64,000 nt of DNA from Rosettibacter firmus (GCF_036860695.1 NZ_JAYKGJ010000002.1:1-64000); one strand, 5' to 3'. Shown: positions 1 to 64,000, counted from the stretch's first letter. The notes: generated by a model not told the origin, from the sequence alone. Numbers and translations are program-made.

Positions 1-1
1 A

Positions 2-30
2 CGAGATCTCGCCTCAACAAAGTTGAGGCG
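2..30. repeat. Two abutting perfect palindromes at the left edge
   Basis: Bases 2-11 (CGAGATCTCG) are a perfect 10-base palindrome. Bases 10-30 form a perfect 9-bp inverted repeat, CGCCTCAAC and GTTGAGGCG, around an AAA loop. No T-run follows, so this does not look like an intrinsic terminator. It directly abuts a fragment of tRNA-Thr. It could be a short palindromic repeat element or an assembly-edge artefact. The structure is plain in the sequence; its meaning is not. Confidence 0.6.
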
Positions 31-32
31 GA

Positions 33-61
33 TTGGTAGAGCACTTCCTTGGTAAGGAAGA
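33..61 (+). pseudogene. Truncated tRNA-Thr copy (D arm to anticodon arm)
   Basis: These 29 bases are identical to bases 109-137, the D-loop through anticodon arm of the intact tRNA-Thr gene that follows. The 5' acceptor strand is replaced by the palindrome at 10-30. After the anticodon stem the sequence diverges, with no T-arm and no 3' acceptor strand. It cannot fold as a tRNA. It is either a remnant of a duplicated tRNA-Thr or a misassembled junction. Confidence 0.6.
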
Positions 62-92
62 AAGTTATTTATAAAGTTTGATTACTGAATAA

Positions 93-165
<73 letters not shown>

Positions 166-185
166 CAAAAGAAAAGTTGATAAAA

Positions 186-258
186 GCGGGAGTAACTCAG
201 TTGGTAGAGTCACAGCCTTCCAAGCTGTTGGTCGCGGGTTCGAGTCCCGTCTCCCGCT
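186..258 (+). tRNA. tRNA-Gly(TCC)
   Basis: Acceptor strands GCGGGAG (186-192) and CTCCCGC (251-257) pair, with discriminator T. The anticodon loop CTTCCAA lies between ACAGC and GCTGT and gives anticodon TCC. The T-loop is GGTTCGAGTCC. CCA is not encoded. It lies 20 bases after tRNA-Thr and is probably co-transcribed with it. Confidence 0.96.
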
Positions 259-285
259 CAGGAAGTTAATTGAATAGGTACATAA

Positions 286-453
286 ATGGCAAAATCAAAA
301 AACATAAGACAAATTATAACTCTTGAAAGTACTGCAGGAACTGGATACCGCTATACAACAACAAAGAATAAAAGAAATCATCCTGGTCGTGTAGAGTATA
401 AAAAGTATGATCCAATTGTAAGAAAACATGTAATATTTAAAGAAACAAAATAA
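286..453 (+). CDS. rpmG: 50S ribosomal protein bL33
   Basis: A 55-residue basic protein ([16 protein letters not shown]..., ending IFKETK) that matches bacterial bL33, a small 50S protein near the E site. It contains no cysteine, so it is the zinc-free C- form. The ATG at 286 is the only sensible start and the stop at 453 is three bases before tRNA-Trp. The position between tRNA-Gly and tRNA-Trp, just before secE-nusG, is the classic bacterial order. Confidence 0.95.
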
Positions 454-455
454 AT

Positions 456-528
<73 letters not shown>

Positions 529-548
529 CAATTAAGAGTATTGAAATT

Positions 549-731
549 ATGAAAGAAAAAATTATCAATTTTGTAAATGACGTTGTAAAAGAAATGAAGA
601 AGGTAACATGGCCTTCTAAAGATGAATTAAAAGAATCCACAGCTATTGTTATTGTGGTATGTCTTATTCTTGCTTTGTTTACCTATGTAATCGATATGAG
701 TATTAGTCAAATATTTAAAGGGATATTTTAA
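549..731 (+). CDS. secE: Preprotein translocase subunit SecE
   Basis: A 60-residue protein with the single-span SecE layout. An amphipathic N-terminal helix carries the signature KKVTWPSKDEL (about residues 17-27), followed by one hydrophobic span at about 32-50. SecE clamps SecY in the inner-membrane SecYEG channel; secY lies at 25429-26766. The stop abuts the nusG start codon directly, so the two genes are almost certainly translationally coupled. Confidence 0.97.
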   Translation: MKEKIINFVNDVVKEMKKVTWPSKDELKESTAIVIVVCLILALFTYVIDMSISQIFKGIF

Positions 732-1277
732 TTGGAAGCTGTGAATGGTAAATGGTATGTAGTTCGTACTTTTTCGGGACACGAAAATAAAGTGAAAACA
801 CTTATCGAAAATGAATTAAAAGACAACGAAGAATTAAGAGCCAGAATTTTTGAAGTTTTAGTTCCAACCGAAAAAGTACTTGAAATTAAAGATGGGAAAA
901 AGAAAACAAAGAAGAAAAACTTTTTCCCTGGGTATATATTAATTTGTGCAGATCTTGATCTTAAAACAAAAGATTTTATTTTAAATACTCCTTCTGTTAT
1001 GGGATTTCTTGGTAATCCTAAAAATCCTATTCCATTACTTCCTGATGAAGTTAAAAGAATTGTAGGAAGAATATCTCAAGGGGAAGAAGCTGAAAGAACA
1101 GAAACAGTATTTCGCGCTGGAGATTTTGTTAAAATAATTGATGGTCCATTTAATAACTTTACAGGTATTGTTGAAGAAGTTAACGAAGAAAAAATGAAAA
1201 TTAAAGTAATGGTTTCGATTTTTGGAAGAAAAACTCCTGTTGAAATCGACTTTGTACAAGCTGAATTAGAGAAATAA
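732..1277 (+). CDS. nusG: Transcription termination/antitermination factor NusG
   Basis: A 181-residue protein with an NGN domain (KWYVVRTFSGHENKV near the N-terminus, FFPGYILI at about 65-72) and a C-terminal KOW domain (GDFVKIIDGPFNNFTG, about 128-144). NusG binds the RNA polymerase clamp and couples transcription to Rho or the ribosome. The start is TTG, immediately after the secE stop. An internal GTG six codons-or-fewer downstream is possible but would trim conserved residues little. It heads the rplKAJL-rpoBC group. Confidence 0.97.
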   Translation: MEAVNGKWYVVRTFSGHENKVKTLIENELKDNEELRARIFEVLVPTEKVLEIKDGKKKTKKKNFFPGYILICADLDLKTKDFILNTPSVMGFLGNPKNPIPLLPDEVKRIVGRISQGEEAERTETVFRAGDFVKIIDGPFNNFTGIVEEVNEEKMKIKVMVSIFGRKTPVEIDFVQAELEK

Positions 1278-1293
1278 ATTATTAGGTTAAATT

Positions 1294-1719
1294 ATGGCAA
1301 AAAAAATAGAAGCTTATATTAAACTCCAGATACCGGGTGGACAAGCAAATCCATCACCTCCAGTTGGCCCTGCATTGGGTCAAAAAGGTGTTAATATTAT
1401 GGAGTTCTGTAAACAATTTAATGCAAGAACTGCTGATAAACAGGGATTAATAATTCCAGTTGTGATAACAGTTTATTCTGATAAATCTTTTACATTTGTT
1501 ACTAAAACTCCACCTGCTGCTGTTTTGTTAAAAAAAGCACTTAAATTAGAAAAAGGTTCTCCTGAACCAAATAAAACTAAAGTAGGTAAAATTACAAAAG
1601 AACAACTTCGTGAAATTGCACAGATTAAAATGCCAGATCTAAATGCTCATGATATTGAACATGCAATGAGTATGATAGCTGGTACAGCACGTAGTATGGG
1701 AATTACAGTAGAAGAATAA
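1294..1719 (+). CDS. rplK: 50S ribosomal protein uL11
   Basis: A 141-residue protein of normal length. The proline-rich N-terminal segment [17 protein letters not shown] (about 14-30) is diagnostic. uL11 binds the GTPase-associated centre of 23S rRNA together with the uL10/bL12 stalk and takes part in factor-dependent GTP hydrolysis and the stringent response. It is followed 15 bases later by rplA. Confidence 0.98.
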
Positions 1720-1734
1720 ATTAATGGTATAAAA

Positions 1735-2436
1735 ATGAAAGTATCAAAAAGAATTAGAGAAATAAGAAAAAACGTAGATACAAAAAAAGAATATACAGTA
1801 GAAGAAGCGATTAAAATATTGAAAGAAAATTCAAAAGTTAAATTTACAGAATCGCTTGACTGTGCTGTTCGTCTGGGTGTGGATCCTCGCCATGCAGATC
1901 AAATGGTTAGAGGAACTGTATCTTTACCTAATGGAACTGGAAAACAAGTTAGAGTTCTTGTAATTGCAAAAGGTTCTTTAGCAGAAGAAGCATTAAAAGC
2001 AGGTGCCGACTACGCAGGTTTTGAAGAATATCTTGAAAAAATTAAAGAAGGCTGGGCAGATGTTGATGTTATTATAGCTACTCCTGATACAATGGGTGAA
2101 GTTGGTAAACTTGGACGAATTCTTGGTCCAAAAGGATTAATGCCAAATCCTAAAAGTGGTACTGTAACTAATGATGTTGCAAAAGCTGTTAAAGAAGTGA
2201 AAGCTGGTAAAATCGAATTCCGTGTTGAAAAAGCAGGTATTGTACATGCTTCGCTTGGTAAATTAAATTTTACAGTTGAACAATTAGCTGAAAATGTTAG
2301 AGCATTTTTACAAACAATAGTTAAGTTGAAACCAGCATCAGCTAAAGGTCAATATATAAAGAGCGTTTACTTATCTTCAACTATGGGACCTGGATTAAAA
2401 ATTACTAAAGACGAATCAGCCCTGGCTCTTAAATAA
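1735..2436 (+). CDS. rplA: 50S ribosomal protein uL1
   Basis: A 233-residue protein with the uL1 signature [16 protein letters not shown] (about 131-146). uL1 forms the mobile L1 stalk at the E site and in many bacteria represses translation of its own rplK-rplA mRNA. The conserved ribosomal-protein order rplK-rplA-rplJ-rplL supports the call. A structured leader separates it from rplJ. Confidence 0.98.
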
Positions 2437-2538
2437 AAAAAATTACGCACTCTACCTCAATTGTAGTTGATTCTACAATGAGGTCAAATAATGCTTCGTA
2501 AGCCGAACAGTTGTTATATTAACTGATACGGGAGAATA
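2437..2538 (+). promoter_or_regulatory. Ribosomal protein L10 leader (rplJL autoregulation)
   Basis: The 102 bases between rplA and rplJ hold a hairpin: ACCTCAATTGTAG (2454-2466) pairs with CTACAATGAGGT (2473-2484) with one bulged A. A second structured stretch containing AGCCGAACAG follows. Location and layout match the L10-leader class, to which the uL10-bL12 complex binds to repress rplJL translation. The class assignment rests on position and shape and was not tested with a covariance model. Confidence 0.65.
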
Positions 2539-3060
2539 ATGAAAAAAGCTCAAAAGGTAGAAATACTACAACAGATAAAAGAACTTGTAAAAAATTCATC
2601 AGCAATGTTTTTAGTAGATTATAAGGGTGTAAACGTTGCTGATATTAATAAACTCCGTTCTAATTTTAAAAAAGAAGGAGTTACTTACAAGGTCTTTAAA
2701 AATACTTTACTTAGAAAAGCCCTCGAAGAAATTGGAGGGTATGATAGATTCTATGATAAACTTACAGGTATGACAGGTGTAGCATTTGCAAATGATAATT
2801 TTGTTGCACCTGCAAAAATCATAAAAAAATATTTTGATGAAACAGGAAAGTTCGCATTTAAGGGTTGTTATCTAGAGTCTACATTTTATGATTCTGAACA
2901 GTTGGATGCAATTGCTTCTATGCCAACTAAAGAAGAGATTATTGCTGGTATTATTGGAAGTGTTGCTTCACCAGCATCTGGAATAGTTGGCGCTATTAAT
3001 GCAGTTATGAGAGATTTAGTCAGTGTTATCGACGAAATCTCTAAAAAGCAAGCTGCATAA
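2539..3060 (+). CDS. rplJ: 50S ribosomal protein uL10
   Basis: A 173-residue protein with the uL10 pattern: MFLVDYKGVNVADINKLR near the N-terminus and a C-terminal helix (VMRDLVSVIDEI) that docks bL12 dimers. It forms the base of the ribosomal stalk on 23S rRNA. The start ATG has GGGAGA upstream. Its structured leader suggests feedback control by the uL10-bL12 complex. Confidence 0.97.
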   Translation: MKKAQKVEILQQIKELVKNSSAMFLVDYKGVNVADINKLRSNFKKEGVTYKVFKNTLLRKALEEIGGYDRFYDKLTGMTGVAFANDNFVAPAKIIKKYFDETGKFAFKGCYLESTFYDSEQLDAIASMPTKEEIIAGIIGSVASPASGIVGAINAVMRDLVSVIDEISKKQAA

Positions 3061-3099
3061 TTTTTATAAGTGAAATATTAAATTAATAGGAGAAATAAA

Positions 3100-3480
3100 A
3101 TGTCAGAAAAAGTTGCTGAAATTGTAGAGAAAATTAAAGCTCTTACATTGGTAGAAGCTGCTGAATTAAAAAAAGCTTTAGAAGACGAATTTGGAGTAAC
3201 TGCTGCTGCTCCTGTTGTTATGGCAGGTGCTCCAGCTGCTGGTGCTGCAGCTGCACCGGCTGAAGAAAAAACTGAATTCGATGTTATACTTGAAAATGCT
3301 GGCGCTACAAAAATAAATGTTATTAAAGTTGTTCGTGCTCATACTGGACTGGGCTTAAAAGAAGCTAAGGACTTAGTTGATAGTGCACCAAAACCAGTAA
3401 AAGAAGGTATTTCTAAAGAAGAAGCTGAAAAAATTAAAAAAGAATTAGAAGAAGCTGGCGCTACGGTTTCTATTAAATAA
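3100..3480 (+). CDS. rplL: 50S ribosomal protein bL12 (L7/L12)
   Basis: A 126-residue acidic stalk protein. An N-terminal dimerisation helix (about 1-33) is joined by an Ala/Pro/Gly-rich hinge (about 34-56) to the C-terminal factor-binding domain, whose motif [19 protein letters not shown] binds EF-G and EF-Tu. The start is preceded by AGGAGA. A hairpin after the gene probably sets the ratio of bL12 to RNA polymerase transcripts. Confidence 0.98.
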
Positions 3481-3514
3481 ATCAGTTTCTATCTTAAGTA
3501 ATTTTCAACAATAC

Positions 3515-3550
3515 AAAGTGGTAAAATGGTAAATTCCGTTTTACCACTTT
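3515..3550 (+). terminator. rplL-rpoB intergenic hairpin (partial terminator/attenuator)
   Basis: AAAGTGGTAAAA (3515-3526) and TTTTACCACTTT (3539-3550) form a perfect 12-bp stem around a 12-base loop. The bases after it (CTTTCATTATG) are only mildly T-rich. A second small hairpin (3551-3569) follows. Many bacteria have a partial terminator here so that ribosomal protein mRNA exceeds rpoBC mRNA. That role is inferred from position. Confidence 0.6.
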
Positions 3551-3600
3551 CTTTCATTATGAATGAAAGAAAATTTATTAAATTTATTGGAGGTTAGGCC

Positions 3601-6600
3601 TTGGAAAAACTAAAAATTAATAAAAGCACGGGTCGAATTTCGTTTGCAAAGATAACCAATGTTATGAAGGTGCCAGATTTGTTGAATATCCAGCTTGAAT
3701 CTTTTGAGGAATTCTTGCAACTAAAAGTGCCGCCTTCACAAAGAGAAAATAAAGGTTTGCAAGCGGTATTTAATCAGAATTTCCCGATTCTGGATAATAA
3801 AGAATTTTATCGCCTCGATTTTATTGAATATTATGTTGAAAAACCCCGTTTCTCAATTGCTGAATGTGAAGAAAGGGGATTAACTTATTCAGCTCCGTTA
3901 AAAGCTAAACTTCGTCTATCAACAAAAGATGAAGAGACAGGTGAATATATTAACTCTGTAGAACAAGAAGTTTATCTTGGCAATTTACCTTTTATGACAG
4001 AGAGAGGTACTTTTATCATAAATGGAGCTGAAAGAGTAATTGTAAGTCAATTACATCGTTCTCCAGGAGTAGCATTTGCCCAAACATTACATCCAAATGG
4101 AACTCCAATTTATACTGCAAGAATAATCCCATTTAAGGGTTCATGGGTAGAATTTGCAACTGATATCAATAATGTACTTTATGTTTATATTGATCGTAGA
4201 AAAAAGTTTCCTTCAACTACACTTTTAAGAGCTCTGGGTTACGAAACAGATGAACAAATTCTAAATTTATTTGATCTTATTGAAGAAGTTCCAGTAAAAC
4301 ATTTAGACCCTGAAAAACATTCTGGTAGATATGCTGCTAATGATGTTATTGATATGCAGACAGGTGAAATTTATGTTGCTAAAGATGCTCAATTAACAGA
4401 AGAAATTATAGAAAATATTAAAAAGTCGTCTTTACAAAAAGTTCAATTAATTAGTGCAGAAACGTCCTACGAACAGGACTTAATTATAAATACGCTTAAA
4501 AAAGATACAGCAAAAACTAAAGAAGAAGCACTCTATTCAATTTATCGTCAACTTCGTTCTGGCGAAGCACCAGATTTAGAAACAGCAATAGGTTTACTCG
4601 AAAAATTATTCTTTAACGATAAAAGATATGACCTTGGAGAAGTTGGTCGCTTTAGAATGAATGATAAGCTTGGACTTAATGTAGATGAGAATATTCATGT
4701 TCTTACTGTAGAAGATATTGTTGCTATAATGAAGAATATTATAAAATTAAAAAATGGCAACGTTAGTGTTGATGATATAGACCATCTTGGAAATAGAAGA
4801 GTTAGAACTGTAGGCGAGCAACTCATGCAACAGTACAATATTGGTTTGGCAAGAATGGCTCGTACTATCAAAGAAAGAATGAATATGCGAGATAACGAAA
4901 ATATGCAACCTCAAGATTTGGTTAATGCAAGGACTATTAGTAGCGTAATTAATGCATTCTTTGGTACAAACCAATTATCTCAATTTATGGATCAAACCAA
5001 TCCACTTTCTGAATTAACACATAAAAGAAGAATATCTGCTTTAGGTCCTGGTGGGTTAACTCGCGAAAGAGCCGGTTTTGAAGTTCGTGACGTTCATCAT
5101 TCACATTATGGTCGTTTATGTCCAATTGAAACTCCTGAAGGTCCTAATATTGGTCTTATTTCTTCTCTTACTATTTATGCACGTGTAAATCAATATGGTT
5201 TCTTAGAAACACCATATAGAAAAGTAAAAGATGGTCGAGTTACAAATACAATTGAATATCTAAGTGCAGATCAGGAAGATGAATATATAATTGCACAGGC
5301 TAATGCTCCGATTGATGAACAGGGAAGATTTTTAGTCGATAGAGTAAAATGCCGTCATAAAGGTGAGTTCCCAGTAGTACATCCTAAAGATGTAGACTAT
5401 ATGGATGTAGCTCCAGCACAAATTGTAAGTGCTGCAGCAGCCTTAATTCCATTCTTAGAACATGATGATGCAAACCGTGCTCTTATGGGTTCAAATATGC
5501 AACGTCAGGCAGTTCCTTTGCTTGTGACCGAAGCTCCTATTGTAGGAACTGGAATGGAATATAAAGTTGCAAGAGATTCGCGCTCTGTTATTATAGCAGA
5601 AGAAGATGGAATTGTTGAATATGCTGATGCAAGAAAAATTATTGTTAAATATGATGTAAAACTTGATCCTAACGAAGCTCTTGTAAGTTTTGAAGATGAA
5701 AGAAGAGTTGAATATCAATTAACAAAATTTGCCGGTACTAATCAGGAAACATGTTTTAATCAAAAACCTGTTGTAGTAACTGGACAAAAATTTAAGAAGG
5801 GAGATGTACTTGCTGATGGTCCTTCGATTGATAAAGGAGAACTTGCACTTGGTAAGAATATTTCTGTAGCATTTATGCCATGGAACGGTTATAACTTTGA
5901 AGATGCTATTGTAATAAGCGAAAGACTTGTTGCAGAAGATGTATTTACATCAATACATATTGAAGAATTTGAATTACAGGTACGTGAAACTAAACGTGGT
6001 GAAGAAGAACTAACTCGTGATATTCCAAATGTAAGTGAAGAAGCAACAAAAGATCTGGATGAAAATGGAATTATTAGAGAAGGTGCTGAAGTTAAAGAAG
6101 GTGATATACTGATTGGTAAAATTACTCCTAAAGGAGAATCAGATCCTACACCAGAAGAAAAATTATTAAAAGCAATTTTTGGTGATAAAGCCGGTGATGT
6201 TAAAGATGCATCTCTCAAAGCTCCTCCAGGATTAAAAGGTGTAGTAATTAAAACAAGACTTTTCAGTAGAAAGAAAAAAGATGCTGAAGCTAAGAAATTA
6301 GAGAAAAAACAATTAGATGAATTAGAAAATACTTATAAACAACAACAAGAAAATTATTATAAAAAATTAGTTGAAAAACTTACCAAGATTACTGAAGGAA
6401 AAACAACAACCGGTATTCGAGATTTAGATGGTACTGTAGTTTTAAGAAGTGGTACAGTAATTAAAGAATCGACTTTTGCTGATATTGATGTTACTAAATT
6501 AGATTATACAAAAGATTGGTTTGAACGTAAAAATACAAATGAATTAATAAGAAAATTATATTCAAACTATTTCAAAGTAATGGCAGAAGTCGAAGAAAAT

Positions 6601-7377
6601 TATAAACGAGAAAAATTGAAAATCCAGGCTGGAGATGAATTACCACCAGGAATAACTCAATTAGCAAAAGTATATGTTGCTAAGAAAAGAAAAATTCAGG
6701 TTGGCGATAAGATGGCTGGACGTCACGGAAATAAAGGTGTAGTAGCTAAGGTTGTTCCTGTAGAAGATATGCCATATCATGAAGATGGAACTCCAGTTGA
6801 TATAGTTCTTAATCCATTAGGTGTACCATCTCGTATGAACCTTGGACAATTATACGAAACAGCACTTGGTTGGGTTGGTAAAAAATTAGGTGTTAAATTC
6901 GAAACACCAATATTTGATGGCGCTGGTGTTAAAGATATCGAAGAGTGGCTTAGAAAAGCAGAACTTGATGAAGGAAGTAAAGTATGGTTGTACGATGGAA
7001 GAACTGGAGAAAGATTCCATCAAAAAGTTACATGTGGTTATATCTATATGATGAAACTCAGTCATATGGTTGATGATAAAATTCATGCTCGTTCTATTGG
7101 TCCTTATTCATTAATTACTCAACAACCATTGGGTGGTAAAGCACAATTTGGTGGACAAAGATTTGGTGAAATGGAAGTATGGGCACTTGAAGGTTATGGT
7201 GCTGCACATACATTACAAGAAATCTTAACGGTTAAAAGTGATGATGTTACTGGTAGAGCTAAAACTTACGAAGCTATTGTTAAAGGCGAAAATTTACCAG
7301 AACCTAATATTCCAGAAGCCTTTAATGTTATGATTAAAGAACTTCAAGGTTTAGGACTCGAAATTAAAATTAATTAA
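3601..7377 (+). CDS. rpoB: DNA-directed RNA polymerase subunit beta
   Basis: A 1258-residue catalytic subunit with the usual features. The rifampicin-binding region lies around [19 protein letters not shown] and [34 protein letters not shown] and the C-terminal [19 protein letters not shown] are both conserved beta-subunit blocks. The start is TTG with a strong GGAGGT site just upstream; no nearby ATG fits better. It pairs with beta-prime (rpoC, 44 bases downstream) and alpha (29376) to form the core enzyme. Confidence 0.98.
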
Positions 7378-7421
7378 CCGTAAGAACCGCTTTGAGCGGA
7401 AAATAATTAAGGAGAAAAAAT

Positions 7422-10400
7422 ATGCGAGCTAATATTCAAGATACAAAAGTTAAGACAATTGAGAGGTTAACTATCAGTCTTGCAAGTCCCGATGATATTC
7501 TTGATAGGTCCCATGGAGAAGTAACAAAACCAGAAACTATTAACTATCGGTCGTTTAGACCAGAAAAAGATGGATTATTTTGTGAAAAGATATTTGGACC
7601 TGTAAAAGATTGGGAATGTGCTTGCGGAAAATATAAAGGAATTCGCTATAAAGGAATAGTTTGCGATCGATGTGGTGTCGAAATAACTTTGAAAAGTGTT
7701 AGAAGAGAAAGAATGGGTCATATTGCTCTTGCTGTTCCTGTTGTTCATATCTGGTTCTTTAAAGCATTGCCATCAAAAATTGGCAATATAATTGGAATGA
7801 CAACAAAAGAACTCGAGAGAATAATCTATTATGAATCTTACGTTGTTTTAAATCCAGGTCCTACTGGTTTGAATAAAAAAGATTTGATTTCAGAAGAGCA
7901 ATATTATGAAATTGTTCAATCACTACCACATGATAATGATGCTCTTGATGATAATGATCCTAAAAAATTTGTAGCAAAAATTGGTGGCGAAGCAATTAGA
8001 GAATTACTCAAAAATACTGATATAGAACAAACATTTCAGGAATTAAAAGCACAATTAGCAGTAGAAACTTCTCAACAAAAGAGAAGTGATATTCTAAAAA
8101 GATTACGTGTTTTAGAAGCATTCAGAGAACGAGAAGGAAAAGTTCAGAATAAACCAGAATGGATGGTTTTAAGTGTTATACCAGTAATTCCTCCAGAACT
8201 AAGACCACTTGTTCCTCTCGAAGGAGGAAGATTTGCAACAAGCGACCTGAATGATTTATATAGAAGAGTTATAATAAGAAATAATAGATTAAAAAGATTA
8301 ATTGAAATTAAAGCTCCAGAAGTAATTCTTAGAAACGAAAAGAGAATGCTTCAGGAAGCAGTAGATGCACTCTTTGATAATTCACGACGAGCAAGCGCAG
8401 TTCGAAGTGATGGAAATCGTCCTCTGAAATCCTTAAGTGATATGCTTAAAGGTAAACAGGGTCGATTCCGTCAAAATTTATTGGGTAAACGTGTTGATTA
8501 TTCAGGACGTTCTGTAATTGTAGTTGGTCCTGAACTTAAGCTGCATGAATGTGGCTTACCAAAAGATATGGCTGTTGAATTATTCAAACCATTTATCATT
8601 AGAAAATTAATTGAAAGAGGACATTATAAAACAGTTAAAAGTGCTCGTAAAGCAGTTGATAGAAAAGAACCTATAATCTGGGAAATTTTAGAAAAATTAA
8701 TCGATGGACATCCTGTTCTCTTGAACCGAGCTCCTACATTGCATAGACTTGGTATTCAGGCATTTCAACCAAAACTAATTGATAGTAAAGCAATACAACT
8801 TCATCCAATGGTTTGTACTGCATTTAATGCAGATTTTGATGGCGACCAGATGGCTGTGCATGTACCTCTTTCATACGAAGCACAACTCGAAGCTACTATT
8901 TTAATGTTAAGTTCACATAATATTCTTTCACCACAAAATGGAATGCCTATTGTTATTCCAACTCAGGATATAGTTTTAGGTTGCTACTATTTAACAAAAG
9001 TACGTCCTGGTGCTAAAGGTGAAGGAAAAATATTTAGCAGCATGGAAGAAGTAATAATTGCTTATAATTCAAAAGCTGTTGATTTGCATGCAAGAATCAA
9101 AGTCAAATATGAAGATAAATTTTTAGAAACTACTGTTGGTAGAGTAATTTTTAATCAAATAGTTCCCAAAGAAATGGGATTCATTAATGAACTTCTTGTT
9201 AAGAAAACTTTTAGTGGTTTGATCTACAAGATGTTCATGAAGCTTGGTAATGTTGTTACTGCAAAGTTTCTTGACGATGTAAAAGAACTTGGTTTTAGAT
9301 ATGCAACTGCAGCTGGAATTTCAATTAGCTTTAGCGATATGATTGTTCCAGATGAAAAAGAAAAATTAATTGAAGAAGCTAATAAAAAAGTTAATAGTAT
9401 ATTAAATGAACATGAACAAGGATTAATAACAGACGCAGAAAGATATAATAAAATAATCGACGTATGGACATTTACAACAAATAATGTAGCTAAATCTTTA
9501 ATGGAAAGATTGAAGAATGATCAGAATGGATTTAATTCACTCCATATGATGGTTGACTCTGGTGCTAGAGGTTCTCAAGAACAGGTACGACAACTTGCTG
9601 GTATGCGTGGACTTATGCAAAAACCTCAAAAGAGTTTAACTGGTCAATCAGGCGAAATTATTGAAAACCCAATAGTAGCTAATTTCAAAGAAGGTTTATC
9701 AGTTCTTGAATATTTTATTTCAACACACGGTGCACGTAAAGGACTTGCAGATACAGCACTTAAAACTGCAGACGCAGGTTACTTAACAAGAAGACTTTGT
9801 GATGTAGCTCAAGATGTTATAGTTACCGAAGTTGACTGTGGTACAATTCGTGGTGTTTATGTTACTGCATTGAAAGATGTTGAATTAGAAAGAGAACCAC
9901 TTGCAGAAAGAATAATTGGTCGTGTTGCCCAGGAAGATGTATACGACCCAAGAACAGATGAATTAATTGTAGAAGCTGGACAATTAATTACAGAAGAAAT
10001 TGCAGAAAAAATTGACGAAGCAAATATTGATCAGGTTTATATTAGAACAGTTTTAACATGCGAAGCTAAACATGGTGTTTGTGCAAAATGCTATGGACGA
10101 AATTTAACAACAGGACAGCTTGTTGAAGTAGGTGAGGCTGTTGGTATTATAGCAGCACAATCTATAGGTGAACCAGGTACGCAATTAACATTAAGAACTT
10201 TCCACTTTGGTGGAACATCTTCTCGTATTGCAAGTCAATCACAGGTTGAAACTAATGTTGCTGGTACAGTTAAATTTGATAGAATTTCTTATGTTGAAAA
10301 AAATGATGCTTTCGGAAAAGTAAAAGTTGTAATTGGTAGAAGAGGCTCAATTGGAATTTTTGATGATGACGATAGACAGATTAAAAAATATGAAATACCA

Positions 10401-11666
10401 TATGGTGCAGAACTATTGGTAGAAGATGGACAAAAAGTAGTAAAAGGTCAGGCTTTATATAATCACGATCCATATAACTCTGTAATAGTTTCAGACATTG
10501 GTGGTAAAGTTAGTTTCATAGATCTTGTAGATAATGTTACATATCAACAGGTTGCTGATGAACAAACTGGTCACGTTCAAAAAGTAGTTATTGAATCAAA
10601 AGACAAAAATCTAACTCCAAGTATTTTAGTTAAAGATGATAATGGAAATGAAAAGATATTTAATATACCTACAAGAGCATATCTCTCTGTTGAAGAAGGA
10701 GATGTAATACAACCCGGTACAGTATTAGCAAAAATTTCTAAAGCAACTGCTAAGACACGTGACATTACTGGTGGATTACCAAGAGTTACAGAATTATTCG
10801 AAGCCAGAAGTCCTCACGATCCAGCAATAGTTTCTGAAATAGAAGGTATAGTAAAATTTGGTCCTCGTAAAAAAGGTGCTCGTGATATAATTATTGAATC
10901 ATTAGATGGATCAGTACAAAAAGTATATTCTATTCCTTATGGTAAACATATATTAGTTCAAGAAGGAGATGAAATACCTGCTGGAGAAAAAATTACTGAT
11001 GGACCAATTAATCCTCATGATATACTCAGAATAAAAGGTCCAAATGCAGTACAGGAATATCTTGTAAATGAAATTCAAGATGTTTATCGTTTGCAGGGTG
11101 TTAAGATTAATGATAAACACATTGAAGTAATTGTTCGACAGATGTTACAAAAATTAAGAATAATTTCTTCAGGTGATACTAATTTTATTGAAGAAGATTT
11201 AGTTGATAGAAATAAATTAATAGAAGAAAATGAACGCATTAAAAATATGGTCTATATTATTGATCCGGGTCAATCTAAATTTAAGGCTGGACAATTAATA
11301 CCTCGTTCAAAATATAGAGAAATTAATGCTGATCTAACCAGAAAAGGTAAAAAACCAATGAAAGTTAGAGATGCTGAACCTGCAACTTTTGATAATATAT
11401 TACTGGGTATTACACAGGCTGCATTATCAACAGAAAGCTTTATCTCTGCTGCATCATTCCAGGAAACTACAAAAGTACTTACTAACGCAGCAACCGAAGC
11501 TAGAACCGATTACTTAATTGGACTGAAAGAAAATGTAGTTATGGGTCATCTAATACCTGCTGGTACTGGATTGAAAAAATATAAAAATATAATATTGACA
11601 TCCGAAGAAGCAGTTTCACAACAGGTTACTTCACAAGAAGGAGTTGAAGAAAAAGAGTCAACTTAA
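7422..11666 (+). CDS. rpoC: DNA-directed RNA polymerase subunit beta-prime
   Basis: A 1414-residue catalytic subunit. The N-terminal zinc site uses CACGKY and CDRCGVE (about 66-90). The active-site Mg2+ loop [12 protein letters not shown] holds the three catalytic aspartates. A second cysteine cluster ([13 protein letters not shown]) and the trigger-loop/bridge-helix region ([16 protein letters not shown]) follow. The ATG is preceded by AAGGAG. It ends about 100 bases before the str operon. Confidence 0.98.
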
Positions 11667-11693
11667 AAATTATTTAAATTATATTTTGATTTC

Positions 11694-11722
11694 TTGACAA
11701 TTGAAATCATAATCAATAAATT
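11694..11722 (+). promoter_or_regulatory. Sigma70-type promoter of the str operon
   Basis: TTGACA (11694-11699) and TAAATT (11717-11722) are separated by exactly 17 bases. They lie in the 100-base gap between rpoC and rpsL, about 45 bases before the rpsL start. The -35 box is a perfect consensus and the -10 box a fair match. It would transcribe rpsL-rpsG-fusA-tuf and perhaps the genes beyond. Confidence 0.55.
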
Positions 11723-11766
11723 TTGAGTCTGAATTTTTAATTAAAAGAAATTCTGGAGGATACTTA

Positions 11767-12144
11767 GTGCCAACAATAAACCAGTTGGTCAGAAAAGGTA
11801 GAGAAGTAGTAAAAGCAAAAAATAAAGCACCAGCTCTTGAAGGAAATCCTCAAAAACGTGGTGTTTGTACTAGAGTATATACTACTACTCCTAAAAAGCC
11901 AAACTCAGCACTTAGAAAAGTTGCAAGAGTAAGATTAACAAATGGTATAGAAGTTACGGCTTATATACCAGGAGAAGGTCATAACTTGCAAGAACATTCT
12001 ATCGTTCTTATTAGAGGTGGTAGAGTTAAAGATTTACCGGGTGTTCGTTATCATATTATTAGAGGAACTCTTGACGCAAGTGGTGTTGAGGATAGAAAAC
12101 AAGGCAGATCTAAATACGGAACTAAAAAACCAAAAGCAAAATAA
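11767..12144 (+). CDS. rpsL: 30S ribosomal protein uS12
   Basis: A 125-residue basic protein. The motif [16 protein letters not shown] (about 39-54) and [12 protein letters not shown] are hallmark uS12 sequences from the decoding centre. Lys42 and Lys87-type positions known for streptomycin resistance look wild-type ([15 protein letters not shown]). The start is GTG after GGAGGA. It is the first gene of the str operon, four bases before rpsG. Confidence 0.98.
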
Positions 12145-12147
12145 CAT

Positions 12148-12615
12148 ATGAGAAAGAAAAGAGCAGAAAAAAGATTTATAAAGCCGGATCCAAAGTACAA
12201 CGATGTTTTAGTTGCAAAGTTTATTAATTATATAATGTGGGATGGGAAAAAAACAATAGCAAGAAAAATTGTTTATGAAAGCTTTGATATAATTGAACAA
12301 AGAACAAAAAAACCGGCTCTTGAAATATTTAAAAAAGCAGTTCAAAACGTATCTCCAATGGTTGAAGTTCGAAGTCGTAGAGTTGGTGGTGCAACTTATC
12401 AGGTACCAATGGAAGTTCGTCCAGAAAGAAGAATTGCTTTAGCATTAAGATGGCTGAGAAATTATGCTAGAGAACGAAAAGATAAATCTATGGCTCTTAA
12501 ATTGGCAGCTGAATTAATTGCTGCTGCAAACAACGAAGGAAATGCAGTTAAGAAAAAAGAAGATACACATAGAATGGCAGAAGCTAATAAAGCATTCGCT
12601 CATTTTAAGTGGTAA
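12148..12615 (+). CDS. rpsG: 30S ribosomal protein uS7
   Basis: A 155-residue protein of usual length with the uS7 pattern [19 protein letters not shown] (about 79-97). uS7 nucleates assembly of the 30S head and contacts mRNA in the exit channel; in E. coli it also autoregulates the str operon. The gene starts just three bases after the rpsL stop. Confidence 0.98.
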
Positions 12616-12641
12616 TTTTTAGAAAGGAGTAAATAGTTTAG

Positions 12642-14744
12642 ATGACAAATCGAGTTGAAATAAGTAAAGTAAGAAATATTGGTATAATGGCTCATATCGA
12701 TGCTGGTAAGACTACTACTACAGAGCGTATTTTGTATTATACTGGTAAAGTGCATCGAATGGGCGAAGTACATAATGGTGCTGCTACGATGGACTGGATG
12801 GAGCAGGAAAAAGAAAGAGGTATTACTATTACAAGTGCTGCTACAACTACAATGTGGAAAGGTCATCAAATTAATATTATAGATACACCTGGTCATGTTG
12901 ATTTTACTGTAGAAGTTGAACGTTCATTGAGAGTTTTGGATGGTGCTATTGCACTATTTTGTGCAGTAGGAGGCGTAGAACCACAATCCGAAACAGTTTG
13001 GAGACAGGCAGATAAGTATGGAGTTCCAAGAATTGCTTTCGTTAATAAAATGGATAGAATAGGAGCAGATTTCTATAATGCTGTGCAGATGATGAAAGAT
13101 AGACTTGGTGCAAATGCTGTCCCTATAACATTGCCAGTTGGAGATGGTGATTTATTTAGTGGTATTATTGATTTAATGACAATGAAAGCACGAATGTATC
13201 ACGAAGAAACTCTCGGAACAACATACGAAGATGTTGAAATTCCTGCTGACCTTAAACCATTGGCACAAAAATATAGAACACAAATGTTAGAAGCTGTTTC
13301 GGAAATTGACGATACACTTCTTGAAAAATACATTGAAGGCAAAGAAATTTCAGTTGAAGAAATTAAAAAAGTTTTAAGAGAGGCTACAATTCAATTAAAA
13401 ATTGTTCCTGTATTATGTGGTTCTTCTTTTAAAAATAAAGGCGTTCAGATGTTGCTTGATGCGGTTGTTGATTTCTTGCCTTCACCAGTTGACCTTGGAA
13501 ATCTCGTTGCTCATCATGTTCATAAAAAAGATCATGTTGAAAGAAAAATAGATCCTAAAGAAAAATTTACAGCTTTAGCTTTTAAGATAATGACTGACCC
13601 ATACGTTGGTAAATTAACTTTTATTCGTGTTTATTCTGGTACACTGAAAGCTGGATCTTATGTTTATAATTCTGTTGCGGATAGAAAAGAAAGAGTTGGT
13701 AGAGTTCTTCAAATGCATGCTAATCATAGAGAAGATATGGAAGAAATTAGAGCTGGTGATATTGCTGCACTTGTTGGTTTGAAATATACCAGAACTGGTG
13801 ATACTTTGTGTACTGAAGATGATCCAATAATACTTGAAAGAATGGCATTCCCTGAACCAGTTATTCAAATAGCTATTGAACCAAAAACAAAAGCTGATCA
13901 AGATAGATTATCGGATGCACTTGCTAAATTATCGGATGAAGATCCAACATTTAGAGTTCAAGTTGATGAGGAAACAGGTCAAACACTTATTAGTGGAATG
14001 GGTGAGTTACATCTTGAAATATTAGTAGATCGAATGAAGAGAGAATTTAAGGTAGAAGCAAATGTTGGTAAACCACAAGTAGCATATAGAGAAACCATAA
14101 CAAAAACAGTTCAAGCAGAAGGTAAATTTATAAAACAAACTGGTGGTCGTGGTAAATATGGTCATGTTTGGCTTGAGCTTTCGCCAAATGAACCAGGTAA
14201 AGGATTTGAATTTGAAAATGCAATTGTAGGTGGAGTTGTCCCAAAAGAATATATTAATCCTATTATTAATGGAATCCAGGAAGCAATGAGAAACGGTGTT
14301 TTAGCTGGATATCCTGTAGTTGATGTGAAGGTTAAATTGTTCGATGGTTCTTATCACGAAGTTGATTCGGATGAAATTTCATTTAAAGTTGCTGCTTCAA
14401 TTGCATTTAAACAGGGAGCACTAAAAGCTGATCCTATTTTGCTTGAACCTATTATGAATGTAGAAGTAATTACTCCCGAAGAGTATTTAGGCGAAGTGAT
14501 GGGTGATTTAAATTCTCGAAGAGGTAAGATCGAAGGATTTACTATGAGAAAAGATGCTCAGGTAATAAAAGCTCAGGTACCTCTGGCTCAAATGTTTGGT
14601 TATGCTACAATTTTAAGATCTATGACACAGGGACGTGCAATTTTTACGATGCAATTCTCGCATTATGCAAGAGTACCTGATTCTATTGCTGAAGAAATTA
14701 CTGAAAAATCTCAATTGAAAAAATCATCAGTAGAAAATTATTAA
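12642..14744 (+). CDS. fusA: Translation elongation factor G
   Basis: A 700-residue five-domain translocase. The GTPase domain shows the P-loop AHIDAGKT (17-24), the switch region [14 protein letters not shown] and NKMD. Domain IV carries [10 protein letters not shown], and the C-terminal part has [14 protein letters not shown] moves tRNA and mRNA through the ribosome using GTP. It is preceded by AAAGGAG and sits between rpsG and tuf as in most bacteria. Confidence 0.97.
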
Positions 14745-14793
14745 GATAATAAATAAATTAAATTAGAAAATAAATAACAAGGAGAGTAACTCG

Positions 14794-15999
14794 ATGGCAA
14801 AAGAAAAATTTGATCGTAGTAAACCTCATGTTAATATTGGTACTATAGGACACGTAGACCATGGTAAGACTACCCTTACTGCTGCCATCACCATGGCATT
14901 AGCTCAAAAAGGATTATCACAGGTTAGAACTTTCGATAGCATTGATAATGCACCAGAAGAAAGAGAAAGAGGTATTACAATTGCAACTGCACACGTAGAA
15001 TATTCTACAGAAAAACGTCATTATGCTCACGTTGACTGCCCTGGACACGCAGATTATGTTAAAAACATGATTACAGGGGCAGCTCAAATGGATGGTGCAA
15101 TTTTAGTTGTTGCTGCAACCGATGGTCCAATGCCTCAAACAAGAGAACATATTCTACTTGCTCGTCAAGTAGGTGTACCAAGAATTGTAGTATTTTTAAA
15201 TAAAGTTGATATGGTTGACGATCCTGAATTAATAGATTTAGTTGAAATGGAAATCAGAGAATTATTATCTAAGTATGAATTCCCTGGTAACGAAATTCCT
15301 ATTATTCGTGGTTCTGCTTTGAAAGCTATGGAAGCTGGTATGTCTGGTGCTCCTATTACAGATGAAAGATATAAATGTATCTGGGAATTAATGGATGCAG
15401 TAGATAGCTATATTCCAATTCCAGAAAGAAGTATTGATAAACCATTCTTAATGCCTGTTGAAGATGTTTTCTCAATTACAGGTCGTGGTACAGTTGCAAC
15501 GGGTAGAGTTGAAAGAGGAACCATAAAATTAAATGAAGAAGTAGAATTAATTGGTCTTGGACAACATAAAAAGACAGTTGTTACAGGCATAGAAATGTTC
15601 CGTAAAGAATTAGATGCTGCTATAGCAGGTGATAATGCAGGATTGCTTTTGAGAGGTATTGATAAAAAAGAAATTGAAAGAGGAATGGTATTAGCAAAAC
15701 CAGGTTCAATAACTCCTCATAGAATTTTTGAAGGTGAAGTTTATATATTGTCGAAAGAAGAAGGTGGTCGCCATACACCATTCTTTAGTGGTTATCGTCC
15801 ACAATTCTATTTCAGAACTACTGATGTTACTGGCGTTGCAACATTACCAGAAGGAACAGAAATGGTTATGCCAGGTGATAATGTCAGATTGAAAGTTGAA
15901 TTGATTTCTGAAATTGCTATGGAAGAAGGATTGCGTTTTGCTATCCGTGAAGGTGGTAGAACTGTTGGTGCAGGTGTTGTAACAAAAATTATTCAATAA
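14794..15999 (+). CDS. tuf: Translation elongation factor Tu
   Basis: A 401-residue GTPase that delivers aminoacyl-tRNA to the ribosome. The P-loop GHVDHGKT is at 19-26, and [33 protein letters not shown] and NKVDMVDD follow. Domains 2 and 3 are complete, ending [13 protein letters not shown]. The start has AAGGAG upstream. It is the only tuf copy in the window, which does not exclude another elsewhere. Confidence 0.98.
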
Positions 16000-16013
16000 A
16001 TTATATTATTAAG

Positions 16014-16042
16014 TTAAGGGAAAGCAAGTCTTTCCCCTTAAA
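16014..16042 (+). promoter_or_regulatory. Hairpin between tuf and rpsJ
   Basis: TTAAGGGAAAG (16014-16024) pairs with CTTTCCCCTTAA (16030-16041) with one bulged C and a loop CAAGT. It lies just before the S10 operon. No clear T-run follows (ATTTGTTTG). It could be a weak terminator or part of an S10 leader that responds to ribosomal protein uL4; the sequence does not settle which. Confidence 0.4.
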
Positions 16043-16069
16043 TTTGTTTGAATAAGGAGATAATTAAAA

Positions 16070-16378
16070 GTGCCCGGTCAAAAAATTAGAATTAAGTTGA
16101 AATCATACGATCATATTTTGATTGATAAATCAACAGAAAAAATTATTAAAACTGTGAAAAGTACAGGTGCGGTTGTTTCGGGACCGATTCCTTTGCCAAC
16201 AAAGAGAACGGTCTTTACTGTTTTAAGATCGCCGCACGTAGATAAAAAATCGCGTGAACAATTTGAGATTAGGGCTCATAAAAGAATTATTGATATTCAT
16301 AATTCTAATAATAAAACTGTTGATGCGCTGAGCAAATTAGAAATACCGGCCGGCGTAGATATTGAGATAAAGTTATAG
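16070..16378 (+). CDS. rpsJ: 30S ribosomal protein uS10
   Basis: A 102-residue protein ([11 protein letters not shown] near the N-terminus; [19 protein letters not shown] at about 53-71) that matches uS10 over its length. uS10 lies in the 30S head and, as NusE, also joins NusB in transcription antitermination. The start is GTG after AAGGAGA. It opens the S10 operon. Confidence 0.97.
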
Positions 16379-16388
16379 GAAAAATAAT

Positions 16389-17009
16389 ATGCCAGGATTG
16401 TTAGCAAAAAAAATAGGTATGACAAATATTTTTGCCGAAGATGGCAAAGTGATTCCTGTAACCATCTTAGAAGCAGGTCCATGTAAAGTGTATGCAATTA
16501 AAACAAAAGAAAAAGATGGTTATGAATCACTTCAATTGGGTTTCGGCGAAAGAAAAGAAAAACATGTTAATAAACCTCAATTGGCTGTATATCAAAAACT
16601 TGGCTTAAAACCACCAAGAGTATTAAAAGAATTCAAAAACTTCGACATTTCGAATTATAAGATAGGTGATGAAATAAAAGTAGATATTTTCCAGGTTGGC
16701 GATAAAGTGAAAGTCTCTGGCAAAAGTAAGGGGAAAGGATTTCAGGGAGTTGTTAAACGTCATGGATTTGGTGGTGTTGGTTCTACTACTCATGGTCAAA
16801 GTGATAGAGTAAGAGCGCCTGGTTCGATTGGAGCTAGCTCTTTTCCATCAAGAGTTTTTAAAGGCCAGAGAATGGCTGGTAGAATGGGTTTTGAAAATGT
16901 AACAATTAGAAACTTGGAAGTTGTGAAAGTAATCCCAGAAAAAAATATTATTATGGTAAAAGGAGCTGTCCCAGGCTCGGTTAATTCAATAGTTGCAATC
17001 AATAAATAA
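16389..17009 (+). CDS. rplC: 50S ribosomal protein uL3
   Basis: A 206-residue protein with the uL3 signature GKGFQGVVKRHGFGG (about 117-131) and RMAGRMGFENVTIRNL near the C-terminus. uL3 binds near the 3' end of 23S rRNA and nucleates 50S assembly. The N-terminal MPGLLAKKIGMTNIF is typical. It follows rpsJ by 10 bases. Confidence 0.97.
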   Translation: MPGLLAKKIGMTNIFAEDGKVIPVTILEAGPCKVYAIKTKEKDGYESLQLGFGERKEKHVNKPQLAVYQKLGLKPPRVLKEFKNFDISNYKIGDEIKVDIFQVGDKVKVSGKSKGKGFQGVVKRHGFGGVGSTTHGQSDRVRAPGSIGASSFPSRVFKGQRMAGRMGFENVTIRNLEVVKVIPEKNIIMVKGAVPGSVNSIVAINK

Positions 17010-17022
17010 TTGATGATAGAAA

Positions 17023-17649
17023 ATGAAATTAGATGTTTATAAAATAGACGGAACAAAAACAGGTGAACAGGTCGAACTTTCAAAAGATATTTTTGAAATA
17101 GAACCTAACGACCATGCTCTCTATCTTGCTGTGAAAGCTTATTTGGCTAATCAGAGACAGGGTACTCACAAGACTAAAGAACGTAGTGAAGTAAGAGGTG
17201 GAGGAAAAAAACCCTGGCGTCAAAAAGGTAGAGGTGGTGCAAGAGCTGGTTCTATAAGATCTCCTCTGTGGGTTGGTGGTGGAACTGTTTTTGGACCAAA
17301 ACCAAGAGATTATCGTCAAAAGTTAAATAAAAAAGTTAATGCACTGGCAAGAAAATCTGCTCTATCATACAAGGCAAAAAATAATCAGATTTTTGTAGTA
17401 GAAGATTTTAACTTCGAAAAACCAAAAACTAAAGATTTTGTTAATATTCTTAAAGCATTGAATCTGGATGGCAAAAAAGTTTTGTTACTAACAAATGGAA
17501 CTCAAGAGAATGTTTATAAATCAGGTAGAAATATTGAAAAAGTAAATATTCTCGAAGCTAATAAAGCTTCGGCTTATGAATTATTAAATAATCAAGTTTT
17601 GGTATTACAAAAAAGTGCAGTCAAACTTTTAGAAAGTACATTTAATTAA
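17023..17649 (+). CDS. rplD: 50S ribosomal protein uL4
   Basis: A 208-residue protein. The extended loop lining the exit tunnel is visible as KKPWRQKGRGGARAGSIRSP (about 62-81). uL4 is also the classical autoregulator of the S10 operon in gamma-proteobacteria; whether that holds here is unknown. It sits between rplC and rplW in standard order. Confidence 0.97.
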   Translation: MKLDVYKIDGTKTGEQVELSKDIFEIEPNDHALYLAVKAYLANQRQGTHKTKERSEVRGGGKKPWRQKGRGGARAGSIRSPLWVGGGTVFGPKPRDYRQKLNKKVNALARKSALSYKAKNNQIFVVEDFNFEKPKTKDFVNILKALNLDGKKVLLLTNGTQENVYKSGRNIEKVNILEANKASAYELLNNQVLVLQKSAVKLLESTFN

Positions 17650-17661
17650 TTCGGTCTGAAA

Positions 17662-17958
17662 ATGAAAACTATATTGATTCGACCTCTGATAACAGAGAAA
17701 ATGACAAAAATTAGCGAGAAGCATCCAAATAAATATGGATTTATTGTTGATATTAATGCTAATAAAATTGAAATAGCAAAAGCAATCAAAGAAAAATTTA
17801 ACGTTGATGTTGTCTCTGTTAATACAATTAGATATAAAGGGAAAACGAAAACTCAATTTACTAGAAAAGGTCGTTTTACTGGAAAAACACCGAGATTTAA
17901 AAAAGCAATCGTAACAATTAAAGAAGGTCAAACAATAGATATTTTTGGTCAAGTATAA
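17662..17958 (+). CDS. rplW: 50S ribosomal protein uL23
   Basis: A 98-residue protein with the uL23 pattern: IRPLITEKM at the N-terminus, [13 protein letters not shown] and [15 protein letters not shown]. It sits at the exit-tunnel opening and is the docking site for trigger factor and SRP. Length and operon position are normal. Confidence 0.97.
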
Positions 17959-17979
17959 AACGACTGAATTGGAGATTCA

Positions 17980-18804
17980 ATGGGAATAAGAAAATTAAAA
18001 CCGATTACACCTGGTACGAGATTCATGAGTATCTCTACTTTTGAAGAGATTACTAAAACTACACCAGAAAAATCTTTACTTGAACCATTAAAAAAATCTG
18101 GTGGTAGAAATAATTTAGGTAGAGTTACTGCTCGTCACAGAGGTGGTGGTCATAAACGTCAATATAGAATTATTGATTTTAAGAGAGATAAATTTGGTAT
18201 ACCTGCTAAAGTATTTTCAATTGAATATGACCCAAATCGTTCTGCAAGAATTGCTTTGTTGCATTATGCTGACGGAGAGAAAAGATACATTTTAGCTCCA
18301 GATGGATTGAAAGTTGGCGATACCTTGATGTCGGGACCAGGTTCAGAAATAAAAATTGGTAATGCTCTACCATTAAGAGAAATACCAGTAGGAAGTTTTG
18401 TACATAATGTTGAACTAAAACCTAAAAAAGGTGGACAATTAGGAAGAGCAGCTGGTACTTCAATTCAAGTACTTGCTAAAGAAGGTAAATATGCTCAATT
18501 AAAATTACCTTCTGGAGAAGTTAGAATGGTTAGTTTGGATTGTATGGCAACTTATGGTGTGGTAGGAAATGCGGATCATGAAAATATAAGTTTAGGTAAA
18601 GCTGGTAGAAGTAGATGGCTTGGAATAAGACCTCATACAAGAGGTGTAGCAATGAACCCTGTTGATCATCCTATGGGTGGAGGTGAAGGAAAAACTTCTG
18701 GTGGTGGTCATCCAGTTTCACCATGGGGACAAAAATCTAAAGGGTTGAAAACTAGAAAAAGAAATAAACCTTCTAATAAGTATATTATTAAAAGAAGAAA
18801 ATAA
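17980..18804 (+). CDS. rplB: 50S ribosomal protein uL2
   Basis: A 274-residue protein. [17 protein letters not shown] (about 47-63) and the C-terminal signature [16 protein letters not shown] with the conserved histidine are uL2 hallmarks. uL2 supports the peptidyl-transferase centre and subunit joining. Length is standard and the gene follows rplW by 21 bases. Confidence 0.98.
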
Positions 18805-18816
18805 TTAGGTAGAAAT

Positions 18817-19104
18817 ATGCCAAGGTCAGTTAAAAAAGGTCCTTATATTGATGTTAAGTTACTTAAAAAGATAAGAAAACTTAACGAGACAAATCAAAAG
18901 AAAATAATTAAAACATGGTCTCGAGCAAGTACTATTTCGCCTGAGTTTGTTGGACATACAATTGCTGTTCATAATGGGAATAAAATGATACCTGTTTATA
19001 TTACAGAAAATATGGTGGGACATAAACTGGGTGAGTTTGCACCAACCAGAATATTCAGAGGTCACCCGGGTACAAAAGCTGAAAAAGCATCTAAAGTTAA
19101 ATAA
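18817..19104 (+). CDS. rpsS: 30S ribosomal protein uS19
   Basis: A 95-residue protein with [16 protein letters not shown] at the start and [27 protein letters not shown]-like sequence at about 50-76, all typical of uS19, a 30S head protein that forms an intersubunit bridge with 23S rRNA. It lies in standard order between rplB and rplV. Confidence 0.98.
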
Positions 19105-19126
19105 TGTGAAATTGAGGTAGATTATA

Positions 19127-19471
19127 ATGGAAGCTAAAGCAACTCATAAATACATTGGTTCATCACCAAGAAAAATGCGTTTGGTAATCGATTTAATTCG
19201 TGGAAAATCTGTAGATCAGGCTCTTGAAATTTTACATTTTTCTCCTAAGCATGCTTCAAAATCTGCAGAAAAAGTTTTAAGATCGGCAGTTTCAAATTTG
19301 ATGAACAAAGATGAAAATGTAAAACATGAAATTTCAGATTTATATGTTAAAGAAGCTTTTGTAAATCAAGGACCAACATTAAAAAGAATTATGCCAGCTC
19401 CAATGGGGCGTGCATATAGAATTAGAAAACGTTCAAATCATGTAACAATAGTTGTAGCAACTAAAAAGTAA
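19127..19471 (+). CDS. rplV: 50S ribosomal protein uL22
   Basis: A 114-residue protein with the uL22 globular domain (YIGSSPRKMRLVIDLIRGK) and the C-terminal beta-hairpin (GPTLKRIMPAPMGRAYRIRKR, split here as its key residues RAYRIRKR) that lines the nascent-chain tunnel. Macrolide-resistance changes map to that hairpin in other bacteria. Normal length. Confidence 0.97.
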   Translation: MEAKATHKYIGSSPRKMRLVIDLIRGKSVDQALEILHFSPKHASKSAEKVLRSAVSNLMNKDENVKHEISDLYVKEAFVNQGPTLKRIMPAPMGRAYRIRKRSNHVTIVVATKK

Positions 19472-19483
19472 TCGGAGGAAGTT

Positions 19484-20125
19484 TTGGGTCAAAAAACTAA
19501 TCCAATAGGTTTAAGAGTTGGAATAATCAGAGGATGGGAATCAAACTGGTTCGAAAGTAAAAGTTATGCACCAAAGTTACTCGAAGACTATAAGCTTAGA
19601 CTTTATATTAGAAAAAGATTACAAAATGCTGGAGTTTCTGCAATAAAGATTGATAGAACATCTAAAAATGTAACTGTAACTATTCATACTTCGAGACCAG
19701 GTGTAGTAATTGGTAAAAGTGGTAAAGAAATTGCACAGATAGAAGAAGAATTAAAAAAGATAACTAACAAAGAAATTAAAGTACAAATTACAGAAATTAA
19801 AAGACCAGAATTAGATGCTTATCTTGTTGCAGAAAATATTGCTAAACAAATTGAAGGAAGAATATCTTTTAGAAGAGCAATGAAGACTGCAATTACAGCA
19901 GCAATGAGAATGGGTGCAGAAGGAATTAGAGTAATGTGCTCGGGAAGATTGGGTGGTGCAGAAATGGCAAGAACAGAACAATATAAAGAAGGTAGAATTC
20001 CTTTACATACATTAAGAGCAGATATCGATTATGCTCAGGCTACTGCTCAAACAATTTATGGTTCCATCGGTGTAAAAGTATGGATATGCCGAGGAGAAAT
20101 ATTAGGTAAACGTTCAACTGAATAA
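19484..20125 (+). CDS. rpsC: 30S ribosomal protein uS3
   Basis: A 213-residue protein. The KH domain ([18 protein letters not shown], about 74-91) and the C-terminal domain ([20 protein letters not shown]) are typical. uS3 sits at the mRNA entry channel and contributes to helicase activity. The start is TTG after a strong GGAGGA site, giving the expected N-terminus [13 protein letters not shown]. Confidence 0.97.
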
Positions 20126-20143
20126 TCCTCAGGAGTATTTCTT

Positions 20144-20563
20144 ATGTTAATGCCAAAAAGAGTAAAATATCGTAAAGCACAAAGAGGTAGAAGAAAAGGA
20201 AAAGCAACTAGAGGCCATTTAGTAAATTTTGGTGATTATGGTCTTAAAGCTTTAGAACCTGCTTGGATTACAAGTAGACAAATTGAAGCTTGTCGTGTTG
20301 CACTTTCTCGTAAAATGAAAAGAGATGGAAAAGTTTGGATTAGAATTTTTCCTGATAAACCAGTTACTAAAAAACCTCTTGAAACAAGAATGGGTAAAGG
20401 TAAAGGAGCTCCAGAATTTTGGGTCGCAGTAGTTAAACCAGGTAGAATATTATTTGAAGTCGGTGGTATAGATAAAGAAACAGCTCACGAAGCTCTAACT
20501 TTAGCTTCTCATAAATTACCTATTAAAACGAAAATTGTTCAAAGAGTTGATTTAGAAGTATAA
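20144..20563 (+). CDS. rplP: 50S ribosomal protein uL16
   Basis: A 139-residue protein with [17 protein letters not shown] and [22 protein letters not shown] (key part [12 protein letters not shown]), both uL16 signatures, near the A-site tRNA elbow. Two starts two codons apart are possible. The first ATG has the better spacing to AGGAG; the second would give the more usual MPKRVKYR start. Confidence 0.97.
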
Positions 20564-20577
20564 AGGAGCTTGGAGCT

Positions 20578-20796
20578 ATGAAAATTTATCAAATAAGAGA
20601 AATGTCTACAGAAGAGATTAAGAAAAGAATTATTGAGGAACAAAAAAATCTTATGGATTTAAGATTCCAGCACGAATTGAAAAATTTAACCAACACTGCT
20701 AAGTTACGTCTTATAAGAAAAGATATTGCAAGAATGAAAACTGTTCTTAAAGAACGAGAGATGCAAGAAGCTAAAAATTCAAAGGTAAATAAATAA
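20578..20796 (+). CDS. rpmC: 50S ribosomal protein uL29
   Basis: A 72-residue helical hairpin protein, with MSTEEIKKRIIEEQKNLMDLRFQ in the first helix and KLRLIRKDIARMKTVLKER in the second, as in uL29. It binds beside uL23 at the tunnel exit. The standard position after rplP supports the call. Confidence 0.96.
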   Translation: MKIYQIREMSTEEIKKRIIEEQKNLMDLRFQHELKNLTNTAKLRLIRKDIARMKTVLKEREMQEAKNSKVNK

Positions 20797-20813
20797 GGAG
20801 CAAATGATTTTCC

Positions 20814-21071
20814 ATGCAGACAAGAAATTCAAGAAAAGTTAGGATTGGAACTGTAATAAGTAATAAAATGAATAAAAGCATCGTTGTCGCTATAGAAAGA
20901 AGAGTGGCTCATCCACTCTATAAAAAATATTATAAGAGAACAACAAAATTAATGGCGCACGATGAGAATAATGAATGCAGTGTAGGCGATGTTGTTAAAA
21001 TAATGGAAACGCGTCCATTAAGTAAAAGAAAAAGATGGCGCTTAGTAGAAATTGTTGAAAAAGTAAAATAA
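20814..21071 (+). CDS. rpsQ: 30S ribosomal protein uS17
   Basis: An 85-residue OB-fold protein with [25 protein letters not shown] and [25 protein letters not shown]-type sequence, typical of uS17, a primary 16S rRNA-binding protein. The AAGGAG site lies about 13 bases before the ATG, longer than ideal, but no better in-frame start is visible. Confidence 0.96.
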
Positions 21072-21093
21072 AGTTTGACAGGAGCAGATAGTC

Positions 21094-21462
21094 ATGATAC
21101 AAGAAGAAACAAATCTAGTTGTTGCAGATAATTCAGGAGCCAAAAAAGTTAGATGCATTCGTGTACTTGGCGGAAGTAACAGGCGTTATGCAACTGTTGG
21201 GGATGTGATCGTTGTAAGTGTGAAATCAGCTATTCCAGGCGGTTCTGTAAAAAAAGGTGAGGTTACGCGTGCAGTGATTGTTAGAACTAAAAAAGAAGTA
21301 AGAAGAAGTGATGGCTCCTACATTCGTTTTGATGAAAATGCAGCTGTACTTTTGAATAATCAAGGAGAACCACGAGGTACTCGTATCTTTGGTCCTGTTG
21401 CAAGAGAACTTCGTGATAAAAAATTTATGAAAATAATTTCTTTAGCTCCAGAAGTTTTATAA
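21094..21462 (+). CDS. rplN: 50S ribosomal protein uL14
   Basis: A 122-residue protein of exact family length. [22 protein letters not shown] and the C-terminal [23 protein letters not shown] (key part [12 protein letters not shown]) identify uL14, which contacts 16S helix 14 in an intersubunit bridge. First gene of the spc segment. Confidence 0.98.
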
Positions 21463-21474
21463 GGAAATGATAAA

Positions 21475-21801
21475 ATGAAAATTAAGAAGAACGATACTGT
21501 AGTTGTAATAGCAGGAAATTACAAAGGTAAAATAGGGAAAGTTTTGAAAGTATTTCCCGATAAAGACCGTGTAATAGTAGAAGGTGTAAATCTTCGTAAA
21601 CGTCATACAAAACCAAATCAGAAAAATCCACAAGGTGGAATAATTGAAAAAGAAGCACCTATTCATGTTTCTAATGTTATGATACTTGATCCTAAAACAA
21701 ATGAACCATCTAGAATAGGTTCAAAAATAATTATAGATGAAAAAACAGGTAAAAAGAAAAGAGTTAGAATTAGCAAAGTAAGTGGCGAAATGCTTGCATA
21801 A
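21475..21801 (+). CDS. rplX: 50S ribosomal protein uL24
   Basis: A 108-residue protein with a KOW motif at the N-terminus ([20 protein letters not shown], about 4-23) followed by [13 protein letters not shown]. uL24 is an assembly initiator for the 50S subunit and sits at the tunnel exit. Normal length, 12 bases after rplN. Confidence 0.97.
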
Positions 21802-21822
21802 AATTAAGGGTTTATAATAGCA

Positions 21823-22464
21823 ATGGGAAAACAAAAAGAACAAGTAAAACAAAAAGAGAAAAAAGAAAAATTAAGTGAAGAAACAACTACAACTGTAGTT
21901 GAAGAAAAAGTACCTGCAAGACTTAAAGTGAAATATTTAAAAGAAATAGTTCCAAAATTGAAGGAAAAATTAGGATATAAAAATGTTATGCAGGTACCAA
22001 GACTCGAAAAAATTGTAATTAATATGGGTGTTGGCGAAGCTGTTCAAGATCCTAAAGTTCTTGAAGAAGCAGTTAAAGATTTAGAAACAATTACAGGCCA
22101 AAAACCTTCGATAAGAGCAGCTAAGAAATCTATATCGAACTTTAAGCTGCGAGAAGGTATGAAAATAGGAGCAAAAGTTACTCTAAGACGTGAAAGAATG
22201 TATGAATTTTTAGATAGATTAATTACTATTGCACTTCCAAGAGTGCGCGATTTTAGAGGTGTATCAGATAAATCTTTTGATGGAAGAGGTAATTATACAC
22301 TTGGCATTAAAGAACAAATTATATTCCCTGAAATTAATGTTGATAAAGTAAATAGAATTTTAGGTATGGATATAACATTTGTTACAACTGCTAAAACTGA
22401 TAAAGAAGCTTATGAATTACTTAGCGCATTTGGAATGCCATTTAGAAAAAAAGAAACTAATTAA
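21823..22464 (+). CDS. rplE: 50S ribosomal protein uL5 with N-terminal extension
   Basis: A 213-residue protein. The core matches uL5 ([42 protein letters not shown]), which binds 5S rRNA and the P-site tRNA. It is about 30 residues longer than typical. The extra N-terminal part (about 1-33) is rich in Lys, Glu and Gln and then Thr. The ATG at 21823 has only a weak AAGGG upstream. A GTG at about codon 35 would give the usual length but lacks a visible ribosome-binding site. Confidence 0.95.
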
Positions 22465-22473
22465 GGGAACAAT

Positions 22474-22743
22474 ATGGCAAGAAAATGTTTAATAGCCCGT
22501 GAAATTAAAAGAGCAAAATTATACCAAAAATATGCTGAACTAAGAAAGCAACTTAAAGAAAAAGGTGATTATGAAGCTTTGCAATTATTACCAAGAAATT
22601 CTTCTCCAACAAGGCTTCATAATAGATGCCAAATAACTGGAAGACCAAGAGGATATTATAGAAAATTTGGTGTTTCTAGATTAGTACTTAGAGAAATGGC
22701 TTTACGCGGTGAAATTCCAGGACTTAAAAAATCAAGTTGGTAA
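22474..22743 (+). CDS. rpsN: 30S ribosomal protein uS14 (zinc-free form)
   Basis: An 89-residue protein, the long form of uS14. It ends with [27 protein letters not shown], in which only one cysteine of the zinc motif remains, so it is the C- type. uS14 sits in the 30S head. Standard position between rplE and rpsH. Confidence 0.97.
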
Positions 22744-22759
22744 TAGAAGGAGAATATAA

Positions 22760-23155
22760 ATGCCAGTAACAGATCCGATTGCAGATTTTTTAACAAGAAT
22801 TAGAAATGCAATTAAAGCAAGAAAGAAATATGTTGATATACCTTCATCAAAAATGAAGGTTGCAATTGCTGAGATACTAAAAAATAATAAATTCATTAGA
22901 GACTATAACGTAATTGAAGATAATAAGCAAAATATTTTAAGAATTCATCTGCAATATATTAATGGTATGTCATCGATTACAGGTTTGAAAAGAATTAGTA
23001 CACCTGGTTTACATATATATGTTGATAAAGACCATATTCCAAGAGTATTAAATGGTTTGGGAATAGCAATTATTTCTACTTCAAAAGGATTATTAACAGA
23101 TAAACAAGCAAGAAGATTATCTGTCGGCGGAGAAGTAATCTGCCATGTTTGGTAA
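22760..23155 (+). CDS. rpsH: 30S ribosomal protein uS8
   Basis: A 131-residue protein with the N-terminal [13 protein letters not shown] and C-terminal [19 protein letters not shown] and GGEVICHVW typical of uS8. It binds 16S helix 21 and in E. coli represses the spc operon by binding the rplE region. Normal length and order. Confidence 0.98.
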
Positions 23156-23174
23156 AAATTTGAGAGGTTAAAAA

Positions 23175-23711
23175 GTGTCAAGAATAGGAAGAAAACCAAT
23201 ACCAATTAAAGATGTTACTGTAACCAAAACCGACAACATAATTAAGGTTAAGGGAAAACTCGGTGAGTTGGAGATGAAAATTCATCCCAACATTACCGTT
23301 GAAGTTACAAAAGAAGAAATTATTGTTAAAAGACCTGATGACTCAAAAGAAAATCGTGCTCTACATGGCCTTACAAGAGCATTAATTAATAACATGGTAA
23401 AAGGTGTTACCGAAGGATATTCAAAAAGTCTTGAAATCGTAGGTGTTGGTTACAGAGCAGAATTAAAAGGGAAAAATTTATTAATAACTATAGGTTATTC
23501 GCATCCAATATATTTTATTCCACCAGAAGGAATAAAATTAGAAGTTCCTACTCCAAACCAGATTATTGTATCTGGCATAGATAAAGAATTAGTAGGATTG
23601 GTTGCTGCAAAAATTAGATCATTTAGAAAACCAGAACCATACAAAGGTAAAGGAATTAGATATTCTAACGAAGTAATCATTCGCAAAGCTGGTAAGACAG
23701 CTGGTAAATAA
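23175..23711 (+). CDS. rplF: 50S ribosomal protein uL6
   Basis: A 178-residue protein with two homologous domains. MSRIGRKPIPI starts the protein, and the signature PEPYKGKGIRYSNEVIIRKAGK (key part EPYKGKGIRY) lies near the C-terminus. uL6 lies near the sarcin-ricin loop. The start is GTG, read as Met, after GAGAGG. Confidence 0.97.
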   Translation: MSRIGRKPIPIKDVTVTKTDNIIKVKGKLGELEMKIHPNITVEVTKEEIIVKRPDDSKENRALHGLTRALINNMVKGVTEGYSKSLEIVGVGYRAELKGKNLLITIGYSHPIYFIPPEGIKLEVPTPNQIIVSGIDKELVGLVAAKIRSFRKPEPYKGKGIRYSNEVIIRKAGKTAGK

Positions 23712-23732
23712 TATACTCAGGAGAATGCGAAA

Positions 23733-24098
23733 ATGTTTTTGAAAGATTATAAAAGAAGATTAAGAAGAAAACTCAGAATAAGAAAAAAAATACATGGGAC
23801 TGCTCAAAGACCAAGATTATGTGTATTTAAAAGTTTGAAACATATTTATGCTCAGTTAATTGATGATGATAAAGGCCATACACTTGCATATGCTTCAACA
23901 CTTTCAAAGGAAATTGCAGAAGAAGTTAAGAACTTAAAAGGGAAAATTCCCAAAGCAAGATTAGTTGGAAAATTATTAGCACAAAAAGCACTTGAAAAAG
24001 GAATAACCACTGCTGTATTCGATAGAAGTGGTTATCCTTATCATGGTAAAGTTAAAGCAATAGCAGAAGGAGCAAGAGAAGGCGGGTTAAAGTTTTAA
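23733..24098 (+). CDS. rplR: 50S ribosomal protein uL18
   Basis: A 121-residue protein. [20 protein letters not shown] and [24 protein letters not shown] (key part [13 protein letters not shown]) are typical uL18 sequences. It binds 5S rRNA together with uL5. The gene is unusual in being followed by a tRNA gene instead of directly by rpsE. Confidence 0.97.
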
Positions 24099-24126
24099 TC
24101 CTGCCAGTTGCAAGAAAATAATTTCT

Positions 24127-24197
24127 TGCCGGATCGTCTAATGGCAGGACAGCGGCCTTTGGAGCCGTATGTGGAGGTTCGAATCCTCCTCCGGCAG
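24127..24197 (+). tRNA. tRNA-Gln(TTG) inside the spc operon
   Basis: A cloverleaf of 71 bases. Acceptor strands TGCCGGA (24127-24133) and TCCGGCA (24190-24196) pair, with discriminator G. The anticodon stem GCGGC/GCCGT (one G-T pair) encloses CTTTGGA, giving anticodon TTG for glutamine. The T-arm is GGAGGTTCGAATCCTCC. CCA is not encoded. It sits in the 141-base gap between rplR and rpsE, in the same orientation, so it must be released from a long mRNA or have its own promoter. Confidence 0.93.
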
Positions 24198-24239
24198 CTC
24201 TAAAGAAAATTTTGAAATTGATGAAAGATAGGAGTTAAA

Positions 24240-24752
24240 GTGAATTTCAAGAACAAAAAAGTTACTGGTTTAGAAAACTTAAAAGAAAAAATAGTTCACA
24301 TTAACAGAGTAGCAAAAGTTGTAAAAGGTGGACGTCGTTTCAGTTTTAATGCAATTGTTGTTGTAGGCGATGGTAATGGACATGTAGGTATTGGCCTTGG
24401 AAAAGCTAATGAAGTTACAGATGCTATTTCGAAAGGAATTGACGACGCTAAAAAGAATGTCTATAAAGTACCTGTAATTAATGGTACTATACCACACGAA
24501 GTAATTGGTAAATTTGGTGCTGGAAAAGTACTCTTGAAGCCAGCATCTCCTGGTACAGGTTTGATTGCTGGTGGTGGAGTACGTGCTGTTCTGGAAGCTG
24601 CTGGAGTACAGGATGTGTTGACTAAATCACTTGGTTCTTCTAATCCTCATAATCAAGTAAAAGCAACTTTAAAAGCTCTTTTGAGTTTAATAGATGCTCG
24701 AACAATGGCTTATAAACGTGGTATGAAAGTAAGTGAATTATTTAGTTTATAA
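24240..24752 (+). CDS. rpsE: 30S ribosomal protein uS5
   Basis: A 170-residue protein. The signature [32 protein letters not shown] (key part [16 protein letters not shown]) and [20 protein letters not shown]-type sequence identify uS5, which acts in decoding fidelity and mRNA unwinding. The start is GTG after GGAG. It is separated from rplR by the tRNA-Gln gene. Confidence 0.97.
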
Positions 24753-24765
24753 CGAGGTTTTTATA

Positions 24766-24954
24766 ATGGCTAAGAAATTAAAAATAATACAAACAAAAAG
24801 TATAATCGATCGTCCTAAACCACAAAAACTTACAATCAAAGCTTTGGGTTTAGGAAGACCAAATTATTTCGTAATTCATAATGATACTCCTCAAATAAGA
24901 GGAATGATAAGAAAAGTATCACATTTAGTTAAAGTAGAAGAAATAGAAGAATAG
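24766..24954 (+). CDS. rpmD: 50S ribosomal protein uL30
   Basis: A 62-residue protein ([20 protein letters not shown], then [11 protein letters not shown]) that matches uL30. A longer reading frame begins at 24733 inside rpsE, but the ATG at 24766 gives the expected N-terminus and has ACGAGG upstream. Standard position between rpsE and rplO. Confidence 0.95.
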
Positions 24955-24961
24955 GTGTTAA

Positions 24962-25429
24962 ATGGATATACTTAGTAATTTAAAACCAGCAAAAGGCTCT
25001 CATAAAAAAGAGAAAAGAATTGGACGTGGCGAAGGAAGTGGCCATGGTGGAACAGCAACTCGTGGTATGAATGGACAGAGGTCACGTTCGGGTGCTAAAT
25101 TTAAAGTTTGGTTCGAAGGTGGACAGATGCCACTTCAACGAAGACTTCCTAAGAGAGGTTTTCGTAATCCATTTAAAATTAAATATCAGGTAGTAAATGT
25201 TGGTAATATTCAAAAATTAATTGATAATAAAAGAATTGAAGAAGGTAGCACTATTGATGCCGCAACACTTTATAAAAATGGATTAATATCTAAAGCAGCT
25301 GCTCCTTATAAAATTCTTGGTGATGGAGAATTAAAATCAAAAATAAATATAGAAGCACATGCATTTAGTGCTTCTGCAATAGAAAAAATTCAATCACTTG
25401 GTGGAACTATAAAAGAGATTAAAATTTAA
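24962..25429 (+). CDS. rplO: 50S ribosomal protein uL15
   Basis: A 155-residue protein. The Gly/Arg-rich N-terminus (RIGRGEGSGHGGTATRGMNG, about 19-38) threads into the 50S core, and the KRGFRNPFK block is typical. The stop codon TAA overlaps the secY ATG by one base (TAATG), so translation of secY is probably coupled to it. Confidence 0.97.
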   Translation: MDILSNLKPAKGSHKKEKRIGRGEGSGHGGTATRGMNGQRSRSGAKFKVWFEGGQMPLQRRLPKRGFRNPFKIKYQVVNVGNIQKLIDNKRIEEGSTIDAATLYKNGLISKAAAPYKILGDGELKSKINIEAHAFSASAIEKIQSLGGTIKEIKI

Positions 25430-26766
25430 TGGCTACATTTCAAGAAACATTTCGGAACATATTTAAAATTCATGAGCTAAGGCAGAGAATTTTGTATACA
25501 CTTGCCTTGCTCGTTATTGTTAGAATTGGGGCTCATGTAACTTTACCAGGAGTCGATTCTCATCTTTTAAATTCAGCAATGACCAATTCTACTTCTGATA
25601 ATTTGTTTGGACTCTATGATTTATTTGTTGGGGGTGCATTTAGAAATGCTGCTTTATTCGCTCTTGGAATAATGCCCTATATTTCTGCTTCAATTATATT
25701 ACAGTTAGCAGGTGCAGTAATTCCATATATTCAAAAATTACAACGAGAAGGAGAAGAAGGTAGAAAGAAAATTACTCAATGGACTCGTTATGGAACTGTA
25801 ATTATTTCAGCATTCCAGGCTTGGGGTGTAACAATTCATCTTTTGAATATTCGTTACAATAATTTACCAATTGTACCAGAAACAGTAAGAGGAATTGGCT
25901 GGACTTTATCTACAATTGTTTTTCTTGTTGCTGGAACAATATTTATAATGTGGATGGGAGAACAAATTACAGAAAAGGGAATTGGGAACGGAATTTCATT
26001 AATAATTTTTATTGGTATAATTGATCGTTTTCCTTTTGCAATTCTTGATGAATATCGTTTAATTGCTGCTGGACAAAGAAATTTAGTAATTGAAGTTGTT
26101 ATACTTGCATTTATGGTTCTTGTTATAGCTGGTGTTGTTTTAGTTACACAGGGAACACGTAGAATTCCTGTACAATATGCTAAAAGAGTAGTTGGAAGAA
26201 AAGTTTATGGTGGTGTTACACAATATATACCACTTCGTGTAAATACTGCAGGTGTTATGCCGATTATTTTTGCTCAATCTATCATGTTTATACCAAGTAC
26301 ATTATTTTCATTTTTCCCTAATAATGAATTTATTGCTTCAATTGCAGGATATTTTTCTTATCAATCTTTTACTTATTCATTCATTTATGCATTAATGATT
26401 ATCTTCTTTACATATTTTTATACTGCAATTGCATTTAATCCTCAGGATGTTGCAGAAACAATGAAGAAACAAGGTGGTTTTATTCCCGGAATAAGACCAG
26501 GAAAACAGACTGCAGATTTTATAGATAATATTTTAACAAAGATTACTTTACCAGGTTCAATATTTTTAGCAATTATTGCAATTTTACCAGCATTCGTTTC
26601 TAAGATTGGTGTTTCAGGAAGTTTTGCTTCGTTTTTTGGTGGTACAAGTTTGCTGATTGTCGTTGGTGTTGCTCTGGATACATTACAACAAATTGAATCA
26701 CATTTATTAATGCGTCATTATGATGGTTTTATGAAATCTGGTAAAATTAGAGGAAGAAGATTTTAA
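25429..26766 (+). CDS. secY: Preprotein translocase subunit SecY
   Basis: A 445-residue multi-span channel protein with ten predicted transmembrane segments. ALGIMPYISASIILQL (span 2 region) and GTRRIPVQYAKRVVGRKVYGG (cytosolic loop; key part RRIPVQYAKRVVG) are highly conserved. With SecE (549) it forms the inner-membrane translocon that exports, among others, the signal-peptide proteins of the xylan locus. Start overlaps the rplO stop by one base. Confidence 0.98.
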   Translation: MATFQETFRNIFKIHELRQRILYTLALLVIVRIGAHVTLPGVDSHLLNSAMTNSTSDNLFGLYDLFVGGAFRNAALFALGIMPYISASIILQLAGAVIPYIQKLQREGEEGRKKITQWTRYGTVIISAFQAWGVTIHLLNIRYNNLPIVPETVRGIGWTLSTIVFLVAGTIFIMWMGEQITEKGIGNGISLIIFIGIIDRFPFAILDEYRLIAAGQRNLVIEVVILAFMVLVIAGVVLVTQGTRRIPVQYAKRVVGRKVYGGVTQYIPLRVNTAGVMPIIFAQSIMFIPSTLFSFFPNNEFIASIAGYFSYQSFTYSFIYALMIIFFTYFYTAIAFNPQDVAETMKKQGGFIPGIRPGKQTADFIDNILTKITLPGSIFLAIIAILPAFVSKIGVSGSFASFFGGTSLLIVVGVALDTLQQIESHLLMRHYDGFMKSGKIRGRRF

Positions 26767-26783
26767 TTTAAAGACAGCTTAAA

Positions 26784-27545
26784 GTGATATTAATAAAAAC
26801 GAAAAAAGAAATTGATTACATACGGGAAAGCTGTCGAATTGTTGCAGAAGTTTTACAATTAATGAAGCGTTATGCCAAACCTGGTATAACGACACTTGAG
26901 CTCGATAAGATTGCAGAAGATTATATTTTAAGCAATAATGCAAGAGCTGCTTTTAAAGGTTATTCTCAAGCAGGTTCTTTTAATTATCCAGGCTCAATTT
27001 GTTCTTCAATTGATGATGAGGTTGTTCATGGTATACCCAGCAACCGTGTGCTGAAAGAAGGAGATCTTCTATCTATTGATGTTGGAGTTGAAAAAAATAA
27101 TTATTATGGTGATGCAGCTTTAAGTATTGCTATAGGTAAAATTTCTGATGATAAAAGAAAATTAATGGAAGTTACAGAAAAGTCTCTATATTTGGGAATA
27201 GAGCAAGCTGTTTCAGGGAATAGAATTGGTGATATTGGCAATGCAATACAAAGCTATGTTGAATCGTTTGGTTTTTCTGTAGTACGAGATTTATGTGGAC
27301 ACGGTGTTGGAAAACATTTACATGAAGACCCTCAAGTTCCTAATTATGGTAAAAAGGGAACCGGGGCTTTAATAAAAAATGGAATGACATTAGCTATTGA
27401 ACCAATGATTAATATGGGTTCATATAAAGTTTTTGTTGATAGTGATGGATGGACTGTAAAAACTGTAGATGGTTTGCCTTCTGCACATTTTGAACATACA
27501 ATAGCAATTATAGATGGTAAACCAGAAATTTTAACAAAATTTTAA
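26784..27545 (+). CDS. map: Methionine aminopeptidase, type I
   Basis: A 253-residue enzyme that removes the initiator Met. The family metal ligands are visible as SIDVGV (Asp), YGDAALS (Asp), [10 protein letters not shown] (His), IEPM (Glu) and FEHT (Glu). The start is GTG. Its position between secY and infA is common in Gram-positive and Bacteroidota-type spc operons. Confidence 0.97.
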
Positions 27546-27552
27546 ATGGAAT

Positions 27553-27771
27553 ATGGCAAAACAAGGACCAATTAAAGTAGATGGAATAGTAACAGAAACA
27601 TTACCTAATGCTCATTTTAAAGTAAGACTTGAGAATGGTCATGAAATTTTAGCCCATATTTCCGGGAAAATGAGAATGCATTTTATTAAAATACTGGTTG
27701 GTGATAAAGTTGCAATTGAATTATCACCATATGATCTAAATAAAGGTAGAATAACATATAGATATAAATAA
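27553..27771 (+). CDS. infA: Translation initiation factor IF-1
   Basis: A 72-residue OB-fold protein with [31 protein letters not shown]-type sequence (key part [12 protein letters not shown]) and a C-terminal [13 protein letters not shown]-1 binds the 30S A site during initiation. Length is exact for the family. It sits 7 bases after map. Confidence 0.98.
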
Positions 27772-27782
27772 ATGGAGAGATT

Positions 27783-27896
27783 ATGAAAGTTAGAGCTTCT
27801 GTTAAAAAGATTTGTGAACATTGTAAGATTATAAAAAGAAAAGGAGTTGTAAGAGTAATTTGTAAAAATCCTAAACATAAACAAAGACAAGGTTAA
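27783..27896 (+). CDS. rpmJ: 50S ribosomal protein bL36
   Basis: A 37-residue protein, [20 protein letters not shown] followed by [17 protein letters not shown]. It keeps the full Cys-Cys-Cys-His zinc motif, so it is the C+ form. bL36 is a small late-assembly 50S protein. It lies 11 bases after infA in standard order. Confidence 0.97.
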
Positions 27897-27912
27897 ATAA
27901 GGAGGATAAAGC

Positions 27913-28296
27913 TTGGCTCGAATAGCAGGTATCGATTTACCAAAACAGAAGAAAGCATTTATAGGATTAACCTATATTTATGGTGTTGGTCGAAAAACTG
28001 CAATGGATATACTTACTAAAGCACAGGTAAATCCTGATAAAAGAATAGGAGAACTTACTGAAGAAGAGATTGCACGGATTCGTTCTATAATGCAGGCTGA
28101 GTATAAAGTCGAAGGAGCTTTGAGAAGCGAAATTCAGCAAAATATTAAAAGATTGATGGACATTGGATGCTATCGCGGTTTAAGACATCGAAGGGGATTG
28201 CCTGTTAGAGGTCAACGAACAAGGACTAATGCCCGAACTCGAAAAGGTAAACGTAAAACTGTAGCTGGAAAGAAAAAAGCACCAGCTAAGAAGTAA
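27913..28296 (+). CDS. rpsM: 30S ribosomal protein uS13
   Basis: A 127-residue protein with [14 protein letters not shown] at the start and the signature [27 protein letters not shown] (key part [17 protein letters not shown]). uS13 contacts P-site tRNA from the 30S head. The start is TTG after a strong GGAGGA site. First gene of the alpha operon; the C-terminal KKKAPAKK tail is slightly long. Confidence 0.97.
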
Positions 28297-28316
28297 TAAA
28301 TAATTGAGGAGATAAA

Positions 28317-28703
28317 TTGGCTAAGGCAGTTAAAAAGACAAAAAAGAAAGTTCACGTTGATGCAGTTGGTATTGCTCATATAAAAGCTTCATTCAACAAC
28401 GTGATAGTAACTATAACAGATATTTATGGAAATACAATTTCATGGTCTTCAGCAGGAAAAAATGGTTTTAAAGGTTCTAGAAAAAATACACCATTTGCTG
28501 CTCAAGTGACTGCTGAAGCTGCTGCTAAAGAAGCTTATGACCTTGGACTAAGAAAAGTTGATGTGTTTATTAAAGGTCCAGGGGCTGGTAGAGAAGCAGC
28601 AATTAGAGCACTTAATACAGCTGGATTGGAAATATTATCAATTACTGATAATACTCCAATTCCACATAATGGTTGTAGACCACCTAAACGTAGAAGAGTA
28701 TAA
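28317..28703 (+). CDS. rpsK: 30S ribosomal protein uS11
   Basis: A 128-residue protein. [15 protein letters not shown] and the C-terminal [18 protein letters not shown] are hallmark uS11 sequences at the 30S platform near the Shine-Dalgarno helix. The start is TTG with GAGGAG upstream, which gives the usual N-terminus. Confidence 0.97.
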
Positions 28704-28718
28704 CAGGAGAAAATCTAG

Positions 28719-29345
28719 ATGGCAAGATATATTGGTCCAAGTTGCAAATTATGCAGAAGAGAAAGACAAAAACTATTTTTAAAAGGTACTAAGTGTTATA
28801 CCGAAAAATGCCCTCTTGAACGTAAAAATTATGCTCCAGGGCAACATGGTTTAACACGTAGAGCGAAATTTTCTGAATACGGTGTTCAGTTAAGAGAAAA
28901 ACAAAAAGTTAAAAGAATTTATGGGTTACTCGAAACTCAATTCAAGCTTTATTTTGAAAAAGCAATGAGACAAAAAGGTGTAACAGGTGCTAATCTTATT
29001 AAATTGTTAGAAAGAAGATTGGATAATGTTGTGTATCGTTTGGGATTTGCTCCATCAAGAAAAGCAGCTCGTCAGTTGATATTACATAGACATTTTACAG
29101 TTAATAATAAAATTGTGAATATACCATCTTACTTGTTATCTCCTGGAGATGTTGTTGCTGTTAGAGAAAAAAGCAAAAAACTTGATGTAATCCATAATTC
29201 ATTAAGAAGAACAAAAGATAATCTATACAGTTGGTTGTCGGTCGATAAAGCTACTCTTTCTGGTACTTTTATTAATATTCCAGAAAGAGAAGAAATACCA
29301 CTTAATGCAAATGAACAACTAATTGTAGAATTATATTCTAAGTAA
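28719..29345 (+). CDS. rpsD: 30S ribosomal protein uS4 (zinc-type N-terminus)
   Basis: A 208-residue protein. The N-terminal [12 protein letters not shown] with later CYTEKC forms the zinc-binding C+ version. [22 protein letters not shown] (key part [11 protein letters not shown]) marks the S4 RNA-binding domain. uS4 initiates 30S assembly and in E. coli represses the alpha operon. Normal length. Confidence 0.98.
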
Positions 29346-29375
29346 TTTATAAATTTAATATAGAGGATAATTTAC

Positions 29376-30371
29376 ATGAGCTATCCGTTTATTAAAATGC
29401 CCGATGGCGTTATTCAAGACGAATCCTCAAAAAGTGCTACATTCGGGAGATTTATTATTCAACCATTAGAAAGAGGATTTGGAGTTACTTTAGGTAATTC
29501 GTTAAGAAGGGTGTTACTATCCTCTCTTCCAGGTGCAGCAATTACTGCTGTTAAAATTGATGGAGTTCTTCATGAATTTTCAACTATTCCAGGTGTTCTT
29601 GAAGATGTAACAGAAATTATCTTGAATCTTAAAAAAGTTCGTCTAAAACTTCTTAATAAAAAAACAACCAGCACTCAAATTTCGATTTTGGGACCAGCAG
29701 ATTTTAAGGCTGAAGATATTCAAAAAGCTTGTCCCGATGTTGAAATCCTTAATCCAGAACAGCATATTGCTAAACTAAATGCAGATGCAAAAATAAATAT
29801 GGAACTTCGCTTTGGTATGGGAAAAGGTTATGTACCAGCAGAAGAACAGAAAACTCCTGATATGACTATTGGTACCATACCAATTGATTCTATTTATACC
29901 CCAATAGTTAATGTTCGTTATGATGTTGAAAATGTTCGCATAGGCGAAAGAAATGATTATGAAAAGTTAACAATTGAGATTAAGACAGACGGTTCCATTA
30001 CACCAGAAGAAGCACTTTCAACATCAGCTAAAATATTAAAAGATCATATTCAATTATTTATAAACTTTGATGTTGAACCCGAAGTAGAAAAAGTTGAAAC
30101 ACAGGTTGATGCAGAGACAGAAAGAATTAGAAAAATTCTTTTAACCAATGTTGAAGATTTAGAACTAAGTGTTCGTTCTCATAATTGCTTAAAATCTGCA
30201 AATATTAAAACAATTGCTGATCTTGTTAGAAGAGATGAAAATGAGATGCTGAAGTTTAGAAACTTTGGTAGAAAATCATTAGCAGAACTTAAAGAAATTG
30301 TTGAAGGTTTTGGACTCCATTTTGGTATGGATGTCGATAAATATCTTGTTGATAAATCAGAAAAAAAATAG
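29376..30371 (+). CDS. rpoA: DNA-directed RNA polymerase subunit alpha
   Basis: A 331-residue subunit. The N-terminal assembly domain (GFGVTLGNSLRRVLLSSLPGAAI; key part TLGNSLRRVLLSS) is followed by a linker and the C-terminal domain (about 250-331; LELSVRSHNCLKSANI and FGRKSLAELKE) that contacts UP elements and activators. It dimerises to seed the core enzyme with beta and beta-prime. Start ATG after AGAGGA. Confidence 0.98.
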   Translation: MSYPFIKMPDGVIQDESSKSATFGRFIIQPLERGFGVTLGNSLRRVLLSSLPGAAITAVKIDGVLHEFSTIPGVLEDVTEIILNLKKVRLKLLNKKTTSTQISILGPADFKAEDIQKACPDVEILNPEQHIAKLNADAKINMELRFGMGKGYVPAEEQKTPDMTIGTIPIDSIYTPIVNVRYDVENVRIGERNDYEKLTIEIKTDGSITPEEALSTSAKILKDHIQLFINFDVEPEVEKVETQVDAETERIRKILLTNVEDLELSVRSHNCLKSANIKTIADLVRRDENEMLKFRNFGRKSLAELKEIVEGFGLHFGMDVDKYLVDKSEKK

Positions 30372-30384
30372 TTAAGGTTGAATA

Positions 30385-30840
30385 ATGAGACACAGAGTTA
30401 AAGGAAGAAAATTAAAAAGAACTTCTGAGCATAAAAGAGCAACACTCAGAAATCTTGCAACTTCTCTCTTAAAACATAAAAAAATTAAAACAACCGTTGC
30501 AAAAGCAAAAGAATTGCGTACTTTTATTGAACCACTAATAACAAAAGCAAAAGTAGATTCTGTTGCTTCGAGAAGATATGTTGCAACCGAAATTAAAGAT
30601 AAGAGTGTTCTCAAAGAACTATTTTCTGAAATTATTCCTAAGATAGGTGATAGACCAGGTGGTTATACAAGAATTGTAAAATTAGGTCAGAGAAAAGGGG
30701 ATGGTGCTGAACTTGCAATTATTGAATTAGTTGATTATAGTGGAATTGTAAAACCTAAACCTGAAAAGAAAGAGAAGGCAGAAAAAGAAACACCTGTTGT
30801 CGAAGATAAAGTCGAAGTTTCTGAAGCAAAAACAGCATAA
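30385..30840 (+). CDS. rplQ: 50S ribosomal protein bL17
   Basis: A 151-residue protein. MRHRVKGRKLKRTSEHKRATLRNLA (key part RTSEHKRATLRNLA) and the GGYTRIVKLGQRKGDGAELAIIELV block identify bL17. It is about 30 residues longer than the core because of a Lys/Glu-rich C-terminal tail (about 120-151). It closes the 30-kb + strand cluster, and a strong terminator follows. Confidence 0.97.
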   Translation: MRHRVKGRKLKRTSEHKRATLRNLATSLLKHKKIKTTVAKAKELRTFIEPLITKAKVDSVASRRYVATEIKDKSVLKELFSEIIPKIGDRPGGYTRIVKLGQRKGDGAELAIIELVDYSGIVKPKPEKKEKAEKETPVVEDKVEVSEAKTA

Positions 30841-30864
30841 AAACATTTTTGTGTGATGATTTTT

Positions 30865-30898
30865 GTAGAGACTTGCTTAAGCAAGTCTCTACTTTTTT
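30865..30898 (+). terminator. Intrinsic terminator after rplQ
   Basis: GTAGAGACTTGC (30865-30876) and GCAAGTCTCTAC (30881-30892) form a perfect 12-bp stem with a TTAA loop, followed by six T's. It ends the ribosomal protein cluster. On the - strand no U-run would follow the stem, so it does not look built to end fumC, which terminates from the other side at 30906. Confidence 0.9.
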
Positions 30899-30905
30899 AA
30901 ATTAA

Positions 30906-32297
30906 TTAAATTTTTGGTCCAATCATTTTTTCTGGTCTTACAATCTCATCAAATTGCTCAGATGTTAATAATCCAAGTTCCAGTGCAGCTTCTTTTAATG
31001 TTTTGTTCTCTTTGTGTGCTTTTTTTGCAACTTTTGCTGCATTATCATAACCAATAACTGGATTAAGTGCAGTAACAAGCATTAAAGAATTTTCAAGATG
31101 TTTTTTAATGTTGTTTTCATTAGCAACAATTCCTACTACACAATTATCCGTGAAACTTTCGCAAGCATCTGCCAGTAATCTTATTGATTGTAATATATTG
31201 TAAGCAATTACAGGCATAAAGACGTTAAGCTCAAAATTTCCACTGGCTCCTGCAATGTTAATTGTTACATCATTACCAAAAACTTGAGCACAAACCATTG
31301 TCATTGCTTCTGATTGAGTTGGATTTACTTTGCCAGGCATAATTGAACTACCTGGTTCATTCTCTGGTAATGAGATTTCTCCAATTCCACATCTTGGTCC
31401 AGAACCAAGCCAGCGAATATCATTTGCAATTTTCATTAATGATGCAGCTAACGTTTTTAAAACACCACTTAATTCTACAAGTGCATCTTTACCTGCCATT
31501 GCTTCAAATTTGTTTGGAGCAGTTTTAAATGGCTTACCAGTTATTTCAGAAATTTTCTCTGCTACTTTGACAGCATAATCTGGATGAGTATTTAATCCAG
31601 TACCAACTGCAGTACCTCCTAAAGGAATTTCATATAATCTCTTTAATGCATCATTAATTCTTGCTAAACCATTTGTTAACTGCTGTGCATAACCAGAAAA
31701 TTCCTGTCCTAATGTTAATGGAGTTGCATCCATTAAATGTGTTCTACCTATTTTAATAATGTCTTTAAACTCATTGGATTTTGCTTCTAATGCATCACGG
31801 AGTTTAGTTACCATTGGAATTAATCTTCGATGAATTTCTTCCACTACAGCAATATGAATTGCAGTTGGAAAAGCATCGTTTGTAGATTGGGACTTGTTTA
31901 CATCATCATTTGGATGAATTGGTTTTTTACTACCTAAAACACCACCAGCCATTTCAATTGCACGATTAGCAATAACTTCATTTACATTCATATTTGTTTG
32001 AGTACCACTTCCTGTTTGCCATACAACCAGCGGAAAATGTTCATTTAACTTCCCTTCGATTACTTCTTCTGCTGCTTTTACAATTAATTCTTTTTTTTCA
32101 TCCGATAGTAAACCTAATTCGTTGTTAGTAATTGCAGCGGCTTTTTTTACAATTGCAAGAGCTCTTATTAGTTCGAATGGAAAACGTTCGCCACCAATCT
32201 TAAAATTCATAAGAGATCTTGCTGTTTGAGCTCCGTAATACTTATCAGCGGGTACTTTTACTTCGCCCATACTATCAGTTTCAATTCTATATTCCAT
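30906..32297 (-). CDS. fumC: Fumarate hydratase class II
   Basis: A 463-residue homotetrameric enzyme that interconverts fumarate and malate in the TCA cycle. The superfamily signature [13 protein letters not shown] is present, as are [15 protein letters not shown] and [11 protein letters not shown]. An upstream in-frame ATG at 32309 would add four residues, but that ATGGAG itself supplies the GGAG site, six bases before the ATG at 32297, so the downstream start is preferred. It is monocistronic by orientation and gaps. Confidence 0.95.
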
Positions 32298-32442
32298 ATA
32301 AAACTCCATTATTTAATTGTATTTTAATTTGATGCTTCAAAAATATAAAAAGATTTGCAACTTCGATAAGCAAAACAATTTTAATACTGTAATTACTCTG
32401 GTGTTTATTATTACTCATTTAAATGAAAATAAAGAAGGTTAT

Positions 32443-33138
32443 TTATTCGGAAGGTATTTCTATTCTTCTTGCTCCATAATATCTTTTTGCATAATATTTT
32501 TCGTTTAAAGAAGAAATTGTAACTCCAAGTTTTCTACTTGAGTGAACAAATTGATTATCACCAATATAAATTCCAACATGTCCTGGTTTGGATCTTCTGC
32601 TTGTATTGAAGAAAACTAAATCTCCAAATTCTAATTCATTTTTTTCTACTTTTTCACCAATCTGAAATTGTTCTCTTGCAGAACGAGGTAATTCTATAGA
32701 AAATGTGTTTAAGAAAATTTGTCTTGTAAATCCAGAGCAATCAATTCCATCGTTAGAATTGCCACCATATTTATAAGGTGCATCAAGATATTTAATTATT
32801 TCCAGCAAAATTCTTTCTCTAAAAGATAGAGGTACGTCTGGATTAATATAATTTTTATAATTTGCTACAAATTTTTCTTTATCTATTGGATTTTCTTCAA
32901 CAGGCATTTCATCAAATTCTTCCTGTGTAGTATCGATTGTGTTTTCTGATGAGGGTTTAAGTTTAATTGTATCTTTTTTTGATGTATCCTGTTTGGAATA
33001 TCTAACTAACTTTTTTTGCTGTTCTTTTTTTGTTTTTGATTGACCATATCTTTGTGAACTGGATGAAGGGGCACAGCCTTCAAATAAAATGATGAAAGCT
33101 ATGCCTATTATAAATGATTTTAATATTCTAAAAAGCAT
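32443..33138 (-). CDS. NlpC/P60 family lipoprotein (cell-wall endopeptidase)
   Basis: A 231-residue lipoprotein. A hydrophobic leader ends in a lipobox-like LFEGC with Cys22. A charged Lys/Ser-rich linker leads to a C-terminal NlpC/P60 domain (about 108-231). The catalytic Cys134 (DCSGF), His187 (GHVGIY) and third polar residue His199 (FVHSS) are all present. The family cleaves D-Glu-to-diamino-acid bonds in peptidoglycan stem peptides. It lies 10 bases after rpoD and is the last gene of that run. Confidence 0.88.
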   Translation of the reverse strand: MLFRILKSFIIGIAFIILFEGCAPSSSSQRYGQSKTKKEQQKKLVRYSKQDTSKKDTIKLKPSSENTIDTTQEEFDEMPVEENPIDKEKFVANYKNYINPDVPLSFRERILLEIIKYLDAPYKYGGNSNDGIDCSGFTRQIFLNTFSIELPRSAREQFQIGEKVEKNELEFGDLVFFNTSRRSKPGHVGIYIGDNQFVHSSRKLGVTISSLNEKYYAKRYYGARRIEIPSE

Positions 33139-33148
33139 AATGTTACGA

Positions 33149-34003
33149 TTATCCGAGATATGCTCTTAAGTTTTTACTTCTGGATGTATGTCTTAATCTT
33201 CTTATTGCTTTTTCTTTTATTTGACGAACTCTTTCTCGTGTAAGATTAAATTTTTCTCCAATTTCTTCGAGTGTTAGTGAATGTTCACCATTTAATCCAA
33301 AGTATAATTTAATTACTTCTGCTTCTCGATCTGTTAAAGTTGAAAGAGCTCTTTCAATTTCTTTTTTTAATGATTCATTCATTAGCTGATAATCTGGGGA
33401 AGGAACTTCTTCGTTTGATAGAACATCAAGAAGACGATTATCTTCGCCCTGTACAAAAGGAGCATCCATTGAAACATGTCGACCAGAAACTCTTAATGCA
33501 TCTGTAACTTCACTTATATCCATATCCAGTTCTTGTGCTAATTCTTGAGGACTTGGTTCTCGTTCGAATTCCTGTTCAAGGTTACTATAGGCTTTACCAA
33601 TTTTGTTTAATGCACCTACTCTATTTAATGGAAGGCGTACAATTCTTGATTGTTCAGCCAAGGCTTGAAGTATTGATTGTCTGATCCACCAGACAGCATA
33701 TGAAATAAATTTAAAGCCACGAGTTTCATCAAATCTTTTAGCTGCTTTAATTAAACCAAGGTTACCTTCGTTAATTAAATCTCCAAGAGATAATCCTTGA
33801 TTTTGATATTGTTTAGCAACAGAAACAACAAATCGTAGATTGGCTTTAACGAGTTTTTCGAGAGCTTTTTCGTCTCCCTTTTTTATTCTTATAGCAAGTT
33901 CGATTTCGTCATCTGGGGTTAAGAGATCAACTTTTCCGATTTCTTGAAGATATTTGTCTAATGAAAGACTTTCTCGGTTGGTAAATTGTTTTGTTATCTT
34001 CAC
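33149..34003 (-). CDS. rpoD: Primary RNA polymerase sigma factor (RpoD/SigA)
   Basis: A 284-residue sigma70 protein. Region 1.2 ([21 protein letters not shown]), region 2 ([47 protein letters not shown]) and region 4 ([29 protein letters not shown]) are intact. Region 1.1 and the long non-conserved region are absent, as in Bacteroidota housekeeping sigma factors. Unusually, it is packed 10 bases behind two BMC vertex genes and a toxin pair, so it may share their transcript. Confidence 0.95.
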
Positions 34004-34013
34004 GGTTAATCTC

Positions 34014-34286
34014 CTATTTTTTTTCTACATATATTGAATCGACAATACCTACAATTGATGCATCCACAGGAGCCATATCGACATCGAGTGGTATTACTGC
34101 TTCACTTGCAGTAACATAATAAATAATTTCTCCTGGTCCTGCACCAATTGTATCTAAAGCTATTATTGGTGAAGAAACTTTTTGAAACTGACTATTAATT
34201 GGTTGAACTAATTGTATTTTATAATTATTTACTGCTTCATATTTTCGTGTAGCCCAGATAGTACCAATTATTTTTCCAAGATACAT
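34014..34286 (-). CDS. BMC vertex protein, EutN/CcmL family (copy 2)
   Basis: A 90-residue protein. [23 protein letters not shown], the central [20 protein letters not shown] and the end [11 protein letters not shown] follow the EutN/CcmL pattern, with the conserved GAG-GE turn. These proteins form pentamers that cap the corners of bacterial microcompartments. It is the second of two adjacent paralogues, six bases apart. No hexameric shell protein or cargo enzyme is in the window. Confidence 0.9.
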
Positions 34287-34292
34287 AATATT

Positions 34293-34568
34293 TTACTCTT
34301 TAATGGCTACATCTAATTTATCAACAATTGCCATAATAACGGCATCAACAGGTTTATTATGTGTAAATGTAGTTTGACGTGCTGAACTTCCCTGAGCTAC
34401 AAGAACTATTTCTCCGACTCCCGCCCCAACAGAGTCGACAGCTATCACTGTTGAATCTTTTGGTGTATAATCTAAATTTAATTGGCGTACTATTAAAAAT
34501 TTTGCACCTACCAGATTTTCATCTTTTCGAGTAGACCAGACTGTTCCTATTACTTTCCCGAGTATCAA
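34293..34568 (-). CDS. BMC vertex protein, EutN/CcmL family (copy 1)
   Basis: A 91-residue protein of the same fold as its downstream neighbour: MILGKVIGTVWSTRKDENLVG at the start, AVDSVGAGVGEIVLVAQGSSARQ in the middle and DAVIMAIVDKLDV at the end. It is clearly diverged from copy 2, so this is not a recent duplication. Two distinct vertex proteins are common in real microcompartment loci. It starts two bases after the PIN toxin stop. Confidence 0.9.
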   Translation of the reverse strand: MILGKVIGTVWSTRKDENLVGAKFLIVRQLNLDYTPKDSTVIAVDSVGAGVGEIVLVAQGSSARQTTFTHNKPVDAVIMAIVDKLDVAIKE

Positions 34569-34570
34569 TT

Positions 34571-34966
34571 TTACTCTCTCAACTTTGTTGGTTGGATAAT
34601 TTTGATATTAGTTTTTTCATAACGATTAATATTATTTGTAAATATTATAAGATTATTAAATTCTGCCACTGAACATATAAGTGCATCACGAACGGTTGCA
34701 ACTTTATTAAAAAATTTTGAAATGTTCAAACTGTATCTAGAATTTAATCCCAGAACTTTAAGTGCCTTTAATAAATTGTCGATAGATTCTTTTTCGTCTG
34801 CATTATGAGCTGCAAAGTATAACTCAGCAGCATTTATAACAGTTGTAAAGCAAATTCCATTCATCATTGCAATTTCAAGGTCGGAATTTGTTTTTTTATT
34901 TTCATGATATAAATGCTCAATTAATATATCGGTATCAATTAAAAAATGTATTATATCGTTCTTCAA
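34571..34966 (-). CDS. PIN-domain ribonuclease, VapC-like toxin
   Basis: A 131-residue PIN-domain protein. The acidic active-site residues are visible as Asp11/Asp13 (LIDTDIL), Glu48 (NAAELY) and Asp94 (VRDALI), with the later TNN (110-112) where many VapC toxins have TND or TNN. Such proteins cut tRNA or other RNA. Its ATG overlaps the stop of the upstream gene by four bases, the usual antitoxin-toxin coupling. The cognate target is unknown. Confidence 0.82.
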   Translation of the reverse strand: MKNDIIHFLIDTDILIEHLYHENKKTNSDLEIAMMNGICFTTVINAAELYFAAHNADEKESIDNLLKALKVLGLNSRYSLNISKFFNKVATVRDALICSVAEFNNLIIFTNNINRYEKTNIKIIQPTKLRE

Positions 34967-35256
34967 TATTGAATTCTTTCTCTAATATTTGAATTAATTA
35001 AACTTCCCTTAGCTTTTAAAAAATTCAGAGTTACGTCTTCAGGAATTTTTTGTAAAGATTTTACTTTATTAAAAATGTTTATGTCTATTTCTAAATTATT
35101 TATTGCAGAATATATATTTCCATAAATATCTATCCTAATTTCGTTAATTCCACTTTTGAATATTTTCTCTAATTCTTCTGAAGGTATATTTATTGTATAA
35201 TCATTATTAATAGTTGTAATAAACGAGAATAATTTAGTATAACTTTCTTCATTCAT
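34963..35256 (-). CDS. Putative antitoxin partner of the PIN toxin
   Basis: A 97-residue protein starting [10 protein letters not shown]. Residues about 21-46 ([17 protein letters not shown], then NEIRIDIYG) resemble the beta-alpha-beta core of AbrB/MazE-type DNA-binding antitoxins, but the match is weak. The ATG at 35256 lies inside the end of deoB (overlap of 8 bases, ATGAATGA) and has AAGGAG nine bases upstream. A longer reading from 35274 would begin at the ATG that holds that site. Function as antitoxin rests mainly on the overlap with the toxin. Confidence 0.6.
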
Positions 35257-36412
35257 ATAAAAAACTCCTTCCATTAAGACTATTATTCACTTTAAAAAAA
35301 TTAGCTACAGTTTGAGCAACATCTGCAAAAGTTTTTCTTATCCCTAAATTTTTCCCTTTTATATTTTTTCTATAAAACAACAATGGTACATATTCTCGAC
35401 TATGATCTGTGCTTGGGGTTGTTGGGTCGTTACCATGATCTGCTGTTATTATCAGAGCATCGGAGTTATCAATGTTATTTAATATTCCGGGTAATTTATC
35501 ATCAAATTCTTTAAGTGCTTTAGCAAAACCAATTGGATCGTTACGATGACCATAATAAACATCAAAATCTACAAGATTAACAAAGATGAATGAATTTTTA
35601 TAATGTTTGATTGTATCAATAATTTTTTCAACCCCTTCAAGATTTGTTTTTGTTTTAATCTGTATTTTTATTCCCTGATAATTAAACAAATCATTAATTT
35701 TCCCGATTGCAATTGTATCTATACCTTCGTTTGATAAGTAATCTAAAATTGTATAGTCAAAAGGATTTAGTGAAAAATCTTTTCGATTGGTAGTTCGTAT
35801 ATAATTATTTGATGAACCGATAAATGGTCTTGCTATTACTCTTGCAACTGCGTGGTCATCAATTAAAATTTTATTGCGTGCAATTTCACATATTTCATAC
35901 AATCTTTGAAGTGGTATAATTTCTTCGTGTGCAGCAATTTGAAAAACAGAATCGGCTGATGTATAAACAATTGGATATTTAGTTCTTATATGCTCATCTC
36001 CCAATTTCATAATTATTTCCGTTCCCGAAGCAGGAATATTTCCAAGAATTCCATCAACTTTAGTTTCTTTAATAAATTTTTCAATAATTTCTTGTGGAAA
36101 ACCATCGGGATAGAGAGGGAAAGCTTTTTCAATTTTTAAACCACCAAGTTCCCAGTGTCCTGTAGTTGAATCTTTTCCAACAGAAGCTTCTGCCATTTTA
36201 CCATAAGATGCTAATGGATTAGTTTGTGGTTTTATACCTTTAATTGGATGAATATTTCCTAAACCAAGTTTTTCAAGATTTGGTAGATAAAGTCCACCAA
36301 CAAATTCAGCCATATTTGCAAGTGTATTACTGCCTTCGTCGTTGTAAGCTGAAGCATCGGGTAATTCACCGATGCCAAGACCATCGAGTACGATTACTAT
36401 AAAATTATTCAC
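35249..36412 (-). CDS. deoB: Phosphopentomutase
   Basis: A 387-residue enzyme of the alkaline-phosphatase superfamily that interconverts (deoxy)ribose 1-phosphate and 5-phosphate. Metal and catalytic motifs are visible as [13 protein letters not shown] (N-terminus), [10 protein letters not shown] (nucleophile Thr region) and [19 protein letters not shown] (C-terminus). Length matches the family. Its stop overlaps the antitoxin start. Products would feed deoxyribose-5-phosphate aldolase, which is not in the window. Confidence 0.95.
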
Positions 36413-36421
36413 GAGTTCTCA

Positions 36422-38284
36422 TTATAAACTTTTGACAGTGTTACCACCTTTTTCGAGTGCTTTTTTTAAAGCTAACTCTGCATTATTTAATATTTCATTA
36501 ACATCTGTTTTATTAAGAGTAGAAGCAATGCCAATTGAAACAGTAAAAGTAGTTTGCCTTGCAACAACAGCAATGGGTTTGCGTGCAATTTTTACTCTTA
36601 ACTTTTCTGCCCACAAAAAAGCATCTTTTGGGGTAGTATTAAAAAAGTAAACAGCAAAAACTCTTTCATCGATTCTTCCCCATAAATGCATTGGTGTTAA
36701 TTCATCTTTAATCATTTGAGAAATTGCTTTTAATACTTTAGGGAAAGGATTACCATCAAAAAGTGATTCCTGTTCTAAGAAATCATCAATTTTTATAAGA
36801 GCAACTGCTCCTGGTAGATCTAATTCTTTGCTTCTAACAAGATCGATTGTAAGTCTTTCAATAAAAGATTTATAGTTTAATGCCTTTGTTTCTATATCGT
36901 ATGTTAAAAGATTTTTTAAGATATTTATTGTAGAGAATGAATGCAAAATAAAAGCTATAAATTTTGTAGCATTTTTTACAAAGGTAATTTCATTATTTGT
37001 ATAGATATTTTTTTTAAGACTTTCGAAGCAGAGAACACCATAATTTTGTTCGTCATATACAAGTGGTATTGCAAGGAAAGAACCATCAAAACTTACGTCT
37101 TCGTTTTTAGAGAAGCGTGGAATTTCTATACTCGATGTATCATCAATCTTAACAGGTGTAAAACTTAATATTGCTCTTCCAACCAGAGTTCCATTAAGAT
37201 CTATTTCTAAATTTTCGCCAACATATTTTAATGATGTTTTATTTACAATGCGTGTGGTTTTAAATTTTTGTTCGGATGGGAAATAGGAAACAAAAGTAAA
37301 AACATCCCAGTCAAGTAAATCTTTGACTGCTATGATTATAGTAGAATAAATATCTGTTTCTGTTTCAATTTTTTTGTCGTAACTTAAGATATTTAATAGA
37401 GCTTTTAATCTTTGCTCGGCTTGTGTTTCAGAAAATTTTTCTTCAAAGAGGCTTATGATAATTGAAATTATTCTAACTACTTTTCCTAAAGAAAAAATTT
37501 GTTCAATTCCAAAAGCATCGTTAACTTTTGAATCGAGCACTAAAATACCAGTAAGATTTTTACCATAAAATAGTGGAACTCCAACAAAGCTTTTTACTCC
37601 TTGAGGCGAATTGTAATAACGAATTACATCTACTTCTGCATTGGGAGAAATATCTGTTAATATTTCAGGTTCTTCTTTCTGAACGATTTTTCCAAGAATA
37701 TCATCTTCGAGATCAAATTTTTGTTTTGTAATTTGAGTTGAACTTGATACAAATCTTTCGAGTGTTAATTTCTGCTTATTTTTATTATACCAGAAAAAAG
37801 CTACAGTATGAGCCATAAAAGCATCTTTAACAACGCTTAATATCTTTTCGAGTAAAAATCCAAATTGTTCATCCTGACTTATATCTTTAGGTAATTCTTC
37901 TCGAGCAATTTTATCGAAGTTTTCTTTAAAGTCTGGTGGTTTAAAAAAATTTCTATTTGGTTTATTAACTGTGGTTGTAAAATTCTCTGCAGTAATAACT
38001 TCAATATTTTTAACTGGTGAGATTATTTCAAATCCTTCTGATTCATCTGTAGAATAAGAAGGACTTTGTTCGTGTAATACATCACTGGTTTCGTTACTTT
38101 TATCATATTCTTTTGTATCCGATTTGGAATCTCGCAAGAATATTATGAAGCCAACATAAATTAAAAGAATTACACCAGATATTATTCTAAGAAGAGAATC
38201 ATCAGTAATAAAAGGTATAATTATTAAGATGGGAATGAAAATAAAAATTAGTATTCGCTTTTTATATTTTTCCGATAATCCCAT
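36422..38284 (-). CDS. Membrane protein with two GAF domains and a degenerate GGDEF domain
   Basis: A 620-residue protein. Two transmembrane segments lie at about 10-26 and 31-50, then a charged linker. Two GAF-like domains follow (about 135-275, with GVPLFYGKNLTGILVLDS, and about 305-450, with AIPLVYDEQNYGVLCFES). The C-terminal domain (about 463-620) has the diguanylate cyclase fold, but the GGDEF site reads GRIDER (536-541), so catalysis is unlikely. It may sense a ligand and act through protein contacts or c-di-GMP/GTP binding. Its end lies nine bases from the deoB start. Confidence 0.75.
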   Translation of the reverse strand: MGLSEKYKKRILIFIFIPILIIIPFITDDSLLRIISGVILLIYVGFIIFLRDSKSDTKEYDKSNETSDVLHEQSPSYSTDESEGFEIISPVKNIEVITAENFTTTVNKPNRNFFKPPDFKENFDKIAREELPKDISQDEQFGFLLEKILSVVKDAFMAHTVAFFWYNKNKQKLTLERFVSSSTQITKQKFDLEDDILGKIVQKEEPEILTDISPNAEVDVIRYYNSPQGVKSFVGVPLFYGKNLTGILVLDSKVNDAFGIEQIFSLGKVVRIISIIISLFEEKFSETQAEQRLKALLNILSYDKKIETETDIYSTIIIAVKDLLDWDVFTFVSYFPSEQKFKTTRIVNKTSLKYVGENLEIDLNGTLVGRAILSFTPVKIDDTSSIEIPRFSKNEDVSFDGSFLAIPLVYDEQNYGVLCFESLKKNIYTNNEITFVKNATKFIAFILHSFSTINILKNLLTYDIETKALNYKSFIERLTIDLVRSKELDLPGAVALIKIDDFLEQESLFDGNPFPKVLKAISQMIKDELTPMHLWGRIDERVFAVYFFNTTPKDAFLWAEKLRVKIARKPIAVVARQTTFTVSIGIASTLNKTDVNEILNNAELALKKALEKGGNTVKSL

Positions 38285-38352
38285 CTCTTACCAAGAATAT
38301 GAAATAATTAATACAAAGTTTAATTCAATAATAAGAAAGTTTTGTGAATTTT

Positions 38353-38937
38353 TCATGAAAGCATTGTATTTATAAGCAATTTTACTACTTCTTTTTTACC
38401 AATATTTTTTAACGATGAATATAAAAACGCATTTGTTCCTAAAATAAGTTCTGGGAAATATTTATTTATTGTATTTTTTAATTGAGATATTTCTGATTGT
38501 GTTAACTTATCGATTTTATTAAAAATTACGTAGTAAGGAATATTTTTACTTCTTAAATATTCATTTAGAATAAAATCAAGTTTTAAAGGTTCATATCGAC
38601 TATCAATCAAATGGAATGCAAGCATAATATTTTTATTAGTATCGATGTAAGTTTCTATTAATTTTTGCCATTCTTTTCTTTCTTGAAAAGATACTTTTGC
38701 ATAACCAAATCCAGGTAAATCAACAATATAGAATTTGTTTTCAACGAGATAATAATTTATTGATCTTGTTTTACCTGGAGTAGAACTGGTTTTTGCAATT
38801 TTCAATGGTGAAAAAATTGAATTAATAAATGAAGATTTCCCCACATTTGATCTTCCACATAAGATTACTGTTGGCAATTCTTGTTTAGGAAGATCTTCAA
38901 GTTTGTAGACAGATTTAATGAATTCTATTTTTTTCAT
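38353..38937 (-). CDS. engB: Ribosome biogenesis GTPase YsxC/YihA (EngB)
   Basis: A 194-residue GTPase of the TRAFAC class. The P-loop GRSNVGKSS (28-36), switch region SSTPGKTRSINYY, G3 DLPGFGYAKV and G4 FNKIDKL are in order. EngB is needed for 50S assembly. Length is standard. It is the first gene of the leftward cluster and is divergent from the GH3 gene across a 309-base spacer. Confidence 0.95.
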   Translation of the reverse strand: MKKIEFIKSVYKLEDLPKQELPTVILCGRSNVGKSSFINSIFSPLKIAKTSSTPGKTRSINYYLVENKFYIVDLPGFGYAKVSFQERKEWQKLIETYIDTNKNIMLAFHLIDSRYEPLKLDFILNEYLRSKNIPYYVIFNKIDKLTQSEISQLKNTINKYFPELILGTNAFLYSSLKNIGKKEVVKLLINTMLS

Positions 38938-39070
38938 AGAAATAAATTTTCTTATTCATATAAAATTAATGTAATTTACGTTATATTTGAAAGAATTCAA
39001 CAAATTGAGCTCTCTTTTTACTTACAGAAAATTTCCGCAATTCTTTTTTATCTAAATTGATTAATAATTA

Positions 39071-39099
39071 TTGACTAAAAAAATTATTTCTTGTATTAT
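39071..39099 (+). promoter_or_regulatory. Sigma70-type promoter of the GH3 gene
   Basis: TTGACT (39071-39076) and TATTAT (39094-39099) are separated by 17 bases, a near-consensus promoter. It lies about 148 bases before the GH3 ATG, in the spacer divergent from engB, and its -10 box runs into the direct repeats at 39099-39129. The rest of the spacer (38938-39246) shows no gene. Assignment is by sequence match only. Confidence 0.5.
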
Positions 39100-39129
39100 T
39101 GAAACGGTATAATTAATTTTGAAATGGTA
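39099..39129 (+). repeat. 20-bp-spaced direct repeats overlapping the GH3 promoter
   Basis: TTGAAACGGTA (39099-39109) and TTGAAATGGTA (39119-39129) differ at one base and are exactly 20 bases apart, two helical turns. The following bases (TAATTAATT and ATAATAATT) are also similar. They lie at the expected transcription start, where a bound regulator would block or modulate initiation. Candidate operator for a xylan-responsive regulator. Confidence 0.45.
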
Positions 39130-39246
39130 ATAATAATTAATCGATTTCGACAGAATCTATCAAAAAGAATATTGTTCTATAATTACATTTTATAAAGCCA
39201 TCAATTTAATATAGCATATTAATTCAACTTAGTAAGGGTATATAAG

Positions 39247-41556
39247 ATGGAACAACTATCAAGTAATGAACAAATTGATTCAGCAATAATGGTAGAATAT
39301 AAAAATCCAAAGTTATCACCTGAACAACGAGCTAAAGATTTAATTAAGAGAATGACATTAGAAGAAAAAATTGCCCAGATGTTATGTATATGGGAAGATA
39401 AAAAAACTATTTTATTTGATGAGAATGGGAATTTGAATTATGAAAAAATGCGTGAACATCTAAAAAATGGAATTGGTCAGATTGCAAGACTTAGTGATTC
39501 GAATGGAGGATTGACTCCTGTTGAGATGATTGAGATGGCAAATAAAATTCAAAAATTTTTTATAGAAGAAACTCGTCTTGGTATTCCTGTAATTTTTCAC
39601 GAAGAATGTTTACATGGACTTGCAGCAAAAGATGCAACAAGTTATCCAGTCCCAATTGGATTAGCTTCAACATTTAATGTAGAGTTAGTTGAAAAAATTT
39701 TTTCTGCTATTGCAGAGGATGCAAGAACACGTGGTGTTCATCAAGCACTTACACCAGTTGTCGATGTAGCAAGAGATCCAAGATGGGGACGTGTCGAAGA
39801 AACATTTGGCGAAGATCCTTATCTTACTGCTCAAATGGGTATTGCTGCTGTTAAAGGGTTACAGGGAAATGGAGAACTCAATAATGGAAATAAAGTTATT
39901 GCCACATTAAAACACTTTGCTGCTCATGGTCAACCAGAATCAGGAACAAATTGTGCCCCTGCAAATTTTTCTGAGAGATTGTTAAGAGATGTTTTCTTGT
40001 TCCCATTCAAAGAAGTAATTGAAAAAGCCAATGCTATTAGTGTAATGGCTTCTTATAACGAAATTGATGGAGTCCCTTCACATGCTAATAAATGGCTTTT
40101 GAGAAAAGTTCTTAGAGATGAATGGAATTTTAAAGGTTATGTAGTTTCTGATTATTATGCCATAACTGAATTAAATTATAGAGATGTTACAGTTAGTCAT
40201 GCTGTAGCTAAGGATAAATTAGAAGCAGCAAAATTAGCAATCGAAGCTGGAGTTAACATTGAATTCCCTAATCCTGATTGTTATTTATACATTTCTGACC
40301 TTATAAAAAGTGGATTAATTAAAGAATCTGATATTGATGAACTAATTGAACCAATGCTTAGATACAAATTTCAATTAGGACTATTCGATAATCCATACAT
40401 AAATACAACAAATGAACAAATAGAAGAGAAATTAATTAGTGATAGAGAATTAGCACTACAGGCTGCAAGAGAAACAATAATTCTACTAAAAAATGAAAAT
40501 AATATTTTACCATTAAAAAATTTCAAAAGAATTGCAGTAATAGGACCAAATGCAGACAGAGTTCTACTTGGAGGATATCATGGTACTCCAAGATTTTATA
40601 CATCGGTTTATCAAGGAATAAAAGAAAAAGCAGGAAATGATATTGAAGTATTTTATAGCGAAGGATGTAAGATTACAGTTGGTGGTTCATGGAATGAAGA
40701 TGAAGTAATACTTCCTGATCCTGAAGAAAATAAATTATTAATAAAAGAAGCTGTTGAAGTAGCAAAAAAATCTGAAGTAATAATTCTTGCATTGGGAGGA
40801 AATGAACAAACTTCTCGAGAAGCCTGGAATAAAAATCACCTTGGAGATAGGCCAAATATAGATTTAATTGGTCAACAAAATCTATTAACAGAAGAATTAC
40901 TCAAATTAGGTAAACCCATTGTTGTACTTTTATTTAATGGTAGACCAAATTCAATTAATTTTATAAAAGAAAATGTTCCAGCAATTCTTGAATGCTGGTA
41001 CTTAGGACAGGAAACAGGAAAAGCTGTTGCAGATGTTTTATTTGGATATTACAACCCGAGCGGGAAATTACCAATTTCAATTCCAAGATCAGCAGGTCAC
41101 ATTCCTTGTTATTATAACTATAAGCCATCTGCAAGAAGAGGTTATTTGTTTGATGATGTCACTCCACTTTTCCCTTTCGGTTTTGGGCTGAGTTATACTA
41201 ATTTTATATTCAGTGATCTAAAACTATCAAAAGATAAAATTAAATTAGGTGAATCGACACAAATTTCTGTAACTGTAAAAAATAATGGTAACTTAGCTGG
41301 CGAAGAAGTAGTGCAGCTATATATAAGAGATTTGTATAGTTCAGTTACAAGACCAGTAAAAGAATTAAAAGGGTTTAAGAAAATTGCTCTTCAACCACAA
41401 GAAACAAAAACAGTAATATTTGAATTAAGCACAGATATGTTAGCATTTACAAATATAGACATGCAGTATTGTACTGAACCTGGAGATTTTGAAATTATGG
41501 TTGGAAATTCATCGAGAGATGAAGATTTATTAAAAATAATATTAACCGTAGAATAA
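39247..41556 (+). CDS. Glycoside hydrolase family 3, probable beta-xylosidase/beta-glucosidase
   Basis: A 769-residue enzyme. The GH3 (beta/alpha)8 domain (about 25-390) has the nucleophile Asp302 in YVVSDYYAI, KHFAAHGQPE and MASYNEIDGVPSHANKWLL, then the (alpha/beta)6 domain (LKNENNILPLKNFKRIAVIGPNAD) and a C-terminal fibronectin-III-like domain (GNLAGEEVVQLYIRD). No signal peptide is visible, so it probably acts in the cytoplasm on imported oligosaccharides. The sequence style and the xylanase neighbours favour beta-xylosidase, but the substrate is not proven. An alternative start lies at Met15. Confidence 0.9.
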   Translation: MEQLSSNEQIDSAIMVEYKNPKLSPEQRAKDLIKRMTLEEKIAQMLCIWEDKKTILFDENGNLNYEKMREHLKNGIGQIARLSDSNGGLTPVEMIEMANKIQKFFIEETRLGIPVIFHEECLHGLAAKDATSYPVPIGLASTFNVELVEKIFSAIAEDARTRGVHQALTPVVDVARDPRWGRVEETFGEDPYLTAQMGIAAVKGLQGNGELNNGNKVIATLKHFAAHGQPESGTNCAPANFSERLLRDVFLFPFKEVIEKANAISVMASYNEIDGVPSHANKWLLRKVLRDEWNFKGYVVSDYYAITELNYRDVTVSHAVAKDKLEAAKLAIEAGVNIEFPNPDCYLYISDLIKSGLIKESDIDELIEPMLRYKFQLGLFDNPYINTTNEQIEEKLISDRELALQAARETIILLKNENNILPLKNFKRIAVIGPNADRVLLGGYHGTPRFYTSVYQGIKEKAGNDIEVFYSEGCKITVGGSWNEDEVILPDPEENKLLIKEAVEVAKKSEVIILALGGNEQTSREAWNKNHLGDRPNIDLIGQQNLLTEELLKLGKPIVVLLFNGRPNSINFIKENVPAILECWYLGQETGKAVADVLFGYYNPSGKLPISIPRSAGHIPCYYNYKPSARRGYLFDDVTPLFPFGFGLSYTNFIFSDLKLSKDKIKLGESTQISVTVKNNGNLAGEEVVQLYIRDLYSSVTRPVKELKGFKKIALQPQETKTVIFELSTDMLAFTNIDMQYCTEPGDFEIMVGNSSRDEDLLKIILTVE

Positions 41557-41582
41557 TGTAGAAAATATTATATAAATAAACC

Positions 41583-41885
41583 TTGTTCAAATTTGTGAAT
41601 GAGGTTATAAAACTATATATGAAAAAATATAATGAAAAGAAAAAGCACTTGGATATAAATTATAAAATAAGTGCTAACAAATATCTTTTATATAATAGCT
41701 GGTGTTTAATTAACTCTTTCAATCCAAGAATAATAAATTTATTCGATAAAATTAATAGTCCCAAAACCGATTTTGAATCCTATAAGTTAATTTTAATTGT
41801 GCTCAAACTTCATGAATATTTCTTTCATATTAAACTTTTGGGTTTAAATGAGAACCATTCCTATACAAATCAAGTAAAGAAATAA
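41583..41885 (+). CDS. Small unrecognised reading frame between GH3 and TonB receptor
   Basis: An open frame of 100 codons starting TTG; an ATG at 41620 would give 88 residues. The protein is rich in Lys, Asn, Leu and Ile (LLYNSWCLINSFNPRIINLF, later LHEYFFHIKLLGLN) and matches no family I recognise. Codon use is AT-rich like its neighbours. No good ribosome-binding site precedes either start. It fills the only long gap (41557-41902) in the locus. It may be a real small gene or chance. Confidence 0.3.
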   Translation: MFKFVNEVIKLYMKKYNEKKKHLDINYKISANKYLLYNSWCLINSFNPRIINLFDKINSPKTDFESYKLILIVLKLHEYFFHIKLLGLNENHSYTNQVKK

Positions 41886-41902
41886 AATAAAAGGGAGGCA
41901 CC

Positions 41903-44900
41903 ATGCTTCGTAAGATTACATTATTATTTGTTTTATTAACTTCATTCTTGTTATTTAATCAGGTCTATTATGCTCAAGGACGTGGAACTTTAAGAGGGAT
42001 TGTATTCGATAAAGCAACAAAAGAAGTACTCCCGGGTGCAAATGTATTAATAAAAGGAACAAGTATTGGTACAGCATGTGACCTCGATGGTAAATACGTA
42101 ATTTATAATGTACCTGCAGGGACTCAAACTGTTGTTGTTTCATATATTGGTTATAAAACTGTCACTATGGAATTAAATATACTACCTGGAAAAACCTTAG
42201 AACAGAATTTTGGTCTCGAGATGACAGCAGTTGAAGGTGAAGAAATTGTAATTACAGCTCAGGCACAGGGACAGTTACAGGCAATTAATCAACAATTAAC
42301 ATCAGATAAAATTGCAAATATTGTTTCGGAAGCAAGAATTCAAGAACTACCGGATTTTAATGCAGCTTCTGCATTGAGCCGTTTACCTGGAATATCTACT
42401 ACTAAAAGTTCTGGTGAAGATAATAAAGTTGTAATTCGTGGTCTTTCTCCGAAATATAATGCAATTGAAGTTGAGGGTGTTAAACTTTCTGCTACGGGAA
42501 GTTCTTCAATTGGTCTTACATCTGATCCTTATGTTCAAACTGGTGGATTAAATAATGATAGAAGTGTTGATCTTAGCATGATATCTCCATATATGATTAG
42601 AATGATTGCTGTTTATAAATCATTAACTCCTGATATGAATGCAAATTCAATTGGTGGTACTGTTAATATGGAATTAAGAGAAGCTCCTTCTGGTTTTCAC
42701 TGGAATGTTTTATGGCAACAGGGTTATACAGCAAAAAGTAAATATTATGGTAATTATAGAGGAGTTGCATCTGCAAGTAATAGATTTTTTAATGATAAGT
42801 TAGGCGTATATGCTTTAATTAATACAGAAGCATACGATAGAAATTCAGATAATATGGATGCAAACTATGGTATAGCAGCTGAACAGGCACAAATTGATCC
42901 TTTAACTGGGTATCGTCCTGTAAAAGTTAATTCTGTTACTTTTAATAGACACTTAGAAACAAGAAGACGTCTTGGAGCAAATTTGATTCTTGATTATAAT
43001 ATTCCAAATGGCTCGCTAAAGTTTGTTAATATGTTTGCAAGATTGAATTCTGATTATACAGAGCATCGTCAAACTATTAATTATGATAATGGTAGAATGG
43101 AATGGCAATTGAGATCTGGAATAAATGTAATTGATCAACAGTTGAATTCTATAAAATTAGATTATGATCTTGATTTTATTACTGTAGATTTATCTGCTAG
43201 CTATACAGCTGCTACTAACAATCTTAAGAACTCTCCAGTATTCTCTTTTAATCAAACAGATGCTTTGCAGGCTGGTGTGCTTAGAGATAATAAAAGACCA
43301 GAAGAACTAACTTACTTACTTACTAAATATAAAGGAGCTGATGAAGTAGTTCTAAGAAGTGGTAATTTATTTAGCAATTTATATAAAGAAAAGAAATATT
43401 CTTTGAAAGGTGATTTTGAATTACCATTTAACTTTTCAAGTATTCTAAATGGCTCATTTAAGTTTGGTGGATATTTCTACGATCAGAAAAATAGCACAGA
43501 TCAGGAATCCCCTTATTTAGCTTTTAATGGCAATGCAAATTCTACTGATAATGATATACAAACTAATTTGATGAGAACTATTAAAAATGAATTTGGTATT
43601 TCTACAAATACAAGAGGAGAATTGGTAGGTAGTTCTTTTATTGATACTAATAATAAATTATATGATCCATTCCTTGATAATAGATATGGACCTATTTTCT
43701 ATGCAGCTAATACTGGGATTCTTAATGATATTCTTTATTATATTATGAGTAAACCAGAATTTGATGCATCTAATAAAGATGTAAGTACTGGAGCTCAAGG
43801 TGGCTGGTATAATGGACCTTATCAAAAGTTAACTAACGATTATAATTATAGAGAAAAATATTATGCCTCTTATGTAATGAGTAAAATAAACTTTTTGGAT
43901 TTTATGATTATAGGTGGTGTCCGATATGAAAAAGTTAAAACAGAATATTTTGCCTATAATGCAAGAGATATGAGAAATGCTCAAGCTCAAATTATGTATG
44001 ATACAACTGCTCATGGTTCTAATGAATTTTTACTTCCTATGGGACAAATTAAATATACACCACTAAACTGGCTTGATGTACGTTATGCTTATACTCAAAC
44101 AATTTCTCGACCTGATTACCATTTAATTAGTCCAAAGTTTACTATTACTCAAAATAATGAGATTTATACGGGTAACCCCGATTTAAAACCAGCTAAAGCT
44201 TATAATCATGATTTGAATTTTACATTTCATAGTAATTCTATTGGACTTTTAACAATTGGTGGATTTTATAAAACAATAGAAAATTTTGTTTTTAATGCTA
44301 CTTATCAACTTGATGCAGCTGAAGGTGCTGGAATTGATTCTTTAAGACGTTACCAAATTATTCGTAATGGACAATTGGTTGTAACGCCAATAGTTAATCC
44401 AACAACTAAAAAATCCAATGCAACGGTATATCGACCATTAAATAATCCATATAAAGCTTATGTAAAAGGTCTTGAATTTGATTTTCAACATCGATTCTGG
44501 TATCTGCCTTATCCATTTAATGGATTACTGATTGGAATCAACTACTCAAGAATATTTTCAGAAACAAGGTATCCATTCTATGATGTTAAGGTAAAAATAG
44601 TTGGACGTGATAGAATACCTGTACTTATCGATAGCTCATCTGTTGGACGTTTAATAGACCAACCTAATCATGTTTTGAATTCTTATATTGGATTTGATTA
44701 CAAAGATTTTGCAGTTCGTTTTTCGTTCGTATTTAATGATGAAGTTGCTACAGTTAATGGTGGTAGATATCCAGAAAATGATTCATATGCAGATGATTAT
44801 TTTAGAATTGATTTTTCTGCGCGACAAAAATTACCATTCTTTAATTCAGAATTATACATCGATTTTAGTAATCTTAATAGTGCAAATACACAATCTATCC

Positions 44901-44977
44901 AGAAATCAACAGGAGGATTTAGAAACATACAGAATTATGGTCTTGTAGCAAATTTAGGAATAAGATTAAGGTATTGA
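41903..44977 (+). CDS. TonB-dependent receptor with carboxypeptidase-regulatory-like domain (SusC-like)
   Basis: A 1024-residue outer-membrane receptor. The signal peptide (about 1-24, ending YYA) is followed by a CarboxypepD_reg-like domain (about 28-115; GIVFDKATKEVLPGANVLIKG), the plug (about 130-255; FNAASALSRLPGIS, VVIRGLSPKYNAIEVEGV) and a beta-barrel ending in aromatic Tyr (LGIRLRY). It should import xylan oligosaccharides using TonB-ExbBD energy. GGAGG lies seven bases before the ATG. No SusD gene follows it. Confidence 0.92.
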   Translation: MLRKITLLFVLLTSFLLFNQVYYAQGRGTLRGIVFDKATKEVLPGANVLIKGTSIGTACDLDGKYVIYNVPAGTQTVVVSYIGYKTVTMELNILPGKTLEQNFGLEMTAVEGEEIVITAQAQGQLQAINQQLTSDKIANIVSEARIQELPDFNAASALSRLPGISTTKSSGEDNKVVIRGLSPKYNAIEVEGVKLSATGSSSIGLTSDPYVQTGGLNNDRSVDLSMISPYMIRMIAVYKSLTPDMNANSIGGTVNMELREAPSGFHWNVLWQQGYTAKSKYYGNYRGVASASNRFFNDKLGVYALINTEAYDRNSDNMDANYGIAAEQAQIDPLTGYRPVKVNSVTFNRHLETRRRLGANLILDYNIPNGSLKFVNMFARLNSDYTEHRQTINYDNGRMEWQLRSGINVIDQQLNSIKLDYDLDFITVDLSASYTAATNNLKNSPVFSFNQTDALQAGVLRDNKRPEELTYLLTKYKGADEVVLRSGNLFSNLYKEKKYSLKGDFELPFNFSSILNGSFKFGGYFYDQKNSTDQESPYLAFNGNANSTDNDIQTNLMRTIKNEFGISTNTRGELVGSSFIDTNNKLYDPFLDNRYGPIFYAANTGILNDILYYIMSKPEFDASNKDVSTGAQGGWYNGPYQKLTNDYNYREKYYASYVMSKINFLDFMIIGGVRYEKVKTEYFAYNARDMRNAQAQIMYDTTAHGSNEFLLPMGQIKYTPLNWLDVRYAYTQTISRPDYHLISPKFTITQNNEIYTGNPDLKPAKAYNHDLNFTFHSNSIGLLTIGGFYKTIENFVFNATYQLDAAEGAGIDSLRRYQIIRNGQLVVTPIVNPTTKKSNATVYRPLNNPYKAYVKGLEFDFQHRFWYLPYPFNGLLIGINYSRIFSETRYPFYDVKVKIVGRDRIPVLIDSSSVGRLIDQPNHVLNSYIGFDYKDFAVRFSFVFNDEVATVNGGRYPENDSYADDYFRIDFSARQKLPFFNSELYIDFSNLNSANTQSIQKSTGGFRNIQNYGLVANLGIRLRY

Positions 44978-45015
44978 TTCAATAAATATTTTTCTAAAAA
45001 AATAAGGAGTGAAGT

Positions 45016-46827
45016 ATGAAAAAATTTATTTTATTAATAATAGCATTTACTCTATTGAGCAATTTCTTGTTTGCTCAAAAAGATACTGTAGTAGTTAGTG
45101 GTTTTTACGAAACTGGCAAATACGGTACACTAAATGATGCTATAGAAGCTGCTATAGCTAATGGTACCATAAATAATACAGTATTCAAACTCAAGCCATA
45201 TGAAGTGTATGTTCTAAGTAGAAGTATATATTTAGATCATGGTCAAAATTTAGAGCTATATGCTCCTAAACCCGGAAAAACACAGGAATCAGCGCCACCA
45301 CAAATTGTGTGGACCGAAGAAGCAATAACAAGAACCTACATTATTCAAAGCTATGGCGATATAAAAGCATCGAATATATGGTTTCGTTATGCAGATTTTT
45401 TAGGTAGCAAAGTTATGACTTCAATTACTTTTGAAAATCAAACACCAGAAAATGACCCTGAAAGAGGTGAATTTGATGGATGTCTTTTTGATTATGCAGG
45501 AATAGGTGCAGAATCGGCTGGTGCAATTTGTGTTAAAGCAGATCATTTTGTAGGTAAGTTTACTAATTGTTACTGGAGAAATAATTCAGATAATCATTTT
45601 AGATATTATGGTCGTGCAGTTTCATTCCCATATCAAAGTTCAGGCTGGCATTACGATACTTTATTTTTTGAAAATTGCACATTTACTAACTTAAGTAGAA
45701 TTGTAATGCAAGAAGGAAATGAATACAGTGATAATATATTTATTAATCATTGTACACTTTTAAATTCAATTGAATGGGTATTTCAATCTGCTGGCTGGAT
45801 AAGAAATGCTGTAATTACAAATTCTCTCTTTATCAATCCATATATGTATGGACATAGAGCTTATGATGTATGCCCAAGTGGAATGACTTATAATGATTAT
45901 CTTGCAGGTAAATGTAATTCCCCAGGTGGTGGACTTATTAATGGTATAACTCCAGTGGATTCATTTGGATTCCAGGTGGATTTTACAGACTTCGATAGAA
46001 AAATTTACATTGGTTACATCGATTATGCTTATCAGGATTGGATGTTAGATTGGTATAAGAATAGTGATTGGAGTAAAGAGCGTATTAGAAATAGAGAACA
46101 GATGTTACTTTTTAATCCTTCACCCATGCTTGGCGATGATGAAATTGCCTTTATGGATTCAGTAGATGCCAATGGAAATAAAGTATTTAAAACAATTAAT
46201 GTAGATTGGCCAACTATTTATCATAAAGATCCACAATTTATTGTTCCTGCTACAAATTTAGAAGCTGCTAAACTATTTATTATGTACAAATGGTCAACAA
46301 ATGCAGATATTGATTGGTCATATGAACCCGAAGCTGGATTCAAACAAGTATGGCCATTACCAGAAAATTTAGCTTATACAGATCCAGAATTATTGACTGC
46401 AGGTATGGGAGGATATCCATTAGGTGATTTAAATTGGTTCCCGGACAAATATGAACAATGGAAGACTTCTCAACGCGAAAAAGAATGGCAAACAATTAAT
46501 AATTGGTTGACCTATGGTTCGCCTGAACCAAGCGTTGTAAAAGAATTACCAGGTCCTCTACCTTTAGAATATTCATTAAAACAAAATTATCCTAATCCAT
46601 TTAATCCAACTACTAATATCGAATACTCAATTCCTAAATCTGGTTATGTATCCTTGAAAGTATTTAACTTATTAGGTCAACAAGTAGCTACAATTTTTGA
46701 AGGAAATCAAAACGCTGGCAACTATATTGCAACATTCGATGCATCTGGATTAGCTAGTGGGGTTTATTTATACAGATTAGAATCTAATAATGTCTCTATT
46801 ACAAAGAAATTAATATTAATGAAATAA
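45016..46827 (+). CDS. T9SS-secreted beta-helix-like surface protein in the SusD position
   Basis: A 603-residue protein. The signal peptide (1-20, ending LFA) is followed by short repeating strands such as NIWFRYADF, FEGCLFDYAG-like FDGCLFDY, FTNCYWRNNS, FENCTFTN, INHCTLLN and ITNSLFINP, typical of right-handed beta-helix proteins (about 30-290). A middle region rich in Trp, Asp and Pro follows, then a T9SS sorting domain (about 515-603; QNYPNPFNPTT, ending KKLILMK). It starts 38 bases after the receptor. It may bind or cut polysaccharide at the cell surface; no catalytic motif is recognised. Confidence 0.75.
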   Translation: MKKFILLIIAFTLLSNFLFAQKDTVVVSGFYETGKYGTLNDAIEAAIANGTINNTVFKLKPYEVYVLSRSIYLDHGQNLELYAPKPGKTQESAPPQIVWTEEAITRTYIIQSYGDIKASNIWFRYADFLGSKVMTSITFENQTPENDPERGEFDGCLFDYAGIGAESAGAICVKADHFVGKFTNCYWRNNSDNHFRYYGRAVSFPYQSSGWHYDTLFFENCTFTNLSRIVMQEGNEYSDNIFINHCTLLNSIEWVFQSAGWIRNAVITNSLFINPYMYGHRAYDVCPSGMTYNDYLAGKCNSPGGGLINGITPVDSFGFQVDFTDFDRKIYIGYIDYAYQDWMLDWYKNSDWSKERIRNREQMLLFNPSPMLGDDEIAFMDSVDANGNKVFKTINVDWPTIYHKDPQFIVPATNLEAAKLFIMYKWSTNADIDWSYEPEAGFKQVWPLPENLAYTDPELLTAGMGGYPLGDLNWFPDKYEQWKTSQREKEWQTINNWLTYGSPEPSVVKELPGPLPLEYSLKQNYPNPFNPTTNIEYSIPKSGYVSLKVFNLLGQQVATIFEGNQNAGNYIATFDASGLASGVYLYRLESNNVSITKKLILMK

Positions 46828-46888
46828 AGGAGGGATAAATAATAATTTAATTAATTCTAAAATGACAATTATTGATAATGATTAATAA

Positions 46889-46905
46889 TTGTTTCACTGA
46901 AACAA
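46889..46905. promoter_or_regulatory. Perfect operator-like palindrome upstream of the 1281-aa gene
   Basis: TTGTTTCACTGAAACAA is a perfect 7-bp inverted repeat around ACT. It lies 39 bases before the ATG at 46944, just downstream of AT-rich promoter-like sequence (ATGACA at 46862-46867, AATAAT at 46884-46889, a weak match). Size and symmetry fit a dimeric repressor site. The half-site TGAAAC also occurs in the first direct repeat before the GH3 gene. Confidence 0.5.
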
Positions 46906-46943
46906 GAAAATCAAATTTTTCTTAAAAAATAGGAGGAGGAATT

Positions 46944-49900
46944 ATGTTAAAAAAACTAAAACTTATTTTATTTACAATCCTCTGGATATCTTCAGGACTA
47001 TTGGCTCAGGAGGTGGTTCTTTCCGATGAGTTTGATAACGGTGATAGTAAGTGGAATACCGGATGGATTGATAATGCAACTACTTCCGTTACTGTCTCTA
47101 TAGATAACACTGGTAAGCTCTCTGGTGCTAATTCTTATAAGCTTACCATTACAAAAGGTGGCGTTGAAATGTGGAGAGTTCAAAGAGTAGCGGATTTACC
47201 ACTTGTTGCCGGTTACAGATATACATTATCATTTATGGCAGTTGCAAGTAAGGATGCAAAAATTAATGCTCTTTTTGAAATCAAAGGTTCTCCATATACA
47301 AAATATCTCAATGATACTGCGAATGTTACTACTACTCCTCAAACTTTTACTTATGAAATGACAGCAACTATTAATGTACCTGATAATCAGGTTAAATTAC
47401 ATTTTGGTAGTGCTTTTAATGATAATACTACTATCTGGATTGATAAAATTATTGTAACTCGCATGCCAGATCCGTCATTTGTAACTTTATGGGGTTCAAC
47501 ACCACGAGGTAAAGGCTGGCCAATTCTTAATAGACAGGATACTCCTCCTGGTGATGCAGGTATGGGTGCTGATGGTCCTCCTCCAAGCTGGGCTACTATC
47601 CGTGGTGGTTTTGGTAGAACCGTTGAAGCTACAACAGAAAAAGCAATTGTTGTGACAGGTAGATTTGAATATGTAGGTGAAGGTCCAGGTGCAAGTTATG
47701 TACCATTACGTTATGCATTGACTTACTGGACAGACGAAGGTACACTCAATTATCAATATACAGATACTGCAACATGGACAGGGGCTGGTGTTCACTATGG
47801 TTATGAATTTACACCTCGTTCGGGTGCAACAGATATGGCAAACGGTGCTGGAGGAGCTGGTACTGTATGGACTATAAATGGTGGCGCAGGTTGGAATAGT
47901 ACCTGGTCTAATAATGGTAGACCAATTGCAGCAGTTGAACAAGAACCTGCTTTAGCAGAAATAGCTGCCGGCATGTATGATTTTGCAATTTCTGTTCAGC
48001 CTCTTCCTGATGGTACAAACGAAATTCGCTGGTTCATGTATCATGTAGATAAAAAATACTGGTTTGGTGGAACTGTAATTGATACAGCTCAGGTATCTAC
48101 AAGATTTAATGGGATTTGCTTTGGTGTAGGAGATGGTATTACTACTCAAATGAAAGCTTTCAAACTCTATGGAGTAAGAGTTGAACTTGGTAACCCAATT
48201 ACTGTCCCAGAAGCACCATGGCAACCATATTATGTAGAAAATTGGGGTAAATTTGTAAGATTTAGCCCAACTGCAGAATTCGTACCTGGAGATGTTGTTG
48301 GTAATGCTGGTGTTAAAGGGAAAGATGGTGGACAAATTCCAAGTAATCAGGGTTGGACTGTTATAAGAGGTGGATTTGTTAAGCCACATACTGCTACATT
48401 GTCTAAAGCACTTATTGTTAAAGGAAAAATTAGATTTGAAGGTGCTGGTCCAAGCACATGGAGTGGTTTAAGAATGGGACTTTTCCAGCACGATAGTGCA
48501 GGTGTGCTACAAAACGCAAATACACCGGATGCTGCATGGTCAGGAAAAGAAAATTATGCTAAAGGGTATTTATTAATTCCTCATAGTGATGCAAATGAAT
48601 TGCCAGGATGGGCTGCTGGTGGTGCTGGAATGCTCGGTGTAGTTCGAAATGGTAACTGGATTAGTACTTATGGTAGTAATTTAGCTTTAGGTGTGGCTTA
48701 TCAAAAACCAACTGGAGCTATATTTAATGAAGGTACTTATAATTTTGCAATTTCTGTTCAACCAAAATCCGATGGAACAAAAGAACTAAGATTTTATATA
48801 GTTAAAGAAGATAATAGTTACTGGTGGGGTGGTACATTTATAGATACTACCTGGATACCTCCAACATTTAATGGAATATGTTTTGGACTAAATGGTGGTA
48901 ATGGTGCAGAAAACAATCCATTAAAAGGTATGTATCTGGAAGATGTGATGGTTGATATGGGAGCTCCAATCGTTGTCCCAGAAGCACCATGGCAACCTTA
49001 TTATGTTGAAAATTGGGGTAAATTTGTGAGATTCAGTTCTACAGCAGAGTTTGTTCCTGGTGATGTGATTGGTAATGCAGGAATAAAAGCAAAAGAAGGC
49101 AGTACAGGTATAACTACTGGTGGTGTATGGTCAACTATACGTGGTGGATTCCTTGAACCAATTACTGCAACATTAACAAAAGCAGTTAAGATTACTGGTA
49201 AAATAAGATTTGAAGGTGGCGATCCAAATACTTGGAGTGCTTTAAGGTATGGAATTTTCTATCATGATAATCCAGGAACATTACAAAATAAAGGCACACC
49301 TGATGCCACTTGGAATGGACAAGAAAATTTAGCAAGGGGTTATTTATTAACACCTCAAAGTGATGCTAATGAATTACCAAGCTGGGCATCTGGAGGAGCT
49401 GGACATGTTGGGGTTGTAAGAAATGGTAACTGGATAAGTACCTTTGGACCAAATTTATCCTTAGGTCCTGTATATCAAAAACCATCAGGTGCAAGATTTA
49501 GTAGAGGTACTTATAATTTTGCTATTTCTGTTCAACCTAAATCTGATGGAACAAAAGAATTAAGATTCTATATGATAAAAGAAGATAATAGCTACTGGTG
49601 GGGTGGAATTTTAATTGATACAACAACCATAGCTCCTACATTCAATGGTGTATGTTTCTCAATTAATACAAGTAACCCTGTAACAGGAATGTATCTTGAA
49701 GATGTTCAGGTTGATCTTGGAGATCCAATTGTTGTTCCAGAAGCACCATGGCAGGCTTACTATGTCGAAAATTGGGGATTCATTGGTGCAAAAACTGGTG
49801 GCTGGAAATTAACTCCAGGTGACGTAATTGGTAATACTACTATTTCAGGTGATAGAAAATCTTTTGGCTGGGCTGCAATTAGAGGTGCATTTATCGATCC

Positions 49901-50789
49901 AGTTGAATTAACAACCAAGAAAGCTTTGATTGTTACTGGCAAAATGGAATTAGTAGGTGGAGGTTTTGAAGGTTGGACATCGCTTAGAATTGGATTAACT
50001 TATAATCCTAACCCTGGTAAATTAAATCAAACTGCGAATGGATATGAATGGAGTGGGTCAGAATCAGCTAATACAGGATATCTGTTTATTCCACCAAGTG
50101 GTAAAAACGATTTAGCATACTGGGGTGTAAACAAACAACCCGGTTCTGTTGGGGCAGTAGTTAATAGTACTTGGCTTGAAACTTTAAGTGATGAAAATTA
50201 TGCAATTTCTGATATTCGTCAGAAACCAAAGAATGCTGTAGCTACTGCTGGAATGTATGATTTTGCATTCTCTATTCAACCAAAAGATGATGGTAAAACT
50301 GAGGTTCGTTTCTATATCCATAAAGAAGATGGTACTTATAATTTTGGTGGAATTGTTCTGGATAGTAAAAACATCGTTAAGAAAATTAATAGCATTAACT
50401 TTGCATTGAGCAATCTTGCAAATGCTACTAAACTTAATTTGTATGATGTAAATGTTGATATGGGTTCGCCAATTATAATTCCTGATTCAATTGTTTCTGT
50501 AAGAACTATAGCTGCTGAAGTACCTACAGATTTTATACTTAATCAAAATTATCCGAACCCATTCAACCCATCTACAACAATTGAATTTGGTATTCCACAA
50601 AATGAAAATGTGAAGTTGACTGTATATGATGTTTTAGGTAGAGTAGTTGCAGAATTAGTAAATGATAACCTGAATGCAGGATATTATAGAGTTAACTTTA
50701 ATGCTTCTAATCTTGCATCAGGTATTTACTTCTATACTCTTAAAGCCGGAGATTTTGTAAGTACTAAAAAATTGATACTTATGAAATAA
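46944..50789 (+). CDS. T9SS-secreted modular protein with four tandem ~250-aa repeats
   Basis: A 1281-residue protein. Signal peptide 1-21 (LLA). Residues about 23-178 resemble a carbohydrate-binding module of the CBM4/9/22 type (SDEFDNGDSKWNTGW; TIWIDKIIVTRM). Four homologous modules start at about residues 179, 421, 678 and 931. Each has W-x-x-IRG(G/A)F, FA(I/F)S(V/I)QP-x-x-DG and RFY-x-x-K-ED. Modules 2-4 open with VPEAPWQ-x-YYVENWG. A T9SS sorting domain (about 1194-1281; QNYPNPFNPST) ends it. I do not recognise the module family. In a xylan locus it is probably a cell-surface glycan-binding protein. Confidence 0.8.
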   Translation: MLKKLKLILFTILWISSGLLAQEVVLSDEFDNGDSKWNTGWIDNATTSVTVSIDNTGKLSGANSYKLTITKGGVEMWRVQRVADLPLVAGYRYTLSFMAVASKDAKINALFEIKGSPYTKYLNDTANVTTTPQTFTYEMTATINVPDNQVKLHFGSAFNDNTTIWIDKIIVTRMPDPSFVTLWGSTPRGKGWPILNRQDTPPGDAGMGADGPPPSWATIRGGFGRTVEATTEKAIVVTGRFEYVGEGPGASYVPLRYALTYWTDEGTLNYQYTDTATWTGAGVHYGYEFTPRSGATDMANGAGGAGTVWTINGGAGWNSTWSNNGRPIAAVEQEPALAEIAAGMYDFAISVQPLPDGTNEIRWFMYHVDKKYWFGGTVIDTAQVSTRFNGICFGVGDGITTQMKAFKLYGVRVELGNPITVPEAPWQPYYVENWGKFVRFSPTAEFVPGDVVGNAGVKGKDGGQIPSNQGWTVIRGGFVKPHTATLSKALIVKGKIRFEGAGPSTWSGLRMGLFQHDSAGVLQNANTPDAAWSGKENYAKGYLLIPHSDANELPGWAAGGAGMLGVVRNGNWISTYGSNLALGVAYQKPTGAIFNEGTYNFAISVQPKSDGTKELRFYIVKEDNSYWWGGTFIDTTWIPPTFNGICFGLNGGNGAENNPLKGMYLEDVMVDMGAPIVVPEAPWQPYYVENWGKFVRFSSTAEFVPGDVIGNAGIKAKEGSTGITTGGVWSTIRGGFLEPITATLTKAVKITGKIRFEGGDPNTWSALRYGIFYHDNPGTLQNKGTPDATWNGQENLARGYLLTPQSDANELPSWASGGAGHVGVVRNGNWISTFGPNLSLGPVYQKPSGARFSRGTYNFAISVQPKSDGTKELRFYMIKEDNSYWWGGILIDTTTIAPTFNGVCFSINTSNPVTGMYLEDVQVDLGDPIVVPEAPWQAYYVENWGFIGAKTGGWKLTPGDVIGNTTISGDRKSFGWAAIRGAFIDPVELTTKKALIVTGKMELVGGGFEGWTSLRIGLTYNPNPGKLNQTANGYEWSGSESANTGYLFIPPSGKNDLAYWGVNKQPGSVGAVVNSTWLETLSDENYAISDIRQKPKNAVATAGMYDFAFSIQPKDDGKTEVRFYIHKEDGTYNFGGIVLDSKNIVKKINSINFALSNLANATKLNLYDVNVDMGSPIIIPDSIVSVRTIAAEVPTDFILNQNYPNPFNPSTTIEFGIPQNENVKLTVYDVLGRVVAELVNDNLNAGYYRVNFNASNLASGIYFYTLKAGDFVSTKKLILMK

Positions 50790-50812
50790 TTTAATTATTC
50801 CCGGTTGTTAAT

Positions 50813-50846
50813 AGCCTGCTCTGAAGAAGAGCAGGCTTTTATTTTA
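50813..50846 (+). terminator. Intrinsic terminator after the modular protein
   Basis: AGCCTGCTCT (50813-50822) and AGAGCAGGCT (50828-50837) form a perfect 10-bp stem with a GAAGA loop, followed by TTTTATTTT. It ends the receptor/beta-helix/modular transcript. The core CCTGCTCT-N5-AGAGCAGG is repeated after the GH10 gene. Confidence 0.88.
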
Positions 50847-51017
50847 AGAAGTGCTAAAATAACCTGTCCGATTTGATATAAAAGAAGGCTGTATACAAAA
50901 TCACAAATATTATGAAAATTTTTCTTACTCGAATTAAAGAATATTACTCCTTTCTTCTAATATGTATTTACAGAAATTGAAGTCGAGCAAAAATTAAATA
51001 TTACTTGTCTTAAGGTA

Positions 51018-51045
51018 TTTACACATTTTGATTTTAGTTTATATT
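51018..51045 (+). promoter_or_regulatory. Candidate promoter of the GH10 xylanase gene
   Basis: TTTACA (51018-51023) and TATATT (51040-51045) are 16 bases apart, 39 bases before the ATG at 51084. The upstream spacer (50847-51017) is AT-rich with no gene or repeat that I can see. Because a terminator precedes it, the GH10 gene needs its own promoter, which supports this weak-to-moderate match. Confidence 0.4.
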
Positions 51046-51083
51046 GTAGAGGATATGAGAAATAAATTAAAAACGGAGTAGCT

Positions 51084-53453
51084 ATGAATAAAAAATTTAA
51101 AACTTTATATGTAAGTTTATTACTATTACTTATGCCATCCCTATCTTGGGGACAGTTGGTAACTAATGGTAGTTTTGAAGATACACCTTTAGGACCAATA
51201 ACCGGAAATATTAAAGGTTGGGTTCTCTCTGTAGGAACAAGTGTACCAACTCCTCCTAATTTTGAGATTGTTGATAATCCGGTTCAAGATGGTAATCGTG
51301 CTTTTAAAGTTGTTATAAATAGTCTGGGTTCAAATGACTGGGATATTCAACTTGTTGCTGATAGTATACCAGTAAAGCAAGGCGAAACATATGTATATAC
51401 TATCTGGGCAAAAGCAGAAAAATCTGGTGCACAGGCAAACTTTACTGTCGGTAATTACTCTTATAATGAATATGGAGCTATTCGTCCTGCATCATTAACT
51501 ACAGAGTGGAAACAGTTTACTATGGAGTTTACAATTACTGATAATCAACAGTATATTAGAGCTCCAATTCATTTTAATAGAAGTGGAAATGTTGGTAATA
51601 CTATTTATATTGATAATCTATCTATTGTAAATAAAAAAGATATTCCTTCACCTAAGAAACCAATTGTTCTGGAAGCAGAGGATGGAGTACTTGGAAGCGA
51701 TTATGAAATTTTACAGGATGGAGATATTACTTATGTAACTCCGAAAACAAATTTCATAAATGCTAATCATCCAGGAAGTAAAAGTAAAGTTATTACTTTC
51801 GAAGTTACATTTGCTGATACAGGCACATATAATTTATTTGCAAAAATAAGAGTAGGTCCAAATCAGTTTAACGACGATAGTTTCTTTTATGGAAATGGAT
51901 TTGGTATCAAAGATACTTTGAATGATGATGATTGGATTGCAGTAAATCAATTGCAGGTTGCAGGTTTTAATGAACCGAATAATATTGTTCTTGGTCCTGG
52001 TGCTTTAGGTAATGGAGTCTGGAAATGGGTTAATTTATCGCAAAACAATTATTATGAAAATGCCGTTACTTTTAAAGTTGAAGGGGATACACTCAAAAAA
52101 ATATTTCAGATAGCTTCACGTGAAGATGGATTGGATATAGATAAAATTGCATTTGGGAAAGCAAATCTTTATTTCACTGTCAAGAACTTAGAGGAAAAAA
52201 CAGAAGGCTTGGATAAATTGCCAGGTACAATCTGGTCAGGTCCACCATTAGCATCAAAACAACCGAAGTATGTAGGTAATATTTATAGCCGTCTTCAAAG
52301 AGAAAATTTTGAGTCATACTGGAATCAGGTTATACCAGAGAATGCAGGTAAATGGGGTAGTGTTGAGGGGACAAGAGATGTCATGAATTGGGCAGAACTG
52401 GATTCTGCATATAATCTTGCAAAAAGAAATGGTTTTTCATTTAACTTTCACGTACTTATCTGGGGAGCACAGCAACCTTCTTGGATTAACTCTTTACAAC
52501 CTTCAGAACAACTTGAAGAAATAAGAGAATGGTTTCAGGAAGTTGCAAATAGATATAATGATATAGACTTTTTGCAGGTAGTAAATGAACCTTTACCTGG
52601 TCATAATCCACCTGATGGACAAAGCGGTAGAGCTAATTATAAAGAAGCTTTAGGAGGTAATGGAGCAACAGGATGGGATTGGGTGATAAATGCATTTAAG
52701 ATGGCTCGAGAAATCTTTCCTCAAAAAACTAAGTTGATGATTAATGATTATAACATTATAAATAGCTCAACTAATACATCTCAATATCTTCGTTTGATAA
52801 GATTGCTTCAAGCACAAAATCTAATAGATGCTATTGGAATACAGGGACACGCGTTTAGCACATATACTGCTACAGTTACTACGATGAAAAGAAATCTTGA
52901 TTCACTGGGAGCTACAGGTTTACCAGTTTATATTACAGAATTAGATATAGATGGACCAACTGATGACATACAACTAAGAGAATATCAAAGAGTCTTTCCT
53001 GCACTTTATGAACATCCAGCTGTAAGAGGAATTACTTTATGGGGATGGAGACCTGGTCTATGGAGAAATGATCAGAAAGCTTATCTTGTTGATGCAAATG
53101 GTTATGAAAGACCTGCATTAACATGGCTTAGGAATTACCTTGATACTGTAAAAGTAATTGTATCAACAAGAGAGATTGCTAATTTACCAAATGAATTTCG
53201 TCTTGAACAGAATTATCCAAATCCGTTTAATCCAACTACAAAAATTACTTATGTATTACCAAGTAGAACAACTGTATCGCTTAAAGTATATGATGTACTT
53301 GGAAGACATATCAAAACTTTAGTTGATGATTTACAAAATCCAGGTTCTTATACTGTTACTTTTGATGGTTCAGGACTTTCGAGTGGAGTTTACTTCTATC
53401 GACTGGAAGCTGGTGGATATTCGAAAACAAAACAAATGATTTTGATGAAGTAG
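51084..53453 (+). CDS. Endo-1,4-beta-xylanase, GH10, with carbohydrate-binding modules and T9SS domain
   Basis: A 789-residue secreted enzyme. Signal peptide 1-23 (SWG). Residues about 25-183 form a CBM4/9/22-like module (VTNGSFEDTPLG; YIDNLSIVNK). Residues about 194-365 form a second probable binding module (VLEAEDGVLGSDYEI). The GH10 domain (about 380-690) has the acid/base Glu502 in QVVNEPLPG, the nucleophile Glu619 in YITELDID, and LIWGAQQPSW. A T9SS sorting domain (about 700-789; QNYPNPFNPTT) anchors it outside. It hydrolyses internal xylan bonds. The catalytic domain lacks the usual HTLVWHSQ motif exactly; it reads FHVLIWGAQQ. Confidence 0.93.
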   Translation: MNKKFKTLYVSLLLLLMPSLSWGQLVTNGSFEDTPLGPITGNIKGWVLSVGTSVPTPPNFEIVDNPVQDGNRAFKVVINSLGSNDWDIQLVADSIPVKQGETYVYTIWAKAEKSGAQANFTVGNYSYNEYGAIRPASLTTEWKQFTMEFTITDNQQYIRAPIHFNRSGNVGNTIYIDNLSIVNKKDIPSPKKPIVLEAEDGVLGSDYEILQDGDITYVTPKTNFINANHPGSKSKVITFEVTFADTGTYNLFAKIRVGPNQFNDDSFFYGNGFGIKDTLNDDDWIAVNQLQVAGFNEPNNIVLGPGALGNGVWKWVNLSQNNYYENAVTFKVEGDTLKKIFQIASREDGLDIDKIAFGKANLYFTVKNLEEKTEGLDKLPGTIWSGPPLASKQPKYVGNIYSRLQRENFESYWNQVIPENAGKWGSVEGTRDVMNWAELDSAYNLAKRNGFSFNFHVLIWGAQQPSWINSLQPSEQLEEIREWFQEVANRYNDIDFLQVVNEPLPGHNPPDGQSGRANYKEALGGNGATGWDWVINAFKMAREIFPQKTKLMINDYNIINSSTNTSQYLRLIRLLQAQNLIDAIGIQGHAFSTYTATVTTMKRNLDSLGATGLPVYITELDIDGPTDDIQLREYQRVFPALYEHPAVRGITLWGWRPGLWRNDQKAYLVDANGYERPALTWLRNYLDTVKVIVSTREIANLPNEFRLEQNYPNPFNPTTKITYVLPSRTTVSLKVYDVLGRHIKTLVDDLQNPGSYTVTFDGSGLSSGVYFYRLEAGGYSKTKQMILMK

Positions 53454-53466
53454 TATTTAATTACAA

Positions 53467-53491
53467 ACCCTGCTCTGGATTAGAGCAGGGT
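53467..53491 (+). terminator. Hairpin after the GH10 gene
   Basis: ACCCTGCTCT (53467-53476) and AGAGCAGGGT (53482-53491) form a perfect 10-bp stem with a GGATT loop, 13 bases after the stop. The following GATAATTCTTAATTT has only short T-runs, so termination may be partial. Its core is the same as the terminator at 50813. Confidence 0.6.
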
Positions 53492-53599
53492 GATAATTCT
53501 TAATTTAATGTTAGTGGATATTAATGATATGTCACTAAAAAGTTCTATCCTTTTTATACAATTAATCATTAAATAAATTTAGATTCTATAGGAAAAAAC

Positions 53600-54406
53600 A
53601 TGATTAATAAAAAAATAATTTTTATCATCTTATTAGTGATATCTTATAATATAAATGCACAGGTTAATCTCTGGAATAATAAGAGTTGTGCAGTTGTATT
53701 AACTTATGATGATGCATTAAACACCCATCTCGATAATGTAATCCCTCTTCTGGATTCACTTGGCTTTAAAGCTACGTTTTATCTTTCTGGCTTTTTCCCG
53801 GGATTTAGTAATAGATTGAACGATTGGAGAAAAGCAGCAGCAAATGGTCATGAACTTGGAAATCATACTTTATTTCATCCATGCATTGGAAATATGGAAG
53901 GAAGAGAATGGGTAAAACCTGACTATGATTTAAGTAAATATTCTATTCAAAGAATAACTGACGAAATTTTAATGAATAATATTGTTCTGGAAGCAGTTGA
54001 TGGAAAAAAGAGAAGAACATTTGCTTATACATGCGGAGATACATTAGCAGGTGATTCTTCTTACGTTAAAATTATAAAAGAAAATTTTCCTGCAGCAAGA
54101 GGTGTAAATTATTTTCATCAAAAAATTAATGAAATAGATTTATTCAATATTGGTTGTTATGTTGTAAATGGCCAGAGTGCAGATGAGTTAATTGATTTAG
54201 TTAAATATGCTATGAATAATAATACATTATTGGTATTTCTATTTCATGGAGTAGGTGGAGAACACCCAATAAATATTTCTTTGGAAACACATAAAAAACT
54301 TCTTGAATTCTTAAAAGCTAATGAAAATAATATCTGGATAACAACATTTTTAGATGTTGCTGATTTTATAAGAAAGTACCGAACTAAATCTGAAACCTTC
54401 AAATAA
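53600..54406 (+). CDS. Polysaccharide deacetylase (CE4 family), probable acetylxylan esterase
   Basis: A 268-residue protein. Signal peptide 1-20 (INA). The NodB domain shows motif 1 VLTYDDA (Asp37 catalytic base, Asp38 metal ligand) and motif 2 HELGNHTLFHP (His89 and His93 metal ligands). A later FLFHGVGGEHP supplies the conserved His region near the C-terminus. CE4 enzymes remove acetyl groups from xylan, chitin or peptidoglycan. Between GH10 and GH30 xylanases, acetylxylan is the likely substrate. It has no T9SS sorting domain, unlike its neighbours, so it may stay in the periplasm. Confidence 0.85.
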   Translation: MINKKIIFIILLVISYNINAQVNLWNNKSCAVVLTYDDALNTHLDNVIPLLDSLGFKATFYLSGFFPGFSNRLNDWRKAAANGHELGNHTLFHPCIGNMEGREWVKPDYDLSKYSIQRITDEILMNNIVLEAVDGKKRRTFAYTCGDTLAGDSSYVKIIKENFPAARGVNYFHQKINEIDLFNIGCYVVNGQSADELIDLVKYAMNNNTLLVFLFHGVGGEHPINISLETHKKLLEFLKANENNIWITTFLDVADFIRKYRTKSETFK

Positions 54407-54574
54407 TCATAATGAACCTCATGCATTTCATTTCTTACTAATGATTGATGGTTGATATCCTCGTGTGAGTTCTAATTAGATAATTTGATTTATGAGGTAA
54501 CTAATAAATGGTTGTTAAGCTTACACTATAATTTTATCTCTAATAATAATGAATTAATAAATAATGGGGAAATA

Positions 54575-56113
54575 ATGATTAATTACTCGAAAAGAAAAAA
54601 GAATTTTTTAATTCTGCTGCTAATTAATTTAGTAGTATTTGTAAATATTATTTTAGCTCAGGCTACGAATAAAACAATAATTTATCTCGATAGTACAGAC
54701 CAGGTCATTCAAGGATTTGGTGCTGCAAATATTTTACCCTGGCGACCCGATATGAAACCAGATGAAATTATAAAAGCTTTTGGGACAGATGATGGTCAGC
54801 TTGGTTTTACAATTTTGAGACTTAGATTGCCCAGTGATCCAAACGAATTTGCAAGAAACGTACAAACAGCAAAAGCTGCTCACTCAATGGGAGTAAAAAT
54901 TATTGCATCTCCATGGTCACCTCCTGCTTATATGAAATCCAATAAGAATATTGTTGGAGGTAGACTCCTCGATGAATATTATGATGACTATGCTCTTCAC
55001 TTAAAATCTTTTGTAGATTTCATGGCTTCTAATGGAGTACCTATTTATGCAGTTTCTGTACAGAATGAACCTGATATTAAGGTTAATTATGAATCATGCG
55101 ATTGGACTGCAGCAGAAATGGTTAAATTCATAAGAGAAAATGCACCAACTGTAGGTACCAGGATAATTGCACCTGAATCATATCAATTTATCAAAACAAT
55201 ATCTGATGCTATTCTTAATGACCCCATAGCTGTAAAAAATGTGGATATTATAGGTGGGCATATTTATGGTGGTGGTTTAGAACCATATCCTCTTGCCAAA
55301 AGTAAAGGTAAAGAATTGTGGATGACAGAACATCTTGAAACAGACACTACCTGGCAAAAAGTTTTAGAAACAGGTAAAGAAATTCACGACTGTATGATTG
55401 CTGGAATGAATGCTTATATCTGGTGGTATATTGTTAGATTTTATGGACCGATATTGGAAAATAGTCAGGTTTCTAAACGTGGATATATTATGTCTCAATT
55501 TTCACGATTTATTCGTCCAGGATTTGTAAGAGTTTATAATTCTAATGCTAAATATATAGATAATAGAAAAGGTATTGAGATTTATACAAGTGCGTATAAG
55601 AGTAATGATAAAATTATTATTGTTGTTGTAAATATGGGTATTTCAATTGAACAGACTTTTGTCTTAGACAGTAAAACAGCAAATAAATTTACTCCTTATA
55701 TAACAACAAAAACAAAAAATTGTGAACGGGGTAATGACATTAATGTTGTCAACAATAGTTTTACTTTTACAATTGAAGGAGAAAGTGTAACTACTTTTGT
55801 ATCGGATGGCATCTTTACAAGTGTTGAAGAAGATTTATTACCAGAAGAATTTAATCTTTCTCAGAATTATCCTAACCCCTTCAATCCTTCTACAATTATT
55901 AATTATCAATTACCAGAAAGAAATTTTGTTACAATAAAAGTTTATGATGTACTTGGCAAAGAAATAACAACTCTTGTAAATGAATTCAAAGAAGCAGGGA
56001 ATTATAAAATAGAATTTTCTGCCGATAAGTATAACCTTTCAAGCGGAATATATTTTTATACTTTAAAAGCAGGAACTAATTTTGCAGTTAAGAAGATGAT
56101 ATATGTAAAATAA
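54575..56113 (+). CDS. GH30 glucuronoxylanase-like enzyme with T9SS domain
   Basis: A 512-residue secreted enzyme. Signal peptide about 1-29 (IILA). The GH30 barrel (about 35-320) has the acid/base Glu165 in SVQNEPD and the nucleophile Glu252 in WMTEHLE. The stretch WWYIVRFYGPILE followed by SKRGYIMSQFSRFIRPGFVRV (key part SKRGY-FIRPG) resembles GH30 subfamily 8 glucuronoxylanases. A beta-sandwich follows (about 320-412). The C-terminus is a T9SS sorting domain (about 422-512; QNYPNPFNPST). The frame is open from 54485, but the ATG at 54575 has GGGGAA upstream and gives a proper signal peptide. Confidence 0.9.
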   Translation: MINYSKRKKNFLILLLINLVVFVNIILAQATNKTIIYLDSTDQVIQGFGAANILPWRPDMKPDEIIKAFGTDDGQLGFTILRLRLPSDPNEFARNVQTAKAAHSMGVKIIASPWSPPAYMKSNKNIVGGRLLDEYYDDYALHLKSFVDFMASNGVPIYAVSVQNEPDIKVNYESCDWTAAEMVKFIRENAPTVGTRIIAPESYQFIKTISDAILNDPIAVKNVDIIGGHIYGGGLEPYPLAKSKGKELWMTEHLETDTTWQKVLETGKEIHDCMIAGMNAYIWWYIVRFYGPILENSQVSKRGYIMSQFSRFIRPGFVRVYNSNAKYIDNRKGIEIYTSAYKSNDKIIIVVVNMGISIEQTFVLDSKTANKFTPYITTKTKNCERGNDINVVNNSFTFTIEGESVTTFVSDGIFTSVEEDLLPEEFNLSQNYPNPFNPSTIINYQLPERNFVTIKVYDVLGKEITTLVNEFKEAGNYKIEFSADKYNLSSGIYFYTLKAGTNFAVKKMIYVK

Positions 56114-56151
56114 ATTCTTTAATTTTTGTTCGATACAATAAATTTATGTAA

Positions 56152-56182
56152 AGACGTCCAATCTGGACGTCTCTTATTTTTT
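56152..56182 (+). terminator. Intrinsic terminator after the GH30 gene
   Basis: AGACGTCCA (56152-56160) and TGGACGTCT (56164-56172) form a perfect 9-bp stem with an ATC loop, followed by CTTATTTTTT. It closes the xylan locus. The convergent serA-like gene ends 55 bases further on. Confidence 0.85.
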
Positions 56183-56226
56183 ATATAGTACTTAATGTTA
56201 TAAATATAATGACTTTGTATTAAAAT

Positions 56227-57171
56227 CTATTTTTTGTTAACACGATTTATCACAGTTCCATCTTTTACATAAGATAAAATAATTCTTACAGTTTCTTCTG
56301 CTACTGCAGTTTGAGCCTGCTCGGTTGATGCTCCTATATGATGTGTAACGTATACATTTTCTAATTCTTGAAGTTTGGAAGATACTGTTCCTGTTTTTTC
56401 TTCGGGTTCACCTTTAAAAACATCTAAACCAACTTTTAAATTTTTTTCTTTTACTGCATTTATAAGTGCATCCTCATCAACTACATCTGCACGCGATGTA
56501 TTAATGAATATAGCACCATTTTTCATTAAGTTGAAAAGATTTTCATTAAATAAATTTTTTGTTTCCGAAGTAGCAGGCAGGTGAACAGAAATTACATCTG
56601 CTATTGGTAATACTTCTTCGAAATTTGAAAACTCTTTAACACCATCAAATTCAACTTTTACAATATCTTTTGCATAAACATTCATTCCAAAAGCTAAAGC
56701 TCGTTTTGCAACTTCTTTCCCGATATTCCCAAAACCTACAATAGCCAATGTCTTTCCAAATAAACCTTGAGCGTTCGAATATTCACCTTTATTCCACTTT
56801 CCCTGCTTAAAGTCGATTACATTATGAGGAATTCTTCTATCAAGTGCAATCATTAAACCAATAGTTAACTCAGCTACAGCAATTGCATTTTTACCGGGAC
56901 AATTAGAAACAGGAATTCCTTTTTTGTTTGCAGCTTGAATATCAATATTATTTACACCAGCTCCCGCTCGAATAATTAATTTAAGATTAGTTCCTTTTTC
57001 GATAGTTTCGGCATTAACGATAGTCGATCTTACAACAATACAATCAACATCTTTTGCAGCTTCTGGTAAATCTTTTTCTCCAAGTTTAGGGTTGTAAATT
57101 ACATCAATATTATTTTCTTTAAGTTGTTGAATAAAAGTTTCGGGGAATTTGTCTGCAATTAATATTCTCAT
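56227..57171 (-). CDS. serA: D-3-phosphoglycerate dehydrogenase-like 2-hydroxyacid dehydrogenase
   Basis: A 314-residue NAD-dependent dehydrogenase. The cofactor domain has GFGNIGKEVA (about 147-156). The catalytic set appears as RAGAGVNNID (Arg), DVFKGEPEE (Glu) and THHIGASTEQAQ (His). The HIGAST-x-QAQ block favours phosphoglycerate dehydrogenase, first step of serine synthesis, but other hydroxyacids are possible. It is the short form without a C-terminal ACT domain, so serine feedback is unlikely. It lies 10 bases after hutU. Confidence 0.75.
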   Translation of the reverse strand: MRILIADKFPETFIQQLKENNIDVIYNPKLGEKDLPEAAKDVDCIVVRSTIVNAETIEKGTNLKLIIRAGAGVNNIDIQAANKKGIPVSNCPGKNAIAVAELTIGLMIALDRRIPHNVIDFKQGKWNKGEYSNAQGLFGKTLAIVGFGNIGKEVAKRALAFGMNVYAKDIVKVEFDGVKEFSNFEEVLPIADVISVHLPATSETKNLFNENLFNLMKNGAIFINTSRADVVDEDALINAVKEKNLKVGLDVFKGEPEEKTGTVSSKLQELENVYVTHHIGASTEQAQTAVAEETVRIILSYVKDGTVINRVNKK

Positions 57172-57181
57172 TTTTACCTCT

Positions 57182-58834
57182 TTATTTTAAAATAGGGATT
57201 TTAATGCCGAATTTTTTTGCATTATCGATTGCCTTTTGATAACCTGCATCAGCATGACGAACTATACCCATAGCCGGGTCATAATTTAAAACTCTTTCGA
57301 GACGTGCTTCTGCTTCTTTTGTACCATCTGCTACTATAACCATACCAGCATGAATTGATTTACCAATTCCCACTCCTCCACCATGATGAACAGAAACCCA
57401 GCTGGCACCACCTATTGTATTTAATAATGCATTAAGAATGGGCCAATCTGCAATTGCATCACTACCATCAAGCATACCTTCAGTTTCTCGATTTGGAGAA
57501 GCTACAGAGCCACAATCTAAATGATCCCTGCCAATTACAATAGGGGCTTTAACTTTTCCTTCTGCTACAAGTTGATTAAAAATTTTCCCCATTTTTGCTC
57601 TTTCGCCATATCCAAGCCAGCAAATTCTTGCAGGTAATCCCTGAAAGTGAACTTTTTTCTGAGCTAAATTAATCCATCTAACTAAAGATTCATTTTGTGG
57701 AAAAGTTTCTATTACTGCTTTATCTGTAATATAAATATCTTCTGGATCTCCACTTAATGCAGCCCATCTGAATGGTCCTTTCCCATCACAAAATAATGGT
57801 CTAATATATTCAGGTACAAAACCAGGAATATCGAATGCATTATCTACGCCGTTATCTTTTGCTTCGCCACGAATGTTATTTCCATAGTCAAATACAACAG
57901 AGCCACGTGCTTGAAATTCAAGAATTGCTTTTACATGAACTACAATTGTTTGCTTTGCAAGTTCAATATATTTCTTTGGATTAGTTTTTCTTAAGTCGAG
58001 AGCTTCTTCGAAACTCATTCCCATTGGAACATAGCCATTTAAAGTATCGTGAGCAGAAGTTTGATCTGTTACTATATCAGGCGTAATATTTTTTTCTAAT
58101 ATTTTAGGTAATATTTCACCTGCATTTCCAACTAAGCCAACTGATATTGGTTTCTTTTTTTCTTTTGCATCAAGTACAATTTTTAGTGCTTCATCTAAAT
58201 TTTCTGTCATAATATCAAGATAACCAGTATCGATTCTTTTTTTAATACGAGCTTTATCAACTTCAACTCCTAAGAAAGCAGCTCCATTCATTGTTGCAGC
58301 AAGTGGTTGTGCCCCACCCATACCACCAAGTCCAGAAGTAAGTAAGAATTTACCTTCAAGACTTCCATTAAAATGTTTATTAGCACAAGCTGCAAAAGTT
58401 TCATATGTTCCTTGTAAAATCCCTTGAGTTCCTATATAAATCCAGCTACCGGCAGTCATCTGTCCATACATTGTTAAACCTAAGGCATCAAGTCGACGAA
58501 ATTCATCCCAGGTTGCCCAAGCAGGAACAAGCATTGCATTTGATATTATTACTCTTGGTGCATCTGGATATGTTTTGAAAATTGCAACAGGTTTACCTGA
58601 TTGTATGAGAAGTGTTTCATCGGATTCAAGATTTTTTAATGATTCTATAATTGCTTCATAAGCTTCCCAGTTACGTGCTGCTTTACCTGAACCACCATAC
58701 ACAATTAATTCATCAGGTTTTTCTGCAACTTCGGGATCGAGATTATTCATAAGCATTCTCATCGCAGCTTCTTGAATCCAGCCTTTGCAGGTTAATTTGT
58801 TACCACGAGGTGCTTTAATATTTTTTAATATCAT
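57182..58834 (-). CDS. hutU: Urocanate hydratase
   Basis: A 550-residue NAD-containing enzyme of histidine breakdown that converts urocanate to imidazolonepropionate. [13 protein letters not shown] near the N-terminus, [17 protein letters not shown] (NAD-binding) and [12 protein letters not shown] (active-site region) are typical, as is [18 protein letters not shown]. Length is standard. None of hutH, hutI or hutG is in the window, so the pathway must be completed elsewhere. Confidence 0.97.
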
Positions 58835-58835
58835 T

Positions 58836-59174
58836 TTAATCAGTGAAATGATTTTCTAATAAATTTTTATATTGTGTATAAACCGATTTTAATAACCATC
58901 TTTTAATAAAACCAGATTTTTTAATTTGCTTTTCTAAATGTTCAACATTTTCTTTTAATCTAAAGACTAATTTAGTTTTTTCTTCTTTTGTGAATTTAAT
59001 TTCTTCGGTTGACTCACTTAGTTTATCCAGAATAGAATTAAATGCACGAATATCACCGTAAAATTTTTCATCACCACTAATTTGTTTTAATAGAGTTTTG
59101 CAGAATGTTTCGAGTAATTTTTTTTCATTTTTGTTGAAATGATATGTGTAATTCTTGAAAAGTTGTTTGGCCAT
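58836..59174 (-). CDS. Unrecognised 112-aa helical protein
   Basis: A lysine- and glutamate-rich protein of 112 residues ([20 protein letters not shown] at the start, [20 protein letters not shown] near the end). It looks alpha-helical with possible coiled-coil heptads at about 60-90. No signal peptide, membrane span or motif is recognised. It is placed between add (five bases upstream) and hutU (one base downstream), so it is almost surely co-transcribed with them. Confidence 0.65.
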
Positions 59175-59179
59175 ATTTG

Positions 59180-60268
59180 CTATACCTTTAGTGATAGAAG
59201 TTTTTCTCTCATTTTTTGAAAACCAGGTTTGATAACATTGTAAATATAATGAAGTCTCTCTTTGTAAGGAATAAATGATGATTTCATAGCATTTATGTTT
59301 AGTTTTTCAATATCATCAAGATTCAAACCAAACATTTCACTTGCAATTACATATTCTTTTGTTAATGTAGTATTGCTCATTAATCTATCATCTGTATTGA
59401 GAAAGACTCTAAATTTTTCTCTGTATAATTTTATGAATGGATGATTTTCGAGTTTATCAACTGCCCCTGTATGAACATTACTTAGTAAATTTATTTCGAG
59501 AGGAAGACGAGTATCAAGAATATATTGAGCTAATTCTCCAAGTGCTACAACATTTCCATCTTTATCAAAAACTATATCTTCTGTTAAACGTGTAGCATGA
59601 CCAATTCTATGAGCTCCGCATATCTGAATTGCCTGCCATATTGATTCTTTTCCAAATGCTTCTCCTGCGTGAATAGTAATATTAAAATTTTTCTGTTTGA
59701 TAAATTGAAAAGCTTCAAGATGTTTTTTGGGAGGATAACCACCTTCTTCACCTGCTAAATCAAAACCAACCACTCCGTGTTTTCTAAAATTAACAGCAAG
59801 TTCAGCAATTTCAAGTGTATTTTTCATATTTCTCATTCCACATAAAATTAATCCATAACCAACACCAAAATCTTGTTTCCCTTTTTCAAGTCCTTCGAGT
59901 ACTGCATTTATTATATCTTCATAATATAAACCTTTTTGTGTATGAAATACTGGTGCAAAGCGTGTTTCAACATAACAGACGCCATCATTTTTCATATCTT
60001 CCATCATTTCATATGCAACACGAAATAAAGCTTCTTTAGTTTGCATTACTGCACAGGTATGTTCAAATCCCTGCAAATATTCTTTGAGATTACCTTTGTT
60101 TGCACCACGATGAAACCATTCACGTAATTCTTCGGGATCAGTTGTAGGTAATTTATTATACTTAATATCTTTAGCTAATTCGATTATAGTTTGCGGACGA
60201 AGACCACCATCCAAATGGTCATGCAATAATACTTTGGGAACACTTCGAATAATTTCTTCTATATGCAT
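59180..60268 (-). CDS. add: Adenosine deaminase
   Basis: A 362-residue zinc hydrolase that deaminates (deoxy)adenosine to inosine. The HxH metal site is His16/His18 (LLHDHLDGG), and later motifs are THAGEAFG-like ITIHAGEAFG (His and Glu), GAHRIGHATRL and FLNTDDR (Asp pair). The order of motifs and the length match the family. It is the first gene of the leftward group add, 112-aa unknown, hutU, serA. It links to the nucleoside-processing deoB only by pathway, not by position. Confidence 0.93.
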   Translation of the reverse strand: MHIEEIIRSVPKVLLHDHLDGGLRPQTIIELAKDIKYNKLPTTDPEELREWFHRGANKGNLKEYLQGFEHTCAVMQTKEALFRVAYEMMEDMKNDGVCYVETRFAPVFHTQKGLYYEDIINAVLEGLEKGKQDFGVGYGLILCGMRNMKNTLEIAELAVNFRKHGVVGFDLAGEEGGYPPKKHLEAFQFIKQKNFNITIHAGEAFGKESIWQAIQICGAHRIGHATRLTEDIVFDKDGNVVALGELAQYILDTRLPLEINLLSNVHTGAVDKLENHPFIKLYREKFRVFLNTDDRLMSNTTLTKEYVIASEMFGLNLDDIEKLNINAMKSSFIPYKERLHYIYNVIKPGFQKMREKLLSLKV

Positions 60269-60423
60269 TTTTATTTCCTTTTAATTTCAAAAATATTCTT
60301 TTGATGTTCTAAAATCAATTTTGAAATTATCTTAATAATTATCATTAATAAGCATAAAACAGTAATTATAAGTTCTTTTTTTATTTGAAAGTTAATCCAT
60401 ATTTTAGAACAAGTGAACAATTA

Positions 60424-60443
60424 ATTATTGGTTATCCAATAAT
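60424..60443. promoter_or_regulatory. Palindrome just upstream of maeB
   Basis: ATTATTGGTTATCCAATAAT has perfect 8-bp arms around TTAT. It ends 19 bases before the maeB ATG and just upstream of the AAGGA ribosome-binding site. It could be an operator or a 5' leader hairpin that affects translation. The rest of the 194-base spacer divergent from add is AT-rich with no other clear signal. Confidence 0.45.
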
Positions 60444-60462
60444 AATATAAGGAAAAATTTTT

Positions 60463-62718
60463 ATGTCAATTACAAAAGAAGAAGCACTAAAATATCATAG
60501 CGAAGGTAGAAAAGGTAAAATTGAAGTAATACCAACTAAACCCTGTTATACTGCGAGAGAATTATCATTAGCCTACACACCTGGAGTAGCAGAACCGTGC
60601 AGAGAAATTGAAAAAAATGAAGAAGATGTTTACAAGTATACTGCAAAAGGGAATCTTGTTGCAGTTGTTTCTAATGGCACAGCAGTACTGGGATTAGGAG
60701 ATATTGGTCCGCATGCAGGTAAACCAGTTATGGAAGGAAAAGGAGTTTTGTTTAAGAGATTTGCTGATATTGATGTTTTTGATATTGAACTAAATACACA
60801 TGATCCTAAAGAAGTAATTAGAGCTGTTCAATTACTTGAACCAACATTTGGCGGAATTAATCTTGAGGATATTAAAGCCCCCGAGTGTTTTGAGATTGAA
60901 GAAGAATTAATCAGAACAATGAACATTCCCGTATTTCATGACGATCAGCATGGAACAGCAATTATATCGTGTGCAGCTTTGATTAATGCAGCCGAAATAG
61001 CAGGTAAAGATCTTTCTGAATTAAAAATTGTTGTATCTGGAGCCGGTGCTGCGGCTATTGCTTGTTGTAATATGTATATGCTGGCAGGTGTAAAACGCGA
61101 AAATATATCAATGTTTGATACGAAAGGTCATATTAATAAAACAAGAACAGACTTAAATAAGTACAAAGCTCAATTTGCTCAGGATATAGTTTATAAAGAT
61201 TTAGCAGATGCTATGAAAGGAGCTGATGTATTTATTGGTTTATCAAAAGGGAATATTGTATCGAAAGAAATGGTTAAATCAATGGCAAAAAATCCTATTG
61301 TATTTGCAATGGCAAATCCAGATCCAGAAATAAGTTATGAAGATGCAATTGATGCAAGAAAAGATATAATTATGGCAACAGGTAGAAGTGATTATCCAAA
61401 TCAAGTAAATAATGTTCTTGGATTTCCATTTATTTTTAGAGGAGCTCTTGATGTTCGTGCAAGAAAAATAAATGAAGAAATGAAAATGGCAGCAACAAAA
61501 GCTCTGGCTGAATTAGCACGAGAAAAAGTTCCAGAAGTTGTAATCAATGCTTATGGTGGTAAAGAATTTTCTTTTGGTCCTGAATATATTATTCCTAAAC
61601 CTTTTGATCCAAGAGTTTTATGGTATGTTGCACCAGCTGTTGCTCAAGCAGCTATGGATACAGGAGTTGCACGCAAACCAATAGAAGATATGAATGCTTA
61701 CAAAGAGCAGCTTCAAGAAAGAATGGGATTTTCGACAGAAATAGTAAGAGTAATGGTTCATAAAGCCCGTAAAAATCCAAAACGAATTGTTTACCCTGAA
61801 GGTGAAGAAGAAAAAATTATTCGTGCTGCTCATTCTGTTTATGATGAAAATATTGGTCTCCCAATCCTTCTGGGAAATGAAAATGTTATTAGAAATAAAA
61901 TTAAAGAATTAGGTTATGAAGAAAATATTTTTGAAATTATTGATCCAACAAAATCTCCCAAGGTAAATATTTATGCAGAAGAATTTTATAAAAAACGTCA
62001 AAGAAAAGGTGTAACTAAAAAAGATGCTCTGGATATGATGAAAATTCCTAATTACTTTGGTGCTATGATGGTAGAACTTGGGGATGCAGATGCTATGCTG
62101 AGTGGTTTGACTTCTCACTATCCACAAACTATAAGACCAGCATTGCAATGTATTGGAGTTAAAGAAGGTTTCAAAATTGTTTCTGGAATGTATATCGTAA
62201 TTATTAAGAGAAGAATATTCTTCTTTGCAGATACTACTGTAAATGTTGATCCAACTGCAGAACAACTGGCAGAAATTGCAATCAATTCAGCAGAAACTGT
62301 AAAGATGTTTGATATTGTGCCTAAAATTGCTATGCTTTCATTTAGCAACTTTGGTAGTGCACCTTATCCACAATCTCAAAAAGTTGCCCAAGCTGTTCAA
62401 ATAGTAAAGTCTAAACGACCAGATTTAATAATTGATGGAGAAATGCAGGCAGACACAGCAGTAGTACCCGAAAAACTTGAAACCGAATTTCCTTTTGCAA
62501 ATCTCAAAGGTGGAGCAAATCTATTAATATTCCCAAATCTGGATGCTGGTAATATTGCATATAAACTACTGCAAAGATTAACAGATGCAATTGTTATTGG
62601 TCCTATCCTTGTAGGAATGAAAAAACCAGTTCATGTTATTCAAAAGGGCGATACAGAAAGAGATATAATTAATATGTCTGCAATTGCAGTAGTTGAAGCC
62701 GAGAATGCAAAGCAATAA
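60463..62718 (+). CDS. maeB: NADP-dependent malic enzyme with C-terminal phosphotransacetylase-like domain
   Basis: A 751-residue hybrid enzyme. The malic N-domain ([30 protein letters not shown]) and NAD(P)-binding domain ([24 protein letters not shown]) fill about 1-425. The rest (about 430-751; [32 protein letters not shown]) resembles phosphotransacetylase and usually has an allosteric role, binding acetyl-CoA. It decarboxylates malate to pyruvate, yielding reducing power. fumC at 30906 makes its substrate. Confidence 0.95.
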
Positions 62719-62730
62719 AGCAAATGATTT

Positions 62731-62761
62731 AAGAGCGAATCTTTATTGGATTCGCTCTTTT
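62731..62761 (+). terminator. Terminator hairpin after maeB
   Basis: AAGAGCGAATC (62731-62741) and GATTCGCTCTT (62749-62759) form a perfect 11-bp stem with a TTTATTG loop, followed by TTAT. The T-run is short but the stem is strong, and it lies 12 bases after the maeB stop. Confidence 0.75.
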
Positions 62762-62832
62762 ATAGGGAGATGATTGCTTGTTTATTTTGTAGTTGAGTTT
62801 TAATTTGCTTACTCATTAATCTTTAATAAAAA

Positions 62833-63459
62833 GTGCTTAAAAATGTATTATACATAAGTGCAAGTATTATTATTTTTTTTATTGGTTTAATATGTTATGG
62901 AATTTTGCTTAACTTAAGAGAAATTGATTTGAGTGATGCTTTGAGAGAAAAAGGGATTGATAAAATTAATAACCCGTGGATTAAAGTTGATAGAAGAAAT
63001 TATAAACTTGAACTTTACAACGATAATATTTTAATTAAAACATATAAGGTGGTTTTTGGGAAAAATAACAGTTTAGTTAAAACATCTGCATATGATTACG
63101 TAACGCCAATTGGTGATTATCAAATATGTAGCATAGATACGAATTCTAAATATCACAAGTTTTTGAAAATTAATTATCCTAACGAAAAAGATGCAGCGGA
63201 AGCACTTAAACAAGGATATATTTCAGAAGAACAATGTAAAGAAATATTAAATGCATTAAAAAGAAATGAATGTCCCCCTTCAAATACAAGATTGGGATCA
63301 AATATTGGGATTCATGGAATTGGCAAATATGATTTTATCTTCAAAAATCTGCCTTTTACATTTAACTGGACAAACGGTTCAATTGCTGTTAGTAATAAAA
63401 ATATAGATGAAATTTATTCGGTTATTAAAATTGGAACACCTGTCAAAATCATTTATTAA
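62833..63459 (+). CDS. L,D-transpeptidase-fold (YkuD) protein with Ser at the catalytic Cys position
   Basis: A 208-residue protein with an N-terminal membrane anchor (about 6-27) and a YkuD-like domain (about 48-208). IGIHGIG holds the conserved His161. The motif normally reading TxGC is WTNGSIAVSN, with Ser183 (TCA) in place of the catalytic Cys, and the domain ends IKIGTPVKIIY as usual. L,D-transpeptidases cross-link peptidoglycan or attach proteins to it through that Cys, so this one may be inactive, act as a binding protein, or use Ser. The start is GTG with no strong ribosome-binding site. Confidence 0.72.
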   Translation: MLKNVLYISASIIIFFIGLICYGILLNLREIDLSDALREKGIDKINNPWIKVDRRNYKLELYNDNILIKTYKVVFGKNNSLVKTSAYDYVTPIGDYQICSIDTNSKYHKFLKINYPNEKDAAEALKQGYISEEQCKEILNALKRNECPPSNTRLGSNIGIHGIGKYDFIFKNLPFTFNWTNGSIAVSNKNIDEIYSVIKIGTPVKIIY

Positions 63460-63466
63460 AATCAAT

Positions 63467-64000
63467 TTGAACAAAGCATTAATAATTTTATCCATTTTCT
63501 TTACTTCTATTTTATTCGCACAAAAAGAAGAAGGTATTGAACTTAAAAAAATAGAATTCATCGGGAATAATACTTTCTCTGCTGCGGAATTATCTAATGT
63601 TATCATTTCAAAAGAATCTCCCAGCTGGATTTTTAAATTTCTAAATAAATTTACGAGTATAGGTAAACCACCATCATATTTCGATTCTCTATTAATTTAC
63701 TCTGATATATCAGCATTAAAACAATATTATTTATCTCATGGTTTTTTTAAAGTAAAAATTAAAGCAAATTATTTTATCACAAACAACAATAATTCTGCAT
63801 CTCTTATATTCAAAATTGATGAAGGAGACCGAGCCAGATTTCACTCATTAACAATGAAAGGATTGGATGTTATTCCAGCAGAGTTTCAACATAATTTATT
63901 TAATATGATAAAAATCGATACTAATAAATTTTATGAAGATGATCTGGTAATTAATTATAAAAATACTGTTATTAATTTTTTGCGTGATAATGGATATATG
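63467..64000 (+). CDS. Outer-membrane Omp85/BamA-type protein, N-terminal part
   Basis: The frame is open from the TTG at 63467 to the window end, 178 codons, so the gene is partial. A signal peptide (LIILSIFFTSILFAQ) is followed by POTRA-like sequence: IELKKIEFIGNNTFSAAEL, ALKQYYLSHGFFKVKIKA, LIFKIDEGDRARF and FYEDDLVINYKNTV, with the typical YxxxGF and DEG features. Such proteins insert or secrete outer-membrane proteins (BamA, TamA and relatives). Another in-frame TTG at 63431 overlaps the previous gene. The barrel domain is out of view, so the exact subfamily is open. Confidence 0.7.
   Translation, partial: MNKALIILSIFFTSILFAQKEEGIELKKIEFIGNNTFSAAELSNVIISKESPSWIFKFLNKFTSIGKPPSYFDSLLIYSDISALKQYYLSHGFFKVKIKANYFITNNNNSASLIFKIDEGDRARFHSLTMKGLDVIPAEFQHNLFNMIKIDTNKFYEDDLVINYKNTVINFLRDNGYM

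Follow-up and report, generated by a model that had tools for sequence, protein, structure and literature searches.

The locus and its genes

The window analyzed here is a stretch of 64,000 nucleotides of Rosettibacter firmus DNA (NZ_JAYKGJ010000002.1:1-64000). A single open reading frame on its plus strand, 46944-50789, encodes a protein of 1281 amino acids that we call the module protein. The hydrophobic N-terminus of this protein, MLKKLKLILFTILWISSGLLAQ (46944..47009, +), was judged by eye to be a signal peptide. It is followed by a CBM4_9-type domain (47010..47468, +, residues ~23-175; Pfam PF02018, E=6.3e-10), which in phmmer searches also matches PDB chains of the CBM4/CBM22 type, among them 1gui (E=2.4e-8). 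Four consecutive modules make up most of the remainder, at 47475..48224 (module 1, residues 178-427), 48225..48995 (module 2, residues 428-684), 48996..49754 (module 3, residues 685-937) and 49755..50498 (module 4, residues 938-1185), all on the plus strand. The C-terminus carries a type IX secretion system (T9SS) type A sorting domain (50550..50777, +, residues 1203-1278; PF18962, E=5.8e-12; TIGR04183, E=7.1e-13). Both this tail and the CBM4_9 domain had been overlooked in the sequence-only reading of the window that preceded our analysis. Given the type IX tail, the module protein is predicted to be exported, probably to the cell surface, and the R. firmus genome encodes the T9SS sortase PorU (977.8 bits). 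As with all our statements about this genome beyond the window, the PorU assignment rests on profile searches, which also found a single module gene. No tandem array was found in the module gene at the DNA level.

The module gene is the third of three genes on the same strand, in the order receptor, beta-helix protein, module protein, with intergenic gaps of 38 and 116 bp. The first gene (41903..44977, +) encodes a TonB-dependent receptor with CarbopepD_reg_2 and plug domains by Pfam and a match to TIGR01782 (E=9.6e-89). The SusC model TIGR04056 matches only its N-terminal 210 residues, far below the cut-off, and the receptor is not a full-length SusC. The second gene (45016..46827, +) encodes a 603-aa protein with a T9SS tail that AlphaFold models as a right-handed, PL6-like beta-helix. 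No terminator-like hairpins were found between the three genes, and a strong intrinsic terminator with a 10-bp stem and a T-rich tail (50813..50837, +) closes the unit.

Putative xylan degradation genes flank the unit on both sides. Upstream is a GH3 glycosidase, probably a beta-xylosidase by its Pfam match (39247..41556, +). Downstream are a GH10 xylanase with a CBM4_9 domain and a T9SS tail (51084..53453, +; PF00331, E=1.1e-60), a polysaccharide deacetylase that may be an acetylxylan esterase (53600..54406, +; PF01522) and a GH30 glucuronoarabinoxylanase-like enzyme with a T9SS tail (54485..56113, +). The last of these matches the XynC-type model NF052681 with E=3.9e-112, below that model's cut-off, and its true start is probably the ATG at 54575.

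A repeated module of lectin-like predicted fold

The sequence-only reading had described an unrecognised module of ~250 aa occurring four times. We find the same four copies, with overall identities of 36-72%. Modules 2 and 3 are the closest pair, as had been claimed, at 71-72% identity; module 1 shares 36-40% with modules 2, 3 and 4, and the pairing of modules 1 and 4 is far beyond chance (BLASTP E=2e-42). The motifs quoted earlier are present, with variants among the modules. W-x-x-IRGGF becomes IRGAF in module 4, FAISVQP-x-x-DGT becomes FAFSIQPKDDGK in module 4, RFY-x-x-KED becomes RWFMYHVD in module 1, and the YWWGG patch reads YWFGG in module 1 and YNFGG in module 4. In the module alignment, the YW(W/F)GG form of this patch is characteristic of non-last modules only.

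HMM searches agree that the sequence family is unrecognised. No Pfam or NCBIfam model, including the curated CBM profiles, matched any of the four window modules above its cut-off; the same was true of 21 homologous modules scanned singly, and a search of PDB sequences with the module profile returned nothing credible. Several CAZy CBM families are not represented in Pfam. Membership in the hyaluronan-linked BT4411/DUF4627 family (NF058548) was considered and rejected, at 18.6 bits against a cut-off of 220 bits. This model matched only module 4 (E=0.001), or one of 21 modules, and it also matches the N-terminal end of a GH10, so the proposed kinship was dropped.

An AlphaFold model of module 2, built from a 21-sequence alignment, is almost entirely beta (mean pLDDT 91.2, pTM 0.91). 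Against this model, Foldseek ranks legume lectins, ERGIC-53 and calreticulin highest (E of 2e-6 or weaker, TM ~0.4). VIA-align gave Z scores of 12.8 to 11 over 164-196 residues for thrombospondin C-terminal domains, legume lectins and L-type lectin domains, Bacillus subtilis 1oq1 and a GH16 enzyme. BT4411 is among the named families missing from these fold lists, an absence that does not amount to exclusion. In the predicted model, a two-sheet jelly-roll extends over most of the domain, as in the concanavalin A-like lectin/glucanase fold. The module is thus modelled as a concanavalin A/L-type-lectin sandwich, which is an old fold. The earlier suggestion of a new family holds for the sequence, which by our searches is new relative to the Pfam, NCBIfam and PDB libraries, but not for the predicted fold.

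Modules are present in 7 of the 296 genomes of a phylum-wide sample and in 12 of 79 genomes of the family. A scan of genome contigs with a 9-module alignment as query found 27 module loci, all metagenome-assembled, from Melioribacter, other Ignavibacteria, KSB1, Calditrichaceae, Balneolaceae, Rhodothermia and Neomarinimicrobiota. The approximately 30 relatives of the module protein fall in Ignavibacteriota, Calditrichota, KSB1, Balneolota, Rhodothermota and Fidelibacterota. Complete relatives have two to four tandem modules and a T9SS tail, with CBM4_9 in some, and the domain queries used detected no catalytic domain in them. In a Melioribacter roseus metagenome-assembled genome (L038:2890-6869), the module gene is split into two ORFs (986 and 408 aa) that overlap, which reflects a frameshift or an assembly error. 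A Calditrichaceae bin (L047:5841-12502) has two tandem module genes, with four and three modules.

A tree of 90 modules places 28 last-position modules, drawn from all lineages, on one side of a branch with SH-aLRT support of 99. Only three last-numbered modules (in L051, L046 and L038) lie outside this clade, and each of their ORFs is truncated at a contig edge or broken by a frameshift. By this tree, last-position modules form a separate clade of ancient origin, and the other modules have been duplicated recurrently within individual lineages. The window's modules 2 and 3 are sisters in a clade common to three Melioribacter-type genomes, L028 and M. roseus bin L038 have close modules 1 and 3 that point to a 1/3 duplication of their own, and independent 2/3 duplications are seen in L047, L050, L052 and L057. 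The tree therefore backs the earlier proposal of growth through internal duplication. The accompanying statement that modules 1 and 4 are diverged needs to be divided: it is apt for module 4, which belongs to the ancient last-position clade, but not for module 1, an ordinary member of the repeat-type clade along with modules 2 and 3. As worded, it conflates the ancient clade with the lineage-specific 2/3 duplication.

The receptor and its beta-helix partner

Apart from its T9SS tail, the 603-aa protein matched nothing in Pfam, NCBIfam or PDB sequences, and a generic Beta_helix match was seen in 5 of 25 homologues. Its AlphaFold model (pLDDT 87.9) is closest to PL6 lyases (best E 2e-4, TM 0.43). 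The profile of this protein is positive in 36 of the 296 phylum genomes, compared to 7 of 296 for the modules.

The arrangement seen in R. firmus is common among module loci. The receptor and beta-helix genes lie directly upstream in 17 of the 22 module genes that have more than 5.5 kb of upstream sequence, a count that rises to 18 of 22 if L039, where a small spurious ORF intervenes, is included. The exceptions are the second module gene in L047, the gene in L057, which lies behind two beta-helix genes, that in L040, where the order is reversed, and that in L059, which has neither partner. A terminator-like hairpin occurs within 200 bp after the module gene at 22 of 27 places by raw count. 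The stem of this hairpin is frequently ACAGCCTGTC...GACAGGCTGT, across phyla, and its inner stem, AGCCYG...CRGGCT, has only six sites in the R. firmus genome. This element could be a partial terminator that holds expression of the capture gene above that of the enzymes.

The pairing of receptor and beta-helix gene extends beyond module loci. An additional 22 regions were picked by the beta-helix profile alone, many with weak matches. The beta-helix gene was found directly behind a same-strand TonB receptor in 10 of 10 cases in one set and for 13 of 13 genes (12 regions) in another; with one more pair found from the receptor side, the total is 24 of 24 further homologues (loci L073-L096). This adjacency holds with or without modules downstream. 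Receptors in such pairs match with E values of 1e-215 or better, compared to ~1e-32 for unpaired receptors of the same regions, using a profile built from the paired receptors. In R. firmus, each of the six strongest TIGR01782-type receptors is followed by a beta-helix gene, which in one case matches weakly.

The SusD families PF07980 (SusD_RagB) and PF14322 (SusD-like_3) had no match in the R. firmus genome, and the Bacteroides control was positive. The defining arrangement of a SusC/SusD-type polysaccharide utilization locus (PUL), a SusD homologue beside the TonB receptor, was therefore not found. We found no report of a SusD-less TonB receptor/beta-helix pair in the open-access literature. 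The type IX-tailed beta-helix protein is a candidate SusD replacement.

The enzymes near these pairs differ from locus to locus. Neighbors of non-xylan beta-helix loci include GH125, GH47, GH9, GH26 and rhamnogalacturonan lyases, and GH10 is absent from the families listed for 34 neighbors of other beta-helix loci. Given this variety, receptor and beta-helix protein appear to make up a general unit for glycan import with an interchangeable third protein: tandem modules in many xylan loci and FG-GAP/Fn3-like proteins elsewhere. Four receptor/beta-helix loci (L077, L079, L088 and L092) have GH10 and no modules, so modules are dispensable for such loci. In L077:6283-9567, L078:11433-14591 and L079:11187-14390, the third gene encodes a T9SS protein that by eye is FG-GAP/ASPIC-like and Fn3-like; its interpretation as a diverged module protein was rejected on this basis. 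A 1046-aa protein at L058:12667-15804 joins a GH10 xylanase to a domain from the beta-helix family described here.

A proposed role in xylan capture

We consider it probable (roughly 0.6) that the module protein is a surface, type IX-secreted xylan capture protein in a SusD-less import operon. In the mechanism we propose, the receptor would be the pore and the beta-helix protein its fixed partner, occupying the genomic place of SusD; the module protein, as third operon gene product, would provide a multivalent xylan grip of the SGBP-B type. Several weak lectin-type sites would hold one xylan chain close to the receptor, surface GH10/GH30 enzymes would cut the held chain, and the receptor and its beta-helix partner would import the resulting oligosaccharides. 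We infer the binding of xylan by the modules and the identity of the binding face, and likewise the formation of a complex and the SusD-like role of the beta-helix protein. The likeness to SGBP-B is drawn from genomic position and make-up: at the sequence level, the module protein is non-catalytic, multimodular, export-tailed and adjacent to a TonB-dependent transporter (TBDT) in a glycan locus.

The carbohydrate-binding role suggested by the sequence-only reading agrees with the lectin-like predicted fold together with the xylanase context. On its own, a lectin-like fold is weak evidence for binding, since TtX122 domains of similar general fold have been assayed with neither clear activity nor clear carbohydrate binding (PMC10916295).

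The choice of xylan as ligand depends on the neighborhood. GH10 outnumbers every other catalytic family around modules (21 of 73 neighboring ORFs), in widely separated phyla, and among the 26 module genes whose flanks exceed 8 kb, 16 have GH10 or GH30 nearby. The other 10, including those of L028 and M. roseus bin L038, have no GH10 or GH30 within reach, so their ligand may differ or the enzymes may be located elsewhere. It is conceivable that the modules bind another plant or microbial glycan, such as mixed-linkage glucan, a pectin side chain or xyloglucan, and that the xylanases are chance neighbors or part of a multi-substrate locus; GH2/GalB-type and GH42/DUF5597-type enzymes are also found near module genes. 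We regard this as unlikely given the prevalence of GH10 and the coherent xylan set of the window, GH3-GH10-deacetylase-GH30. The cassette is present in M. roseus bin L038, and xylan hydrolysis has been reported for this species (PMC3534657).

Residue conservation bears on how the modules might work. With residues numbered as in module 2, W105 is invariant in every module, last and non-last. In non-last modules, R83, Y199, F51 and F220 are also invariant, W145, Y115, Y172 and N216 are nearly so, and E187 and W200 are conserved in 94% and 85%, respectively; in last modules, E187 drops to 61% and W200 is lost. This contrast in the conservation of E187 and W200 suggests a ligand site in the repeat-type modules and a different job for the last one. 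The relaxation of these two positions in a separate last-position clade is also what a spacer or dock would be expected to show, and the modules might then be chiefly a structural stalk or scaffold that stabilizes the receptor/beta-helix complex, with binding secondary or left to CBM4_9. We think this quite improbable, as CBM4_9 is missing from many relatives that retain modules, R83, W105 and Y199 are invariant in non-last modules, and repeated duplication suits multivalent binding. That the modules are themselves enzymes attacking the polymer (a concanavalin A-like lyase, esterase or hydrolase) is very improbable, even with a fold common to GH16 and alginate lyases and polar R83, E187, N216 and D207 conserved in non-last modules, because four tandem copies per protein would be an uncommon design for an enzyme, inspection by eye revealed no known catalytic motif and no catalytic family matched in Pfam or NCBIfam.

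The capture of xylan by the module protein may be one instance of a wider system. SusC/SusD is the textbook route of polysaccharide uptake in Bacteroidota-type bacteria. We see roughly even odds that the receptor subfamily and the beta-helix protein form an obligate import pair that replaces SusC/SusD in Ignavibacteriota, Balneolota, Rhodothermota and allied lineages, with the new module family as the capture protein of the xylan version. If so, several phyla would share an alternative solution to polysaccharide import, with a similar pore, a beta-helix protein instead of SusD and a tandem lectin-fold capture protein. It would also be found in M. roseus, which is known to grow on xylan, and annotators could locate glycan loci where SusD-based searches find none. 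Single modules are small enough for direct xylan-binding assays.

Known systems resemble parts of this arrangement. The L-type lectin/concanavalin A-like superfamily (legume lectins, ERGIC-53, the thrombospondin C-terminal domain, GH16 and 1oq1) shares the predicted fold over the whole module, but at ~5-15% identity sequence kinship is undetectable. Lectin-like beta-jelly-rolls of ~240 aa are also known from Teredinibacter turnerae, which degrades plant cell walls: its TtX122 domains (8q2a; PMC10916295) belong to secreted multi-domain proteins. The structural match to the module is weak (Foldseek rank 50, TM 0.36-0.39), and TtX122, unlike the module protein, occurs in redox proteins. SGBP-B/SusE-SusF-type proteins of Bacteroidetes PULs are, like the module protein, multimodular beta-sandwich, surface and non-catalytic proteins whose genes adjoin a TonB-dependent transporter and surface glycosidases. 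They differ in being lipid-anchored, compared to the type IX tail of the module protein, whose modules are concanavalin A-like and of no known family and whose operon is SusD-less. The Cytophaga hutchinsonii cellulose PUL, CHU_1276-CHU_1280, is also SusD-less, with a TBDT-like barrel and an endoglucanase. According to the portions of the published account used here (PMC12016534), its SGBP-B-like bimodular protein, CHU_1279, is essential in the cellulose locus, and variants with strongly reduced binding still supported growth. The same portions show that this PUL differs in acting on cellulose and in having a pair of CBM-like domains, of which the C-terminal one comes closest to CBM11 by fold, and they describe no beta-helix partner; we liken the two systems by make-up, with no homology implied.
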